From contig NZ_AP023355.1 of NCBI RefSeq assembly GCF_016865425.1, forward strand, positions 7,362,696 through 7,426,695: a stretch of 64,000 bases of DNA, read 5' to 3'. Shown here piece by piece: positions 1 through 64,000 of this stretch. The notes under the pieces are model-generated. The model did not search any database, was not told where the DNA came from, and worked only from the letters and a program-made list of their open reading frames with translations. The stretch's first letter is position 1. The number at the start of each line of letters is the position of its first letter. The position numbers were made by a program, and so were the translations under genes. The stretch comes from Actinocatenispora thailandica (GTDB lineage: Bacteria > Actinomycetota > Actinomycetes > Mycobacteriales > Micromonosporaceae).

Positions 1-457
1 TGCCGTCGTGCCGCGCACGGCGGCACGCAGCCAACTGAGGAAGGTGCGCCCTGCTGCCGCTGCGGCCGGGGACGCCTGATCGGGATCCTGCAACGTCGGT
101 GCCAATGCCCGTCTCCGCGTTCATCTCAACGCCGAGGTCTGGGGCGCGATCGAGGTTGCCGCCGTCAAGGCTACGCCGATCAGGACGGTTTGACGGTGCC
201 AACGCGGCGGCTTCGGTAGGCCCCGGTGCTGCCATATGACGACAAATCGCAGCGAGACCTTCGCGCGTGTTCCGCCGACGTCTGCGCCGCAGCGTCGCCC
301 GCCGGCCGGGATCCGGGGCTGGTGGCCCGATGGCCCGGCGATGGTCCCGGCGTCGCTGGATCGTTCGGCACTGCTGGCGCCCGCGACACCGGCACACGAT
401 GGCGGCAGGACAGCGGCCGCCGGCAGCGGCAGGGCGAACAGGAAAGAAGCCAGCGTC
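1..457. other. Left-edge stretch without a firm gene
   Basis: No gene can be defended here. On the plus strand about 33 codons ending in a TGA near position 199 read like a protein tail (LNAEVWGAIEVAAVKATPIR), but a stop lies just upstream near 77 and there is no convincing start, so it may be a remnant. The rest is the upstream region of the universal stress protein gene. A GGGGCTGGTGGCCC stretch at 315-328 resembles a DevR box only weakly. Confidence 0.3.
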
Positions 458-1357
458 ATGTACGACTCCACTGTGGACAACGACACCGTCGTGGTCGGCG
501 TCGACGGGACGCCGAACAGCCGCGCCGCGCTCGCCTGGGCGGCACGATCGGCCGCGGGCGATCACCGGAACCTGCTGATCTGCCACGTGCGGCAGGACCC
601 GTCCGGCGACGGCGAGGACGCCGCGGAGCTGCTCACCACGGCTCTGGAGGCGGCCCGCCGAACGGTGGACGCCGATCGCATCCAGGTCTGCCTGAGCCAC
701 GGCGACCCGTCGCTCGCGTTGGCGCGGCTGGCCGCCCCGGCGCAGCTGCTGGTGTTGGGCGCCGAACCCGACGCCGACCGGCCGGGGGCCAGCCGGGAAC
801 TGGTGGCGCTGCGTACCGCGATGGCCGCGCGCTGCCCGCTGGTGGTGGTGCGGGCCGACGGCGGGATGCCGGGGCCGTTGCGGGGTCAGGTCGTCGCGGC
901 GGTGGACGGGTCGCCCGCCGCCCGGTCGGCGCTGGAGTTCGCGTTCGGGTACGCCGATGCGTACGACCTGCCGCTGGCCGCGGCGCACGTGACGCCGGAG
1001 CCGGCGGGCGGGTACTGGTTCGACGAGCGGTTGTTGGAGACCCATTTCGCCACCGAGCCGGCGGCGCTGGGGTTCCTGGAGCGGGAGACGGAGCCGTGGC
1101 GGCGGCGTTTTCCCCGCGTGGCGGTCAAGCTGGTGGTCCTGGGTGGTTCCCGGCTGGCCGCGTTGACGATGGCCAGCCAGGGTGCGAGCCTGCTGGCGAT
1201 CGGCCGGGCCGAGCGGGGTTCGCCGCGGGCGGCGCTGGGCCCGATCGCGTACGGCCTGCTGCGCGACGCGGGCTGCCCGGTGGCGGTGCTGAGTCCCGCC
1301 GAGGCCGCCCAGACCGTACCGGCGGCGACCGAGGTCGGCGCGGCGCGCGCCGGCTGA
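458..1357 (+). CDS. Universal stress protein, two UspA domains
   Basis: Cytoplasmic tandem UspA protein of 299 residues. The first domain starts with VVVGVDGTPNSRAALAWA and the second (about residue 143 on) with VVAAVDGSPAARSALEFA. These are the usual first strand plus phosphate-contacting loop of the Usp fold. The second domain ends with an R-GSPRAALGPIAYGLL stretch, a degenerate form of the ATP-binding G-2x-G-9x-G(S/T) motif. The ATG at 458 is chosen because GGAAAGAAG lies 8 bases upstream; an in-frame start at 236 would add a low-complexity leader with no Usp similarity. It sits beside a DevR-type regulator, as Usp genes often do in DosR regulons, so induction by hypoxia or nitric oxide is inferred. 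Confidence 0.88.
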   Translation: MYDSTVDNDTVVVGVDGTPNSRAALAWAARSAAGDHRNLLICHVRQDPSGDGEDAAELLTTALEAARRTVDADRIQVCLSHGDPSLALARLAAPAQLLVLGAEPDADRPGASRELVALRTAMAARCPLVVVRADGGMPGPLRGQVVAAVDGSPAARSALEFAFGYADAYDLPLAAAHVTPEPAGGYWFDERLLETHFATEPAALGFLERETEPWRRRFPRVAVKLVVLGGSRLAALTMASQGASLLAIGRAERGSPRAALGPIAYGLLRDAGCPVAVLSPAEAAQTVPAATEVGAARAG

Positions 1358-1362
1358 GCCGG

Positions 1363-2007
1363 TCAGTTCCGGGCGCGGCCCAGCAGCCGGGTGGCGAGCA
1401 CGGCCGCCTCGGTGCGCCGGTGCAGGCCCAGCTTGGCCAGGATGCTCGACACGTAGTTCTTGACGGTCTTCTCCGACAGGTTCATCGTCTGGGCGATGTC
1501 GCGGTTGGTGCCGCCCTCGGCCATGTGGGTGAGGATGCGACGCTCCTGGTCGGTGAGGTGGCGTAGCTCGTCGGGCTCGTTCGCGGTGCCGCGGCGGATG
1601 CGTTCCAGCACCCGTTCGGTGATGGCCGGATCCAGCAGCGAGTGGCCGGCCGCGACCTGCCGCACCGCCGCCACCAGGTCGGTGCCGCGGATCTGCTTGA
1701 GCACGTACCCGGCGGCGCCGGCCATGATCGCGGCGAACAGCGCCTCGTCGTCCTCGTACGAGGTCAGGATCAGCACCTGGATGGACGGGTCCACCGAGCG
1801 GACCTCGCGGCAGACGTCGATGCCCGAGCCGTCCGGCAGCCGGGCGTCCAGGATCGCGACGTCCGGGCGCAGGGCGGGGATCCGGGCGATCGCCTGGGCT
1901 GCCGAACCGGACTCTCCGACGACGTCGATCTCCCCGTCGTGTTCGAGCAGGCCGCGCAGACCGGCACGCACCACCTCATGGTCGTCGAGCAGGAACACCG
2001 TGATCAT
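1363..2007 (-). CDS. devR: NarL/LuxR-family response regulator, DevR (DosR)-like
   Basis: DNA-binding response regulator of 214 residues. The receiver domain (1-120) carries DD at 8-9, phospho-acceptor Asp54 in AILDARLPDGSG, Thr82 and Lys104. The C-terminal LuxR helix-turn-helix (about 145-207) reads LTDQERRILTHMAEG, then NRDIAQTMNLSEKTVKNYVS. Asp54, Thr82 and Lys104 fall at the same numbers as in mycobacterial DosR. The gene lies between a Usp gene and a divergent Acg-like nitroreductase, with a DevS-like kinase just beyond. Partner kinase and hypoxia role are therefore inferred from context. A DevR-like box at 2067-2080, about 60 bases upstream, suggests autoregulation. It could also be a NarL-type regulator of another signal, but neighbours and length favour DevR. 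Confidence 0.85.
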   Translation of the reverse strand: MITVFLLDDHEVVRAGLRGLLEHDGEIDVVGESGSAAQAIARIPALRPDVAILDARLPDGSGIDVCREVRSVDPSIQVLILTSYEDDEALFAAIMAGAAGYVLKQIRGTDLVAAVRQVAAGHSLLDPAITERVLERIRRGTANEPDELRHLTDQERRILTHMAEGGTNRDIAQTMNLSEKTVKNYVSSILAKLGLHRRTEAAVLATRLLGRARN

Positions 2008-2066
2008 TCCCCCGTTCTACTCCTGCCGGGCTGCCCGTGCGGCCGGTCCAACGGCCCGGATTCCCG

Positions 2067-2092
2067 GGGCCGAACGGCCCGGACCCGGGCCG
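2067..2092. promoter_or_regulatory. Candidate DevR-type operator between devR and the nitroreductase
   Basis: Positions 2067-2080 read GGGCCGAACGGCCC, matching 12 of 14 bases of GGGCCGAAGGTCCC, the complement of a common DosR-box form. It overlaps a perfect palindrome at 2075-2092 (8-base arms, AC centre). The site lies in the 230-base divergent gap and could serve both genes. In such GC-rich DNA chance palindromes are common, so confidence is moderate. Confidence 0.45.
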
Positions 2093-2237
2093 CACCGGAC
2101 GATCGGGCCGGCCGCGGCCATCGCGGGCGCACCCACGCGGGTGCCGAAGTGCGGCCGAGACCGGGCCGGACGGCACTGCCGGGACGCGGTGGCGGCGACA
2201 AGCATGGGGCCACAGGCGGTTCGAGGAGATGAGAACG

Positions 2238-5077
<2,840 letters not shown>

Positions 5078-5182
5078 CGAGCCCGCTGCGGAGTCTCGTC
5101 CGGCGGTCCCGGGGAGCCCGGCCCGGACGGGGAGGCCGCGCGGCGGCCCGGAGCGGGAGTCCTGCGCGGCGGTGACGTGGCG

Positions 5183-5216
5183 AGGCCTCACCGGCAGGGT
5201 TGCCGGTGAGACCTCA
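5183..5216. terminator. Bidirectional terminator hairpin
   Basis: A 15-base-pair stem (5183-5197 with 5202-5216, one mismatch) closes a GGGT loop. It lies between the convergent kinase and DoxX genes and can stop transcription from both sides. There is no T-tract, as is usual in high-GC actinobacteria. Confidence 0.75.
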
Positions 5217-5236
5217 CGGCCCGGTCGGTGGCTGGC

Positions 5237-5797
5237 TCAGCGCAGCCACGGCATCCGGGTGACCAGCGCGGTACGCGACCACCAGCGGCCCAGCCCGAGC
5301 GTGTCGCCGGAGTTCAGCAGCAGCAACGCGATCAGCAGCCCGGCGTAGATCACGTGATCGTCGAGGAACAGGTTCTGCGCGGGTGGCAGCGTCACGCTCC
5401 ACATCATCATCAGCAGCACCGCGCCGGCGATGGTGCCGATCCGCATCCCGATACCGGTCAGCAGGACCAGGCCGACGCCGGCGAGGCCCACCATGAACAG
5501 CCAGTCGGCCCAGCCCGCACCCGCGATGCCGTGGTAGAAGCCGGCGAACGGGCCCGTCGCGCTGGACGACAGGAACCCCTTGGTGGGGCTGCCCCCGTTG
5601 AGCCACGCGCCCTGCGACGGGGTGGCGTAGCCGAGACCGAACAGCTTGTCGACGAACGCCCACAGGAAGATCCATGCGAGCCCCAGGCGCAGCCCGGCCA
5701 GCACGTATCTGCCTGCCGTCGCCGCGCTCACCGTCCGGACAGCCGTACGCGGCATCGCGCCCGCCGGTCGCGACTGTCCATGTGCTGCGGTTGCCAT
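5237..5797 (-). CDS. DoxX-family integral membrane protein
   Basis: Membrane protein of 186 residues with about four hydrophobic helices: GLRLGLAWIFLWAFVDKLFGL, WLFMVGLAGVGLVLLTGI, GTIAGAVLLMMMWSVT and VIYAGLLIALLLLNSG. The first helix with its FLWAFVDKLFG pattern is typical of DoxX/DoxD proteins. These relate to the small subunit of archaeal thiosulfate:quinone oxidoreductase, and in actinobacteria are often linked to redox stress. ATG 5797 follows GAGGGAG by 6 bases. The gene lies downstream of a Usp gene on the same strand with a 140-base gap and is probably in the dormancy regulon. The redox partner is unknown. Confidence 0.8.
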   Translation of the reverse strand: MATAAHGQSRPAGAMPRTAVRTVSAATAGRYVLAGLRLGLAWIFLWAFVDKLFGLGYATPSQGAWLNGGSPTKGFLSSSATGPFAGFYHGIAGAGWADWLFMVGLAGVGLVLLTGIGMRIGTIAGAVLLMMMWSVTLPPAQNLFLDDHVIYAGLLIALLLLNSGDTLGLGRWWSRTALVTRMPWLR

Positions 5798-5878
5798 CAC
5801 GTACTCCCTCGTCTCGATCCAGTTCCCGGGCCGGCTGTCGTCGGCCGGCCAGGTGGTACGACTCGCTCGGGTGCCGGC

Positions 5879-5892
5879 GGGACCGCTGACCC
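5879..5892. promoter_or_regulatory. Weak DevR-like box upstream of doxX
   Basis: GGGACCGCTGACCC matches 10 of 14 positions of GGGACCTTCGGCCC. It lies about 85 bases upstream of the DoxX start, in the gap between the two minus-strand genes. It is the weakest of three candidates in this island. Confidence 0.3.
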
Positions 5893-5937
5893 CGGCGCTG
5901 CGGCTGCGCCCCGGACGTCGCCGGGACGGCACTGCGG

Positions 5938-6381
5938 TTACTGCCGTTCCGGTGGCACGATCACGACCGGGCAGGCCGCGAAGTGCACGCACTTCTGCGC
6001 GACCGAGCCCAGCAGCGCCTCGGCGAAGCCGCCGTGTCCGCGGGTGCCGAGCACCAGCAGGTCGGCGCCGATCGAGGTGTTGATCAGGGTGCGGGCCGGG
6101 TTGTTGTGCACCACGTGCTGCTCGACCCGTACGTCGGCGCGGGTGCGTTCGACGGCGTCGGAGACCAGCTCGTTGAGTGCCTTGCCGGTCTGCTCGGACA
6201 GGTCCACGTCGAGGGTGGGCGACATGCCGTAGTAGAGCGGCACCTCCCACGCCATGATGGCCTGCACCCGAGCGCCGGACAGCTGTGCCTGGCGAAGTGC
6301 CCAGCGCAGCGCCCGCTGCGAGGGCTCGGAGCCGTCGACTCCCACCACGATGCGCCCGGTGCCTGGTGTCGTGCCGGTCAT
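5938..6381 (-). CDS. Universal stress protein, single UspA domain
   Basis: Single-domain UspA protein of 147 residues. RIVVGVDGSEPSQRALRWAL is at the N terminus. Near the C terminus GTRGHGGFAEALLGSVAQ gives a complete G-2x-G-9x-GS ATP-binding signature, so nucleotide binding is expected, unlike in the two-domain protein at 458-1357. ATG 6381 follows GAGAGG by about 8 bases. A strong DevR-like box lies roughly 85 bases upstream. Together with the DoxX gene it forms a likely minus-strand unit of the dormancy island. Confidence 0.9.
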   Translation of the reverse strand: MTGTTPGTGRIVVGVDGSEPSQRALRWALRQAQLSGARVQAIMAWEVPLYYGMSPTLDVDLSEQTGKALNELVSDAVERTRADVRVEQHVVHNNPARTLINTSIGADLLVLGTRGHGGFAEALLGSVAQKCVHFAACPVVIVPPERQ

Positions 6382-6880
6382 GACCGTCACCTCTCTCGCT
6401 CGGTGGGTACGAATTGAGGGTGTTCGCATCACCGAGCGCGCCACAGTGCCGTTCCCACCGGTGCGGGCGGGACCTTCGGCCCGCGGGTCGGGCCGGAGGC
6501 TCGGCGCGGCGTGGAGTGGGGCGCCCGACCGGGCAGCCTCGGTACCGGGGAGCGCTCCGGGCCGGCCGCCGGTGCCGGCGGCATTTCGCCGCATTTGTTG
6601 GGAACGCCGGCGTCCCGGCCTGCCGTTGCCCGACCGCGCGCACTGTCGCGATCGCAACCCTGGGTGAACCACCATGGCGGGCCCTGTCGGGGTGGTCATA
6701 GCATCGGCTGGTTGGTCGAATTGGTGGAGCCGGCCGAGAGCTTTTGGTGGGTTCCTACAACGATGCGTCCTGAACGTGCGTTAGTTGCTCCATGGCGGGA
6801 CGGGTCGGCAGGCGGAATGGTGGACCGGGGCGGCCGCGGCGCGGCGCGCACATCGTTGGTCTACGGAAGGGCTAGGTCGG
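6382..6880. other. Intergenic region between the Usp and carboxylase genes
   Basis: About 500 bases with no coding sequence that I can defend. It holds the DevR-like box at 6467-6484 near the Usp side. The carboxylase side from about 6700 to 6800 is less GC-rich (for example GAGAGCTTTTGGTGGG) and probably carries that gene's promoter, but no clear -35/-10 pair could be fixed. Confidence 0.4.
6467..6484 (-). promoter_or_regulatory. Candidate DevR (DosR) box upstream of the Usp gene
   Basis: GCGGGACCTTCGGCCCGC is a near-palindrome that closely matches the mycobacterial DosR box (GGGAC followed by four to five bases and G-CCC). Position, about 85 bases upstream of a Usp gene in an island with DevR and DevS homologues, fits activation by DevR. 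Confidence 0.6.
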
Positions 6881-12349
<5,469 letters not shown>

Positions 12350-12361
12350 GGTGGGTATCCG

Positions 12362-12393
12362 CCGCCAGCGGCCCGGCACCGGGCCGCTGGCGG
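12362..12393. terminator. Terminator hairpin after the carboxylase gene
   Basis: A perfect 15-base-pair stem (12362-12376 with 12379-12393) lies directly after the carboxylase stop and before the convergent GH15 gene, so it probably serves both. Confidence 0.75.
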
Positions 12394-12411
12394 TGCCCCA
12401 GCTGCATTGTC

Positions 12412-14208
12412 CTATGTGGACGGCGGGCTGGACTCGAACGGGTTCGGGTGGTCGCTGCCGAGCACCCGGGCGGCGTTGATCAGCGCGAGGTGGGTGAACG
12501 CCTGCGGGAAGTTGCCGACCTGCCGGCCGCGGCGCACGTCGTACTCCTCGGCGAGCAGCCCGACGTCGTTCGCGAGCCCGAGCAGCCGTTCGAACAGCTC
12601 CCGCGCCTCGTCCCGCCTTCCGTTCAGCGCCAACGCATCCACCAGCCAGAACGAGCAGGCCAGGAACTGCCCCTCGGTACCGGACAGGCCGTCGTCGGTG
12701 TCGTCGGTGGAGTACCGGGACAGCAGGCCGTCGTGGCCGAGTTCGGCCCGGACCACGTCGATGGTGGAGGTGACCCGCGGGTCGTCGCCGGGCAGGAACC
12801 CGACCAGCGGGATCATCAGCACGCCGGCGTCCAGTGCGGTGGACCCGTAGTACTGGGTGAACGTGCCGCGCCGCGGATCCCAGGCGTGGGCGAGGATCTC
12901 GTCCCGGATCGTGTCCCGGGTCGCGGCCCAGTGGTCGACCGGGCCGTCCAGGTCGAACCGGGTCGCCATCGTCACCGCCCGGTCGAACGCCACCCACGCC
13001 ATCAGCTTCGACTGGGTGTAGTGCCGGCGCGGCCCGCGCGACTCCCACATCCCGTCGTCCGGCTGCTGCCAGACGCCGTCCAGGTAGTCGAGCAGCTTGC
13101 GCAGCTGCCGCCACTGCCGGTCCGAGTACCGGCCGGAGTGGCCGGCGACCGCGGCGGCGACCCCGAACGCCTCGCCGTACACGTCGAGCTGGAACTGGCC
13201 GGCCGCCGCGTTGCCGACCCGTACCGGCCGGGACCCCTCGTAGCCCGGCAGGTGGTCCAGCTCGTACTCGGCGAGCCGCCGCTCGCCGGCGATCCCGTAC
13301 ATGATCTGCATCTGCTCCGGGTGCCCGGCGGTGGCCCGGAACACGCAGGCGGCGAACGCCTGCGCCTCGTCGGTGTAGCCGCCGGCGAGCAGCGCGTTGA
13401 GCGCCAGCACCGAGTCGCGCAGCCACGTGTAGCGGTAGTCCCAGTTGCGCTCGCCGCCGATGTCCTCCGGCAGCGACGTGGTCGGCGCGGCCAGCACCGC
13501 GCCGGTCTGCCGGTCGGTCAGCGCCTTCAGCACGATCAGCGAGCGCAGCACCTCGTCGCGGTAGGCCCCGGTGTAGCGGCACCGGCCGGACCAGTCCAGC
13601 CACCACTGCTCGGTCCGGGCCAGCGCCGAGTACGCGTCCTCCACCAGCCCGGGCGGCTGGTACGGCGGGAACCAGGTGAGCATGAACCGCTCGGTGCCAC
13701 CGGCGGCGAGGTCGAACTCGCCGACCGTGGTCAGCTCGTGCCCGTGCAGCGGTACCGAGGTGGCGAGGTGCAGCGCGTCCGGGCCGGCCTGCGCGACCAC
13801 CCCGTCGGGCACCCGCTGCACCCACGGCACGACCGACCCGTACTCGAACCGGACCACCAGCTCGACCTGCATCCGTACCCGGCCGCGCAGCCCCTGCACG
13901 ATCCGGGTGAGCTGGGGCCGGGTGCCGGGCTCGCGCGGCGGCATGAAGTCGATCAGCCGGACCGCGCCGTCCGCGGTCTCCAGGTCGGTCTCCAGGATCA
14001 GGGTGCCGTCCCGGTACCGGCGGGAAGTGCGCGTCACCGGGTCGACCGGCCCGATCAGCCACCGGCCGTGCGTGGCGTCGCCGAGCAGCGCCGCGAAGCA
14101 GGCCGCCGAGTCGAACCGCGGCAGGCACAGCCAGTCGACCGATCCGTTGCGCCCCACCAGCGCGGCGGTCTGCAGGTCGCCGACCAGCGCGTAGTCCTCG
14201 ATCCGCAT
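12412..14208 (-). CDS. Glycoside hydrolase family 15 (glucoamylase/trehalase-like)
   Basis: Enzyme of 598 residues. The N-terminal beta-domain starts with IEDYALVGDLQTAALVGRNGSVDWLCLPRFDS, here seen as separate short motifs IEDYALVGD and GSVDWLCLPRFDS. The (alpha/alpha)6 domain holds ERNWDYRYTWLRDS near residue 250, GMWESRG, and LLAEEYD near the end with a likely catalytic Glu. This pattern is the bacterial GH15 group that includes actinobacterial trehalases as well as glucoamylases. Substrate is therefore an alpha-linked glucan or trehalose; I cannot choose. There is no signal peptide, so it acts in the cytoplasm. ATG 14208 has a GGGGTGG just upstream. It stands alone, convergent to the carboxylase. 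Confidence 0.88.
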   Translation of the reverse strand: MRIEDYALVGDLQTAALVGRNGSVDWLCLPRFDSAACFAALLGDATHGRWLIGPVDPVTRTSRRYRDGTLILETDLETADGAVRLIDFMPPREPGTRPQLTRIVQGLRGRVRMQVELVVRFEYGSVVPWVQRVPDGVVAQAGPDALHLATSVPLHGHELTTVGEFDLAAGGTERFMLTWFPPYQPPGLVEDAYSALARTEQWWLDWSGRCRYTGAYRDEVLRSLIVLKALTDRQTGAVLAAPTTSLPEDIGGERNWDYRYTWLRDSVLALNALLAGGYTDEAQAFAACVFRATAGHPEQMQIMYGIAGERRLAEYELDHLPGYEGSRPVRVGNAAAGQFQLDVYGEAFGVAAAVAGHSGRYSDRQWRQLRKLLDYLDGVWQQPDDGMWESRGPRRHYTQSKLMAWVAFDRAVTMATRFDLDGPVDHWAATRDTIRDEILAHAWDPRRGTFTQYYGSTALDAGVLMIPLVGFLPGDDPRVTSTIDVVRAELGHDGLLSRYSTDDTDDGLSGTEGQFLACSFWLVDALALNGRRDEARELFERLLGLANDVGLLAEEYDVRRGRQVGNFPQAFTHLALINAARVLGSDHPNPFESSPPST

Positions 14209-14287
14209 CCGCCACCCCCGTTGGCCACCGCCAACGCTACGTGCCGCTGCGCCGCGTCGAGCCGCAAACGGCGGTACCGGCCGGCGA

Positions 14288-15244
14288 TCAGCCGAGCACC
14301 CGGACCGGGGATCCGTCCAGCCAACCGACCACGTCGGCGACGGCGTCGGCGTAGAACGTCGCGTACGTTTCCCGGGTCACGTACCCGAGGTGCGGGGTGG
14401 CGAGGACGTTCGGCAGCCGGCGCAGCTCGTCGTCGGCCGGCAACGGTTCGGTGTCGTACACGTCGAGGCCGGCGCCGGCGAACCAGCCCTCGCGCAGCGC
14501 CCGCAGCAGCGCGGCCCGGTCCACGATCGGCCCGCGCGACGTGTTGACGAGGTAGCTGGTGGGCCGCATCGCCCGCAGCAACCGCTCGTCGACCAGGCCG
14601 CGGGTCCGCTCGGACAGCACCAGATGGATCGACACCACGTCGCTCGCCGCGAACAGTTCGGTGGCGTCGGCGGCCAGCCGGGCGCCACCCGCCGCGGCGC
14701 GCTCCGGCGTCAGGTGCGGGCTCCAGGCGAGCACCTCCATGCCGAACGCCCGGCCGACCGCCGCGACCGCGCCGCCCAGCCGGCCGAGGCCGAGCAGCCC
14801 GAGAGTACGGCCGCGCAGCTCCAGGCCGATGCCGCGCTGCCAGTCGCCGGCGCGCATCCCGTTCGCCTCGTCGACCAGGCCCCGGGCCAGGCCGAGGATC
14901 AGCGCCCAGGTCAGCTCCGCGGTGGCGGTACTGCTGCCCCGGGTGCCGCACACCGTGACGCCGCGTGCCGCCGCGGCGGCCAGGTCGATCGAGGCGTTGC
15001 GCATCCCGGTGGTGACCAGCAGCCGCAGGTCGGGCAGCGCGTCGAACGCGGTCGCCGGGAACGGTGTGCGTTCCCGCATGGCCACCACCACCTGGTAGTC
15101 GCGCAGCGCGCCGGCCAGCTCGTCCGGCGCCAGCGGCCGGTCGAACCGGTCCAGCTCGACCCGGCCGGCCAGCGGCGACCAGTCCGTCGAGGTCAGCGCG
15201 ACGTGCTGGTAGTCGTCGAGGATCGCGCAGCGCGGCAGTGCCAT
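14288..15244 (-). CDS. D-2-hydroxyacid dehydrogenase family protein
   Basis: NAD-dependent oxidoreductase of 318 residues. The Rossmann motif is GLLGLGRLGGAVA near residue 145. The catalytic triad is visible as Arg in NTSRGPIVD, Glu in DVYDTEPLP and His in TPHLGYVT. The N-terminal half CAILDDYQHVALTSTDW is typical of the phosphoglycerate/hydroxyacid dehydrogenase subgroup common in actinobacteria. Oxidation of a D-2-hydroxyacid, or reduction of the keto acid, is expected; the substrate is unknown. ATG 15244 has GGCGGG upstream. The neighbours give no pathway. Confidence 0.88.
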   Translation of the reverse strand: MALPRCAILDDYQHVALTSTDWSPLAGRVELDRFDRPLAPDELAGALRDYQVVVAMRERTPFPATAFDALPDLRLLVTTGMRNASIDLAAAAARGVTVCGTRGSSTATAELTWALILGLARGLVDEANGMRAGDWQRGIGLELRGRTLGLLGLGRLGGAVAAVGRAFGMEVLAWSPHLTPERAAAGGARLAADATELFAASDVVSIHLVLSERTRGLVDERLLRAMRPTSYLVNTSRGPIVDRAALLRALREGWFAGAGLDVYDTEPLPADDELRRLPNVLATPHLGYVTRETYATFYADAVADVVGWLDGSPVRVLG

Positions 15245-15257
15245 CCCGCCAGCATGC

Positions 15258-15332
15258 CAGCCGCCGTGGTCGTCCGGGTCGGCGCCGGCCAGCCGCCGTG
15301 GTCGTCCGGGTCGCCGCCGGCCAGCCGCCGCG
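15258..15332. repeat. Tandem 32-base direct repeat
   Basis: Two near-identical 32-base units (15258-15289 and 15290-15321) that start CAGCCGCCG and differ at one base, followed by a partial third copy. They fill the gap between the dehydrogenase start and the small gene at 15340. Noncoding in all frames that matter. Confidence 0.8.
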
Positions 15333-15339
15333 GCCGGGG

Positions 15340-15546
15340 TCAGAGCGGGCGCCAGCCGGTGCCGCGGGTGAGGAACCGGGCCGCCTCGGCGTCGGCCTGG
15401 TCGGGGCCGGTGCAGGACACGTACTCGTACGACTCGCGCGGGCCGAGGTGGTCGACCCGCCAGCGCCCGGACCGCTCGTGGATCACCACCTGCTGCCGCC
15501 GCACGGGATCGTCCTGCCCGTTCCACCAGCCCCGTACCACCGTCAT
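15340..15546 (-). CDS. Small hypothetical protein, 68 residues
   Basis: Short, basic, Trp-rich protein (RGWWNGQDDPVRRQQVVIHE, ending FLTRGTGWRPL). It has a clear codon bias and an ATG at 15546. No signal peptide or membrane segment. I do not recognise a characterised family; the fold is perhaps a small beta-sheet protein. It lies between the dehydrogenase and coaA on the same strand but with its own gaps, so co-transcription is uncertain. Confidence 0.65.
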   Translation of the reverse strand: MTVVRGWWNGQDDPVRRQQVVIHERSGRWRVDHLGPRESYEYVSCTGPDQADAEAARFLTRGTGWRPL

Positions 15547-15623
15547 GACCAGGCACTCTATCGAACAGGTGTTCGATGCCGCGTCACCCGGGGGTGGCCC
15601 AGCGGTCCGCGCGGAGTGCCCGT

Positions 15624-16541
15624 CTAGAGCTTGCGCAGCCGGACCCGCTCGACGGCGTGGTCGGGTCCCTTCTGCAGCACCAGGGTGGCGCGGGGCCGGG
15701 TCGGGCGGATGTTGTCGACCAGGTTCGGTTCGTTGATCGCCGCCCAGATGCCGGTCGCGGTCTGCACCGCCTGCTCGTCGGACAGCACGGCGAACCGGTG
15801 GAAGTACGAGGCGGGGTCGGCGAACGCGGTCTGCCGCAGTTTGAGGAACCGCTCCACGTACCAGCGCCGGATGTCGTCGGCGTGCGCGTCGACGTAGAGG
15901 GAGAAGTCGAACAGGTCGGCGACGGCCAGCCGGGGTGCCGGCTGGAGCACGTTCAGCCCCTCGACGAGCAGGATGTCCGGCTGCCGGATCACGTTCCGCT
16001 CGTCCGGCACGATGTCGTACGTCAGGTGCGAGTACACCGGGGCGGCCACCTCGGCCTGGCCCGACTTGACGTCGGTGACGAACCGGACCAGTGCCCGCCG
16101 GTCGTAGCTTTCCGGGAACCCCTTGCGTTCCATCAGCCCGCGCCGCTTCAGCTCCGCGTTGGGCAGCAGGAAACCGTCGGTGGTGATCAGGTCGACCCGC
16201 GGATGGTCCGGCCACTGGGCGAGCAGGGTGCGCAGCAGCCGGGCGATGGTCGACTTGCCGACCGCGACGCTGCCGGCGATGCCGATCACGAACGGCACCG
16301 GTGCCGGCGTCTCGCCGAGGAACACCCGGGTCGCCTCGTTGAGCCGCTGCCGCGCCGCGACCTGCAGGTTCAGCAGCCGGGACAGCGGCAGGTAGACGTC
16401 GGCGACCTCGTCGAGCGAGACCACGTCGCCCAGGCCCTGCAGGCGGGACAGCTCGTCGGCGGTCAGCTCCAGCGGGGTGGACCTGCGCAGCGTGCGCCAT
16501 TGCGCGCGGCTCAGCTCCACGTAGGGGGTCAGGTGGGACAC
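15624..16541 (-). CDS. coaA: Pantothenate kinase type I
   Basis: Phosphorylates pantothenate at the first committed step of coenzyme A synthesis. 305 residues, close to the usual 311-318 of actinobacterial CoaA. The P-loop is [12 protein letters not shown] near residue 87; [11 protein letters not shown] carries the Walker-type Asp, and [18 protein letters not shown] and [11 protein letters not shown] follow in family order, with ASYFHRFA near the pantothenate-site Tyr. GTG 16541 ([15 protein letters not shown]) aligns with the N terminus of known actinobacterial enzymes. An in-frame start at 16661 would add a non-family leader. Cytoplasmic and probably essential. Confidence 0.95.
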
Positions 16542-16756
16542 GCGGAACAGTGAACCGCGTCGCCCGTACGGCGTCGCGCCGGGGCCGCCCGCTGTGCGGT
16601 TTCGGCACCGGACGTCACGTTCGGTACCGCCCGGGTCACCTGCGGGATTCCTCCGCGTCACCGCCCGCCTGCCGCGGGTCGTTGCGGACCGCCGCGCCGC
16701 CGACCATGCTGCGGGTACCGCCGGCTTCGCGGCGGTCGCAGCGGAAGGGGCGGTCC

Positions 16757-19039
16757 ATGGTGCGCGAACTCAGCCTGGCCGAGCAGGCGTCGCTGACCTC
16801 CGGCGCGGGGATGTGGGAGACCGTCGAGGTGCCCGGCGCGGTACCGGCGCTGACCGTCTCGGACGGCCCGCACGGCATCCGCCGCCCCGACCCCGACTCG
16901 GACGACGCCCTCGGCATCAGCCAGAGCATCCCGGCGACCTGCTTCCCGCCGGCGGTGACGCTCGGCTGCTCCTGGGACCCGGAGCTGGCCCGCCGGGTCG
17001 GCGCCGCGCTCGCCGTCGAGGCGCGCGCCCTCGGCGTCGGGCTGATCCTCGGCCCCGGCGTCAACATCAAGCGGTCCCCGCTGTGCGGCCGCAACTTCGA
17101 GTACTTCGCCGAGGATCCGTACCATGCGGGCGTGCTCGGCGCCGCGCTGGTCACCGGCATCCAGTCCGGCGGGGTGGGCGCCTGCGTCAAGCACTTCGCC
17201 GCGAACAACCAGGAGACCGACCGGCTGCGGGTCAGCGCCGACGTGGACGAGCAGACGCTGCGCGAGATCTACCTGCCGGCGTTCGAGCGGATCGTGCGGG
17301 AGGCCCGCCCGGCCGCCGTGATGTGCTCGTACAACAAGCTGAACGGCACCTACGCGAGCCAGCACCGGTGGCTGCTGACCGAGCTGCTGCGCGACGAGTG
17401 GGGCTTCGACGGGGTGGTGGTCTCCGACTGGGGTGCGGTGAACGACCGGGTCGCGGCGCTCGCCGCCGGGCTCGACCTGGAGATGCCGCCGACCGGTACC
17501 GACCGGCAGCTCGTCGACGCCGTCGACCAGGGGCGGTTGAGCGCTGCGGCGGTGGCCACCGCGGCCGGCCGGGTCGCCGCGCTCGCCCACCGGTACGCGC
17601 CGGCCGCGGGGGCCGCCGCGGCGAATCCGGCCGGGGCGGCGGGGCCCGCCGGGGCCGGCACCGCGAAGGCCGACGCGGTGCCGGCCGGGCCGTCCGGATG
17701 GGACGTCGACGCGCATCACGCGCTGGCCGCCGAGGTGGCCCGCGCCAGCGCGGTGCTGCTGCGCAACGAGGACGCGGTGTTGCCGCTGGATCCCGCTGCC
17801 GCGCAACGCATCGCGGTGCTGGGGGAGCTGGCCCGGACGCCGCGCTACCAGGGCGGTGGCAGCTCGCACGTGACGCCGACCCGGCTGGACGCGGCCTGGC
17901 CGGCGCTGCGGCGGCTGGCCGGCGAGCGCACCGAGCTGACGTTCGCCGCCGGCTACCGGCTGGACGGTACGGCCGATGCCGAGCTGGCCGCCGCCGCGGT
18001 CACCGCCGCGGCCGGCGCGGATGTCGCGGTGCTGTTCCTCGGCCTGCCGGACGCCGCCGAATCGGAGGGCGTCGACCGGACGACCATCGATCTGCCGGCC
18101 GACCAGCTCGACCTGCTGCGCCGGGTCACCGGCACCGGTACCCGGGTCGTGCTGGTCCTCGCCAGCGGCGGCGTCGTCGCACCGGACGGCTGGTGGGACA
18201 CCTCGGCGATCCTGGCCGGCTTCCTGCCCGGCCAGGCCGGCGGTACCGCGCTCGCCGAGCTGCTGTTCGGGGTGCACGCGCCGGCCGGCCGGCTCACCGA
18301 GACGATCCCGCTGCGGCTCGCCGACACCCCGTCCTACCTGCACTTTCCCGGCCGGGACGGGCACGTGCGGTACGGCGAGGGCCGCTACGTCGGCTACCGC
18401 TGGTACGACACCGTCGAGCGCGACGTGGCGTTCCCGTTCGGGCACGGTCTCGGCTACACCACCTTCGAGTACCGCGACCTGGAGGTGCGGCCCACCGGCG
18501 ACGACCGGTGGCAGGTGGCGGCGACGGTGGCCAACACCGGCGACCGGTTCGGGCACGAGGTGGCCCAGCTGTACCTCGCGTTCGGCGGCGACCGGCCGCG
18601 GCACGAGCTGCGCGGCTTCACCAAGGTGGGCCTCGCGCCGGGCGAGTCGGCCCGGGTGCGGTTCGAGATCGGCCCGCGCGACCTGGCCGAGTGGTCGGTA
18701 CCGCGGGGCGACTGGCAGGTCACCGCGGGCGGGTTCACCGTCGAGGTGGGCGCCTCGTCGCGGGACATCCGGCTGCGCGCCGAGCTGACCACCCCCGGCG
18801 ACGGGTACGTGGCGCCGGTCGGCCGGATGTCCACCGTGACCGAGTGGCTGGCCCACCCGGTCGGCGGACCGCTGCTCGGTGCCGCCCTCGCCCCGGCGCT
18901 CGACGGCCAGCCGCTCGACCCGGCGCTCGTCGCGCTGGCCCGGTCGCTGCCGCTCGCCAAGCTGGCCATGTTCCCGCTCGGTCTCACCCCGGAGAAGATC
19001 GCCGACCTCGTCAGCCGGGTCGAACGGGCCACCGACTGA
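16757..19039 (+). CDS. Glycoside hydrolase family 3 beta-glycosidase
   Basis: Retaining exo-beta-glycosidase (beta-glucosidase or xylosidase type), 760 residues. The GH3 N-terminal barrel (about 30-280) has [22 protein letters not shown], then VVSDWGA with nucleophile Asp224. The C-terminal alpha/beta sandwich follows an Ala/Gly/Pro-rich linker (about 280-320) and contains [13 protein letters not shown] fibronectin-III-like domain (about 600-690; [21 protein letters not shown]) ends the usual core. ATG 16757 follows GGAAGGGG by 6 bases. No signal peptide, so it probably acts on imported oligosaccharides. It is divergent from coaA. The Ala-rich linker is longer than usual. Confidence 0.93.
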
Positions 19040-19093
19040 ACCGCCGTTCCCGGCGCCGCGCCCGGCGCGAAGCGGCGATCCGGTGCGTGCGGT

Positions 19094-20239
19094 TCAGCAG
19101 GCGGCGGCGACGGCGGACCAGAACGGGTCGAAGCCGTCCTGCGGGCCGGCCATCCCGCGCTGGGTGAGCAGCACGCCGACCAGCTCGCGGCTCGGGTCGA
19201 CCCGTACCGTCGTGCCGGTTCCGCCGTCCCAGCCCCACGCCCCGGCCGCCTGCCAGGGGCGGGCCGCCGCCACCTCGACGCCGGTACCGAGACCCCAGGA
19301 CGTGCCGGGGCCCAGGATCGGCGCGCCCTGCTCGCGTTGCGCCGGGGTGATCGCGTCGGTGGTCATCGCCGCGACCGCCGCCGCGGGCAGGATCGGTGCG
19401 CCGCCGTCGGCCAGCGCGGTGAAGCATCGCAGCAGGTCCGGGGCGGTCGAGACCAGCCCGGAGCTGAGCTCCCGGAACGCCGGCTCGGCGGCGAACATGC
19501 CGTCCGGCGGGTCGAGCAGGGTGGGCCCGTCCGGTCCGGGCAGGTACGCGGTCGCCAGCCGGGCCGGATCGGTCGCCCAGAACCCGGTCGAGGCCAGCCC
19601 GAGCGGCCCCGCGATCCGGTCCGCGACCAGCCGTACCAGCGAGGTGCCGGTGGCCCGCTCCAGCGCGACGCCGAGCAGGTCCATGCTGGTGTCGTACAGC
19701 CAGCCGGCGCCGGGCTGGCAGGCGGCCGGCAGCGCGCCGATCCGGGCCACGAACTCGTCCCCGGTCATCGGCGGCGGGAGCGGGCCGGGCGACACCTGCT
19801 GCCGGGCCATCTCCCGCTGCAGCGGGGTCGGTTCGAAGATCACGCCCCAGCCGCTGCGCATGGTGAGCAGATCCCGCACGGTGATCGCCCGTACGGCCGG
19901 GACGGTGCTGTCCAGCGGCGCGTCCGGCGCGGTCAGGACCCGGTGGTCGGCCAGTTCGGGCAGCCACCGGGTCACCGGGTCCGCAAGTCCCAGCACGCCG
20001 TCGTGTACCAGCCCGAGGGTGAGCGCGGCGCCGATCGGCTTGGTCACCGAGGCGATCCGGAACTGGGTGTCCGCGCCCATCGGCGCGCTGTCCGGCTCGA
20101 TCGCGGTACGGCCACCGGCATGCACCTCGACCGCGCCGCGGATCCGCACCGCCGCCACGTAGCCGGGCAGCCGGCCGGCCGCCACCTGCTCGTCCAGGAC
20201 CCGCCAGATCGCCGGGAAGTCCGGCCCGCTCGTCTTCAT
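19094..20239 (-). CDS. Serine hydrolase, class C beta-lactamase fold
   Basis: Esterase or peptidase-like protein of 381 residues. The SxxK motif is Ser64-Val-Thr-Lys67 in FRIASVTKPIGAAL; LLTMRSGWG follows. The second motif is YDTS (where many relatives have YSN), and WGWDGGTGTT near the C terminus replaces the KTG motif, as in EstB-type esterases. This argues for an esterase rather than an antibiotic-hydrolysing lactamase. No signal peptide, so it is cytoplasmic. ATG 20239. It faces the GH3 gene tail to tail over a 54-base gap containing short GC palindromes. Confidence 0.85.
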   Translation of the reverse strand: MKTSGPDFPAIWRVLDEQVAAGRLPGYVAAVRIRGAVEVHAGGRTAIEPDSAPMGADTQFRIASVTKPIGAALTLGLVHDGVLGLADPVTRWLPELADHRVLTAPDAPLDSTVPAVRAITVRDLLTMRSGWGVIFEPTPLQREMARQQVSPGPLPPPMTGDEFVARIGALPAACQPGAGWLYDTSMDLLGVALERATGTSLVRLVADRIAGPLGLASTGFWATDPARLATAYLPGPDGPTLLDPPDGMFAAEPAFRELSSGLVSTAPDLLRCFTALADGGAPILPAAAVAAMTTDAITPAQREQGAPILGPGTSWGLGTGVEVAAARPWQAAGAWGWDGGTGTTVRVDPSRELVGVLLTQRGMAGPQDGFDPFWSAVAAAC

Positions 20240-20382
20240 GCCAGTGCAGACGACACCGACCCCGCGCGCTCATCGTCCGGACGGGCAGGCGGGGCGCGGC
20301 ACCCGCCCCGCCCCGCCTCGAGCGCGGGCGCGGCACCGCGCCGACCTGGCGGCGGCTGGCGATCGCCGGCCGTTCGCGTCGC

Positions 20383-20625
20383 TCACCACTGGTCGCCGGG
20401 GCGGAACACGAGCCCGGCCACGAGCAGGTGGTGGGTCACCAGGTCCTGCGGGTCGGCGTCGAGGTCCCAGCCGGTCAGCCGGCACCAGCCGGACGGGGCG
20501 GCCGGCGCCGACGCCCACACCCGGAAGCGGCGGACCTCCGCGTCGGCGAACCGAACGCTGGCGCCTCGCAGGATGTGCACCACGTCGCCGCGGCGCGGGA
20601 TCACTCCGGTCATCGCCGTCGCCAC
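20383..20625 (-). CDS. Small hypothetical protein (third gene of a three-gene mini-operon)
   Basis: Eighty residues if started at GTG 20625, which has GGGAGG 9 bases upstream; 76 if started at ATG 20613, which overlaps the previous stop as ATGA. It contains DVVHILRGASVRFADAEVRR and SGWCRLTGWDLDADP, looking like a small beta-rich protein, and ends near LVFRPGDQW. Function unknown. It is the last of three overlapping genes divergent from an XRE/DUF397 pair. Confidence 0.65.
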   Translation of the reverse strand: MATAMTGVIPRRGDVVHILRGASVRFADAEVRRFRVWASAPAAPSGWCRLTGWDLDADPQDLVTHHLLVAGLVFRPGDQW

Positions 20626-20828
20626 GGTTCACCGCCTCCCGCGCTCCGACCGGCCGGCGGACGTCGCTGGGCCGCGAGCGCCGATGCCTGGGCGTACGGG
20701 TCCCGCGCCACCACCGCGGAACGGCGGGAGGTCGCCCGGTCGAGGAGGTAGATCGTCAGGCCGGCGAGCGCGGCCAGGCCGACGACGAGGGCGGTGCCGA
20801 GCGTCGCCGCGTACAGGGTGGCGTTCAT
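20610..20828 (-). CDS. Small single-pass membrane protein, 72 residues
   Basis: One N-terminal membrane helix (TLGTALVVGLAALAGLTIYLL), then a basic tail (RATSRRSAVVARD, RRPPAGRSAGG). ATG 20828 overlaps the stop of the upstream 37-residue gene as ATGA, and its own stop overlaps the next gene, so translation of the three is probably coupled. Topology suggests a short outside N terminus and a cytoplasmic basic tail. No family recognised. Confidence 0.6.
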   Translation of the reverse strand: MNATLYAATLGTALVVGLAALAGLTIYLLDRATSRRSAVVARDPYAQASALAAQRRPPAGRSAGGGEPWRRR

Positions 20829-20938
20829 CGCCACCACCCGTCCGGGTCGACCGGGCGGGCGGCGATCTCGTCTCGCCAGGTGTGCAGCCGCGCGCCCAGG
20901 CGCCGCAGCGCTCGGACGGTACGGTGTAGTCGCTGCAT
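20825..20938 (-). CDS. Very small basic protein, 37 residues
   Basis: First gene of the mini-operon: a short Arg-rich peptide (RLHRTVRALRRLGARLHTW) ending DPDGWWR. A textbook ribosome site GGAGG lies 8 bases before ATG 20938, and its stop overlaps the next start by ATGA. The strong site and overlap argue that it is real in spite of its length. Function unknown; an amphipathic, nucleic-acid- or membrane-contacting helix is possible. Confidence 0.55.
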   Translation of the reverse strand: MQRLHRTVRALRRLGARLHTWRDEIAARPVDPDGWWR

Positions 20939-21301
20939 CGGGATTGCCTCCAGGTGCTCGGTGTGGCGGGGGCGCGGTGAGCCGGCAAGCTGACACCGCG
21001 CCCCCTCTGTGTGCCCACCGGGTACGGCGGTGGGCAGCCGGTGGCCGGACCGTGCATCCGGCTCGCGCTCGGGGAGTACGCGCGCGCGCACGGTCCGGCC
21101 GGTCTGGCCGCGGGCGCCGGAAGCTGCCGGATCGTCGAGGACGGCACCGTCCAGCGCCCACACTCTCGTTCGTCACGCTCGGTCTTGCTGACAGTTCCCG
21201 CGCGTCACGCCCGACACCGGAGACAATAGCGTCGCCAAGAGCGTCACGCAATAAGCGTGACGCTATGGACGTGAGTCTGGCGTACTGGCACACTGTCCGC
21301 C
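20939..21301. other. Divergent regulatory region between the mini-operon and the XRE gene
   Basis: A 363-base gap that must hold promoters for both directions. It contains the inverted repeat at 21240-21264 and a related half-site copy (TAGCGTCGCC, about 21227-21236). No coding sequence seen. Confidence 0.5.
21240..21264. promoter_or_regulatory. Perfect 10-base inverted repeat, likely XRE-regulator operator
   Basis: Arms AGCGTCACGC and GCGTGACGCT are separated by AATAA. The repeat ends 37 bases before the XRE start, within the promoter zone, and a partial third copy (AGCGTCGCC) lies just upstream. XRE-family proteins commonly autoregulate from such sites. Confidence 0.6.
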
Positions 21302-22144
21302 ATGGCTATGCGACCGTTCCGTCGTCGACGTTTGGGCCGTGTACTGGCTGCCGAGCGCGAACAGGCGGGCATGTCCGTCGAGCAGCTTGCCGGCCAAGCC
21401 GAGGTCGCAGTCTCGACGATCAACCGCATCGAGAGCGGCAAGATGGGTGCCAAGCTCGCGACGCTGAAGACGATCATGGATGTGCTGAAGGTGCCGGACG
21501 ATCGCCGCGAGGTGATCCGCAGTCTCGCCCGGCACGCGACCACAGCCGCATGGTGGCAGCCGTACACCGGCGACGGCGTGCTTCCCGACTGGTTCGAGCT
21601 GTACGTCGACCTGGAAGAGGAAGCGTCCGATCTCGCGATCTTCGATCCGCAGTACGTCAACGGACTGGTGCAGACCGAGAACTACGCACGGGAGATGTAC
21701 CGGATCGGCCGGCGCGACGATCCCGACGACACGATCGAACGCCTCGTTGCGGTGCGGATGGAACGCCAGCGGCGGCTCGTTGACGGCGGCATGTCCCTGC
21801 GGCTGATCATGGACGAGTCGGTGCTCGGCAAGCAGTTCGGTGGACGCGACGTGATGAGGGCACAGTTGCAGCGCCTGCTTGATCTTGCCGACCTTCGCCG
21901 GGTAGAGATGCAACTCCTACCCACCGAGGGGCAGCCCGGGATCATCGGTGGCTTTCACATGCTCGATTTCCCGGATCCGAACGATCCGCCCGTCGTCTAC
22001 ATCGAGCACGAGGCGGGCGCCTGGTATCTCGAAAAGCCTCCGCAGATCCACGCGTACGCTCGGGCGTACGACCGTCTGCGGGCCGCCGCACTCAGCCCGC
22101 AGGCATCGGTCGCGCATGTCGCCCAACTGGTGAAGGAGCTGTAG
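21302..22144 (+). CDS. XRE-family regulator with DUF5753 (Scr1/WhiJ-like)
   Basis: DNA-binding protein of 280 residues. The helix-turn-helix (about 10-65) reads LAAEREQAGMSVEQLAGQA then VAVSTINRIESGKMG. The remainder (about 90-270) is the DUF5753 ligand-like domain, with WFELYVDLEEEASD and PQYVNGLVQTENYAR as the usual anchor motifs. The next gene, a DUF397 protein, starts 3 bases after the stop. This pair is widespread in actinomycetes and has been described as antitoxin-like or as a developmental regulator (WhiJ type). CACTGT five bases before the ATG suggests a leaderless start. The operator-like repeat lies upstream. Confidence 0.9.
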   Translation: MAMRPFRRRRLGRVLAAEREQAGMSVEQLAGQAEVAVSTINRIESGKMGAKLATLKTIMDVLKVPDDRREVIRSLARHATTAAWWQPYTGDGVLPDWFELYVDLEEEASDLAIFDPQYVNGLVQTENYAREMYRIGRRDDPDDTIERLVAVRMERQRRLVDGGMSLRLIMDESVLGKQFGGRDVMRAQLQRLLDLADLRRVEMQLLPTEGQPGIIGGFHMLDFPDPNDPPVVYIEHEAGAWYLEKPPQIHAYARAYDRLRAAALSPQASVAHVAQLVKEL

Positions 22145-22147
22145 GCG

Positions 22148-22354
22148 ATGTCTGCCGAGCGTAACCCGGACCTGACTCAGGCGGTGTGGAAAAAGTCCAC
22201 CCGCAGCGGCAGCAACGGCGGTGCCTGCGTCGAGGTCGCCCGTAACCTGCCCGGCATCGTCGCTGTGCGGGACAGCAAGGACCCCAACGGGCCGGCGCTG
22301 GTCGTTGCGTCGTCCGCATGGTCGGCGTTTGCTGCGTCGGTCCAGGCGCGGTAA
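22148..22354 (+). CDS. DUF397 protein
   Basis: Sixty-eight residues with the DUF397 core: WKKSTRSGSNGGACVEVA, VAVRDSKDPNGPALVV, and the terminal WSAFAASVQ. It almost always follows an XRE/DUF5753 regulator and is thought to modulate it or form a toxin-antitoxin-like pair. Start ATG 22148 is only three bases after the upstream stop, so translational coupling is likely. Confidence 0.9.
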   Translation: MSAERNPDLTQAVWKKSTRSGSNGGACVEVARNLPGIVAVRDSKDPNGPALVVASSAWSAFAASVQAR

Positions 22355-22371
22355 CCGCTTCGTCAGAGCGA

Positions 22372-22396
22372 CGGCCTCCGGCGATGCCGGGGGCCG
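22372..22396 (+). terminator. Terminator hairpin after the DUF397 gene
   Basis: An 11-base-pair stem (22372-22382 with 22386-22396, one wobble) with a GAT loop lies 18 bases after the stop. Confidence 0.6.
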
Positions 22397-22478
22397 TTCG
22401 GGTTTCACGTGCCGGCCGTCGGCGGTCGTCCAGCGCGCCGAGCCTGGCCTCCCGCAGCGGCCCAGCAGGTACGCGGGG

Positions 22479-23728
22479 TCAGGGCTGTTCGCGGGTCAGG
22501 ACGCTGCTGAAGCGGCGCAGCAGCCGCAGGTAGGCGTAGCCACCGGCGCGCGGCGGGGTGAGCCGGGCAAGCAGCGCCAGCGGCGCCGGCACCGGCAGGT
22601 TGGTCCGCTCCGAGGCGGCCATCCGGGACACCAGGCGCACGTGCGGCACCCGCCGCCGCTCGTACCGGCGGAGTGCCGCCGCCGCGTCGCCCGGGTCGCC
22701 GTGCAGCGCCCGGCGCAGCAGCCAGGCGTCCTCGACCGCCTGGTTCGCGCCCTGCGCCTGGGACGGCGGGAACACGTGCGCGGCATCCCCGAGCAGCGTC
22801 ACCGGCCCGTCGCCCCAGCGGTCCGGGATCGGGTGCAGCACGTGCGGGTACCGCCCGAGGTCGGCGTCGGTGATGCCGGCGAGCAGCTCCGGCACCGGTT
22901 CGGCGTACCCGGCGAACCGCCGCCGCAGCCAGCCGACCGTACCGGCGTCCGCGCCCGGCGGCCCGTCGGCCCGTCGTCCCGGCGGACGTCGAACCACCAC
23001 TGGGTGCGGCCCTGGCCGGCCGGCATCATCCCGACCAGCCCGGCGGTACCGACGGCGAGCAGCCCGGTGCGGCCGCCGGCGATCGCCGGCAGCACCCCGG
23101 TGAGGCCCTGCCAGGTGTCCCAGCCGACCTCGGCGGCCGGCGCCGGGGAGACCACGCTGCGGCGCACCGCGGACCGGTGCCCGTCGGCGCCCACCACGAC
23201 GTCGTACCGGTCGGTGCCGGCGGCGGACACCACCTTGGCCCCGTCGCTGCCGGCGCGCACCGACTCGACGGCCGTGTCGTACCGGATGGTGCCGGCGGGC
23301 AGGCCGGCGGTGAGCCGGTCGATCAGCGCGGCCCGCGGCATCGTCCGCACCTGCTGGCCGGTGTGTCGCCACAGCACGGTGAGGTCGGCCCGCATGATCC
23401 GCCGCCCGCGCGCGTCGACCGAGGTCAGCGTCTCGATCGGCGCCCCGAGCGGTGGCTGGCCGTTCCCGGGCCCGCTCGGCCCGAACCCGCCCGCTGCGGG
23501 GCTGACCGGGATGGCGCCGCCGGGCACCGGGCCGACCGGGACGCGGGTACCCAGTTCGACGCCGAGGTCGGTGAGGGCGGCGGCGCCGTTGCTGAAGATC
23601 GTCACGGCGGCACCGCCGCGGGTCGGGCCGGCGGCGCGTTCCAGCACCCGGACCCGGTGGCCGTCGGCGACCAGCCCGCGGGCCAGGGCGAGCCCGCCGA
23701 TGCCGGCGCCCACCACGCAGATGTCCAT
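22479..23728 (-). CDS. FAD-dependent monooxygenase, frameshifted
   Basis: Flavin hydroxylase of the PHBH-like group; 416 residues if one base is restored. The FAD-binding GAGIGGLALARGL follows the ATG at 23728. GADGHRSAVRR is in the middle and GDAAHVFPPSQAQGANQAVEDA, the second FAD motif, lies in another frame. The frame changes near 22954-22956, in a CCC run (plus strand). One extra G on the coding strand restores GADAGTVGW. It may hydroxylate an aromatic compound or antibiotic. A divergent TetR gene shares a short promoter gap and probably controls it. The ribosome site GGAAG lies 7 bases upstream. Real inactivation and sequencing error cannot be separated here. Confidence 0.8.
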
Positions 23729-23745
23729 GATCGGCTTCCATTCAC

Positions 23746-23784
23746 TACGATCGTTGTACATCGATGGTGCCATACCCTGAGCGG
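23746..23784. promoter_or_regulatory. Compact divergent promoter/operator for TetR and monooxygenase
   Basis: The 56-base divergent gap contains the palindrome ACGATCGT (23747-23754) and TACCCT (23773-23778) six bases before GTG 23785, which fits a leaderless -10 element. A TetR dimer bound here would cover both promoters. Confidence 0.45.
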
Positions 23785-24375
23785 GTGCCACCACCCAACG
23801 CCGCCCGCCGCCGCGCGCTGGCGACCGCGGCGACCGAACTGGTCGTCGCGCAGGGGCTGCACGGGCTCACCCACCGCTCGGTCGACCGGCAGGCCGGGGT
23901 GCCCGCCGGGACCACCTCCAACTACTTCCCCAGCCGGGACGCGCTGCTCGTCGCCGTCGCCGAGCAGCTCGTCGAACGCCACCACGAGGACATGCACCGC
24001 CAGACCGAGCAGGCCCGCGGCGGCCGGCGCCGGCGCGGCACCCTCGCCGAGGCGGTCGACCTGATCGCCGGCTCGCTGTGGCACGCGGCGACCGCCGAAC
24101 GCGACCGATACCTGGCGATCTTCGAACTGCAGGGCGAGCTGCGCCGCCGGCCCGAACTCGCCGGCACGCTCGGCGCGCTGGTCGCCCGCGCCGCCCAGGA
24201 CACCGCCGCGTACCACCGGGAGTACCAGCTGCCGATCCCGCCGGCCGCGGTGCCGACCCTGCAGGCGCTGTACGGCGGGGCGCTGCTCGCGCTGCTGGCG
24301 GTGCCGCCCGAGCAGGTCAGCCGGGAGGCGGCCCGGTCGTACGCGGTCGCGATGATCCACGGCGTTCGGCACTGA
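23785..24375 (+). CDS. TetR-family transcriptional regulator
   Basis: Repressor of 196 residues. The helix-turn-helix is ALATAATELVVAQGLHGLT, then RSVDRQAGVPAGTTSNYFPSRDALL. The C-terminal ligand domain is helical with no recognised signature. GTG 23785 is preferred to ATG 23764 because of the TACCCT element six bases upstream. It is divergent from the monooxygenase and convergent with an MFS exporter whose 3' end overlaps it by 59 bases. A simple drug-response module (sensor, modifying enzyme, pump) is inferred. Confidence 0.85.
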   Translation: MPPPNAARRRALATAATELVVAQGLHGLTHRSVDRQAGVPAGTTSNYFPSRDALLVAVAEQLVERHHEDMHRQTEQARGGRRRRGTLAEAVDLIAGSLWHAATAERDRYLAIFELQGELRRRPELAGTLGALVARAAQDTAAYHREYQLPIPPAAVPTLQALYGGALLALLAVPPEQVSREAARSYAVAMIHGVRH

Positions 24376-25630
24376 CCCCGCCCGGCTCGGCGGCGGCGTG
24401 CGGGGCCATCGCGCCCGCCTCGGCGGCGGCGTGCCGGGCCATCGTGCCGGGGTGCGCCCACGGCGAGTAGCGCGGCACCCAGCGGATCAGCGCCGCCGCG
24501 GCGACCAGCCCGACCGCGCCCATCGTGACGATGCCGGCGGCGAGGCTGCCGACCGCGGCGACCGCGGACACCAGCAGCGGGCCGCCCGCGTTGCCGGAGT
24601 CGGCACACAGTCTCCAGATACCGAGAAACTGCGATCGCGCCGCCGGTGGTGCCACGTCGGCACCGAGCGTCATCAGGATGCCGCTGCCGATCCCGTTGCC
24701 GAACCCCATCGCCATCGCCACCACGGTCAGCGCCAGCACGCCGTGGGTCAGCGGCAGCGCCGCCTCGCTCAAGCCCAGTACCAGCATCGACGGCACCGCG
24801 ACCGGCAGCCGGCCGAACCGGTCCATCACCCGGCCGGACGGATAGAACAGCAGCATGTCGACCGCGCCGGCGATGCCGAAGACCAGGCTGGTGGTCGACG
24901 CGTCCAGGCCGATGTGGTCGGCCCACAGCGGCAACACCGTCTGCCGGGTCGCCCGGACCGCGCTGACCATCAGCGCCGCCATCCCCAGCGTGGTGATGAC
25001 CTGCCGGTGCGACGCGAGTAGCGCCCGGGTCGTGGTGGGCGCCGCCCTCCGTTCGGGTGTCACGCCCGCCACATCGCGCACCAGCAGCACCACCAGCCCG
25101 GCGGCGACCGCCGCCACCAGCCCGACCCAGTACGCGTCCCGCGCCGGCGCACCGCCGCGCAGCACCGCGGCGCCGACGAACGGCCCGAAGAACGCGCCGA
25201 TCCGGGCCGTACCGCCGAGTGTGGACAGCGCCCGGGAGCGCAACCGGACCGGGATCGCCTCGGTCAGGTACGACTGCCTGGCCAGGTGGAACACCGAGTT
25301 GGTCATGCCGGTGGCGGTCACGCAGCCGATCAGCAGCAGCACGTCGCGGGCGAGCAGGCAGCCGGTCAGCGTCACCACCGCGGCACCCGACGCGACCAGC
25401 ATCGCCCGCCGGTCGCCGAGCCGGGCGGCGAGGATGCCGGCCGGGACGTCGCCGGCGATCTGGCCGAGCCCGAGCAGCGCCAGTACCAGCGCCGCGACGC
25501 CGAACGAGCCACCGAGTTCGCGCGCGTTGAGCGCCACGATGGGGGTGATCGCGCCCTGCCCGGTCTCGAACAGCAGTGTGGGCAGGAACACCGCCGGCGC
25601 GATGCGCCACAGCGTCACGGGTCTGGTCAT
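24317..25630 (-). CDS. MFS transporter, probable drug efflux
   Basis: Twelve-helix major facilitator of 437 residues. Motif A-like GILAARLGDRRAM lies between helices 2 and 3 and GRVMDRFGRLP in the second half. N-terminal FLPTLLFETGQGAITP is usual for the actinobacterial efflux group. The last 40 residues are an Ala/His-rich tail with a duplicated AAAE unit (HAAAEAGAMAPHAAAEPGG), and this part overlaps the 3' end of the convergent TetR gene by 59 bases. The overlap suggests late C-terminal extension. Substrate unknown. Confidence 0.88.
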   Translation of the reverse strand: MTRPVTLWRIAPAVFLPTLLFETGQGAITPIVALNARELGGSFGVAALVLALLGLGQIAGDVPAGILAARLGDRRAMLVASGAAVVTLTGCLLARDVLLLIGCVTATGMTNSVFHLARQSYLTEAIPVRLRSRALSTLGGTARIGAFFGPFVGAAVLRGGAPARDAYWVGLVAAVAAGLVVLLVRDVAGVTPERRAAPTTTRALLASHRQVITTLGMAALMVSAVRATRQTVLPLWADHIGLDASTTSLVFGIAGAVDMLLFYPSGRVMDRFGRLPVAVPSMLVLGLSEAALPLTHGVLALTVVAMAMGFGNGIGSGILMTLGADVAPPAARSQFLGIWRLCADSGNAGGPLLVSAVAAVGSLAAGIVTMGAVGLVAAAALIRWVPRYSPWAHPGTMARHAAAEAGAMAPHAAAEPGGVSAERRGSSRPRTTGPPPG

Positions 25631-26189
25631 CTCGTGCTCACCCTGCTCCGAGCGCCGCCGCGAGGGCCGGGATGGTGCGGTTGCTGTGCGCTACGACACC
25701 GCACTGCCGCGCCCGGCCGGTGTGGCCGCATTGATCCTGAGCCGTTCGGCCCGTAATCTTCCCGTTCGTCGGGAGGGTGGCTGCGGGGGCGGCCACGGGG
25801 GCCAGCCGGACGCGGACACCGAGGGTGCCGCCATGTGCCAGGGGTGTCGCAAGATCAACAAAGTGTACAGTGCTGGCCGTACGCGAGAGACAGGTCGGAA
25901 TCGGGCGCCGTGCGGGGGCCGGCGGAGCGTAAGGGGAGGCTCGGCAGGTGGTTGCGGCCCACGAGGCGAGAACGCATCCGTTGCCTGTTTTGCGATCTCT
26001 GATCGTCTTTGGTGTTTCGATGCCCCGTCGCACACGCGGTCCGATCCCGGCCGCCGAACGGCTGACAGGGTGTGGCGCGAGCAGCCTGTCCGTGAGTAGG
26101 GTGCGGTCTTCGTCCGAATTGAACGAAGACGTGCGCGCCTCATCGCGGAATCAGCATGATGTCCGTTACCGGCCGTGTTGTGGAGCATC
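25631..26189. other. Intergenic region upstream of the conservon
   Basis: About 560 bases, less GC-rich than the genes. Holds the inverted repeat at 26107-26129. A Cys/Arg-rich 88-codon reading frame from ATG 25833 has GAGGG upstream, but no codon bias, and was not accepted. Confidence 0.4.
26107..26129. promoter_or_regulatory. Inverted repeat upstream of cvnA
   Basis: Perfect 7-base arms TCTTCGT and ACGAAGA with a 9-base spacer, 60 bases before the cvnA start. Position fits an operator or promoter overlap; no known regulator matched. Confidence 0.4.
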
Positions 26190-29158
26190 GTGAAGAAGCA
26201 ATCTCAAGATACGGGAACGACGTCGCGTATCAAGGACTCGAAGCCGCCGGCGTCCATCAAGGCCCGCTTCATCCGGGTCGTGCTCATCCCCAGCATCGCC
26301 CTGGTGATCATGTGGGCGATCATGGCCGGCTACTTCGTCTTCAACGGCCTCTACACCCGCGAACTCGCCAAGAGCGTGCAGGACGTCTCGCTGCCGGCGC
26401 TGACCGGTCTGTCGTCGCTGCAGAAGGAACGCTCGCTCAGCATGGCGCAGATCGCCAAGCCCGGGAACAGCCAGGCGCTGCGCGCCCAGCGGCAGCAGAC
26501 CGACTCCGGCGTCGAGCAGATGCAGCAGACCGCCGCCGACGTGCTCGGCGCCGCCCCAGCCGACATCAAGTCGAAGCTGAACACGCTGAACGCGGACCTC
26601 GACCAGCTGCCGGACATCCGCCGCAAGATCGATGCGCGCACCGCGAGCGCGGCCGACACGTTCAGCTTCTACAACAAGGTTCTGGACGCGGCGGCCGCGC
26701 TGTTCGACGCGCAGGCACGGTTCTCCACCGAGACCGACACGTTGCAGGGCGCCGTCGCCGGTACCCAGCTGTTCCACATCGCCGACCTGCAGTCCCGGGC
26801 CGGCTCGATCATCACCGGGGCGTTCGCCTCCGGTCGCTTCACCGCCGACGACCTGCAGCAGTTCCACACCCTGGTCGGTGCCTACCACGATGAGCTGCAG
26901 ACCGTCACGCCGTTGCGCGCCGACGTGCAACAGCAGTACGACAAGCTGGTGCGCGGGTCGGACTGGGCCACGCTGACCGCCGCCGAGCAGCAGCTGGTGG
27001 CGCACGGCGCGTGGTCCGGGCACGTACCGAACGGGCTCGGCATCGACGCCCAGCAGTGGCAGCAGGCGTCGACCAACATCTCCGACACCCTGCTGGCGAT
27101 GACCACCAGGCAGGGCTCCGAGGTCGCGGCCGCCTACCTGGACAGCGGAAACAACAACCTGCTGCTCGCCGGTGGCGGCAGCCTCGTCGCGCTGCTGGTC
27201 GTGGTCGCCGCGGTCTGGCTGGCGATCCGTCGGTCCCGGCTGCTGGTCGACGGCACGGTGAAGGTCGGCCTGGACGCGATCGCCGCCGAGTCCAAGGCGA
27301 TCGCCGCCGCACTGCCGGAGGCGCTGGACCGGATCGGCCGCGGTGAACAGGTCGAGGTCCAGTCGCTGATGCCGGCCGACGACGAGAACGCGGTCAACGG
27401 CCAGGCGGTCGGCGCGGTCGAGATCAAGACGGTGCAGGACGCGGTCCGCCAGACCAGCCTCAGCGCGATGGAGGCGGCCAGCGCCGAGGCCATCGCCCGC
27501 AAGAACAGCCGGCAGAACCTGGTACTCGCGGCCCGCCGGTCGCAGCGCTGGCTGTCCACCCTGGCGGTCGGGCTGCGTGACCTGGAGCGCGCCGAGCAGG
27601 ACGACCCGGACAAGCTGGAGAAGGTCTACGCGCTGCAGCACAAGATCACCACGCTGCGCGGCGACAACGACAACCTGATCATCCTCGGCGGCGGCGACAT
27701 CGGTCGCACCCGCCGCACCTCCGAGTGGATCGACGACGTGCTCGGCGCGGCGAAGGCGCAGTGCGAGCAGTTCCGTCGGGTGCGGGTCGAGGCCGGCCCG
27801 AAGGTGAAGGTCAGCGCGAGCGCCGTGCTGCCGATCAGCCACCTGCTCGCCCAACTGCTCAACAACGCGGTCGCGTTCTCGCACCCGCCGACGCAGGTAC
27901 TGATGACCTCCTCGCCGGTGGCCGCCGGGCTGGTGGTGGAGATCGAGGACCGCGGCATCGGGATGTCCACCGAGGAGCGCGAACGCGCCAACGCGCTGAT
28001 CCGCGAGGCGCCGGAGCTGGTCTCCTCGGCGAACGTGCAGAAGCTCGGCTTCCTGGTCGTCGCCTCCGTCGCGCAGCGGTTCAACATCCGGGTCGAGCTG
28101 AAGGACTCCGCGTACGGCGGCGTCAAGGCGATCGTGCTGATCCCCAACGACCTGCTGGACCGCGCCGGCTCGGACAACACCGGCGACCTCGGTGCCGGCC
28201 GCCGGGCACTGCCGGAACCGCCCGCCGAGCCGGCACCGGTCGGCCCCGCGCCCACCTCCTGGGCCGAGACCCGTACCGAGCAGGCGCCGTGGGAGGACCG
28301 CCCCGGCTGGGGAGACAGCGGTTCGCGGACCGAGGCGGCGCCGGTCGGCCCCGCGCCCACCTCCTGGGCCGACACCCGCACCGAGCCGGTCCAGCGCGAG
28401 GATCGCCCCACCCCGGGATGGGGGAGACAGCGCCCCGGGCCGAACCGTCCTGGCCGGAGCCGGCGGCCCGGCGCGAGCCGCCGTCGCCGCACCCGGTGTC
28501 GCCGGCGCCGCGGCCCGAACCGGTACGGCGGCCGGAGCCCGTGCTCCCGGCCCGCGCCGAGTCGAACGAGCTGTCCGACAACACGATCCAGTTCCCGGCC
28601 ATCGATCCGTTCGGCGACGCCCGCGGCAGCGGAACCCGCGAGCATGCGCCGGCGCCTACGCCGCGGCGGCCGGAACCGGGCGGTGCAGAACCCGAACGTC
28701 CAGACATGGGTGGTCATGGCGTGGATGCTGCCGACGTGAGCCTGCCGCAACGGCGGTCGACCGTACCCGGCCGCTCCGGTGCCGAGCACGGCGCGCACCG
28801 GGCGAGCGGTGCCGAGGAGAGCGCGCCGCCGCGGCCCCGCCCGTACCCGACGCCGCGGGAACGGCAGGACGAGCCGGAGGTGCCCGTCCTGGGTGACGCC
28901 GGGCCGGCGCCCGCGCCGAACGGCAACGGCCAGTCCACCTCCGCCGGGCTGCCCATCCGGGTTCGGCAGGCCAGCCTCGCGCCGGGACTGCGCCGGCCGC
29001 GGGTCGAGTCGAACGAACCCACCCAGGCGGTGCCGACCCACACCGCCGATCAGGCCAGGCTCCGCTTCGCCGCGTTCCAGCAGGGCATGACCGCGGGACG
29101 GCAGGCCAACGAGAACTCCACCGACACGGTCACAGAGAACAGGAACAGCGATGGCTGA
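26190..29158 (+). CDS. cvnA: Conservon sensor histidine kinase (CvnA-like), frameshifted
   Basis: Membrane sensor of 989 residues if one base is restored. Helices at about 16-40 and 323-347 flank an extracytoplasmic nitrate-sensor-like region; a HAMP-like stretch, a degenerate kinase core (RSQRWLSTLAVGLRDLERAE) and HATPase (HLLAQLLNNAVAFSHPP, IEDRGIGMS) follow. The Pro-rich tail contains two 35-residue imperfect repeats. At 28420-28424 a run of five G breaks the frame; a sixth G restores a tail ending LPIRVRQASLAPGLR and FAAFQQGMTAGRQ, the conserved CvnA terminus. Without it the protein ends at 28739 in an Arg-rich artefact. GTG 26190 has GGAG four bases upstream. It anchors the CvnBCD signalling unit at the membrane. 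Confidence 0.85.
28236..28378 (+). repeat. Direct repeat within cvnA
   Basis: Two 38-base copies (28236-28273 and 28341-28378, one mismatch) 105 bases apart encode GPAPTSWA-[ED]-TRTE in the disordered tail. The run that breaks the frame (28420-28424) lies in the GGGGAGACAG segment, which also has an earlier counterpart at about 28307-28316. Confidence 0.8.
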
Positions 29159-29573
29159 CGTCATGAATCCGCACCTGGTGCACCTGCTGGATCGGCTCGT
29201 CGAGGACGTCGAGGGGGTCAGCGCCGCGGTGGTGTCGACCGACGGCCTGATCATCCAGCGGTCCAGCGGCCTGTCCAAGAACGCCGGCGACCAGCTCGCC
29301 GCCCAGTGCTCCGGCCTGGCCAGCCTGTCCCGTGCCATCACCCAGTCCGAGTACGTCAACGGTGGCCCGGTGCAGCAGACGATGATCGAGATGCAGGACA
29401 AGATGCTGTTCATCATCTCGGCCGGGCAGAACGCGTGCCTGGTGCTGCTCACCCCGGCCGAGGACGTCAACCTCGGCAACGTGGCGTTCTCGATGACCCG
29501 GATGGTGGCACAGGTCGGTCGGCACCTCAGCGCGGAGCAGCGAGTCGCGGCCGGCTTCGCGCCGAGTTCGTGA
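29151..29573 (+). CDS. cvnB: Roadblock/LC7-domain protein (CvnB-like)
   Basis: Single Roadblock/LC7 domain of 140 residues: LLDRLVEDVEGVSAAVVSTDG, then LIIQRSSGLSK and MLFIISAGQNACLVLL. Such proteins act as regulators of small Ras-like GTPases, here CvnD. The start overlaps the cvnA stop by eight bases, and its ribosome site AGGAA is inside cvnA. Membrane association is through the CvnA complex. Confidence 0.93.
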   Translation: MADVMNPHLVHLLDRLVEDVEGVSAAVVSTDGLIIQRSSGLSKNAGDQLAAQCSGLASLSRAITQSEYVNGGPVQQTMIEMQDKMLFIISAGQNACLVLLTPAEDVNLGNVAFSMTRMVAQVGRHLSAEQRVAAGFAPSS

Positions 29574-29589
29574 CCGAGGGCGGCTTGTG

Positions 29590-29958
29590 ATGGCTAATGC
29601 CGACGAACAGTGGGCCGACGAATCGGCCGCGCCCCTGTACGACAACTATTCGCGCATCGGTGGTCGGGCGCGGGCGCGGCACAGCCTGAGCCTCGACACC
29701 CAGGTACGCGCGGTCGGCAGCGTCGACCGCGCCGCCCTTGCCGTCGAGCACGCGCAGATCCTCGAACTGCTGGCGAACCGCTGGCTGTCGGTCGCCGAGA
29801 TCGCCGCGCACCTGCGGACCACGATGAACGTGATCCGGGTGCACCTCAGCGACCTGCTGGAGGAGAGGCTGGTGGCGATCAGCTCGTCGGCCGGCCGGCG
29901 TGCCCGGCCGTCCAAGGAAGACCTGCAGAAGGTCATCAATCACCTCCGAGCGATGTGA
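29590..29958 (+). CDS. cvnC: DUF742 protein (CvnC-like)
   Basis: DUF742 protein of 122 residues. ADESAAPLYDNYSRIGGRARA is followed by a winged-helix-like region (ILELLANRWLSVAEIAAHL, VIRVHLSDLLEERLVAI). Conservon members of this kind associate with CvnB and CvnD. GTG 29587 just before the ATG is an alternative start with better spacing to GAGGG. Its stop overlaps a GTGA where the next gene could begin. Confidence 0.92.
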   Translation: MANADEQWADESAAPLYDNYSRIGGRARARHSLSLDTQVRAVGSVDRAALAVEHAQILELLANRWLSVAEIAAHLRTTMNVIRVHLSDLLEERLVAISSSAGRRARPSKEDLQKVINHLRAM

Positions 29959-29969
29959 AGGGACAGGGA

Positions 29970-30539
29970 GTGGGTCCGCAGTCGATCAAGGTGATTGTGG
30001 CCGGCGGTTTCGGCACCGGGAAGACGACGTTGGTCGGCGCGGTGTCCGAGATCCCGCCGCTGACCACCGAGGAGGTACTCACCCGGGTCAGCGAGGGCGT
30101 CGACGACACCGGTGGTATCGAGTCGAAGACCACGACCACGGTCGCGCTGGACTTCGGTCGCCGCACCATCACCAACGAGCTGGTGCTCTACCTGTTCGGT
30201 ACGCCGGGGCAGGACCGGTTCTGGTTCATGTGGGACGAGCTGTCGCTCGGCGCCACCGGCGCCGTCGTGCTGGTCGATCCGCGTCGGCTGGACAGCAGCT
30301 TCCCCGCCATCGACTACTTCGAGGTGCGCGGGATCCCGTTCGTGGTGGCCGTCAACCTGTTCCACGGGCAGCGCAAGCACACCCTGGACGAGGTACGGGA
30401 AGCGTTGCAGCTGGAGGATTCCTCGGTGCCGCTGCTGGAGTGCGACGCCCGGGACGCGCCGTCCTGCCGTTCGGCGCTGATCGTGCTGGTCGAGCACGCG
30501 ATGGCCCGGCTCCCGGTGGTCCCCGAACCCGCCAAGTGA
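29970..30539 (+). CDS. cvnD: Ras-like GTP-binding protein (CvnD-like)
   Basis: Small GTPase of 189 residues. The P-loop is GGFGTGKTT near residue 12, switch II GTPGQDRFWFMWDE, and a reduced G4 (VAVNLF) as is usual in this bacterial family. It is the signalling output of the conservon. GTG 29970 follows AAGGGA by six bases; GTG 29955, overlapping the cvnC stop, is an alternative. No cytochrome P450 (CvnE) follows, so the operon has four genes. Confidence 0.92.
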   Translation: MGPQSIKVIVAGGFGTGKTTLVGAVSEIPPLTTEEVLTRVSEGVDDTGGIESKTTTTVALDFGRRTITNELVLYLFGTPGQDRFWFMWDELSLGATGAVVLVDPRRLDSSFPAIDYFEVRGIPFVVAVNLFHGQRKHTLDEVREALQLEDSSVPLLECDARDAPSCRSALIVLVEHAMARLPVVPEPAK

Positions 30540-30550
30540 CGGCGGGCGCC

Positions 30551-30582
30551 GCGGGGCCGGAACCCGGTCGGCGCGGCCCCGC
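30551..30582 (+). terminator. Terminator hairpin after the conservon
   Basis: A nine-base stem (GCGGGGCCG at 30551-30559 with 30574-30582) and a 14-base loop containing a second short pairing lie just after the cvnD stop, before the convergent methyltransferase gene. Confidence 0.55.
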
Positions 30583-30628
30583 CTGCTGGCGGTCCGGGCG
30601 AGTGCCCGGACCGCGCGGACGACCGGCC

Positions 30629-31504
30629 TCAGCGCGGCTTGGTGGCCACCCACCAGCCCACGCTGAACACGCCGGCGCCGCGCGCGGCGTCCAGCGCGTT
30701 CTTGCCGTCGCGCACCAGATCGCCGGACTCCTTGCCCTGGTAGCTGAGCCACTTCTCGCGGTCTTCGGGCGGCGTGGATCCCCAGCACTCGATGCCCGCG
30801 AACTCGTCGACCGCCTCGGCCACGACGAAACCGGCCGCCCGCATCCAGTTGGCGTAACCGTCGAGGGTTCCGAGACCGGCCAGCCGGATGTGCTCGCAGA
30901 CCGGATCGATGATCGCGGCGATCTGCTCGTCGGTCTGGTACTCGCCGAACGGGCGCTGGATCCAGTCGAGCCCGAACAGCGTGCCGCCGGGCCTGATCCG
31001 GGAGTACGCCGCGGCCATGAACCTGTCCTTGTCCGGGACATGGCACACCGACTCGAAGAAGCAGACGGCGTCGAACGACTCCGCCGGCCAGCTCTCGAGG
31101 GTGCGGTACTCGTAGGGGTCGACGGTGACGAAGGAGACCCGGTCGGTCATGCCGCGCTGCTGCGCGCGGAGCCGGGCCTCCCGGGTCAGCGAGTCGGCAC
31201 TGGAGACCCCGACGAACCGCGCGCCGGTCATCTCCGCCATGTTCATGGTGCCGCCGCCGACCCCGGACCCGAACTCCAGCACCGTGTCGCCGGCCTTGAT
31301 GCCGGCCTTCCCGAGGAGCCGTCGCTTCATCTCGCGGGCGGAGTCCGCCGGGGACATGCCGAGCTGCTCCGCCTCGCGGATGCCGTGGGACCAGTCGCCG
31401 CCCGGCATCAGCTTGTCGAAGAACGATCCGGCTCCCTCACCGCCCTCGTCGACGGCGGTGTAGTAGCGGGTGGCGCGTTCTTCCGGGGTGAGTGTGTCAG
31501 TCAT
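30629..31504 (-). CDS. SAM-dependent methyltransferase (class I)
   Basis: Methyltransferase of 291 residues. Motif I is VLEFGSGVGGGTMNMAE near residue 75, acidic motif II region FVTVDPYEYRT, and post-II FDAVCFFESVCHVPD. The length and the N-terminal helical cap (YYTAVDEGGEGAGSFFDKLM) recall sterol/tocopherol-type or prenyl-chain methyltransferases. ATG 31504 follows GGAGGG by five bases. It is the last gene of a three-gene minus-strand unit with a tryptophanase and an indole prenyltransferase, so its acceptor is likely a prenylated indole (N, C or prenyl carbon; not decidable here). Confidence 0.82.
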   Translation of the reverse strand: MTDTLTPEERATRYYTAVDEGGEGAGSFFDKLMPGGDWSHGIREAEQLGMSPADSAREMKRRLLGKAGIKAGDTVLEFGSGVGGGTMNMAEMTGARFVGVSSADSLTREARLRAQQRGMTDRVSFVTVDPYEYRTLESWPAESFDAVCFFESVCHVPDKDRFMAAAYSRIRPGGTLFGLDWIQRPFGEYQTDEQIAAIIDPVCEHIRLAGLGTLDGYANWMRAAGFVVAEAVDEFAGIECWGSTPPEDREKWLSYQGKESGDLVRDGKNALDAARGAGVFSVGWWVATKPR

Positions 31505-31655
31505 GACCGCCCTCCGACTTTCGCCCGTCTGGGTCTGCTCGCCTGTCCATCCAGCATTCTTCGTACCGGCCCGGCACCCGGCGTGCCCGGCGGGCGCGGC
31601 AGGGCCGCCCGCCCGGCGCCCGGCGAGCCACCGCCGGACGAGGAACCGGCCCGGC

Positions 31656-33056
31656 TCACTGCGCGGGTACCTGGTCGTACCAGGCCTCGAAGGGGCGCAG
31701 CATGGCCGGCGCCCGCACGATGCGATAGCCGGGCCAGCGCTGCGGGTCCTTGGCGACCTCGGCGAGCACGCTGCCCACGTACCGGATGTGGTTCTCGGTG
31801 TAGACCCGCCGCGGCAGCGCCAGCCGGACCAGCTCGAACGGCGCCGGCGTGACGAGCCGGAACTCGTCGTCCAGCTCGCCGAGGTAGAGCGACCCCAGCT
31901 CGCTGCTGCGGATGCCGCCCTGCAGGTAGAGCGCGACGGCGAGCGAGTGGCCGGGGAACTGGGCCGGCGGGATGTGCTGCATCAGCCGGCCGGCGTTGAG
32001 GTAGATGGCGTGCAGGCCGGCCGGCCGGATGCTGTCCACGCCGGCGTCCCGGGCCACGTCGGCCAGCAACTGCCCGGTGCGCTCCCGGGACCGCAGGTAC
32101 GCGGGGTCGACGCTCTCCTCGATGCCCTGCGCCGCCTCCTCCAGCGTCTCCCCGGTCATCCCGCCGTAGGTGGCGAAGCCGGCGGTGGCGATCACCCGGC
32201 CCCGGAAGGCCGCGGCGAGGTTCTCGTCGCGGATGCCGATCGCGCCGCCGCCGGGCGACATCGGGTCCTTCTTGAGCGAGATGACGAACCCGTCGGCCAG
32301 ATCGAACTCGACCCCGGCCACCTCGCGCGGGGTGGCGTCGGCGAACTCCGCCTCGCGCCGGATCACCAGCCACGCGTTCTCCGCGTAACGGGCGGCGTCG
32401 AGGAACATCGGCACCCGGTACCGCTGGCAGATCTCGCGGGTGGCGCGCAGGTTGGCGATGGACACCGGCTGGCCGCCGCCGCCGTTGTTGGTGATGGTCA
32501 TCAGGACCAGGCCGACCCGGTGCCCGTCCGGCCCGGCGAGCAGCGCTTCCAGCGCGGCGACGTCGATGTTGCCCTTGAACGGGTGGTCGCTGTCCAGGTC
32601 GGCGGCTTCCGGGCAGGGCAGGTTGACCGGGGTGGCGCCGGCCAGCTGCACGTTCGCCGAGGTGGTGTCGAAGTGCGTGTTGGACACCGAGAACTGGCCG
32701 GCGGACAGCATCGTGGAGAACACCACGCTCTCCGCGGTACGGCCCTGGGTGCACGGAATGATGTGCTCGAAGCCGGAGAGGGACCGCAGCGCGCCGGCGA
32801 ACCGCTCCCACGACTCCGAGGTGGCGTAGCGCTCGTCGGCGCGGGCGCTCGCGGCGCGCTGCTCGATGGACAGCGCCCCGGTGCCGGAGTCGGACAGCGC
32901 GTCGATGGTGACCAGCCGGGCCGGCAGCCGGAATGGGTTGTATCCCGCGGCCCGGAAACCTTCCTCGCGCTGCTGGCGGGTGGTCAGCGACAGCCGCCGC
33001 ACGACGGCGTTGCAGTACGGATCGAGGTCCGCCATCACCGGGTCGAAGGATGTCAC
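31656..33056 (-). CDS. Tryptophanase-family PLP lyase
   Basis: Beta-eliminating PLP enzyme (tryptophanase/tyrosine phenol-lyase family), 466 residues. TITNNGGGGQPVS near 188 and FLDAARYAENAW near 218 are family hallmarks. ISLKKDPMSPGGGAI near 260-274 holds the Schiff-base lysine, Lys263. The context suggests cleavage of prenyl-tryptophan to prenyl-indole, pyruvate and ammonia, as in known Streptomyces prenyltransferase/tryptophanase pairs. GTG 33056 follows GAGGAG by six bases. Gaps of about 150 bases to both neighbours allow an operon but with separate ribosome sites. Tyrosine phenol-lyase activity is an alternative. Confidence 0.9.
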   Translation of the reverse strand: MTSFDPVMADLDPYCNAVVRRLSLTTRQQREEGFRAAGYNPFRLPARLVTIDALSDSGTGALSIEQRAASARADERYATSESWERFAGALRSLSGFEHIIPCTQGRTAESVVFSTMLSAGQFSVSNTHFDTTSANVQLAGATPVNLPCPEAADLDSDHPFKGNIDVAALEALLAGPDGHRVGLVLMTITNNGGGGQPVSIANLRATREICQRYRVPMFLDAARYAENAWLVIRREAEFADATPREVAGVEFDLADGFVISLKKDPMSPGGGAIGIRDENLAAAFRGRVIATAGFATYGGMTGETLEEAAQGIEESVDPAYLRSRERTGQLLADVARDAGVDSIRPAGLHAIYLNAGRLMQHIPPAQFPGHSLAVALYLQGGIRSSELGSLYLGELDDEFRLVTPAPFELVRLALPRRVYTENHIRYVGSVLAEVAKDPQRWPGYRIVRAPAMLRPFEAWYDQVPAQ

Positions 33057-33202
33057 GTCGTGCTCCTCACTCGCGGGGTGCGCCGCCCGGGTGCCGCGGC
33101 CCGCCCATTGTGGATCTTGAACGTGCCGACCCGCCAGCCTCTGTTGCCTGGTCCACTACGGCCGGCGCCGAAGCCCGCGTTCCGGTCGCGGCCGGTGACC
33201 GA

Positions 33203-34327
33203 TCAGTGCTGCAGGACCAGGTGCCGGGCCAGCTCGTCGCGGCGCCGTGGCGGCTCCACCCGGTACGCCTCGGAGGACAGGTAGACGGTCAGCCCCGGCC
33301 TGCCGTCACCGAGCCGCAACGAGACGTGCGCGAGCAGCCCCACCCCGTCGGCGAGGTCGCGCCGGGCGACGGCGTCGATCGCCCGGTCGATCAGCCCGGT
33401 GTCGTGCCCGTACCGGTCGGCCAGCGCGAGCACCCGGTCGCGCGCCTCGACGTCGTCCGTGACGTAGCTGCGGATCGGCACGTAGAGGCTGTACCCGCTG
33501 GGCCGGTCGGAGTCCCCCTCGACGAACGTGTAGCTGGACACCAGCGGCCGGCCACCGAAGACGGTGGCGTCGCCGCCGGCCAGCCGGCAGAACTCGGCGA
33601 CCTCGTCGGCGTCGACCCCGGGTGCCGCGGCGGCGGCGCGGGCCGCGTCGGCGGCGGTGGCGTCGTGGTGCGAGACGTACACCTTGACCCGGGAGCGCGG
33701 CCCGTCGTGCAGGTCCAGCGCGAAGAACGTGTACCGGTCGAGGTCGCCCTCGGCGGCGTCCGGCCGCATCGCGTACCGGCGCAGCGTCGGGTAGGCGTGG
33801 CCGAGGTTCAGCCGGTTCAGCGACTCGGCGACCCGGTCGGCGGCGTGCTCCCGGCCGCGGCAGTTGGGGTCGAAGTACACCTTGATGGCGGGCTGCTGTG
33901 CGGCCTTGAACACCAGCGAGAACCACAGCGCGAACTGGCTGACCGGCGGCGCGCTCAGGAACAGGTCGGCGACCTGGTGGTACCGGTCCAGGCTCAGCCG
34001 GTACCGCCGCGCCCAGGTGGCGAGCAGCCGGCGGGCGGCGTCCATGTTGGCGCCCAGCCCGGGTTGGGCGGCGAGGGCCTCGGCGAGGACGCGGATGGTG
34101 GGCTGGCGTCCGTGGTCCAGCGCGACGGAGAACTCGACCGGGGTGTGGTCGTCGGAGACGTCCGACGGCCATGGCGGCGCGCAGGTGGTCCGCCGGTCAC
34201 TGTCGGTGCCGAGCAGGTCGGCGAGCAGCGCCCCCGCGCCGTGGTCGTCGGCCCGCCCGACTGCGGCGGTCAGGGCCTGCAGTTGGCCGTTGGCGTACTC
34301 GTAGAGTGAGGAATTCTCGTTGTTCAT
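33203..34327 (-). CDS. Indole/tryptophan prenyltransferase (ABBA fold)
   Basis: Aromatic prenyltransferase of 374 residues, DMATS-like and normal for bacterial indole enzymes. Family features in order: VEFSVALDHG (substrate Glu region), then IRVLAEALA, FALWFSLVF, PAIKVYFDPNCRG (pyrophosphate-binding Lys and Tyr), SRVKVYVSHHD, PSGYSLYVPIRSYV, and PGLTVYLSSEAYRV. It attaches dimethylallyl (or a longer prenyl) to the indole ring of tryptophan or indole; position is not predictable. ATG 34327 follows GGAG by five bases. First gene of the prenyl-indole unit. An AT-rich region with a -10-like TATATT lies just upstream. Confidence 0.9.
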   Translation of the reverse strand: MNNENSSLYEYANGQLQALTAAVGRADDHGAGALLADLLGTDSDRRTTCAPPWPSDVSDDHTPVEFSVALDHGRQPTIRVLAEALAAQPGLGANMDAARRLLATWARRYRLSLDRYHQVADLFLSAPPVSQFALWFSLVFKAAQQPAIKVYFDPNCRGREHAADRVAESLNRLNLGHAYPTLRRYAMRPDAAEGDLDRYTFFALDLHDGPRSRVKVYVSHHDATAADAARAAAAAPGVDADEVAEFCRLAGGDATVFGGRPLVSSYTFVEGDSDRPSGYSLYVPIRSYVTDDVEARDRVLALADRYGHDTGLIDRAIDAVARRDLADGVGLLAHVSLRLGDGRPGLTVYLSSEAYRVEPPRRRDELARHLVLQH

Positions 34328-34770
34328 TCCGACTCCGGTTTCCCTCGGCCCCCGATGCCGACCCATATCAAGATCATGACGAGTCATTGAATATAGAACC
34401 GGAGGTCAGAATGTGAAACCACTACGTTTGTCCAAACCGGGTTGTGAAGTGTGAGCCGAGACACGTATTTCACTCTGTGAACAGAATTCATAACTATGGG
34501 TGTCGATATTTGGTGGGTTTCCTGGCCGCTCGTCCGAGTCTGCCAGCTCGGTGATCATCGAAGTATGCATCGACACACATCACTCTCCGTTGTCGCCATC
34601 GCGCCGAGCGACAGTGACCACCGAATCGACGGCAGAGCAAGATCCTCTGTTCGAATGCTACTTTCCGTAATGCGTCCGCGGATCAATGGAGCAGGTCGTT
34701 CAATTCGCGGCGAGGTTAATCGACGATTTGCTGCGCGCCAATCTGCAATGTATTCTCCGGCGCCGACAAC
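34328..34770. other. AT-rich intergenic region upstream of the prenyltransferase
   Basis: About 440 bases that are clearly lower in GC than anything else here, with stretches such as ATTGAATATAGAA and GAATTCATAACTATG. It carries the probable promoter of the prenyl-indole unit. Any reading frames across it lack the strong third-position GC bias of the genes, so I call it noncoding. Confidence 0.6.
34376..34395 (-). promoter_or_regulatory. Predicted promoter -10 element and palindrome for the prenyl-indole unit
   Basis: On the minus strand TATATT (34395-34390) is a good -10 hexamer. The palindrome ATGAC-GA-GTCAT (34376-34387) sits just downstream where transcription would start, a position where a repressor could act. 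No convincing -35 was found at 17 bases. Confidence 0.45.
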
Positions 34771-34773
34771 CCA

Positions 34774-34820
34774 CCGAAGCTGGCAGCTCGCCGAAGCAGG
34801 CAGCCCGCCGAAGCAGGCAG
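34774..34820. repeat. Seventeen-base tandem repeat, about 2.8 copies
   Basis: Units CCGAAGCTGGCAGCTCG, CCGAAGCAGGCAGCCCG and a partial CCGAAGCAGGCAG run together next to a terminator. Noncoding. Confidence 0.75.
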
Positions 34821-34851
34821 CGGCGCCGCTCCCGGTCGGGAGCGGCGCCGC
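34820..34851 (-). terminator. Terminator hairpin after the small membrane-protein gene
   Basis: A perfect 14-base-pair stem (34820-34833 with 34838-34851) and a GGTC loop. It begins 26 bases past the stop of the gene at 34878-35024. Confidence 0.75.
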
Positions 34852-34877
34852 GGTGGGTCGGTGCGGGGTGCGGCCGG

Positions 34878-35024
34878 TCAGGTGAAGATGCTGACGCCGC
34901 CGGGGCCCACGAGCAGGCCGATGACGATGAGGGCGACACCCCAGAGGAACCGGCGCCGCAGCAGGGACGCCACGCCGGCAACGACCAGAATCACTGCCAG
35001 AATCCACAACAGAAATGTCAGCAT
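34878..35024 (-). CDS. Small two-helix membrane protein, 48 residues
   Basis: Read directly from the sequence: FLLWILAVILVVAGVASLL, a short basic loop (RRRF), WGVALIVIGLLVGPGG, and the end VSIFT. Two membrane helices joined by a positive turn and a GPGG near the end resemble tiny conserved actinomycete membrane proteins of unknown function. ATG 35024. Its strong terminator and isolation downstream of LigD support a real gene. Codons are less GC-biased at the 5' end than in the neighbours. Confidence 0.6.
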   Translation of the reverse strand: MLTFLLWILAVILVVAGVASLLRRRFLWGVALIVIGLLVGPGGVSIFT

Positions 35025-35063
35025 GCATCGATCGTGCCCGATGCGAGCGGCGGCGAAACCCGA

Positions 35064-35963
35064 TCACTCCGGTACCGGTGGGCCCGGCTCGGCCAGCGGC
35101 GCGAGCAGATCGCCGTCGCTGTCCACTCGGGACAGTGCCGCCTCCGGTCCGCCGGTCACCGGCCGGCCGGCCTCCACCTCGGCCCAGTGCAGCGGCAGCG
35201 ACACCAGCGGCGCGGCTCCGGCGCGCAGCGAGTACGGCGCGACGGTGGTCTTGGCGGCGTTGTTCTGGCTCCAGTCGATGAACACCTTGCCCGGTCGCAG
35301 CGACCGGGTCATCCGGTCCACCACCCGGTCCGGGTCGCGCTGCGCCAGCCGGTGCGCGAGTCGCTTCGCATAACCGGACACCACCGGCGCCGGCTGGCTG
35401 GCCGCGATCGGGCACATCAGCTGCATCCCCTTGCGGCCACTGGTCTTCGGGTACGCGCGGATCCCGTCGGCGGCGAGTTCCGCGCGCAGCGCCAGGGCGA
35501 CCGCGAAGCACTCGGGCAGCCCGGCCGGCGGGCCCGGGTCGAGGTCGAAGACGATCAGATCCGGCGGCTGGGCGGCACCCGCCGCATCGACCCTCCACTG
35601 TGGAACGTGCAGTTCCAGTGCGGCCAGGTTGGCCAGCCACACCAGGGTGGCCAGCTCGTCGACCACGACGAAGTCGACCGTCTCCCGGTCCTTCGTGGAG
35701 CCGGGCACCGGCAACGTCACGGTCCGCACCCACTCCGGGGTGTGCGACGGGGCGTTCTTCTCGAAGAACGAACCCGCTGCCGCCCCGTTCGGGTACCGCT
35801 TGCGGGTCAGCGGCCGACCGGCCAGGTGCGGCAACAGCACCGGCGCGATCCTGGTGTAGTAGTCGATCAGCTCACCCTTGGTGAAGTCCGGGAACATCGG
35901 CTTGTCCAGATTGGACAGCGACAACTCCCGGTCGCCCACCCGTACCCTGACTCGCTCCGTCAC
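35064..35963 (-). CDS. ligD: LigD-type DNA polymerase/primase domain protein
   Basis: Stand-alone LigD polymerase domain (archaeo-eukaryotic primase type), 299 residues. LSNLDKPMFPDFTKGELIDYY begins the domain; the catalytic acidic pair is in DLIVFDLDPGPP; KTSGRKGMQLM gives the nucleotide-binding segment and KVFIDWSQN the third acid. It fills gaps at broken ends in NHEJ. GTG 35963 overlaps the upstream ligase stop as GTGA, with GGGAGG just before. No nuclease (3'-phosphoesterase) domain is present. Divergent Ku completes the pathway. Confidence 0.92.
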   Translation of the reverse strand: MTERVRVRVGDRELSLSNLDKPMFPDFTKGELIDYYTRIAPVLLPHLAGRPLTRKRYPNGAAAGSFFEKNAPSHTPEWVRTVTLPVPGSTKDRETVDFVVVDELATLVWLANLAALELHVPQWRVDAAGAAQPPDLIVFDLDPGPPAGLPECFAVALALRAELAADGIRAYPKTSGRKGMQLMCPIAASQPAPVVSGYAKRLAHRLAQRDPDRVVDRMTRSLRPGKVFIDWSQNNAAKTTVAPYSLRAGAAPLVSLPLHWAEVEAGRPVTGGPEAALSRVDSDGDLLAPLAEPGPPVPE

Positions 35964-36874
35964 GGTGCCTCCCGGTCGGTGCGGACGCGGTGCAACCGGG
36001 GGAAGCGGAGCCGCCCGTCGGCGGTCCGGTTCCCGTACCTCACCTCTACCACGATCTGCGGCGTCACCCAGTGCGCGCCGCGCGCGTCCTCGGCCGGTAC
36101 CGGGTCGGCGAACGGCGAGGTGTCCGCCGCCAGCGGCGCCAGCAACGCCAGCAACTCGCGTTCCCTGGCCGCGGAGATACCGCCGCCGACCCGACCGCGA
36201 TAGCGCAACCCGGTCCCGTCGTACTCGCCGACCAGCAGCGCGCCGATCGCCCGCGCGCCGGGCCGGTACCCGCCGACGACCAGGTCGTCGTGGTGCACCC
36301 GCTTCACCTTGACCCAGTCGGCGGAGCGCCGGTCCGGCCGGTACCGGCTGTCCAGCCGCTTCGCGACCACGCCCTCCAGGCCGTTCTCCTCGGCCGCGGC
36401 CCAGGTCGCCGCACCGTCGTCGAACACCGGTGGGACCAGCCAGCGCGGCCCGTCGGCGATCCGGTCGTGCAGCGCGGCACGACGCACCCGGTACGGCTCG
36501 GCGGTCAGGTCGGTGCCGTCCACCCGGAGCAGGTCGAAGATCAGGTACGTGACGGGCAGCCGGGCGGCGAGCGCCGCGGCCCGGTGCTCGTCGCGTACGT
36601 GCATCCGCTCGGCGAGCGCGGCGAACGACGGCCCGGCCGGCCCGAGTACCGCGATCTCGCCGTCGAGCACCGGTTCCCCGGGCAGCGCCGCCAACCCGGC
36701 GAGTTCCGGGTAGGCCACCGTGATGTCCGCGCCGCTGCGGGCGGACAGCCGCAGCCGCCCGCCGGAGATCTCGGCGATCGCGCGAATTCCGTCCCATTTG
36801 AACTCGTACGACCAGCCGGGACCGGTTGGCAGCTCCCCCGCGACCGCGAGCATCGGCCGGTACCCACCCGCCAT
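35960..36874 (-). CDS. ATP-dependent DNA ligase (LigD ligase-domain type)
   Basis: ATP-dependent ligase of 304 residues. Nucleotidyl-lysine Lys26 is in YEFKWDGIRA; motif III is TYLIFDLLRVDG, IV EGVVAKRLDSRY and V DWVKVK. The OB-fold domain (about 205-300) includes GLRYRGRVGGGIS. It seals strand breaks, here with the polymerase encoded next and Ku. In mycobacteria these domains are one protein; here they are separate, overlapping genes. ATG 36874. It and Ku are divergent, sharing 174 bases. Confidence 0.92.
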   Translation of the reverse strand: MAGGYRPMLAVAGELPTGPGWSYEFKWDGIRAIAEISGGRLRLSARSGADITVAYPELAGLAALPGEPVLDGEIAVLGPAGPSFAALAERMHVRDEHRAAALAARLPVTYLIFDLLRVDGTDLTAEPYRVRRAALHDRIADGPRWLVPPVFDDGAATWAAAEENGLEGVVAKRLDSRYRPDRRSADWVKVKRVHHDDLVVGGYRPGARAIGALLVGEYDGTGLRYRGRVGGGISAARERELLALLAPLAADTSPFADPVPAEDARGAHWVTPQIVVEVRYGNRTADGRLRFPRLHRVRTDREAP

Positions 36875-37048
36875 CGGCTCACCCTACGGCCCGGTGCCCG
36901 CCCGCCGCCCGAACGAACGGCGGTCCCGACCCGCGAGGTGGTCTCGTGGTGGCGGGCCGCCACCCGCCCGGTCCGCTCGCTGGGCAGACAACGGCGCTGC
37001 TGGCAGGCAGGATGGAAGGGACGCCAGCCCACCGTGAGGGAGGCGCGG

Positions 37049-37951
37049 ATGCGCGCGATCTGGAAGGGTGCCGTGTCGTTCGGCCTGGTTTCCATCGCCA
37101 TCAAGCTGTATGCCGCGACCGAAGAGAAGACCATCCGGTTCCACCAGGTGCATGCCGCCGACGGCGGTCGCATCCGGTACAAGCGGGTCTGCTCCATCGA
37201 CGGCGAGGAGGTCGGGTACGACCAGATCGCCAAGGGCTACGACATCGGCGGCGGCGAGGAGGTCGTGCTCACCGACGACGACTTCGCCGACCTGCCGCTG
37301 CCCACCTCGCGCGCGATCGACGTGCTGGAGTTCGTGCCGTCCGACCAGGTCGACCCGATCCTGTACGGCAAGTCGTACTACCTGGAACCGGACGGCGCCG
37401 CCACCAAGCCCTACGTCCTGCTGCGCGACGCGCTGGAGGACTCGGACCGGGTGGCGATCGTCAAGATCGCGCTGCGCCAGCGCGAACAGCTCGCCACCCT
37501 GCGGGTACGTGACGGGGTGCTGGTGATGCACACGATGCTGTGGCCGGACGAGGTGCGCCGGGCCGGCTTCGACTTCCTCGACGAGGACGTGTCGGTGCGT
37601 CCCCAGGAGCTGTCCATGGCCACCTCCCTGATCGACTCGATGACCGCCGACTTCGAACCGGACGAGTACACCGACGACTACCGTGCGGCGCTGCAGGAGG
37701 TCATCGACGCCAAGATCGCCGGCCGTGAGGTGACCCAGCAGCCGGCCGCGGAGGAGGCGCCGTCGAACACGATCGACCTGATGGCGGCGCTGCGGGCCTC
37801 GGTCGATCGGGCGAAGACGCGGCGCGGCGAGGCGCCGGCGAAGAAGGCGCCGGCGAAGAAGCCGGCTGCGAAGAAGACCGCGAAGAAGGCGGCGGCCAAG
37901 AAGACCGCGAAGAAGTCTGCAACTTCCAGTACGAAGCGTAAGACCGCCTGA
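37049..37951 (+). CDS. ku: Ku-type DNA end-binding protein
   Basis: Homodimeric Ku of 300 residues that rings broken DNA ends and recruits LigD. MRAIWKGAVSFGLVSIAIKL is the standard N terminus, KRVCSIDGEEVGYDQIAKGY and YVLLRDALED follow. The last 45 residues are a Lys/Ala/Pro tail (KKAPAKKPAAKK), an extended basic C terminus like that of many actinobacterial Ku proteins, which aids DNA binding. GAGGGAGG lies five bases before ATG 37049. Confidence 0.96.
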   Translation: MRAIWKGAVSFGLVSIAIKLYAATEEKTIRFHQVHAADGGRIRYKRVCSIDGEEVGYDQIAKGYDIGGGEEVVLTDDDFADLPLPTSRAIDVLEFVPSDQVDPILYGKSYYLEPDGAATKPYVLLRDALEDSDRVAIVKIALRQREQLATLRVRDGVLVMHTMLWPDEVRRAGFDFLDEDVSVRPQELSMATSLIDSMTADFEPDEYTDDYRAALQEVIDAKIAGREVTQQPAAEEAPSNTIDLMAALRASVDRAKTRRGEAPAKKAPAKKPAAKKTAKKAAAKKTAKKSATSSTKRKTA

Positions 37952-38084
37952 TCGGTACATCTTTCCGATATTCCAGATCTTTCGCCTCCCTCCGGGTTAG
38001 CTTGACCTCGAAGGTGACTGTCTGTGCCGGCCGCGCCGTGCTGGGTAGGGCGCGGCCCAGGCTCCGGGCCGAATGGGGGAGGCC

Positions 38085-38900
38085 ATGACACCAGTTCTGG
38101 CGGTGAGCGTCAGCAGCTCGATCACGAGCGCGTTGACGACCGTCGCGAACTTCGTACCCAAGCTCGTCCTGTTCCTCGTGATCCTGGTGATCGGCTGGAT
38201 CGTCGCGAAGGTCCTCCGCAACGTGGTGGGGCGCCTCCTCGCGCGGGTCGGCTTCGACCGGGTCGGGGAACGGGCCGGCATCAACCGCTACCTCGGCAAG
38301 TACACCGCGAGCACGTTCGTGGCGCTGCTGGTGTACGGCGCGATCCTGCTGTTCGCGCTGCAACTCGGGTTCGGTGCGTTCGGGCCGAACCCGGTCAGCA
38401 ACCTGATCAGCGGCGTCATCAACTTCCTGCCGAAGCTGTTCGTCGCGATCGTGATCGTGATCGTGGCCGCCGCGATCGCGCGGGTCGTCAAGGACGTCAT
38501 CTCGAACGCGCTGTCCACGATGCCCTGGGGCAACGCCCTGGGGCGGGTCGCCCAGGCGTTCATCATCGCGATGGGCGCGATCGCCGCGCTGAACCAGATC
38601 CACGTGGCGAGCAGCGTGATCGAGCCGGTGTTCATCGCGGTACTGGCGATCATCGTCGGTGTCGCGGTCGTCGGCCTCGGCGGCGGCCTCATCGCGCCGA
38701 TGCGCAACCGCTGGGAGCGGATGCTCACCCGGGCCGAAAGCGAGGCCGGCACGATGCAGATCCGCAGCCGCTCCGCACAGCACGACGTGCAGCGTTCCGC
38801 GGCGCCGGTGGAGCCGACCGGGCCGCAACACACCGCCACCGCACCCGGTGCCGGGGCCGCGCCGACCGACCCGCAGTACGGGCAGCCGCCGCAGCAGTGA
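38085..38900 (+). CDS. Mechanosensitive-channel-like membrane protein
   Basis: Membrane protein of 271 residues with about five hydrophobic segments: FVPKLVLFLVILVIGWIVAKV, VALLVYGAILLFALQLGF, LFVAIVIVIVAAAIARV, FIIAMGAIAALNQI and FIAVLAIIVGVAVVGLGGG. The repeat of an LFVAIVI-type helix pair (conserved TM-helix repeat) places it in the MscS-related CmpX/YbdG-type group, but the beta-domain of true MscS is missing. The tail is Pro/Gln-rich. ATG 38085 is chosen as GGGGGAGG lies just before it; ATG 38073 is in frame. Confidence 0.8.
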   Translation: MTPVLAVSVSSSITSALTTVANFVPKLVLFLVILVIGWIVAKVLRNVVGRLLARVGFDRVGERAGINRYLGKYTASTFVALLVYGAILLFALQLGFGAFGPNPVSNLISGVINFLPKLFVAIVIVIVAAAIARVVKDVISNALSTMPWGNALGRVAQAFIIAMGAIAALNQIHVASSVIEPVFIAVLAIIVGVAVVGLGGGLIAPMRNRWERMLTRAESEAGTMQIRSRSAQHDVQRSAAPVEPTGPQHTATAPGAGAAPTDPQYGQPPQQ

Positions 38901-39068
38901 TCCCGCCGCCGGCGTCGCCGGGTCGGGGTGGCTCGTGCCACCCCGGCCCGGCTGGCTGGTTTGCGGCGCTTCGGCGGATACCGCGTGGCCTGCGAGAAAG
39001 GTCACGAACTGCTTCCACCGGCCTGCCTCATCCGGCAAGCCTGGTGCCGCCGCGTTAGGCTGCGAGGC

Positions 39069-39392
39069 GTGCGACCGGACCTGGACATCTCGGTGCGCCA
39101 CGAGCCGGAGGAGACCGTGGTGGCGCTCGCCGGCGAGATCGACATCCACACCGTGTCCCGGCTGGTGACCACCGTCGAGGAGAGCCTGGAACACGGCTCG
39201 TCGCGGCTGCTGCTCGACATGGGCAAGGTGACCTTCTGCGACTCGCAGGGCCTCGGCACGCTGGTGGTGCTCAGCCGCACCGCGACGCGGGCCCGCAGCT
39301 CGCTGGTGCTGACCAACGTCGGCCCGTTCCTCGACCGGCTGCTGGAGGTCACCGGCCTCCGCCACTCCTTCACCATCCGGGCCGCCCAGTAG
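39069..39392 (+). CDS. Anti-sigma-factor antagonist (STAS domain)
   Basis: STAS protein of 107 residues. VVALAGEIDIHTVSRLV is the start of the fold and VTFCDSQGLGTLVVL holds the presumed phospho-serine after Asp. It would bind an RsbW-like anti-sigma factor in partner switching, but no such gene is in the window; the SigF-like factor at 49.3 kb is 10 kb away. GTG 39069 has TAGGCT seven bases upstream, the leaderless pattern. Confidence 0.9.
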   Translation: MRPDLDISVRHEPEETVVALAGEIDIHTVSRLVTTVEESLEHGSSRLLLDMGKVTFCDSQGLGTLVVLSRTATRARSSLVLTNVGPFLDRLLEVTGLRHSFTIRAAQ

Positions 39393-39482
39393 CGGCCGCC
39401 GCGCCCCGCGCCGGTGCCGGCCGGTCCGCCGCTCCGGTGAAATGGGGTGAAGCACGGGCCCCCGGCACGTAGCGTCCCGGGC

Positions 39483-40259
39483 GTGACAGACGAGATTTTC
39501 GCCTCCGGCGACGACCCGGCGGACGGCTGGTTCGGCGAGAGCGTCGCCGAAAGCTACGACGACCCCGGCGGCGCGAACGCACCCGAGGCGATCCGGCCCG
39601 CGGTGGAGCTGCTGACCGAGCTGGCCGGCGGCGGCCCGGTGCTGGAGTTCGCCGTCGGTACCGGCCGGGTCGCGGCGCCGCTCGCGGCCCGCGGCGTGCC
39701 GGTGAGCGGCATCGAGCTGAGCCGGGCGATGGCGGCCCGCATCGCCGGTAAGCCCGGCGGCGACCGGGTCGACGTGACGATCGGCGACATGACCAGCACC
39801 CGGGTCGGCACCGGCTTCTCGCTGGCGTACCTGGTGTTCAACACCATCAACAACGTCACCAGCCAGGACGGGCAGGTGGACGTGTTCCGCAACGCGGCGG
39901 CCCAGCTGCGGCCGGGCGGGCTGTTCCTCGTCGAGGTGGGGGTGCCGGACCTGCGCCGGCTGCCACCGGGACAGGACACCGTGCCGTTCGCGGTGGCGCC
40001 CGGCGACGACGGCGGCGGCTACCTCGGCTTCGACCAGTACGACGTGGTGACGCAGCTGTTCACCTCGAACCACGTGCGGGTGGCGCCGGACGGTACCGGC
40101 CGGTTCCGCCGGATCCCGTTCCGGTACGTGTGGCCGGCGGAGCTGGACCTGATGGCGCGCATCGCCGGGCTGCGGCCGAAGTACCGCTGGTCGGGGTGGG
40201 ACCGTGCGGAGTTCACCGCGGACAGCACCAGCCACGTGTCGGTGTGGCAGAAGGCGTGA
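39483..40259 (+). CDS. Class I SAM-dependent methyltransferase
   Basis: Methyltransferase of 258 residues. Motif I is VLEFAVGTGRVAAPLA, followed by VSGIELSRAMAARI and AYLVFNTINNV. The C-terminal part contains RRIPFRYVWPAELD, as in many actinobacterial small-molecule methyltransferases. Substrate unknown. GTG 39483 is chosen because TAGCGT lies seven bases upstream (leaderless pattern); an upstream start at 39447 is in frame but without a ribosome site. Confidence 0.85.
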   Translation: MTDEIFASGDDPADGWFGESVAESYDDPGGANAPEAIRPAVELLTELAGGGPVLEFAVGTGRVAAPLAARGVPVSGIELSRAMAARIAGKPGGDRVDVTIGDMTSTRVGTGFSLAYLVFNTINNVTSQDGQVDVFRNAAAQLRPGGLFLVEVGVPDLRRLPPGQDTVPFAVAPGDDGGGYLGFDQYDVVTQLFTSNHVRVAPDGTGRFRRIPFRYVWPAELDLMARIAGLRPKYRWSGWDRAEFTADSTSHVSVWQKA

Positions 40260-40308
40260 CCCGGCCGCGGCGCGACACCGGTCGGCGCCGGCCGCGCCGC
40301 GGCACCGG

Positions 40309-40662
40309 TCAGAGGTAGAGGCCGGTGCCGTCCGTCTCGACCCGGGCGGCGGCGACGGCGTGCACGTCGCGTTCCCGCAGCAGGATGTACTGCCGCCCGT
40401 GCAGCTCGACCTCGGACCGGTCGTCCGGGTCGAACAGCACCCGGTCCGAGACCTTGATCGCCCGCACGTTCGGGCCGACGGCGACCGCGACCGCCCAGGA
40501 CAGCCGGTGCCCGACCGATGCGGTCGCCGGGATGACGATGCCGGCGGCGGACCGCCGCTCCCCTTCGCCGCCCTCCTGCCGGACCAGCACCCGGTCGTGC
40601 AGCAGCTGGATCGGCAGGCCCTGGTCGAGATCGTCGGCGGTCGAGCTGTCCCTCGTGCTCAC
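40309..40662 (-). CDS. GroES-family (Cpn10-like) protein
   Basis: Protein of 117 residues with a Cpn10 fold: PIQLLHDRVLVRQEGGEGERRSAAG, IVIPATASVGHRLSWAVAVAVG, then KVSDRVLFDPDDRSEVELHG and YILLRERDVHAV. It keeps the GroES core but the mobile-loop region is not typical and no groEL is near, so it is probably an accessory GroES paralogue. GTG 40662 with TAGCGT eight bases upstream. Convergent with the methyltransferase. Confidence 0.85.
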   Translation of the reverse strand: MSTRDSSTADDLDQGLPIQLLHDRVLVRQEGGEGERRSAAGIVIPATASVGHRLSWAVAVAVGPNVRAIKVSDRVLFDPDDRSEVELHGRQYILLRERDVHAVAAARVETDGTGLYL

Positions 40663-40829
40663 GAGCGGGAACGCTACCGCCCGGCACGGCTTTGTGCGTG
40701 TCCGGGTATCGACCCGCGCCGGTACCGTGTAGCCCAGCGGCTGGGGCGTCGCCGGCATCGGTGCGCCCAGAGGCCTCGGCGGGAGGGCCTCGGTCCTTCC
40801 GCCGGACCTCTTGACGTAGGGGGACGACG

Positions 40830-42160
40830 CTGACTCGGTTCGAGACGTTGAAGGACAGGGCACGCGGGGCGTGGCACGCTGCCCGCGGTCGGCTGGAAGA
40901 GGGCCGGGAGCGCAGCGACGAGGCGCTGTTGCAGACCGCGGCGGAGACCACACCGCCGACGCCACCACCGGACGAGCCGCCGTCCCCGCCGCCGGCCGCG
41001 CCCGCGCCGCTGCCCGGGCCGGCGCCGGCCGAGCTGTCGGTGCCCGCGGGGTGCGGGTCGCGGCTGCCTGGTCGTGGCGGATGATCGTGATCGTGGCCGC
41101 CGTGATCGGCGCGTTCACGCTGCTCACCTACGTCAGCAACGTGATGATTCCGGCGATCATCGCGCTGCTGCTGACCGCGCTGCTGCAACCTGGCGCCGGC
41201 TGGCTGCGCCGGCACGGGGTGCCGCGGTCGCTGGCCGCGCTGATCATGGTGGTGCTCGGCATCGTGGTCGTCGCCGGTGTCCTCACCGGCGTGGTGACCG
41301 CCTTCGTCAACGGGTTCTCCGACCTGACCGACAACGTCGCGCAGGGCATCCAGAAGATCCAGCACTGGCTGCACACCAGCCCGTTCCACGTCTCGGACAA
41401 GCAGATCAACGGCGCGCTGAAGACGGCGCAGGACTGGCTGAGCAGCCACCGGGGCGCGGTGACCAGCGGCGCGCTGTCGACCGCCACCACGGTCGGCGAG
41501 GTCGTGGTCGACCTGTTCCTGATCCTGTTCACCACGTTCTTCCTGGTCCGGGACGGCCGCCCGATCTGGAACTTCATCCTGCAGCTCGGCCTGCCCCGGG
41601 CCGCCCGGGCGGCCGTCGACGACGCCGGCAGCGCCTCGTGGCGCTCGCTCGTCGCGTACGTGCGGGCGACGGTGCTGGTGGCGTTCATCGACGCGGTCGG
41701 CATCGGTATCGGCATCGTCGCCGTCGGCGTGCCGTACAGTCTGGCGATTCCGCTGGCCGCACTGGTCTTCCTGGGAGCGTTCATCCCGATCGTCGGTGCC
41801 ACCGTGTCCGGCGTGGTCGCCGTCCTGGTCACGCTGGTGACCCAGGGTCTGATCCCGGCGATCATCGTGCTCGGGGTGGTGCTCGGGGTGCAGCAGTTGG
41901 AGGGCCACATCCTGCAGCCGCTGATCATGGGCCGGGCGGTGGCCGTGCACCCGCTCGGGGTCATCCTCGGCATCACCGGCGGCATCGCGATCGGCGGTAT
42001 CTTCGGCGGCCTGATCGCGGTGCCGTTCATCGCGGTGATGAACACCGCGATCCGGCATCTGGTGGCCCGGCAGCGACATCAGCCTGGACCGCTGGCCGGG
42101 GAGACCGCCGTCGCGCTGCCGCCACCGCAGCCGAAGGGCGGCGAGCCGGAGCCGAACTGA
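40830..42160 (+). CDS. AI-2E family transporter, frameshifted; unusual start
   Basis: Membrane protein of 443 residues if one base is added. The N terminus (TRFETLKDRARGAW, then a Pro-rich stretch) is in one frame; SWRMIVIVAAVIGAF and the rest, about eight helices, in another. The break is near 41043-41051 (CCC or GGGG run). SLAIPLAALVFLGAFIPIVGA and GVQQLEGHILQPLIMGR are the AI-2E exporter motifs. The best-placed ribosome site (AGGGGGA) precedes a CTG at 40830; TTG 40848 is another start. The family includes Na+/H+ and signal exporters. Substrate unknown. Confidence 0.8.
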
Positions 42161-42216
42161 CCGCCGCGCGGGTATTTCACCTGCGCCAGGGGCCCGGTGC
42201 GGTTAGCCTGCCGGCG

Positions 42217-42978
42217 ATGACTCTTGTATATGACGAGGCCGGCACCGGTGCGCCGGTCCTGCTGCTGCATTCCTCCGTGTGCGATCGCCGGATGTGGGAC
42301 GACCAGGTGCCGGCGCTGGCCGCGGCCGGGTTCCGGACGGTGCGCTGCGACCTGCGCGCGTTCGGTGACACCCCGGTCTCGCGCGAGCCGTACCGCAACA
42401 TCGACGACGTCCAGGACCTGCTCGACACCCTGGGAATCGACCGGGTGTCCCTGGTGGGTTCCTCGTACGGCGGCGGGGTCGCGCTGGAGTTCGCGGCGAC
42501 CTGGCCGGCGCGGGTCGACGCGCTGCTGCTGCTGTGCGCGGCGGTACCGGGGATCGAACCGGGGCCGGCCCAGCGCGAGTTCGGTGCCAAGGAGGACGCG
42601 CTGTTCGAGGCCGACGACGTGGCCGGTGCGGTGGCGCTCAACGTCGACACCTGGCTCGGCCCCGACGCCGACGAGACGGCCCGGCAGCGGGTGGCGACGA
42701 TGCAGCGCCGGGCGTTCGACGTGCAGTTGGCGGCCGGCGACGAGATGGTCAACCCGACCGGGCCGACCGTCGACCTGACCCGGGTCACCGCCCGCACCCT
42801 GGCGGTGTCCGGTGGGCACGACATGGTCGACTTCCAGGCCGCCGCGGCCGAGGCGGCCCGCCTGGTACCCGATGGGCAGCTTCGGGAACTCGGCTGGGCC
42901 GGCCACTTCCCGAACCTGGAGCGCCCGGCCGAGACCACCGAACTGATCCTGGACTTCCTGTCCGCCAGCGGATCCTGA
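42217..42978 (+). CDS. Alpha/beta hydrolase
   Basis: Hydrolase of 253 residues. The oxyanion-hole segment is LLLHSSVCDRRMWDDQV, the nucleophile elbow SLVGSSYGGGVALEF, acid Asp in VSGGHDMVDF, and catalytic His in GWAGHFPNLERP. The fold is that of small carboxylesterases or 3-oxoadipate enol-lactonases (the latter often near carboxymuconolactone decarboxylase, as here). ATG 42217 has TAGCCT seven bases upstream, a leaderless pattern. Confidence 0.9.
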   Translation: MTLVYDEAGTGAPVLLLHSSVCDRRMWDDQVPALAAAGFRTVRCDLRAFGDTPVSREPYRNIDDVQDLLDTLGIDRVSLVGSSYGGGVALEFAATWPARVDALLLLCAAVPGIEPGPAQREFGAKEDALFEADDVAGAVALNVDTWLGPDADETARQRVATMQRRAFDVQLAAGDEMVNPTGPTVDLTRVTARTLAVSGGHDMVDFQAAAAEAARLVPDGQLRELGWAGHFPNLERPAETTELILDFLSASGS

Positions 42979-42994
42979 AATTCCCTCCCGCGCC

Positions 42995-43021
42995 GGTCAC
43001 ATCGGTGCCGGGGCATCCGTC
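42995..43021 (+). promoter_or_regulatory. Predicted ECF41 promoter for the decarboxylase gene
   Basis: GGTCACA (42995-43001), a 16-base spacer and CGTC (43018-43021). This is the ECF41 consensus TGTCACA-N16-CGTC with one mismatch. It lies 61 bases before the start of the decarboxylase gene, the usual ECF41 target. Confidence 0.75.
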
Positions 43022-43081
43022 ATAGCGACGACAACGAGGCGGGCCGCAACCGGCCCGCGGTCGATGACGGAGGAGAAGACA

Positions 43082-43540
43082 GTGAGCGCACGGATGACGA
43101 ACCCGGCCATGGTGCTGCCCGACGCGATGAAGGGGATCGGCAGCCTGACCAAGGGGATCGCCTCGGGTGGCGTGGGCAACGAGATCATGGAGATCGTCGG
43201 CCTGCGGGCCAGCCAGATCAACGGCTGCGGGCCCTGCGTGTTCTCGCACGTACGGAACCTGCGGAAGGCCGGCGTGGACGAGGACAAGATCGCCACGGTG
43301 GCGGTGTGGCGGCACGCGCCGTACTTCAGCGACGCGGAGATCGCGGCGCTCAAGCTCACCGAGGCGGTGACCCGGCTGGCCGACCGGTCCGACGAGCCGG
43401 TCTCGGACGAGCTGTGGGACGAGGTGTCGAAGCACTTCGACGAGAAGCAGCGGGCGGCGCTGATCCTGATGATCTCGATGTTGAACTTCTTCAACCGGAT
43501 CAACGCCACGATCCAGGAGCCCGCCGGTACTCAGTGGTGA
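43082..43540 (+). CDS. Carboxymuconolactone decarboxylase (AhpD-like) protein
   Basis: CMD-domain protein of 152 residues with an AhpD-type CxxC: GLRASQINGCGPCVFSHVRNL. Such proteins are alkylhydroperoxidase-like redox enzymes rather than true lactone decarboxylases. GTG 43082 follows GGAGGAG by six bases. An ECF41 promoter precedes it, and an ECF41 sigma gene lies convergent. This is the standard ECF41 pair, so it is probably the regulon output and an antioxidant. Confidence 0.92.
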   Translation: MSARMTNPAMVLPDAMKGIGSLTKGIASGGVGNEIMEIVGLRASQINGCGPCVFSHVRNLRKAGVDEDKIATVAVWRHAPYFSDAEIAALKLTEAVTRLADRSDEPVSDELWDEVSKHFDEKQRAALILMISMLNFFNRINATIQEPAGTQW

Positions 43541-43702
43541 ACGGCGCGGTGGCCCCGGGGTTCCGGGGCCACCGGCCGACCCGGACCGTCCGGTGTGGAC
43601 CGTCCAGAATGGCTGACGCGGTGTGCGGCCCCCGGCCCGGACGGCTCCAGGTGGACGACGTCGAACGGTTCCGGGTGGGCGGCTCCGGGTCGGCGGTCCG
43701 AG

Positions 43703-44557
43703 TCAGTCCAGAGTGGACAGTTTCAGGTCGTGGATCCGGCCCGGATCGCTGATCACGTCGAACTCGGCGATCCGGTCGCCGGCGAAGCCGAACAGCAGGA
43801 CCCGGTACTCCCGGCCGGTCATCGAAGCGACCGCACCGACCCGGCCGTCGACCAGGATCAGGTGCGCGCCGGCCGCCATCGGGCCGAACACCGAGGCGCC
43901 ACGGGCCACCGTGACCGCACCCTGACGCTGGAACCGTCCGTCCGAGCGGATGACGACATCCGGATCGAGGATCGACACCAGCGCGTCGAAGTCGCCCTGC
44001 CGGGCGGCGCTGAGGAACGCGTCCACGATCCGGCGCTGCCGGACCAGGTCCGGGTGCTGCGGGGTGCCGCCCTGCACCCGACGGCGGGCCCGGCTCGCCA
44101 ACTGTCGGGCGGCCGCCGGGGTGCGGTCCACGATCGGCGCGATCTCGTCGAACGGCACCGCGAACATGTCGTGCAGCACGAAGGCGAGCCGCTCGGCCGG
44201 ATCCAGCGTCTGCAACACCACCAGCAGGGCAAGCCCGACCGAGTCGGACAGCAGCGCCTGCGACTCGGGTGTCTCCGCCGGCGCGTCGGGCGCCGGTTCG
44301 ACCGGCTGCTCGTCCAGCGGCGCCTCCCGCCGCGAGGTACGGGACCGCAGCATGTCCAGGCAGACCCGGCCGACCACGGTGGTCAGCCAGCCGGCCAGGT
44401 TCTGCACCGCGTCGGCGTCGCTGCGGGCCAGCCGCAGCCACGCCTCCTGCACCGCGTCCTCGGCCTCGGCGGCCGAGCCGAGCATCCGGTACGCGACCGC
44501 TTCCAGACGTGGCCGCTCCGCCTGGAAGCGCCGCGCCAGCAGGTCCCCTTCGTCCAT
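43703..44557 (-). CDS. ECF41-family RNA polymerase sigma factor with SnoaL-like tail
   Basis: Extracytoplasmic-function sigma factor of 284 residues. Region 2 (FQAERPRLEAVAYRMLGSAAEAEDAVQEAWLRL, seen as separate short motifs) and region 4 (AFVLHDMFAVPFDEIAPIV, AARQLASRARRRV) come first. A SnoaL-like C-terminal domain (about 170-284; DAFLSAARQGDFDAL, ending DPGRIHDL) replaces an anti-sigma factor and controls activity in ECF41. ATG 44557 follows GAGGGGG. A perfect ECF41 promoter upstream shows autoregulation. Confidence 0.9.
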   Translation of the reverse strand: MDEGDLLARRFQAERPRLEAVAYRMLGSAAEAEDAVQEAWLRLARSDADAVQNLAGWLTTVVGRVCLDMLRSRTSRREAPLDEQPVEPAPDAPAETPESQALLSDSVGLALLVVLQTLDPAERLAFVLHDMFAVPFDEIAPIVDRTPAAARQLASRARRRVQGGTPQHPDLVRQRRIVDAFLSAARQGDFDALVSILDPDVVIRSDGRFQRQGAVTVARGASVFGPMAAGAHLILVDGRVGAVASMTGREYRVLLFGFAGDRIAEFDVISDPGRIHDLKLSTLD

Positions 44558-44589
44558 CGCCGACCCCCTCGTACGTCCGTCAACACCCT

Positions 44590-44616
44590 GACGGACCCCA
44601 GCCGCCCGCTGTGACA
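44590..44616 (-). promoter_or_regulatory. Predicted ECF41 promoter for the sigma gene
   Basis: On the minus strand TGTCACA (44616-44610), 16 bases and CGTC (44593-44590), a perfect match to the ECF41 consensus. It lies 33 bases from the sigma-factor start, so autoregulation is expected. Confidence 0.8.
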
Positions 44617-44622
44617 AGGGTG

Positions 44623-45282
44623 CACCTCTTTGCGCCGAGGTGTGCCCGGGGCGCTGGGGTCTGGCGCGGGGTTGGCGTGTGCGGGCCGCCTCGGTGTTCT
44701 GTGCGCTCGTGCTGGAGGATGAAGGCCACCTCTGTTCGCGGCTGTACCCCGCGTGGGGGATGCGAGGAGAGGGCTTCGCCCCCTCCTCGCGCTCCTTCCC
44801 CGCCAAGGGGGGAAGCCCCCTTGGCGATCCCCCACCCAGCCTCCGGTGATGCTGCCCCTCGCCGCCGAGCAACCGTCGAACAAGGACGGGTCTCGGCGCG
44901 GCCTTCCTCTCACGCCACCGCCCGCCACGCCCAACCGCCCGCCGCGTCGAGCCGCCCGGGGCGCCCAGACCGCGCAGACCGGCCACCGGCGCCACACGAG
45001 CTTCCGACGCGGGCCAGGCGGCGTCCCGACCCGGGCACCGGGCCCCGACCTTCCGAAGCGGGTCAGGCGGGTCCGGGGCTCGTCTCTGTTTGTCCGGCCG
45101 GGGGATCGCTAAGGGGGCGACGGCCCCCTTGGCGGGGGAGGGGTGTGGGGAGGGGGCGAAGTCCCCCTCCCCACGTTCCCCCACGCGGGGTCAAAGCGGC
45201 GCACAGAGGTGGCCTTCACCCCCGCACCCCCGGAACGCACCCCGCAGGCCGCGCCCCGGGCGCACCTCGGCGCAAAGAGGTG
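44623..45282. repeat. Large imperfect inverted repeat, noncoding element
   Basis: Two arms of about 180-210 bases (44623-44830 and 45105-45282) are complementary in blocks around a unique core of about 275 bases. The outermost block CACCTCTTTGCGCCGAGGTG is near perfect; next GAAGGCCACCTCTGT, CCCCGCGTGGGGGA, CTTCGCCCCCTCC, CCCCGCCAAGGGGG and GCGATCCCCC pair in order. The left arm has about 28 extra bases. The element fills the whole 728-base gap between the ECF41 gene and the ABC permease. It could be a MITE-like mobile element or a giant bidirectional terminator. No transposase seen. Confidence 0.75.
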
Positions 45283-45285
45283 AAC

Positions 45286-47847
45286 TCACTCCTCGGCCAT
45301 CGCCACCGTCAACGAGGTACGGGCGGCGCGCCGGGCCGGCAGCACCGCGGCGACGAGCCCGGCCAGCGCCGCGAGTGCGAGGTACAGCAGGATCTGCCCG
45401 ACGGGGAGCTGCACCCCGCCGGCGAATCCGGTCAGGGCGGCCCGCGCGGCGGCGATGCCGTACCCGATGCCGAACGCGATGCCGACGAGGGCGCCGACGA
45501 CCGCGATCAGGACCGCTTCGGTGAGCAGCATGCCGCGCAGCTGGCCCCGGGTGAGGCCGAGGGCGCGGAGCAGGGCCGACTCCCGGGAGCGTTCGAACAC
45601 CGACAGCGACAGCGTGTTGGCGATGCCGAAGACCGCGATCAGCACGGAGATGCCGAGCAGCGCGGCGAACACGCCGAGCAGCTGGTCGATCGACGAGCTG
45701 AGCTGCTGCTTGGTGTCGGCCATCGACGAGACGTTCACCAGCGGGTACGGGCGGAGCGCGGCGTCCACGGCGGCCCGGGAGTCGGCGGCCGGGATGCCGG
45801 CGCGGGCCCGCACGTACACGCTCTGTGCCGGGTGGGTGCCGTACCCGGCGCGGAAGTCCGGCCAGGACAGCAGCGCGCTGCCGACCATGCTACCGGCGTA
45901 GAGCGCGACGATCCGGTACCGGTGACCGCCGATCGAGACGGTGTCACCGACGTGCCGGCCGAGCTTCGCGGCGACCGCCTGATGCAGCGCGGCGGTACCT
46001 GCGTGCAGCCTCGTCAGCGAGCCGGCGGTCGTCTTGGGTCGCAGGTCGGCGCCCGGTTCGAGGGCGGACACCGTGGTACGGCCGCCGGCCACGGTGCTGC
46101 GGGCGCTGTGCTGCGCGGTGATCCCGGCGAGTTCCGGGCGGTTTCGCAGCGCGGTGACGGCAGCCGCGGGTACCCCGCTGCCCGGTTCGGCCTGCACGCC
46201 GGTGAGCAGGTAGTCGGCGCGGAAGCTGTGGCTCAGCTCGGCGTCGGCGGAGGCGCGCACGGTGGCGAGCGCGACGCTGAAGATCGTCATCAGCGCGACG
46301 CCGATCATCAGCGGGGTGCTGGTCGCGGCGACCCGGCCGGGGTTGCGCCGCGCGTTGCGGCCGGCGAGCCGCGCGGCCGGGCCGAGCAGCCTGCCGGGCA
46401 GGTACCCGACGGCGGCGGTGACCGGTGCGAGGTAGAGCGGCGCCAGCACGACGAGGCCGAGGAACACGACCAGCCCGCCGCCGACGACGAGCAGCATGCC
46501 GGTCGTGTTCTCGCCGGTACCGACTGGCTTGGCGGTCACGCCGAGTACGGTGAGCGCACCGCCGAGGAGGCCGAGCAGCGCGGCGGCGACGATGCGGGCC
46601 GCGGTGCGGCGACGGCCGGTGTGCTCGGCGGGCGCCCGCAGCGCGGCCATCGGCGCGATCCGGGTGGCGGCGACGGCTGGCAGCAGTGCCGCGGCGACCG
46701 TCACCAGCAGGCCGGCGGCGACGCCGACGAGCACCGTACGGGGCGTCACGACGAGCGCGTGGGTGGCGGGCAGCGCCAGGCCGAGAGCCCCGAGCGCGGC
46801 GGCCATCCCGTACGCGAGGGCGAAGCCGAACAGCACGCCGAGCGTCGAGGCGGCCAGGCCGACGAGCGTCGATTCGCCGAGTACCGCGCCGAAGACCTGG
46901 CGGCGGGACGCGCCGACGCAGCGCAGCAAGGCGAGTTCGCGGCGGCGCTGGGCGAGCAGGATGGTGAACGTGTTGTAGATGACGAACGCGGCGACGACCA
47001 GTGCGACCAGGGCGAAGACCAGCAGCGCGGTGCTGAACACGGACACCGCCGAGATGGCGTCGTCGGCCAGTTCGACCCGCAGCGCGCTGCCCGAGATCAC
47101 CTCGACGTGCGGCGATCCGATCGCGGCCCGGACCCGGGCGGTGAGCTGCCGTTCGGACACCCCGGGCGCGGCGTGCGCGACGATCTGCCGATACCCGGGG
47201 TGGCCGGAGTACCGGCCGAGGGCGTGCTCGGTGAGGACCGCGGTGCTGCCGTCCCTGCCGCCGGTGCCGGTGGCCATCTCGACGGTTCCGGTGAGTACCA
47301 GCCGATGCCGGTGCTGGTGGTGGTCGACGACGGTGACCGGGCCGCCGATCCGGAAGTGGTAGCGCGCCGCGGTGTTCCGGTCGACGGCGACCTGTCCGTC
47401 TCCGGCCGGCAGGTGTCCACTGTGGATGGTGTAGGGCCGGAGCCCGGCGTCGCCGATGACGTTGACTCCCTTGCCCGCGAGGCCGAAGTTCGTGATCGGC
47501 CGGCCGTTCGGGGCGAGGATCGGCAGGCTCTCGCTGGCCCGGCCGGCCGCGGCCCGCACGCCGGCTACGGATTCCACTGTGGACAATGCGGAGGCGGGCA
47601 GCCGGTGGTCGCCGCCGGTGGCCCGTACGTCGGCGTCGACCCCGGCCGCCGAGCCGGCGAACCGCTGGTAGAGCGCGGCCCTGGCGGTGTCGGCGTAGGT
47701 CAGGGTGCCGGTGACGAACCCGACCCCGAGCACGATCGCCATGGCGGTCAGTACCAGCCGCAGCTTGTGCGTGCGCAGCCCGGCCAGCGTGACCCGAAGA
47801 GATGCCGGCAGGGTGGCACGTCGGCGGCTGTCCGCACCTCTCAGCAT
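45286..47847 (-). CDS. ABC transporter permease, FtsX/MacB type
   Basis: Large permease of 853 residues, with two FtsX domains and 8-10 membrane helices. After an N-terminal helix (LVLTAMAIVLGVGFVTG) is a MacB-like periplasmic domain (about 60-260). The first FtsX block (ALLVFALVALVVAAFVIYNTF, RRRELALLRCVGASR) and the second, in the C-terminal third (SRESALLRALGLTRGQLRGM), both contain the ALLR-x-GxxR motif. ATG 47847 overlaps the ATPase stop by seven bases. It forms with the ATPase an exporter of lipid, peptide or antibiotic type. Confidence 0.92.
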   Translation of the reverse strand: MLRGADSRRRATLPASLRVTLAGLRTHKLRLVLTAMAIVLGVGFVTGTLTYADTARAALYQRFAGSAAGVDADVRATGGDHRLPASALSTVESVAGVRAAAGRASESLPILAPNGRPITNFGLAGKGVNVIGDAGLRPYTIHSGHLPAGDGQVAVDRNTAARYHFRIGGPVTVVDHHQHRHRLVLTGTVEMATGTGGRDGSTAVLTEHALGRYSGHPGYRQIVAHAAPGVSERQLTARVRAAIGSPHVEVISGSALRVELADDAISAVSVFSTALLVFALVALVVAAFVIYNTFTILLAQRRRELALLRCVGASRRQVFGAVLGESTLVGLAASTLGVLFGFALAYGMAAALGALGLALPATHALVVTPRTVLVGVAAGLLVTVAAALLPAVAATRIAPMAALRAPAEHTGRRRTAARIVAAALLGLLGGALTVLGVTAKPVGTGENTTGMLLVVGGGLVVFLGLVVLAPLYLAPVTAAVGYLPGRLLGPAARLAGRNARRNPGRVAATSTPLMIGVALMTIFSVALATVRASADAELSHSFRADYLLTGVQAEPGSGVPAAAVTALRNRPELAGITAQHSARSTVAGGRTTVSALEPGADLRPKTTAGSLTRLHAGTAALHQAVAAKLGRHVGDTVSIGGHRYRIVALYAGSMVGSALLSWPDFRAGYGTHPAQSVYVRARAGIPAADSRAAVDAALRPYPLVNVSSMADTKQQLSSSIDQLLGVFAALLGISVLIAVFGIANTLSLSVFERSRESALLRALGLTRGQLRGMLLTEAVLIAVVGALVGIAFGIGYGIAAARAALTGFAGGVQLPVGQILLYLALAALAGLVAAVLPARRAARTSLTVAMAEE

Positions 47848-48614
47848 GCCGCACCGAGCCGCTGCATCGCCGCCAGCACGGTGTCCGGCGTCGGCCGGGC
47901 GATCTCGTCGACGAGCCGGCCGTCGGCGAGCAGCACCACCCGGTCCGCGTACCCGGCGGCGACGGGGTCGTGCGTGACCATCACGATGGTCTGGCCGAGT
48001 TCCCGCACGCTCGCGGACAGCAGGCCGAGCACCTCGGCGCCCGAGCGCGAGTCCAGGTTGCCGGTGGGCTCGTCGGCGAACACCACCGCCGGCCGGGACA
48101 CCAGCGCCCGCGCGCACGCGACGCGCTGCTGCTGGCCGCCGGACAGCTCGGCCGGGCGGTGCCGCAGCCGGCCGGTCAGCCCGGTGACCCGGATCAGGTG
48201 GCGCAGCCAGTCGGCGTCCGGCCCGGCGGTCGGACCCGCCCGGCGGCCGGCGAGTTCCAGCGGCAGCAGGATGTTCTGCTCCGCGGTGAGCGTGGGCAGC
48301 AGGTTGAACGACTGGAACACGAACCCGATCCGGTCGCGGCGCAGCCGGGTCAGCGCCCGGTCGGACAGCGCGGTCAGTTCGACGCCGGCGATCCGTACCG
48401 AACCGTGCGTGACGGTGTCGAGACCGGCGAGGCAGTGCAGCAGGGTCGACTTGCCGGAACCGGACGGCCCCATGATCGCGGTGAACTCGCCGGCACCGAA
48501 CGTCACGCTCACGTCGGTCAGGGCGGGCACGGCGGTGGGGCCGGTGCCGTACGTCTTGGTCAGGTTCGTGGCCGCGACCGCAGGCTGGGTCGCGATGGGT
48601 GATTGCGCCGTCAT
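47841..48614 (-). CDS. ABC transporter ATPase, MacB/LolD type
   Basis: ATP-binding subunit of 257 residues. Walker A is GPSGSGKST, Q-loop FVFQSFNLLP, signature LSGGQQQRVACARAL, Walker B VVFADEPTGNLDS, and the H-loop MVTHDPVAA. TGNLDS is typical of MacB/LolD proteins. ATG 48614 follows GGAG by five bases. Translation is coupled to the permease through overlap. Confidence 0.95.
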   Translation of the reverse strand: MTAQSPIATQPAVAATNLTKTYGTGPTAVPALTDVSVTFGAGEFTAIMGPSGSGKSTLLHCLAGLDTVTHGSVRIAGVELTALSDRALTRLRRDRIGFVFQSFNLLPTLTAEQNILLPLELAGRRAGPTAGPDADWLRHLIRVTGLTGRLRHRPAELSGGQQQRVACARALVSRPAVVFADEPTGNLDSRSGAEVLGLLSASVRELGQTIVMVTHDPVAAGYADRVVLLADGRLVDEIARPTPDTVLAAMQRLGAAC

Positions 48615-49288
48615 CCGCACTCCGCTGTCGTCCGTGGCGCGCACGGCATCCGTACTGGTGGCGCGCCGGCCCGGCGGCACTCTCGTCGGCCGACCGTGAC
48701 GGGGGAAACGCTAGGTTTCGGCACGCCGCGTGTCGTCCGTCCGCGGAGCGCACCCGCCGTCCGGCCTGGGTCGTACCGGCGCCGCGTCCGGCGCGCCGGA
48801 CGTCAGCCCTGCGGCGTACCCGGATGGGGGACATCCCTTGACCCCGCCCAGCCGGGCAACGGCCCGTCGCCGGCCGGTGCGAACGCTGTGTGCAGGGACG
48901 ACACCGGGGTCGACGGATCCGGCGCCGGACGACAAACGATCTTGGCCTTGACGTCGCCGGGAGGGCGTGTAACGTGGGGCCGGTCAGCCGTCGAGGCTTC
49001 GGTAGAGAACCCTGCCGATGACCTCCGGTTGTGGTCGAGACCATCGGGCCGTGTGGTGCCGGTGGTCGTCGAGGCCGTCTCGCAGGGTCGGCCGCGCCTG
49101 GTGCGTGGCGTGACCGCGGCACCGTGCCGTGCGATGTCGGTCATCTCGGGTGTGTCGTCGCCAGCTGCGATGCGCACCCCGCCGAGTGCTCAAGCAACGG
49201 GCGCTTCGTAAACCCCGTTCGGCCGCTGTACCACCGGGCTCGCTGCGCGCGTCCGGGTGGTGCCGGCCGTGGTGTCGAAGGAGCCTGC
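48615..49288. other. Long intergenic region upstream of the sigma factor
   Basis: About 670 bases. No coding frame with convincing bias. It holds the predicted promoter at 48948-48975 and a leader of about 300 bases before the sigma gene. The first 150 bases serve as promoter for the ABC operon. Confidence 0.4.
48948..48975 (+). promoter_or_regulatory. Predicted housekeeping promoter for the SigF-like gene
   Basis: TTGACG, a 16-base spacer and TAACGT, a good vegetative-sigma promoter. Transcription would start near 48982 and leave a 5' leader of about 305 bases. Confidence 0.55.
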
Positions 49289-50128
49289 ATGTCCGCCCAG
49301 ACCACTCTCACTCGCCATTCCACTGTGGACAGCCTGCCGCGGCAGCGGACCGCGCGACGCGGATCCGACCAGACCGGCCGGCTGCTGCTCACCCGCCTGT
49401 ACGACCTGCCCACCGGCCACCCCGACCGGGACCGGATTCGGGACCGGGTCATCGAGTGGTACCTGCCGCTCGCCCGGCACCTCGCCGGGAAGTTCTCCGG
49501 TCGCGGTGAGTCGCACGACGACCTCGTTCAGGTCGCGACCATCGGCCTGATCAAGGCGGTCGACGGGTACGACCCGGGCCGCGGCGTCGAGTTCACCAGC
49601 TACGCGGTACCGACGATCAGCGGTGAACTGAAGCGACACTTCCGGGACAAGGGCTGGACGGTACGGGTGCCGCGCCGGCTGCAGGAACTGAAGCTGCACA
49701 TCGCCAACGCCACCGGGCCGCTGGCGCAGCGGCTCGGCCGCTCGCCGACGGTCGCCGACCTGGCCGAGCACCTGGGCGTCAGCGAGGACGAGGTGATCGA
49801 GGGCCTCGACTCGGGCAACGCGTACACCGCGGTGTCGCTGTCCACCCCGGTCGGTGTCGGTGACACCGCCGCCACCGAGGTACAGGACCTGCTCGGCGAG
49901 GACGATCCGGGCCTCGCCACGGTCGAGGACCGTGCCGCGCTGCGGCCGCTGCTCGCCGCGCTGCCGGAGCGTGAGCGGACCATCGTGGTGCTGCGCTTCT
50001 TCGGCAACCTCACCCAGTCGCAGATCGCCGACCGGGTCGGCATCTCGCAGATGCACGTCTCCCGGCTGCTGTCCCGCTCGCTCGCCAGCCTGCGCGAAAC
50101 GATGACCGGCGCCGGCGCCGCCGCCTGA
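49289..50128 (+). CDS. SigF/SigB-type RNA polymerase sigma factor
   Basis: Stress-type sigma factor (group 3), 279 residues. Region 2 has DDLVQVATIGLIKAVDGYDP, then VEFTSYAVPTISGELKRHF. Region 3 (VRVPRRLQELKLHI) and region 4 (LTQSQIADRVGISQMHVSRLLS) follow. This matches the SigB/F/G group controlled by partner-switching anti-sigma factors. None is adjacent. The ATG at 49289 follows AAGGAG by five bases. It could be regulated by the STAS protein at 39.1 kb, but that is speculation. Confidence 0.93.
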   Translation: MSAQTTLTRHSTVDSLPRQRTARRGSDQTGRLLLTRLYDLPTGHPDRDRIRDRVIEWYLPLARHLAGKFSGRGESHDDLVQVATIGLIKAVDGYDPGRGVEFTSYAVPTISGELKRHFRDKGWTVRVPRRLQELKLHIANATGPLAQRLGRSPTVADLAEHLGVSEDEVIEGLDSGNAYTAVSLSTPVGVGDTAATEVQDLLGEDDPGLATVEDRAALRPLLAALPERERTIVVLRFFGNLTQSQIADRVGISQMHVSRLLSRSLASLRETMTGAGAAA

Positions 50129-50265
50129 TCGACGGCGCCGACCCTCGGTCGAACCGGCCGCAACCCGGTGATCGCCGGGCGCCCGGCCGGCATCCGACGC
50201 CACGATCGCCCGCCCCCTGCCGGGGCGGGCGAACGTCGTGCCGGGCGTTCTGACACGATCGGCGA

Positions 50266-51924
50266 ATGAGCCCGGCCAGCCGGAAACGCAAGAAGAAGCC
50301 CGCCCGCAGGCGGTCCGCCCCCGGTGTCGACGAGATCGCCGCCGAGTTCGTCGGCTCCTACCGGGACGCCCTGGCGCTCGACGGCTTCGCCGCGGAACTG
50401 TTCACCTCCGAACTGCTCGGCTCCTGGTGGCGGGGCGCGGTGGCGGCCGGGGCGAACCCGGAGGTACTGCCGCGCGCCGCGGTGCGGTACGCGGCGCACC
50501 GGCGCAGCGCCGAAGCGCTCGCGGCGCTGCTCGCGCTGGCCCACCTCGGTACCACCGAGCCGCTCCGGGACGCCGCCCGCGACGCGGCCACCCGGCTGGT
50601 CGACGCCGGGGTGCCCGCGCCGGCCTGGGCCGACCAGCTCGGCCCGGCCACCGTCGAACGCTGCGCGCTGGTCACCGACGTGTACGGCGAGCAGACCACC
50701 GTGCTCTGCGCGTACCGCCGGGGCGACGAACGGCACGCGCTGGCCGCGCTGCTCGATCATGACGAGTCGTACGGCGCCGTCGCTGACGCCTGGTTCTCCG
50801 CCGATCCGGACGAGCTGTTCGCGCAGACCGCCAACCAGGTCGCCGGGTCCGCGGAGGTGACGACGATGGTCGACACCGAGCCGGCGCGCGCGGCCCAACT
50901 GCTCCGGGCCGGGTTCGCCGTGCTCGACGAATGGGCCGAGCCCACCGAGAGCGACGACCTTCCCCGGTACCGCGCGCTCGCGCTGGCCCGGTTGCGGGAC
51001 ATGCCCGGCGACAGGGCCGAGACGCCGGCGCCCGGTGCCGGCAGCCCGGCGACCGCGCCCGGCCCGGACCGCGGCGTGGGCGGCGCCCCGGCGGACGGCT
51101 TCGTCGATTCGGAGGACGTGGTCGGTGCCGCGGTGGACGGGTTTCTCGACTCGGCCGAGGCCGCGGCGCCGCTCGCCGATCACCCGCCGGCCGCGGTGGC
51201 CGCCGCGGCCCGGCTGATCGCCGAGTTCGGCGCCGACGAGGACGAGCGACCGTTGCGGATCGGGCCGGGCCGGCTCGGCCGGTTGCTGCACGGCGGCATC
51301 GACGCGGACGAGCTGGACGAGCCGGCGCTCGCCGCGTTTCCCGCGGTCGTCGTCGGGTGGGCCCGGTACACCGCGCGGTTGGCCGGGCTGCCCGCCGCCG
51401 CCGTCGACGACGTGGTCACCCTCGCCGCCGAGTGCGGCGAGCATCTCGGCGAGGAGCACGACGAGCTGTCCCCCGACGAGCTGGCCGAGCTGCTCGACCG
51501 GTACGTACCGGAGCTGGACGACCCGGACGGGCCCGACCTGGGCCCCGCGGAGGCCGCCGAGGCGCTGGATCGGCGGATGTTCGCGCTGCCGGCGACGGTG
51601 ATCGAACTCGACGGCCAGGAGATCGAGTTGGACCCGGCCGACCCCGACGACCGGCGGCTGCTCATCGTCGCCGAGCACGGTGGTGACCCGGACGGTAGCG
51701 ACCCGCACGTCACCCTGCACGAGGTCGTCGCCGAGCAGCTCTGGCAGGACGAGCCGCCGCAGGCCTGGCAGGCGGCCCGCCGGTTGCTGGACGCCGGCGG
51801 CGACCGGATGGACATCCTGCACACGCTCGGCGAGATCGCGCTACGGCACCTGGCGCAGTCTCTCGGCGGCGCGGAATACGACACCACCGCGCACGCCGCC
51901 GAACTCGACGCCCTGGGGCGCTGA
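50266..51924 (+). CDS. Large hypothetical protein with C-terminal DUF1841
   Basis: Protein of 552 residues starting with a Lys/Arg-rich segment (SRKRKKKPARRR). The N-terminal part (about 30-235) is helical (AVAAGANPEVLPRAAVRYAAH). An acidic Ala/Pro linker (250-315) follows. The C-terminal segment LHEVVAEQLWQDEPPQAW and RLLDAGGDRMDILHTLGEI is the DUF1841 motif. Function unknown. Weak leaderless pattern CACGAT six bases before the ATG. Likely conserved in related actinobacteria. Confidence 0.75.
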   Translation: MSPASRKRKKKPARRRSAPGVDEIAAEFVGSYRDALALDGFAAELFTSELLGSWWRGAVAAGANPEVLPRAAVRYAAHRRSAEALAALLALAHLGTTEPLRDAARDAATRLVDAGVPAPAWADQLGPATVERCALVTDVYGEQTTVLCAYRRGDERHALAALLDHDESYGAVADAWFSADPDELFAQTANQVAGSAEVTTMVDTEPARAAQLLRAGFAVLDEWAEPTESDDLPRYRALALARLRDMPGDRAETPAPGAGSPATAPGPDRGVGGAPADGFVDSEDVVGAAVDGFLDSAEAAAPLADHPPAAVAAAARLIAEFGADEDERPLRIGPGRLGRLLHGGIDADELDEPALAAFPAVVVGWARYTARLAGLPAAAVDDVVTLAAECGEHLGEEHDELSPDELAELLDRYVPELDDPDGPDLGPAEAAEALDRRMFALPATVIELDGQEIELDPADPDDRRLLIVAEHGGDPDGSDPHVTLHEVVAEQLWQDEPPQAWQAARRLLDAGGDRMDILHTLGEIALRHLAQSLGGAEYDTTAHAAELDALGR

Positions 51925-52077
51925 CCGCCGCCCGCCGGGCCGGTCGACCCCGGGTCGCCGACCGCCCATTCGCCCGCCGGCCGAACGCGGGTCGCTGACC
52001 GCCGGCCGTCCGCCACCGGGCCGGTCGATCCGGGGTCGCTGGCCGCCCCCGTCCGGCCGGGACGCTCCTATGGGTTG
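51925..52077. repeat. Short degenerate GC-rich repeats
   Basis: The block CGGGTCGC-(T)GACCG and CCGGGCCGGTCGA recurs two to three times in 150 bases before the insertion sequence. It may mark the left flank of the insertion. Confidence 0.4.
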
Positions 52078-53145
52078 TCAAGGGGTGGCGGTGGGGTTGC
52101 CTGATTCGAGGAGTCGGTAGAGGTCTCGGGCGATGTAGCGTTTGAGGCAGCGTTTGATCTCTCGGTTGGTTTTGCCCTCGCGGGTGCGGCGGGCGGCGTA
52201 GGTGCGGGTGGCTTGGTCGTAGCGGATGCGGGATAGCACGATGGTGTGCAGAGCGCGGTTGAGTTGTCGGTCGCCGTGGCGGTTGAGTCGGTAGCGGTTG
52301 GTGGTTTGGCCGCTGTTGGCGGGGATGGGTGCGGCTCCGGCGAGCATGGCGAAGGCTGCCTCGGAATGGATCCGGCCGGGGTGGGACCAGGCGCAGAGCA
52401 CGGTTGCGGCCACGATCGGTCCGATGCCTTTGCGTTGGAGTAGGTCGGGGCGCCAGGACCGCACGATGGCGTGGATGGCTTTCTGGTGTTGGGCGGCTTC
52501 TGCGGCCGCGGCGTGGGCCCGGCGGGCCAGGCAGCGCAGCACGGTGACGGTGGTGGTGGTTTCTGCGTCCCAGGATGGGTGAACGCGCAGGTGTGAGGCG
52601 GTGGTGAGCATGGCGGGCAGTTTCTGACCACGAAAACGGGTACGGATCTGTTCCGGGGCCGCGACCACCAGGCTGAACACCTGTCGCTGCGCATCGGTCG
52701 CGGCGTGGATCGCGGATCTACGGGCGGCCAGCAGTACCGACAAGGCTTGCCGGTCGCCGCCGCTGCGCGGGGTGCCTAGCCTGGTGCGGGACAGGGCTTC
52801 GCGGGCGGCGCGGATGGCGTCCAGCGGGTCGGACTTCGCGCCGTTACGCCGCTTGGTTCGTTCGGGGCGGTCGAGTTCGATGACCAGTTCGGCGTGGTGT
52901 TGCAGGTACCGGGTCGCACCGGCGCCGTGGCCGCCGGTGCCTTCGATTGCCCAGGCTCGTAGTGTTGCGTGCTGGTCGGCGAACTCCACCAGCTGGGCAT
53001 AGCCGTCCGCGGTGGCCTCCACGGTGATCTGGCCGACCACCCCGCCGGTGCCGGTATCGACGGCGGCAGCGGAGTGGGTGTGCACATGGGTGTCGACACC
53101 GATGACGACATCGACCATCTCTCGAAGATCAGTCACACTGGTCAT
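52078..53145 (-). CDS. IS110-family transposase/recombinase
   Basis: DEDD-type recombinase of 355 residues. The RuvC-like N-terminal domain has Asp18 in VVIGVDTHVHTH, Glu in WAIEGTGGHG and the Asp pair in AKSDPLDAIR. The C-terminal transposase_20 domain has GIGPIVAATVL and the Ser region APIPANSGQT. Intact. ATG 53145 follows AAGGAGA by six bases. IS110 elements use a structured RNA made from the noncoding end upstream of the recombinase to choose targets. GC composition is slightly lower than its neighbours, as expected for a mobile gene. Confidence 0.93.
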   Translation of the reverse strand: MTSVTDLREMVDVVIGVDTHVHTHSAAAVDTGTGGVVGQITVEATADGYAQLVEFADQHATLRAWAIEGTGGHGAGATRYLQHHAELVIELDRPERTKRRNGAKSDPLDAIRAAREALSRTRLGTPRSGGDRQALSVLLAARRSAIHAATDAQRQVFSLVVAAPEQIRTRFRGQKLPAMLTTASHLRVHPSWDAETTTTVTVLRCLARRAHAAAAEAAQHQKAIHAIVRSWRPDLLQRKGIGPIVAATVLCAWSHPGRIHSEAAFAMLAGAAPIPANSGQTTNRYRLNRHGDRQLNRALHTIVLSRIRYDQATRTYAARRTREGKTNREIKRCLKRYIARDLYRLLESGNPTATP

Positions 53146-53405
53146 GCGTTCTCTCCTTGCCTGGAGCGGATGCGGTTTCCGGTCCGGTGCGGAGATCGGG
53201 CAGGACTGTGATGAGACACGCCGCGCGCCGTGAACGCTCGGCGGTCAAGCTCCTGATCAGGCCACCTACTCCGACTGGGCCGGGGGCCGACAACCGCGAA
53301 CGGACAAGTCCACGCAAAGGCACGAAGCCAGTCAGGCGAAGGGTCACGCCCGCAGCTGCCGACCCACAGCCCAGCACCATCAGGCTGCGAAGAAAAGCCT
53401 CACAG
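53146..53405 (-). ncRNA. Candidate IS110 bridge-RNA region
   Basis: A 260-base noncoding stretch upstream of the recombinase, less GC-rich and free of reading frames with bias, is where IS110 bridge RNAs are encoded. The palindrome CCTGATCAGG occurs near 53252-53261. No structure prediction was possible. Confidence 0.45.
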
Positions 53406-54832
53406 TCAGTCGAAGACGCGGGGATCCGGGCTGGGCCCCGGCCGGCCGTCGCGCCGCTCGTAGGTCCACTCCGGACCGTCGGCGGCGAGCCGGCGGACCG
53501 CGGCGACGAGCCGGTCGACGTGCTCGGTGGTGGTGCCCAGGCCGATGCTCGCCCGTACCGCGGTGCCCGGCAGTTCGCCGCCGCCGGCGTTCCGGAGCAG
53601 CCGCCGGGTCAGCGGGTGCGCGCAGAACATGCCGTCCCGCACCCCGATCCCGTACTCGGCGGACAGCGCCGCGGCGAGCACGTCGGAGTCCAGGCCGCGT
53701 ACCGCGAAGGCGGCGATACCGACCCGCGGGCTACCGGCGTCGAACAGGGTCAGCACCGCGACGCCGTCGATGGCGGCCAGCCCGGCATGCAGTCGCTCGG
53801 TGAGCCGGCGCTCCCGGTCGATCGCCGCGTCCCGGTCGGCGCCCCCAGCGCCGCGCAGACCGCGCCGAGGGCGACCGCGCCGAGTACGTTCGGGCTGCCG
53901 GCCTCGTGCCGGGCCGCGCCGGTCGACCAGCGCACGTCGTTCGTCGCGTCGCCGACCAGCGCGGTCGCACCACCGCCGGCCAGGTACGGCGGGGCGGCGT
54001 CGAGCCAGTCGGCCCGCCCGGCGAGCACCCCGGTACCGAACGGTGCGTACAGCTTGTGGCCGGACAGCGCCAGATAGTCGATGTCGGCCGCGGCGAGGTC
54101 CACCGGCCGGTGCGGCGCCAGCTGCGCGGCGTCCACGAAGATCCGCGCCCCGTACCGGTGCGCCGCCGCAGCCAGCTCGGCGATCGGCCAGATCTCGCCG
54201 GTGACGTTCGACGCCCCGGTCACCGCGAGCAGCAGCGGACCCGGGGCGTGCTCGCCGCGCCGCAGCTCGCGTAGCGCCGCGTGCACCGCCCGTACCGCGT
54301 CGGCGGGGCTGTCCGGGACCGGCAGCCGCACCGGCCGCCGCCACGGCAGCAGCGTCGCGTGGTGCTCGGAGTCGAACACCACGACCGTCGCGTCCGCCGG
54401 CAACGCGTGCGCCAGCAGGTTCGTCGAGTCGGTGGTGTTGCGGGTGAAGACCACCGTGTCGTCGTCGCGGCAGCCGAGGAACCGCGCCACCTGCTCCCGG
54501 GCCCGCTCGTACCGGCGGGTACACAGCGCCGAGGGCAGGCCGGCGCCGCGGTGCACGCTCGCGTACCGGGGCAGCAGGTCGGTGATCGCCTCGACGGCCA
54601 CCCGAGCTGCCGGCGCGCTCGCCGCGTAGTCGAAGTTCGCGTAGCCGACGGTGCCGCCGGTCACCAGCGGTACCTGCAGGTCGGCGTCGGCGAGCGTGAG
54701 CGGCTCGGACCGGCGCGGTACCGGCACCAGCCGGGGCCGGCGCGCGGTGGACGGCACGGCGCCGGTGGACGGCACGGCGCCGGCGGGCGGGACGAGGTCG
54801 ACAGGCGGGACGAGGTCGACAGGCAGGGACAC
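53406..54832 (-). CDS. Class-V aminotransferase / cysteine desulfurase-like, frameshifted
   Basis: PLP enzyme of the NifS/SufS/isopenicillin-N-epimerase group; 475 residues if one base is added. FDYAASAPAARVAVEA opens the core; VFTRNTTDSTNLLAHAL, VTGASNVTGEIWPI, and LSGHKLYAPFGTGVL (PLP-lysine) follow. The frame breaks in a run of five C (plus strand, 53842-53846). One more G on the coding strand restores LGGADRDAAIDRE, and the tail with GMFCAHPLTRRLL. GTG 54832 follows GGAGG by six bases. The first 35 residues are two duplicated units. Substrate unknown. Confidence 0.8.
54747..54826 (-). repeat. Two adjacent 18-base tandem duplications in the 5' end of the aminotransferase gene
   Basis: Units of 18 bases at 54747-54764/54765-54782 and 54791-54808/54809-54826 encode GAVPST twice and PVDLVP twice. 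They extend the N terminus without adding a known domain. Confidence 0.8.
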
Positions 54833-55026
54833 AACACACCTCCGGGAGGACCAGGGACCCCACCGGTGACGTGCGGGTCCGCGCTTGCCCGGCGCCGTCT
54901 GGCGCGCGGGCCCGGTCTTCACCCGGGGCACCCCACCGCGGAAGCGAGGGTTGCCGGCCAGCAAGCCGGGGCTTGACGCTGGCACTCGTGACCTGCCAGG
55001 GAGCATAACCGCACTAGGCTGGCGCC

Positions 55027-57180
55027 ATGGCAGACCTCCCGCCCTCTGGGACGCCCGGCACACCGGACCCGGCGCGGCAGCCGGCCGACGACTCGGCGCG
55101 GCGCGGCGACGACTCGCCGTGGGCCCGCCCCACCGCGTCCGCTGACGACGCGTCCGGCCGGGCCGGCGCACCCGGTGACCCCGACCGGGACGGCCGTGCC
55201 GGGGTGCCCGGCGATGCCGGCCGGGACGATCGAGGACGAGCCGCGGAACCGGTCGACACGCCCGGTTGGCTGCCGTCCGCCTACCCGGACAGCTGGCGCT
55301 CCTCGCCGGCCGGGAACCCGTCCGCCGGGAGCCCGTCGGCCGGGAAGCCGCCGGCCGGGAGCCCGCCGGCCGGGAGCCCGCCGGCCGGGAACCCGTCCGC
55401 CGGGAGCCCGTCGGCCGGGAAGCCGCCGGCCGGGAGCCCGTCGGCCGGGAAGCCGCCGGCCGGGAGCCCGTCGGCCGGGAAGCCGTCGGCCGGGGGTCCG
55501 TCCGGTGCCATGCGCGATCAGCCGGCGGCCGAGCCGCCCGGCCGGCAGCCGTCGAGCCCGCCGATCCCGGGCACGCCGGCCCGGCCGACCTCGGGTGCTC
55601 CCGGAGCACCCGTTTCGGGGACGCCCGCGCCGGCCTCCGGCTCGCCGGCCGCGCCGCGGCCCTCCGGTTCGCCGGCGCCGCCGCACGGCGCGCCGCCGCC
55701 GGTTCCCGGCCCCGTGGTCCCGCCGCCCGGTCCGGCGGGTGCCGCGTCCGGTGGTCCGGCCGCCCGACCGGTCGGGCCGGGGCAGGCCACGCAGTCGCCC
55801 GCGGCGCCCGGCACGCAGTCGGTCGCGGCAGCTGGCACGCAACCGCTCGCGGCGCCCGGGGGGCAGCCGTTCGGCTCGGCAATCGTCCCGCCACTGGCGC
55901 CCAAGCGGGCCCGGTTCGACTGGGTGCGGCTGTGGAAGATGGCCGCCGTGATCGGGCCGATCGTCGCCGGCGCGGTGGTGCTGATCCTCGTCGTCGGTAC
56001 CAACATCGGCCCGAAGGCGTTCGCGATCGGCCTCGCCGTGGCGATCATCCCGGTACCGTTCCTGGTCGGTTGCTTCCTGTGGCTGGACCGCTACGAGCCG
56101 GAGCCGTGGAAGTACCTGGCGTTCGTGTTCGGCTGGGGCGCCTGCGTCGCCACCTCGGCGGCACTCGGCGTCAACACGCTCGGGTCGTACCTGTTCGAGC
56201 GGGCCGGCATGTCCGGCAACGCCGACGCCGTCCTGGTCGCGCCGTTCATCGAGGAGACGATGAAGGCGCTCGGGCCGGTCCTGCTGCTGTACTTCTTCCA
56301 CCGCAGGAAGCGGCAGCCGATCAACGTGGTCGACGGGATCATCTACTTCGGCCTGTCCGCGACCGGGTTCGCGATGGCGGAGAACATCCTCTACCTCGGC
56401 GGCATCTACGTGACCGGCTCGAAGGAGGGCGGTGCGGTCACCGGCGCGCTGATGGTGGTGATGCTGTTCGTGGTGCGGATCGGCATCTCCGGGTTCGCGC
56501 ACCCGCTGTTCACGTCGATGACCGGGATCGGGTTCGGTCTCGCCGCCCGCGCCCGGGACAACCGGGTCCGCTACCTCGCGCCGCTGGCCGGCTGGATCGC
56601 CGCGATGAGCCTGCACTCCACCTGGAACCTCATCTCGACGCTCGGGACGCAGGCGCTGCTCACCGGGTACGCGCTGGTGATGGCGCCGATCTTCTTCGCC
56701 GCGGTCGGCGTCGCGCTGTGGGCGCGCGGCCGGCAGGGGCGGCAGATGGCGCGGATGCTCCGGCCGTACGTGCCGGCCGGCTGGCTGTCGCCGCCGGAGC
56801 TGGCCGCGCTGGCCACGATGACGCGCCGGATGGCGGCGCGGCGCTGGGCGAAGCGGGTCGCCGGCCCGGACGGCGCCCGGGCGATGGAGGAGTACCAGTT
56901 CGCGCTGTCCACCCTGGCGCTGGCCCGGGACTCGGCGCTGTCCGGCTTCGGCGCCGACACCTTCGCCGAGCGGGAACGCGAGCTGCTGACCAAGGCGATC
57001 GGCCTGCGCCAGGTCTTCACCGGCCGGGACCGGACCGTACCGCCGGCGTTCTGGGACGGCGTGAACTACCACATCCGGTTCCCGGACGGCACCGTCCGCC
57101 AGCTGCCGCCACCGCAGCGCCCGGTCGTCCCGGTGCCCGTCCTCACCGGCTACCCGCATCCGGGCCAGGGGTGGTGGTGA
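55027..57180 (+). CDS. PrsW-family intramembrane protease with repeat-rich N terminus
   Basis: Membrane metalloprotease-like protein of 717 residues. The first 290 residues are disordered, rich in Pro, Ala, Ser and Gly, and contain twelve pentapeptides (xP[SP]AG). The PrsW domain (about 300-590) has seven to eight helices and the signature acids EET in APFIEETMKALGP, FAMAENILYLGG and GFAHPLFT. The rest is a helical cytoplasmic tail. PrsW cleaves anti-sigma factors in Bacillus; the substrate here is unknown. TAGGCT lies six bases before ATG 55027 (leaderless pattern). Confidence 0.88.
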   Translation: MADLPPSGTPGTPDPARQPADDSARRGDDSPWARPTASADDASGRAGAPGDPDRDGRAGVPGDAGRDDRGRAAEPVDTPGWLPSAYPDSWRSSPAGNPSAGSPSAGKPPAGSPPAGSPPAGNPSAGSPSAGKPPAGSPSAGKPPAGSPSAGKPSAGGPSGAMRDQPAAEPPGRQPSSPPIPGTPARPTSGAPGAPVSGTPAPASGSPAAPRPSGSPAPPHGAPPPVPGPVVPPPGPAGAASGGPAARPVGPGQATQSPAAPGTQSVAAAGTQPLAAPGGQPFGSAIVPPLAPKRARFDWVRLWKMAAVIGPIVAGAVVLILVVGTNIGPKAFAIGLAVAIIPVPFLVGCFLWLDRYEPEPWKYLAFVFGWGACVATSAALGVNTLGSYLFERAGMSGNADAVLVAPFIEETMKALGPVLLLYFFHRRKRQPINVVDGIIYFGLSATGFAMAENILYLGGIYVTGSKEGGAVTGALMVVMLFVVRIGISGFAHPLFTSMTGIGFGLAARARDNRVRYLAPLAGWIAAMSLHSTWNLISTLGTQALLTGYALVMAPIFFAAVGVALWARGRQGRQMARMLRPYVPAGWLSPPELAALATMTRRMAARRWAKRVAGPDGARAMEEYQFALSTLALARDSALSGFGADTFAERERELLTKAIGLRQVFTGRDRTVPPAFWDGVNYHIRFPDGTVRQLPPPQRPVVPVPVLTGYPHPGQGWW
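55315..55494 (+). repeat. Twelve tandem 15-base repeats coding for a pentapeptide
   Basis: Each unit encodes [N/S/K]-P-[S/P]-A-G. The units are almost identical at the DNA level, which suggests recent slippage, and the 15-base length preserves frame. Confidence 0.85.
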
Positions 57181-57250
57181 TCGCCCGGCTCGTCGTGCGC
57201 AGCTTCTCGACCCCGGCGTCCGGCGGCCCGAAGGGTGCAGAGCGGCCGTC

Positions 57251-58048
57251 TCAGTAGCCCTGGACCGGGGCGGCGGCGTGGCTGACCTGGACCAGGTGGG
57301 TGACGCAGGTGTCCCCGGTCAGGTCGTGCAGCAGGAAGCCGGTCGGCTCGTGCACGTAGCCGAACGGTGCCTCGGCGCGGGTGCACAGGTCGATCTGGCG
57401 GTACGTGCTGGGCGCCACCGAGAGGGTGGAGCCGGCGAAGTTGGCGCTGACCGTACGGTGCAGGTGGCCGGCGAGGACCCGGACCACGTTGCGGTGCCGG
57501 CCGATCACCTCGGCGAGATCCGGCCCGTCGGTGAGCCGGATGCCGTCCATGAACGGGATGCCGACGTCGATCGGCGGGTGGTGCAGGCAGACCAGCGCCG
57601 GCAGCTCCGGCCGGCGGGCCAGCTCGCTGTCCAGAAAGGACAGTTGGTCGGCGCCGAGGGTGCCGGCCGCGGTGCCGTCGACCTGGGAGTCGAGCACCAC
57701 GATGGTGGCCTCGTCGTAGTCGACCGAGTAGCTGGCCCGCTCCGGACCGCCGCCGACCCGGGCGCCCGCACCGACCTTCCCACCACCGAACTCCGCGACC
57801 AGGTTCGCGGTCAGGTCGTGGTTGCCCGCCACCAGGTGCACCGGCAGCCGGAACCGGCCGATCACCTCGCGCAGCGCCGCGTACTCGGCCGGCTGGCCGC
57901 GGTCGGTCAGGTCGCCGGTGATCACCACGCAGTCCGGCCACGGCTCCAGGGTCAGCACCCGGCCGAGCGCCCGGTACAGCCCGGTCGCCGGGTCGGCGGC
58001 CAGCGGGCCGGTGGTGATGTGCGGGTCGGACAGATGGGCGATGAGCAC
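57251..58048 (-). CDS. Metallophosphoesterase, CpdA-like
   Basis: Two-metal phosphoesterase of 265 residues. LSDPH, GDLTDRGQPAEY, VAGNHDL, CLHHPP and GHLHR are the five metal-binding motifs of class III cyclic-nucleotide phosphodiesterases (CpdA/Rv0805 type). The substrate may be cAMP or another phosphodiester. GTG 58048 follows GGGAGG by five bases. Stands alone, convergent with PrsW. Confidence 0.92.
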   Translation of the reverse strand: MLIAHLSDPHITTGPLAADPATGLYRALGRVLTLEPWPDCVVITGDLTDRGQPAEYAALREVIGRFRLPVHLVAGNHDLTANLVAEFGGGKVGAGARVGGGPERASYSVDYDEATIVVLDSQVDGTAAGTLGADQLSFLDSELARRPELPALVCLHHPPIDVGIPFMDGIRLTDGPDLAEVIGRHRNVVRVLAGHLHRTVSANFAGSTLSVAPSTYRQIDLCTRAEAPFGYVHEPTGFLLHDLTGDTCVTHLVQVSHAAAPVQGY

Positions 58049-58172
58049 GCGTGCCTCCCGGGGACGGGGATCTTGGCACCCAGCATGCCGCACGGCCCCC
58101 AACCCCCGGCCGACGAAGTACCCGCACGGCCGGTGGCCGGAAAGTGTCGGTGCCGGTGGCTACCGTGTTGCG

Positions 58173-59165
58173 GTGCGCGCGGCCAGGCTGATCTCGTTGT
58201 TGCTGCTGGTGCAGTCCCGCGGTCGGATGACCGCGCCGCGACTCGCCGCCGAGCTGGGCGTCTCCGAGCGCACCGTCTATCGCGACGTGCGGGCGCTGTC
58301 CGAGTCCGGCGTGCCGATCTACGCCGAGCAGGGCGGCCGCGGTGGATATGCGCTGGTCGACGGCTACCGCACCCGGCTGACCGGGCTGACCCGGGAGGAG
58401 GCGGAGGCGCTGTTCCTGTCCGGCGCGCCGGCTCCGGCACAGGCGCTCGGGCTGTCCGACGCCCTGTCCGCGGCCCGGTTGAAGGTGCTGGCGGCGCTGC
58501 CGGCGGAGCTGTCCGACGTGTCGAGCCGGGTCGGTGCGCGGTTCTTCGTGGACGCGCCCGGCTGGTTCCAGCCGGTGCGGGCGACGCCGGAGCTGTCCGC
58601 GGTGGCCGACGCGGTCTGGGCCGACCGGCTGCTCGCGGTGCGCTACCGGCGCCGGGACAAGACGGTCCGGCGGGTGCTGGAGCCGTACGGGCTGGTGCTC
58701 AAGCAGTCCGTGTGGTACCTGGCGGCCCGGGTCGACGGGGCGCTGCGGATCTACCGGGTGGACCGGTTCGAGGAGGTGACCGAGACCGGCGCCGGTTTCG
58801 TCCGCGACTCGGAGTTCGACCTGGCCGCGAGCTGGGCGCAGCGCTCGGCCGAGTTCGAGCGGCAGATGCTGGCCGAGACCGCGGTGATCCGGCTGACCCC
58901 GGCCGGGGCCCGCGGGTTGCGGCACGCGGTCGGTGCGCTGGCCGCCGACGAGGCGCTGGCCACCGCCGAGCCGGGGCCGGACGACACCCTCACCGCCCGG
59001 CTGCCGATCGAGAGCGTGGCGATCGCCCACCACGAGCTGCTGCGGCTCGGCGCCGAGGTGGAGGTGCTGTCGCCGGCCCCGCTGCGGGACCGGTTCGCCG
59101 AGACGGCGCGAATGCTCGCCAAACGGTACGGGCTGGACGCGGTAGCCTCCGGCTCATGCGCCTGA
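58173..59165 (+). CDS. WYL-domain transcriptional regulator (DeoR-type HTH)
   Basis: Regulator of 330 residues. Winged HTH (about 1-60): RMTAPRLAAELGVSERTVYRDV and a glycine-rich wing (YAEQGGRGGYAL). A WYL domain (about 130-215) with RRVLEPYGLVLKQSVWYLAA and RIYRVDRF follows, then a WCX-like C terminus. WYL proteins sense nucleic-acid ligands or other signals. GTG 58173 has TACCGT six bases upstream. Overlaps the next gene by ten bases. Confidence 0.9.
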   Translation: MRAARLISLLLLVQSRGRMTAPRLAAELGVSERTVYRDVRALSESGVPIYAEQGGRGGYALVDGYRTRLTGLTREEAEALFLSGAPAPAQALGLSDALSAARLKVLAALPAELSDVSSRVGARFFVDAPGWFQPVRATPELSAVADAVWADRLLAVRYRRRDKTVRRVLEPYGLVLKQSVWYLAARVDGALRIYRVDRFEEVTETGAGFVRDSEFDLAASWAQRSAEFERQMLAETAVIRLTPAGARGLRHAVGALAADEALATAEPGPDDTLTARLPIESVAIAHHELLRLGAEVEVLSPAPLRDRFAETARMLAKRYGLDAVASGSCA

Positions 59166-59938
59166 CGGGCATGACCTACAACCTGAAGAACCCGGTGGAC
59201 ACCGACGCGCGGGCCTGGCCGGCGCGCCGGCCGCTGCTGGCCGAGCAGGTGCGGCGCGCCGGCGCCGACGTCATCGGCACCCAGGAGGGCCACTACCAGC
59301 AGCTGCGCGAGATCGCCGCCGACTCCGGCCGGTACCGGATCGTCGGCGCCGGCCGGGAGAGCGGTGGCCGCGGCGAGTGGACCGCGGTGCTGTACGACCC
59401 GGCCGTGCTGACGCCGGTCGACGCCCAGCACTTCTGGCTGTCGGACACCCCGGAGCAGGCCGGTTCGCGCAGCCCGAGCTGGGGCAACACGGTGATCCGG
59501 ATGGCCAGCCTGGTGCGCTTCCGCCGGTCCGACGGCGGCGAGCTGCACTGGCTCGACACCCACCTGGACCACAAGTCGGCGACGGCCCGGGAGCGCGGCG
59601 CGGCGCTGATCGCCGAGCGGCTCGGCGCCCTCGACCCGACGGCCCCGCTCGTCGTCTCCGGTGACTTCAACTGCACGCCGGACCAGGCGCCGCACCGGAT
59701 CCTGACCGGTGCCGGGCTGGTCGACGCCTGGGAGGCGGTCGGTGCAGCAGCGCAGGGCACGTACGGCGGATGGCGCGCGCCGGGTCCCGATTCGGACCGT
59801 ATCGACTGGATCCTCACCCGCGGAGTCACCGTCCGCGGCGCGCAGATCGGCGATTTCCACGACGGCGACCGCTGGCCGTCGGACCATGTACCGGTACTGG
59901 TCGACCTGGACCTCCCGGACCCCGCCCCGGAGCGTTGA
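59156..59938 (+). CDS. Endonuclease/exonuclease/phosphatase family protein
   Basis: EEP-fold hydrolase of 260 residues. TYNLK, GTQEGH, WLDTHLDHKS, SGDFNCTPDQ, IDWILTR and SDHVPVLV give the complete catalytic set (Asn, Glu, Asp, His). Metal-dependent; substrate may be nucleic acid, phosphoinositide-like or another phosphodiester. No signal peptide. Its start lies inside the last ten bases of the WYL gene, although TAGCCT seven bases upstream also allows leaderless starts. Confidence 0.9.
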   Translation: MRLTGMTYNLKNPVDTDARAWPARRPLLAEQVRRAGADVIGTQEGHYQQLREIAADSGRYRIVGAGRESGGRGEWTAVLYDPAVLTPVDAQHFWLSDTPEQAGSRSPSWGNTVIRMASLVRFRRSDGGELHWLDTHLDHKSATARERGAALIAERLGALDPTAPLVVSGDFNCTPDQAPHRILTGAGLVDAWEAVGAAAQGTYGGWRAPGPDSDRIDWILTRGVTVRGAQIGDFHDGDRWPSDHVPVLVDLDLPDPAPER

Positions 59939-59939
59939 C

Positions 59940-61184
59940 GTGCCACTACCCGCTCGCCGCCGGAACGGGTCCGACGCCGCCCGCCGGGCACGGCGCGGGC
60001 CGGCCACCCGCGCACCGATGGTCCTGTCCCGGATGCTGGCCGCGCTGGCGGCGGTGCTGCTCGCGACGCTGTTCGGCGCGGTGCCCGGCACCGCCGCGCA
60101 CGCCGACCCGGACGTCCGGGCCGACGAGTGGCAGCTGCCGCAGCTGCACGCCGCCGACGCGTGGCGGCTGTCCACTGGCTCGGGGGTGACCGTCGCGGTG
60201 CTCGACTCCGGCGTCGACGGCGGCCACCCGGACCTGGCCGGCCGGGTCGAGCGCGGCATCGACCTGGTGGACGGCAGCACCGACGGGCGCAAGGATTTCG
60301 TCGGTCACGGCACCTCGGTGGCCGACCTGATCGCCGGCCGCAAGGACGGCGACGGCGTGGTCGGCCTCGCGTACGACGCGAAGATCCTGCCGGTGCGGGT
60401 GCTCGACGCGCAGAACCGGTACGGCGACGCCTCGACCGTCGCGTCCGGCGTGCGGTGGGCGGTCGATCACGGCGCCCGGGTGATCAACCTGTCGCTGGGC
60501 GGCGCGGCGTCGTCGGACGCGCTGCACTCGGCGCTGCGGTACGCGATGGGCCACGACGTGGTGGTCGTCGCGTGCGCCGGCAACACGGCGGACCACGCCG
60601 GCAAGGGCGTGTGGTACCCGGCGCGGGCGTCCGGCGTGATCGCGGTGTCCGGGCTGAACCCGGACGAGACGTTCTGGTCCGGCTCGGTGTCCGGCCCGCA
60701 GGTGGCGCTGTCCGCACCGGCCGACGGGCTGATCGGCGCCCGGCCCGGCGGGTACTGGCACGTGCAGGGGACGAGCTTCGCCGCGCCGCTGGTGTCCGCG
60801 ACGGCGGCGCTGATCCGGTCGAAGTGGCCCACCATGTCGGCGGCGAACGTGGTGAACCGGCTGATCGCCACCGCCGACGACAAGGGGCCGCACGGCCGGG
60901 ACGACCGGTACGGGTTCGGCATGGTCGACCCGGAGGCGGCGCTGACCGCCTCGGTGGGTGCGGTCGCGGCCAACCCGCTGGACACCGAGGCGCCGAGCGC
61001 GTCGTCGGCCGGCGGTGCCGGCGCGGCCCCGACCGCGACGCCGAGCGTCTCCCGCTCGCCGCGCGCCGCGGCACCCGGCAACACGCAGACCGCGGTACTG
61101 GTGGGCATCGGCGCGGTGCTGATGGTGGCGGTGGCCGGTTTCCTCGCCCTCGCGCTGGCCCGTACCCGCCGCGACAGCACCTGA
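59940..61184 (+). CDS. Mycosin-like subtilisin (S8) protease with C-terminal membrane anchor
   Basis: Secreted, membrane-anchored serine protease of 414 residues. Signal peptide MLAALAAVLLATLFGAVPG; catalytic Asp in VAVLDSGVDG, His in VGHGTSVADL, Ser in QGTSFAAPLVSA; then an Ala/Pro/Ser linker and the helix VLVGIGAVLMVAVAGFLALAL, basic tail. This is the mycosin (type VII secretion-associated) plan, yet no ESX genes are near. GTG 59940 follows GGAG by seven bases; ATG 60018 would give a shorter N terminus. Confidence 0.9.
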   Translation: MPLPARRRNGSDAARRARRGPATRAPMVLSRMLAALAAVLLATLFGAVPGTAAHADPDVRADEWQLPQLHAADAWRLSTGSGVTVAVLDSGVDGGHPDLAGRVERGIDLVDGSTDGRKDFVGHGTSVADLIAGRKDGDGVVGLAYDAKILPVRVLDAQNRYGDASTVASGVRWAVDHGARVINLSLGGAASSDALHSALRYAMGHDVVVVACAGNTADHAGKGVWYPARASGVIAVSGLNPDETFWSGSVSGPQVALSAPADGLIGARPGGYWHVQGTSFAAPLVSATAALIRSKWPTMSAANVVNRLIATADDKGPHGRDDRYGFGMVDPEAALTASVGAVAANPLDTEAPSASSAGGAGAAPTATPSVSRSPRAAAPGNTQTAVLVGIGAVLMVAVAGFLALALARTRRDST

Positions 61185-61360
61185 CCGCCGGCAGCGGGGA
61201 AACGACCGCCACGGTGGTGGACTGTTTCGCGGCGATCGAATCGAGTGGGCTGCCGGCTATCCACCGACCTTGCTGCGTGCCGACTTGGACGTCGGATGCG
61301 TGTTCGGCGTACTGGTGTGGCCGGACGACGCCTCGACCTGCTCGCTTCTAAACTGACCGC

Positions 61361-61447
61361 ATGAGCCCTTCGTCCCGGTTTGGTGTCGGCGCGGCTGCCG
61401 AGAGTGACGGTCGACGGTCGGCGCCGGGCCCGGCATGCGGCCACTGA
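61361..61447 (+). CDS. Possible 28-codon upstream ORF overlapping the kinase start
   Basis: ATG 61361 has TAAACT six bases upstream, the best leaderless pattern here, but its frame ends 13 bases after the kinase ATG at 61435, after 28 codons (starts MSPSSRFGVG). The kinase ATG has no ribosome site. It may couple translation of the kinase, or represent a frame error. Confidence 0.4.
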   Translation: MSPSSRFGVGAAAESDGRRSAPGPACGH

Positions 61448-63045
61448 CGCCGGCCGACCCGCGCCGGCTCGGGCCGTACCCGCTGTTCGCGGAGCTGGGC
61501 CGCGGCGGCATGGGGCAGGTCCTGCTGGGCAGCGCCCCGGACGGCCGGCTGGTCGCGGTCAAGCTGGTCCGCCCCGACCTGGTCGCCGACGACGGTTTCC
61601 GGGACCGGTTCCGCCGCGAGGTCGACGCCTCCCGCCGGGTGCCCGGGGTGCGCACCGCCGCGGTGGTGGACGCCGACCCGGACGCGCCGACACCGTGGCT
61701 CGCCTCGGTGTTCGTGTGCGGCCCGGCCCTCGCCGAGGTGCTCGCCGACGGCGGGCCGCTGCCGGTCGACTCGACGGTACGGCTGGCGTCCGGGCTGGCC
61801 GCCGCGCTGGTGGAGATCCACCAGGCCGGGCTGGTGCACCGGGACCTGAAGCCGTCCAACGTGCTGCTCGCCGCGGACGGGCCCCGGGTGATCGACTTCG
61901 GCGTCGCCCGTTCCGCCGAACATCCGGCCGGCGCGGAGCTGACCCGGGCCGGCTGGCTGGTCGGGTCGCCCGGCTTCATGTCGCCCGAGCAGGCGCTCGG
62001 CCAGCCGGTGACCGCCGCGAGCGACGTGTTCAGCCTCGGCGTGCTGCTCGTCGCTGCGGCAACCGGGGGCGCGCCGTTCGACGGCCCGTCGGCGCCGCAG
62101 ACCCTCTACAACGTGGTCTACGCTGACCCCGACCTGGGCCCGCTGCCCGAGCCGGTCCGCTCGATCGCGGCACGCTGCCTGGCGAAGGACCCGGCCGCGC
62201 GGCCCACCGCGGGGCAGTTGCTCACCGCGATCGGCGCCCTGCCGCACACCGCCCGGCCCTGGCCGGCCGAGGTGCACCGGCGCATCGACGCCGAGCAGGC
62301 CGAGCTGTCCCGGCTGGCCAGCCAGGCCGTGATCGTCCCGGCCGGCGCGGGGACGCAGCCCGGCCGAGGGTCGGCACCGGTACCGCCGGCAGCGACCCGG
62401 ATCGAGCGCCGCCCGGCGCTTCCGGCGCTCCGGCCGGCCGGCCGTCGCCGGCACACCCGTACCGCGGTGCTCGTGGCGGCGGCCGCGGTGCTCGTCGTCG
62501 CGCTGGTCGTCGGGGTCGGCGCCGCGACCTCCTGGTTCCGGCCGGACCGGCCGACGCCGCCGCCCGGCGCGGCGCACAGTCACCGGCCGGCGCCGGCGTC
62601 CCCGTCGCCGAGCGACAGCCCGAGTCCGACGGCCAGCCCGACCCCGACGGCTCCGGCCCCGGTCACCGGTGAGATCGACGGGTACGGCGGGGCCTGCGTC
62701 GATGTCGCCGGCGGCGCCACCGACGACGGCACCCCGATCCAGCTGCACAGCTGCAACGGCACCCAGGCGCAGCAGTGGACCGTCGGTACCGACGGCACCG
62801 TGCAGGCGTTCGGCAAGTGCATGGACGTCACCGACGGCGCGACCGACAACGGCACGCCGGTCCAGCTCTACGGCTGCAACGGCACCCCGGCGCAGCAGTG
62901 GCAGGTCGGTACCGGCGGGCAGCTGGTCAACACCAAGTCGGGCCGCTGCCTGGACGCCACCGGGCCGAGCGCCGCGGACGGGACCCGGTTGCAGATCTGG
63001 GACTGCACCGGCGCCGACAACCAGCGCTGGAACCTACCCACCTGA
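61435..63045 (+). CDS. Ser/Thr protein kinase with extracellular ricin-type lectin domain
   Basis: Membrane kinase of 536 residues. GRGGMGQVLLG (glycine loop), VAVKLV (Lys), HRDLKPSNVLL, IDFGVAR, and SPEQALGQPVTAASDVFSLG give the catalytic core (about 1-270). A single helix (TAVLVAAAAVLVVALVVGVG, about 342-362) is followed by a Pro/Ser/Thr linker and three QxW-like repeats (QQWTV, QQWQV, QRWN; about 405-536) of a beta-trefoil. The lectin probably binds carbohydrate outside. Confidence 0.93.
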   Translation: MRPLTPADPRRLGPYPLFAELGRGGMGQVLLGSAPDGRLVAVKLVRPDLVADDGFRDRFRREVDASRRVPGVRTAAVVDADPDAPTPWLASVFVCGPALAEVLADGGPLPVDSTVRLASGLAAALVEIHQAGLVHRDLKPSNVLLAADGPRVIDFGVARSAEHPAGAELTRAGWLVGSPGFMSPEQALGQPVTAASDVFSLGVLLVAAATGGAPFDGPSAPQTLYNVVYADPDLGPLPEPVRSIAARCLAKDPAARPTAGQLLTAIGALPHTARPWPAEVHRRIDAEQAELSRLASQAVIVPAGAGTQPGRGSAPVPPAATRIERRPALPALRPAGRRRHTRTAVLVAAAAVLVVALVVGVGAATSWFRPDRPTPPPGAAHSHRPAPASPSPSDSPSPTASPTPTAPAPVTGEIDGYGGACVDVAGGATDDGTPIQLHSCNGTQAQQWTVGTDGTVQAFGKCMDVTDGATDNGTPVQLYGCNGTPAQQWQVGTGGQLVNTKSGRCLDATGPSAADGTRLQIWDCTGADNQRWNLPT

Positions 63046-63226
63046 CGCCGTAGCCGCACCCGCGCACCAACCGAGCGTGCCCGCGACGTCACCGACCCGG
63101 TCGGCGGTCGCCGCGATCCCGCCCGAGCCCGCCGGGCAGTCGTCGACGATGCGCCACATCGGTCCGTTCCCGCGGTACTCGGGTGGTGACGCGCCGAGCA
63201 CCCGGGCCGGCGCCGGCGAACCGCGG
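63046..63226. other. Short convergent gap
   Basis: About 180 bases between the kinase and the protease; no gene or clear hairpin identified. Confidence 0.4.
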
Positions 63227-64000
63227 TCAGGTGCAGGAGCCGGTGTCCACGCTGCCGGTGGCCGACCGGCCCTTGCTGGTCACCGGCGCCGCCTCGGCCG
63301 CGGTGAGCGCGAAACCCGTCTGCGGATCGTCCGCGGCGGCCGCGAAGATCACGCCGTACACGGTGCCGGCCGGGGACACGAGCGGACCGCCGGAGTTGCC
63401 GCTGCGCACCTCGGAGCGGATGGTGTACACCTCGCGGACCACGGTGCCGGAGTCGTAGATGTTCGGGCCGCGGATGTCACGGTGGTCCCGGATCCGGGCC
63501 GGCTCCGCGGTGTACGGCCCGTCCATCGGGTAGCCGAGCACGATCGCGTCCTTGCCCTGGCTGGCCGGGGCGCCGGCGAAGGGCAGCGCCGGCGCGGTCA
63601 GGTCCGGCACGTACAGCACGGCGAGGTCGCGTTGCGAGTCGTAGGCGACGACGGTGGCGCCGAGCCGGTCGCCGTTCTCGTTCTCCACCACCAGCGTCCT
63701 GGTGCCGGCGACCACGTGCGCGTTGGTCAGCACGTGCTGCGGGGAGTAGACGAAACCGGAGCCCTCGATCCGGCGCGAGCAGCTCGGCGCGTCGCCGATC
63801 ACCTTCACCACCGATTTGTGCAGCCGCCGCACCACGGCGGATCGGGCGAGTTGCGGGTCGGGCGGCGGCACCGACCGCACCTGGGTCGGTGTCAGGCCGC
63901 TGAACACGTCCGGGAAGTCGCTGGTGTTGACCGCGTCCCGGAGCCGGTTGTACAGCACCCGGGCGCCGGACGGCATCGCCGAGTCGACGCCGTGCAGCAC
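63227..64000 (-). CDS. MarP-like trypsin-fold serine protease, 3' part only
   Basis: Partial: the window ends inside the gene, so 257 C-terminal residues are seen. The protease domain carries His in VLTNAHVVAG, Asp in DSQRDLAVLYV and Ser in VRSGNSGGPLV. The segment before it (FSGLTPTQVRSVPPPD) matches the periplasmic part of MarP-family proteins, whose N terminus is a CvpA-like membrane domain. MarP supports acid and oxidative-stress resistance in mycobacteria. Confidence 0.88.
   Translation of the reverse strand: MLHGVDSAMPSGARVLYNRLRDAVNTSDFPDVFSGLTPTQVRSVPPPDPQLARSAVVRRLHKSVVKVIGDAPSCSRRIEGSGFVYSPQHVLTNAHVVAGTRTLVVENENGDRLGATVVAYDSQRDLAVLYVPDLTAPALPFAGAPASQGKDAIVLGYPMDGPYTAEPARIRDHRDIRGPNIYDSGTVVREVYTIRSEVRSGNSGGPLVSPAGTVYGVIFAAAADDPQTGFALTAAEAAPVTSKGRSATGSVDTGSCT

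What the first reader, a model, noticed from the sequence alone, without database searches (positions are those of the whole stretch)
30629..34395. Minimal prenylated-indole cluster with a methyltransferase
An ABBA indole prenyltransferase, a tryptophanase (Lys263) and a SAM methyltransferase stand in one minus-strand unit. In Streptomyces, prenyltransferase/tryptophanase pairs make prenyl-indoles (for example dimethylallylindole-3-carbaldehyde), usually with an oxidase. A methyltransferase in its place predicts a methylated prenyl-indole, with methylation on N, a ring carbon or the prenyl chain (as TleD does in teleocidin). I know of no product for this exact trio.
Basis: partly seen in the sequence, partly recalled or inferred. 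Interest (0 to 1): 0.75.

Follow-up and report, generated by a model that had tools for sequence, protein, structure and literature searches.

The report
Prenylindole cluster with added methyltransferase
Three neighbouring genes in an Actinocatenispora-like bacterium encode a tryptophan prenyltransferase relative, a tryptophanase relative and a methyltransferase, and together they would likely make a methylated prenylated indole; of 354 genomes searched in the same family, all 12 found with this methyltransferase also carry the prenyltransferase, so the two likely act in one pathway.

Summary
The three genes are real and intact: prenyltransferase (PT) 33203-34327, tryptophanase (TnaA) 31656-33056 and SAM methyltransferase (MT) 30629-31504, all on the minus strand. 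PT + tryptophanase + conservon is the published 'Type A' prenylindole cluster (Ozaki 2013), so most of the finding is known. Of 80 PT loci from named genomes, 76 have TnaA, 73 the conservon GTPase, and only 3 a relative of the MT. The MT is the new part.

The MT is tied to the PT by co-occurrence: in 354 genomes of the window's family it is in 12 and the PT in 47, and all 12 MT genomes have the PT. A styrene-monooxygenase-like control shows no enrichment (12 of 68). Related MTs also lie beside TnaA, the conservon, an IPP isomerase or that oxidase. Against this, 5 of 13 family MT loci have none of PT, TnaA, conservon or oxidase nearby, nor do 10 of 11 Lentzea MTs.

Best reading: tryptophan is prenylated (probably at C6), cleaved to the prenylindole, and methylated on the prenylated ring, N1 as the best guess. 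The site is untested. New variant of a known kind; no product found in the papers searched.

The parts
33203..34327 (-). DMATS-type tryptophan prenyltransferase (PT), 374 aa
   Evidence: Pfam PF11991; 54% identity over 95% to P0053, named Micromonospora olivasterospora, whose sequence reads as that of PDB 6zrx (374.7 bits); E65, R79, K149, Y151, R213, K215, Y217 and other columns invariant in 28 aligned sequences, the window's included
31656..33056 (-). Tryptophanase (TnaA), 466 aa, GTG start
   Evidence: PRK13238 519 bits, cut-off 285; PDB tryptophanase 8sij E 2.6e-100
30629..31504 (-). Class I SAM-dependent methyltransferase (MT), 291 aa
26175..28739 (+). Conservon sensor histidine kinase (cvnA-like)
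   Evidence: NIT PF08376 and HATPase_c
29151..29573 (+). Conservon roadblock/LC7 protein (cvnB-like)
   Evidence: Robl_LC7 PF03259
29587..29958 (+). Conservon DUF742 protein (cvnC-like)
   Evidence: PF05331
29970..30539 (+). Conservon ATP/GTP-binding protein (cvnD-like)
   Evidence: PF03029; a homologue is found in 73 of 80 PT loci
34390..34417 (-). Promoter-like site before the PT (TTCACA-16-TATATT)
   Evidence: Consensus scan, 10 of 12 matches, the only one in 30400-34700; not evidence of function

Best explanation
This is a Type A prenylindole cluster (tryptophan prenyltransferase, tryptophanase and conservon genes) with an added methyltransferase gene, and it is predicted to make a methylated prenylated indole. 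Inferred steps: the PT puts a dimethylallyl group on L-tryptophan, probably at C6. TnaA then splits dimethylallyl-tryptophan into dimethylallylindole, pyruvate and ammonia. The MT moves a methyl group from SAM to the prenylated indole ring: I give ring N1, helped by the His155/Asp180 pair, about 0.35 and another ring position other than C3 about 0.2. The conservon, a membrane kinase with a small GTPase, likely controls the unit. Shown: gene identities, order, intactness, and the statistical tie of MT to PT. Not shown: any activity, regiochemistry, product, regulation or single transcript.
For: Family assignment. Published Type A clusters have PT + tryptophanase + conservon, and one makes 6-dimethylallylindole-3-carbaldehyde (PMC3617294, passages). 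PT in 47 of 354 family genomes (E <= 1e-50) and MT in 12 of 354 (E <= 1e-60), all 12 inside the 47: hypergeometric 7.8e-12. Within genus g40, 5 of 5 MT genomes have the PT against 20 of the 52 g40 genomes that I counted as printed: P 0.006; more g40 genomes would lower it. Control: a styrene-monooxygenase-like protein overlaps the PT genomes in 12 of 68, P 0.16. Of 13 family MT loci, 6 have PT, TnaA or a conservon gene within 10 kb, and 8 if that monooxygenase is counted. The arrangements differ: PT-TnaA-MT here, MT-HDO-PT in A. comari, PT-TnaA-IDI-MT in G163, TnaA/MT divergent in G067, MT beyond the conservon in Planosporangium. A. comari has MT and PT but no TnaA match at E <= 1e-60; so 12 of 12 MT genomes have the PT and 11 of 12 TnaA. 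This rests on one genome, but points to a site present with or without the amino-acid side chain. H155 and D180 are invariant in 68 aligned MTs, the window's included, and align with His and Asp of MitM, RebM and AtmM.
Against: 5 of 13 family MT loci have no PT, TnaA, conservon or monooxygenase gene in the stretch examined, and 0 of 10 Lentzea stretches (L160-L169) do. 77 of 80 PT loci lack the MT within the fetched flanks (up to 10 kb, less at contig ends), so it is optional. Genomes are not independent samples, so the P value overstates the case, and only the best 5 or 6 candidates per genome were scored. In Lentzea the test says nothing (MT 11 of 24, PT 22 of 24). A. comari's missing TnaA could be an assembly gap: its PT lies about 0.8 kb from a contig end (L003). 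MT structure neighbours include O-, N- and C-methyltransferases and a cyclase, so N1 is a weak guess. The PT scores 112.7 on TIGR03429, below the 163.85 cut-off.
Confidence: 0.55

Rival explanations
1. The MT acts on the prenyl part: it C-methylates the double bond of the attached dimethylallyl group, as TleD does in teleocidin, or DMAPP/IPP itself, as GPP methyltransferases do with GPP.
Against: MitM, RebM and AtmM score higher than 5gm1 by sequence. The GPP C-methyltransferase equivalog model gives 20.6 bits against a cut-off of 400. The 5gm1 match covers only residues 64-182, the SAM-binding part.
Confidence: 0.22
2. The MT methylates C3 of the free dimethylallylindole released by TnaA, giving a prenylated skatole.
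For: C3 is the most nucleophilic indole carbon and is free only after TnaA (chemistry recalled); the MT gene follows TnaA here and is beside it in G067.
Against: The MT is also kept beside the PT in A. comari, where no TnaA was found. No chain named as an indole C3 methyltransferase is in the structure hits, though absence from a list is not a test.
Confidence: 0.12
3. The MT is an unrelated neighbour that merely lies between TnaA and the conservon.
For: 77 of 80 PT loci lack it within the fetched flanks; 5 of 13 family MT loci and 10 Lentzea stretches show no cluster partner.
Against: 12 of 12 MT genomes in the family carry the PT against 47 of 354 overall, while a control gene shows no such bias; it lies near PT, TnaA or conservon in several different arrangements.
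Confidence: 0.11

Closest known systems
Type A indole prenyltransferase clusters (IptA type, Streptomyces sp. SN-593; Ozaki et al. 2013, PMC3617294, passages read)
   Same: Tryptophan prenyltransferase + tryptophanase + four-gene conservon
   Different: Here a methyltransferase lies between tryptophanase and conservon; the word methyltransferase does not occur in that paper's main text. The paper places the conservon upstream of the biosynthetic genes; here it lies downstream and faces them
Teleocidin cluster (TleD, taken to be PDB 5gm1; pathway and identity recalled)
   Same: An indole prenyltransferase and a SAM methyltransferase of the same broad class (5gm1 E 6.8e-15 by profile)
   Different: Teleocidin starts from a dipeptide made by an NRPS (recalled); here a tryptophanase would remove the amino-acid side chain; the best MT sequence matches are MitM, RebM and AtmM
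Nocardioazine pathway (PMC10156859, only the listing with the abstract start seen)
   Same: Prenylation plus N- and C-methylation of a tryptophan-derived indole in an actinomycete
   Different: A diketopiperazine of two D-tryptophans; no tryptophanase mentioned in what was seen

Membership tests
Type A prenylindole cluster (Ozaki 2013) | IptA-like tryptophan prenyltransferase | tested here: met
   PF11991 59.6 bits, cut-off 25; 6zrx 374.7 bits and PriB 210.1 bits. IptA itself was not compared
Type A prenylindole cluster (Ozaki 2013) | Tryptophanase gene in the cluster | tested here: met
   PRK13238 519 bits, cut-off 285; gap to the PT 146 bp
Type A prenylindole cluster (Ozaki 2013) | Four-gene conservon next to it | tested here: met
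   Kinase, Robl, DUF742, GTPase at 26175-30539
Type A prenylindole cluster (Ozaki 2013) | Makes 6-dimethylallylindole-3-carbaldehyde | not testable with these tools
   Needs expression and LC-MS
NCBIfam TIGR03429 DMATS family aromatic prenyltransferase | Score above curated cut-off | tested here: not met
   112.7 bits against 163.85; so not filed as a TIGR03429 member although it is in Pfam PF11991
NCBIfam TIGR02617 tryptophanase equivalog | Score above curated cut-off | tested here: not met
   347.5 bits against 825.8; filed only under the wider PRK13238 subfamily
Geranyl diphosphate 2-C-methyltransferase (NF041943) | Score above curated cut-off | tested here: not met
   20.6 bits against 400
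TleD-type prenyl C-methyltransferase | Methylates the prenyl chain | not testable with these tools
   Only similarity in the SAM-binding part seen

The most novel reading that the evidence does not exclude
The MT is a TleD-like cyclising methyltransferase: it methylates the alkene of 6-dimethylallylindole, and the tertiary cation closes onto the neighbouring ring carbon, giving a methylated cyclopenta-fused indole. A three-enzyme, conservon-controlled route from tryptophan to an annulated indole would be new.
Probability: 0.1. Interest if true: 0.8.

Novelty: new variant of a known kind. Interest (0 to 1): 0.47.

Why it matters
Type A clusters are widespread, but the passages read name only one product line for them. 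A methyltransferase that was found only in prenyltransferase-bearing genomes of this family, in several gene orders, would define a methylated branch of bacterial prenylindole chemistry. Its site of action can be settled with three enzymes in vitro. It may also help explain what the conservon-linked prenylindoles are for, which remains open.

Tried and rejected

O-methylation of an indoxyl made by a styrene-monooxygenase-like oxidase: suggested by MT/oxidase neighbours in L112, L115 and L121, but the window's own genome has no match to that oxidase at E <= 1e-40, so it is unlikely to be the common role.

An AetD-like nitrile route in the window's genome: no match to the A. comari diiron protein in G000 at E <= 1e-20 and none in the window. 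Over the family that protein is in 8 of 354 genomes, 3 of them PT genomes, P 0.08.

Lentzea as an independent test of MT/PT co-occurrence: uninformative because 22 of 24 have the PT. MT tree of 19 rows: too many weak forks to say how often the linkage arose; the window's MT pairs firmly with A. comari's (100/100).

A first gene-calling script missed many genes; the maps used come from the second. In one search it gave no TnaA label in L008, where tblastn found one.

Papers: ten searches; in the rows listed (one search listed 20 of 1,840) I saw no report of this MT with a prenylindole cluster. PMC3617294 and PMC11611611 were read as passages only, all others as listings. Most subscription papers are not held.

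Full report
What is there. On the minus strand lie PT (33203-34327), TnaA (31656-33056) and MT (30629-31504), all open, in the order PT, TnaA, MT. The gaps are 146 and 151 bp. One sigma-70-like site lies before the PT, and no terminator-like site was found in 30400-34700, which fits one transcript but does not show it. Facing them on the plus strand is a conservon: kinase with NIT and HATPase domains, Robl_LC7, DUF742 and GTPase. The window lies in a genome of the same genus as G001 and G002, which I take to be Actinocatenispora comari and A. rupis from matching contig lengths with L003 and L002.

The enzymes. The PT is a DMATS-type prenyltransferase, 54% identical to P0053 (named Micromonospora olivasterospora), whose sequence reads as that of PDB 6zrx. 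That this enzyme prenylates tryptophan at C6 is recalled. PriB (5inj) and 7w8u, named 6-dimethylallyltryptophan synthase in the PDB, are also hits. Residues E65, R79, K149, Y151, R213, K215 and Y217 are invariant in 28 aligned sequences, the window's included. TnaA belongs to the wide tryptophanase subfamily PRK13238 but misses the tighter TIGR02617 cut-off, so a pocket altered for a larger substrate is possible; this is inference. The MT is a class I SAM methyltransferase of the RebM/MitM/GPP-methyltransferase fold.

Known cluster type. Ozaki et al. (PMC3617294, passages) describe clusters of an indole prenyltransferase with a conservon, Type A with a tryptophanase and Type B with an FMO; one Type A cluster makes 6-dimethylallylindole-3-carbaldehyde. 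The word methyltransferase does not occur in the main text. In my sample of 80 kept PT loci of 95 confirmed, 76 have TnaA, 73 the conservon GTPase and 3 an MT relative within the fetched flanks. In 58 of 80, no gene is called between TnaA and the GTPase; 9 have something between, 2 of these a styrene-monooxygenase-like gene; 4 have the conservon on the PT side; 9 lack TnaA or the GTPase in the gene calls. So the window is Type A plus an MT.

Does the MT belong? I tested this outside the locus. Over 354 genomes of the family, the MT (E <= 1e-60) is in 12 and the PT (E <= 1e-50) in 47; the best 5 or 6 candidates per genome were scored. All 12 are among the 47 (hypergeometric 7.8e-12). The genomes are related, so I repeated it within one genus: 5 of 5 against 20 of the 52 g40 genomes that I counted as printed, P 0.006. 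A control, a styrene-monooxygenase-like oxidase in 68 genomes, overlaps in 12 of 68, P 0.16. In Lentzea (genus g102, so named because G680 matches L. indica, L017) the MT is in 11 of 24 and all 11 have the PT, but so do 22 of 24. In an order-wide sample of 397 the MT (E <= 1e-50) is in 4: the window's own genome and three of g102, all three of which have the PT.

Neighbourhood of the MT. Of 13 MT loci in the 12 genomes, 4 have PT, 4 TnaA, 4 a conservon gene and 3 the styrene-monooxygenase-like gene within 10 kb; 8 of 13 have at least one, 5 none (some stretches are cut short by contig ends). The orders differ: G163 has PT-TnaA-IPP isomerase-MT; G067 has TnaA and MT divergent; Planosporangium (L123) has the MT beyond the conservon; A. 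comari has MT-HDO-PT. Outside the family, Lentzea indica (L017) has the MT beyond the conservon, while 10 other Lentzea stretches show no partner. A LuxR-type regulator of about 800 aa lies near the MT in 7 of 13.

Novelty. New variant of a known kind: PT, TnaA and conservon are known together; the MT branch was not seen in the rows listed by the paper searches.

Noticed in passing
L003:9262-9948 and L002:9287-9985 (A. comari, A. rupis); also L124, L125: An AetD-like heme-oxygenase-fold protein sits directly beside the tryptophan prenyltransferase, where Type A has tryptophanase and Type B an FMO: a possible third type of prenylindole cluster, predicted to make a prenylindole nitrile. In L124 and L125 the neighbour is a distant DMATS relative.
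   Followed up: partly
L006:12666-13931, L010 (Dactylosporangium); L112, L115, L121: A styrene-monooxygenase-like flavin oxidase lies between tryptophanase and conservon in two Dactylosporangium, and beside MT relatives in three other loci.
   Followed up: partly
L119:1940-2494, L004:16912-17448; gene family in 14 of 80 PT loci: An isopentenyl-diphosphate isomerase gene (NF002995, checked in these two loci) recurs near the prenyltransferase clusters, presumably supplying DMAPP.
   Followed up: partly
window 28736-29158: A 140-aa frame with no Pfam match lies between the conservon kinase and the roadblock gene; it may be an extra gene or a mis-called frame.
   Followed up: no
L011:6611-9647: A glycosyltransferase, an amine-oxidase-like flavoprotein and a lysyl-oxidase-domain protein lie before the prenyltransferase in Lentzea alba; each has relatives in 15 of the mapped loci, whose positions I did not check one by one.
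   Followed up: no
window 35064-35990: A LigD primase-polymerase gene lies just upstream of the prenyltransferase gene on the same strand, probably unrelated.
   Followed up: no
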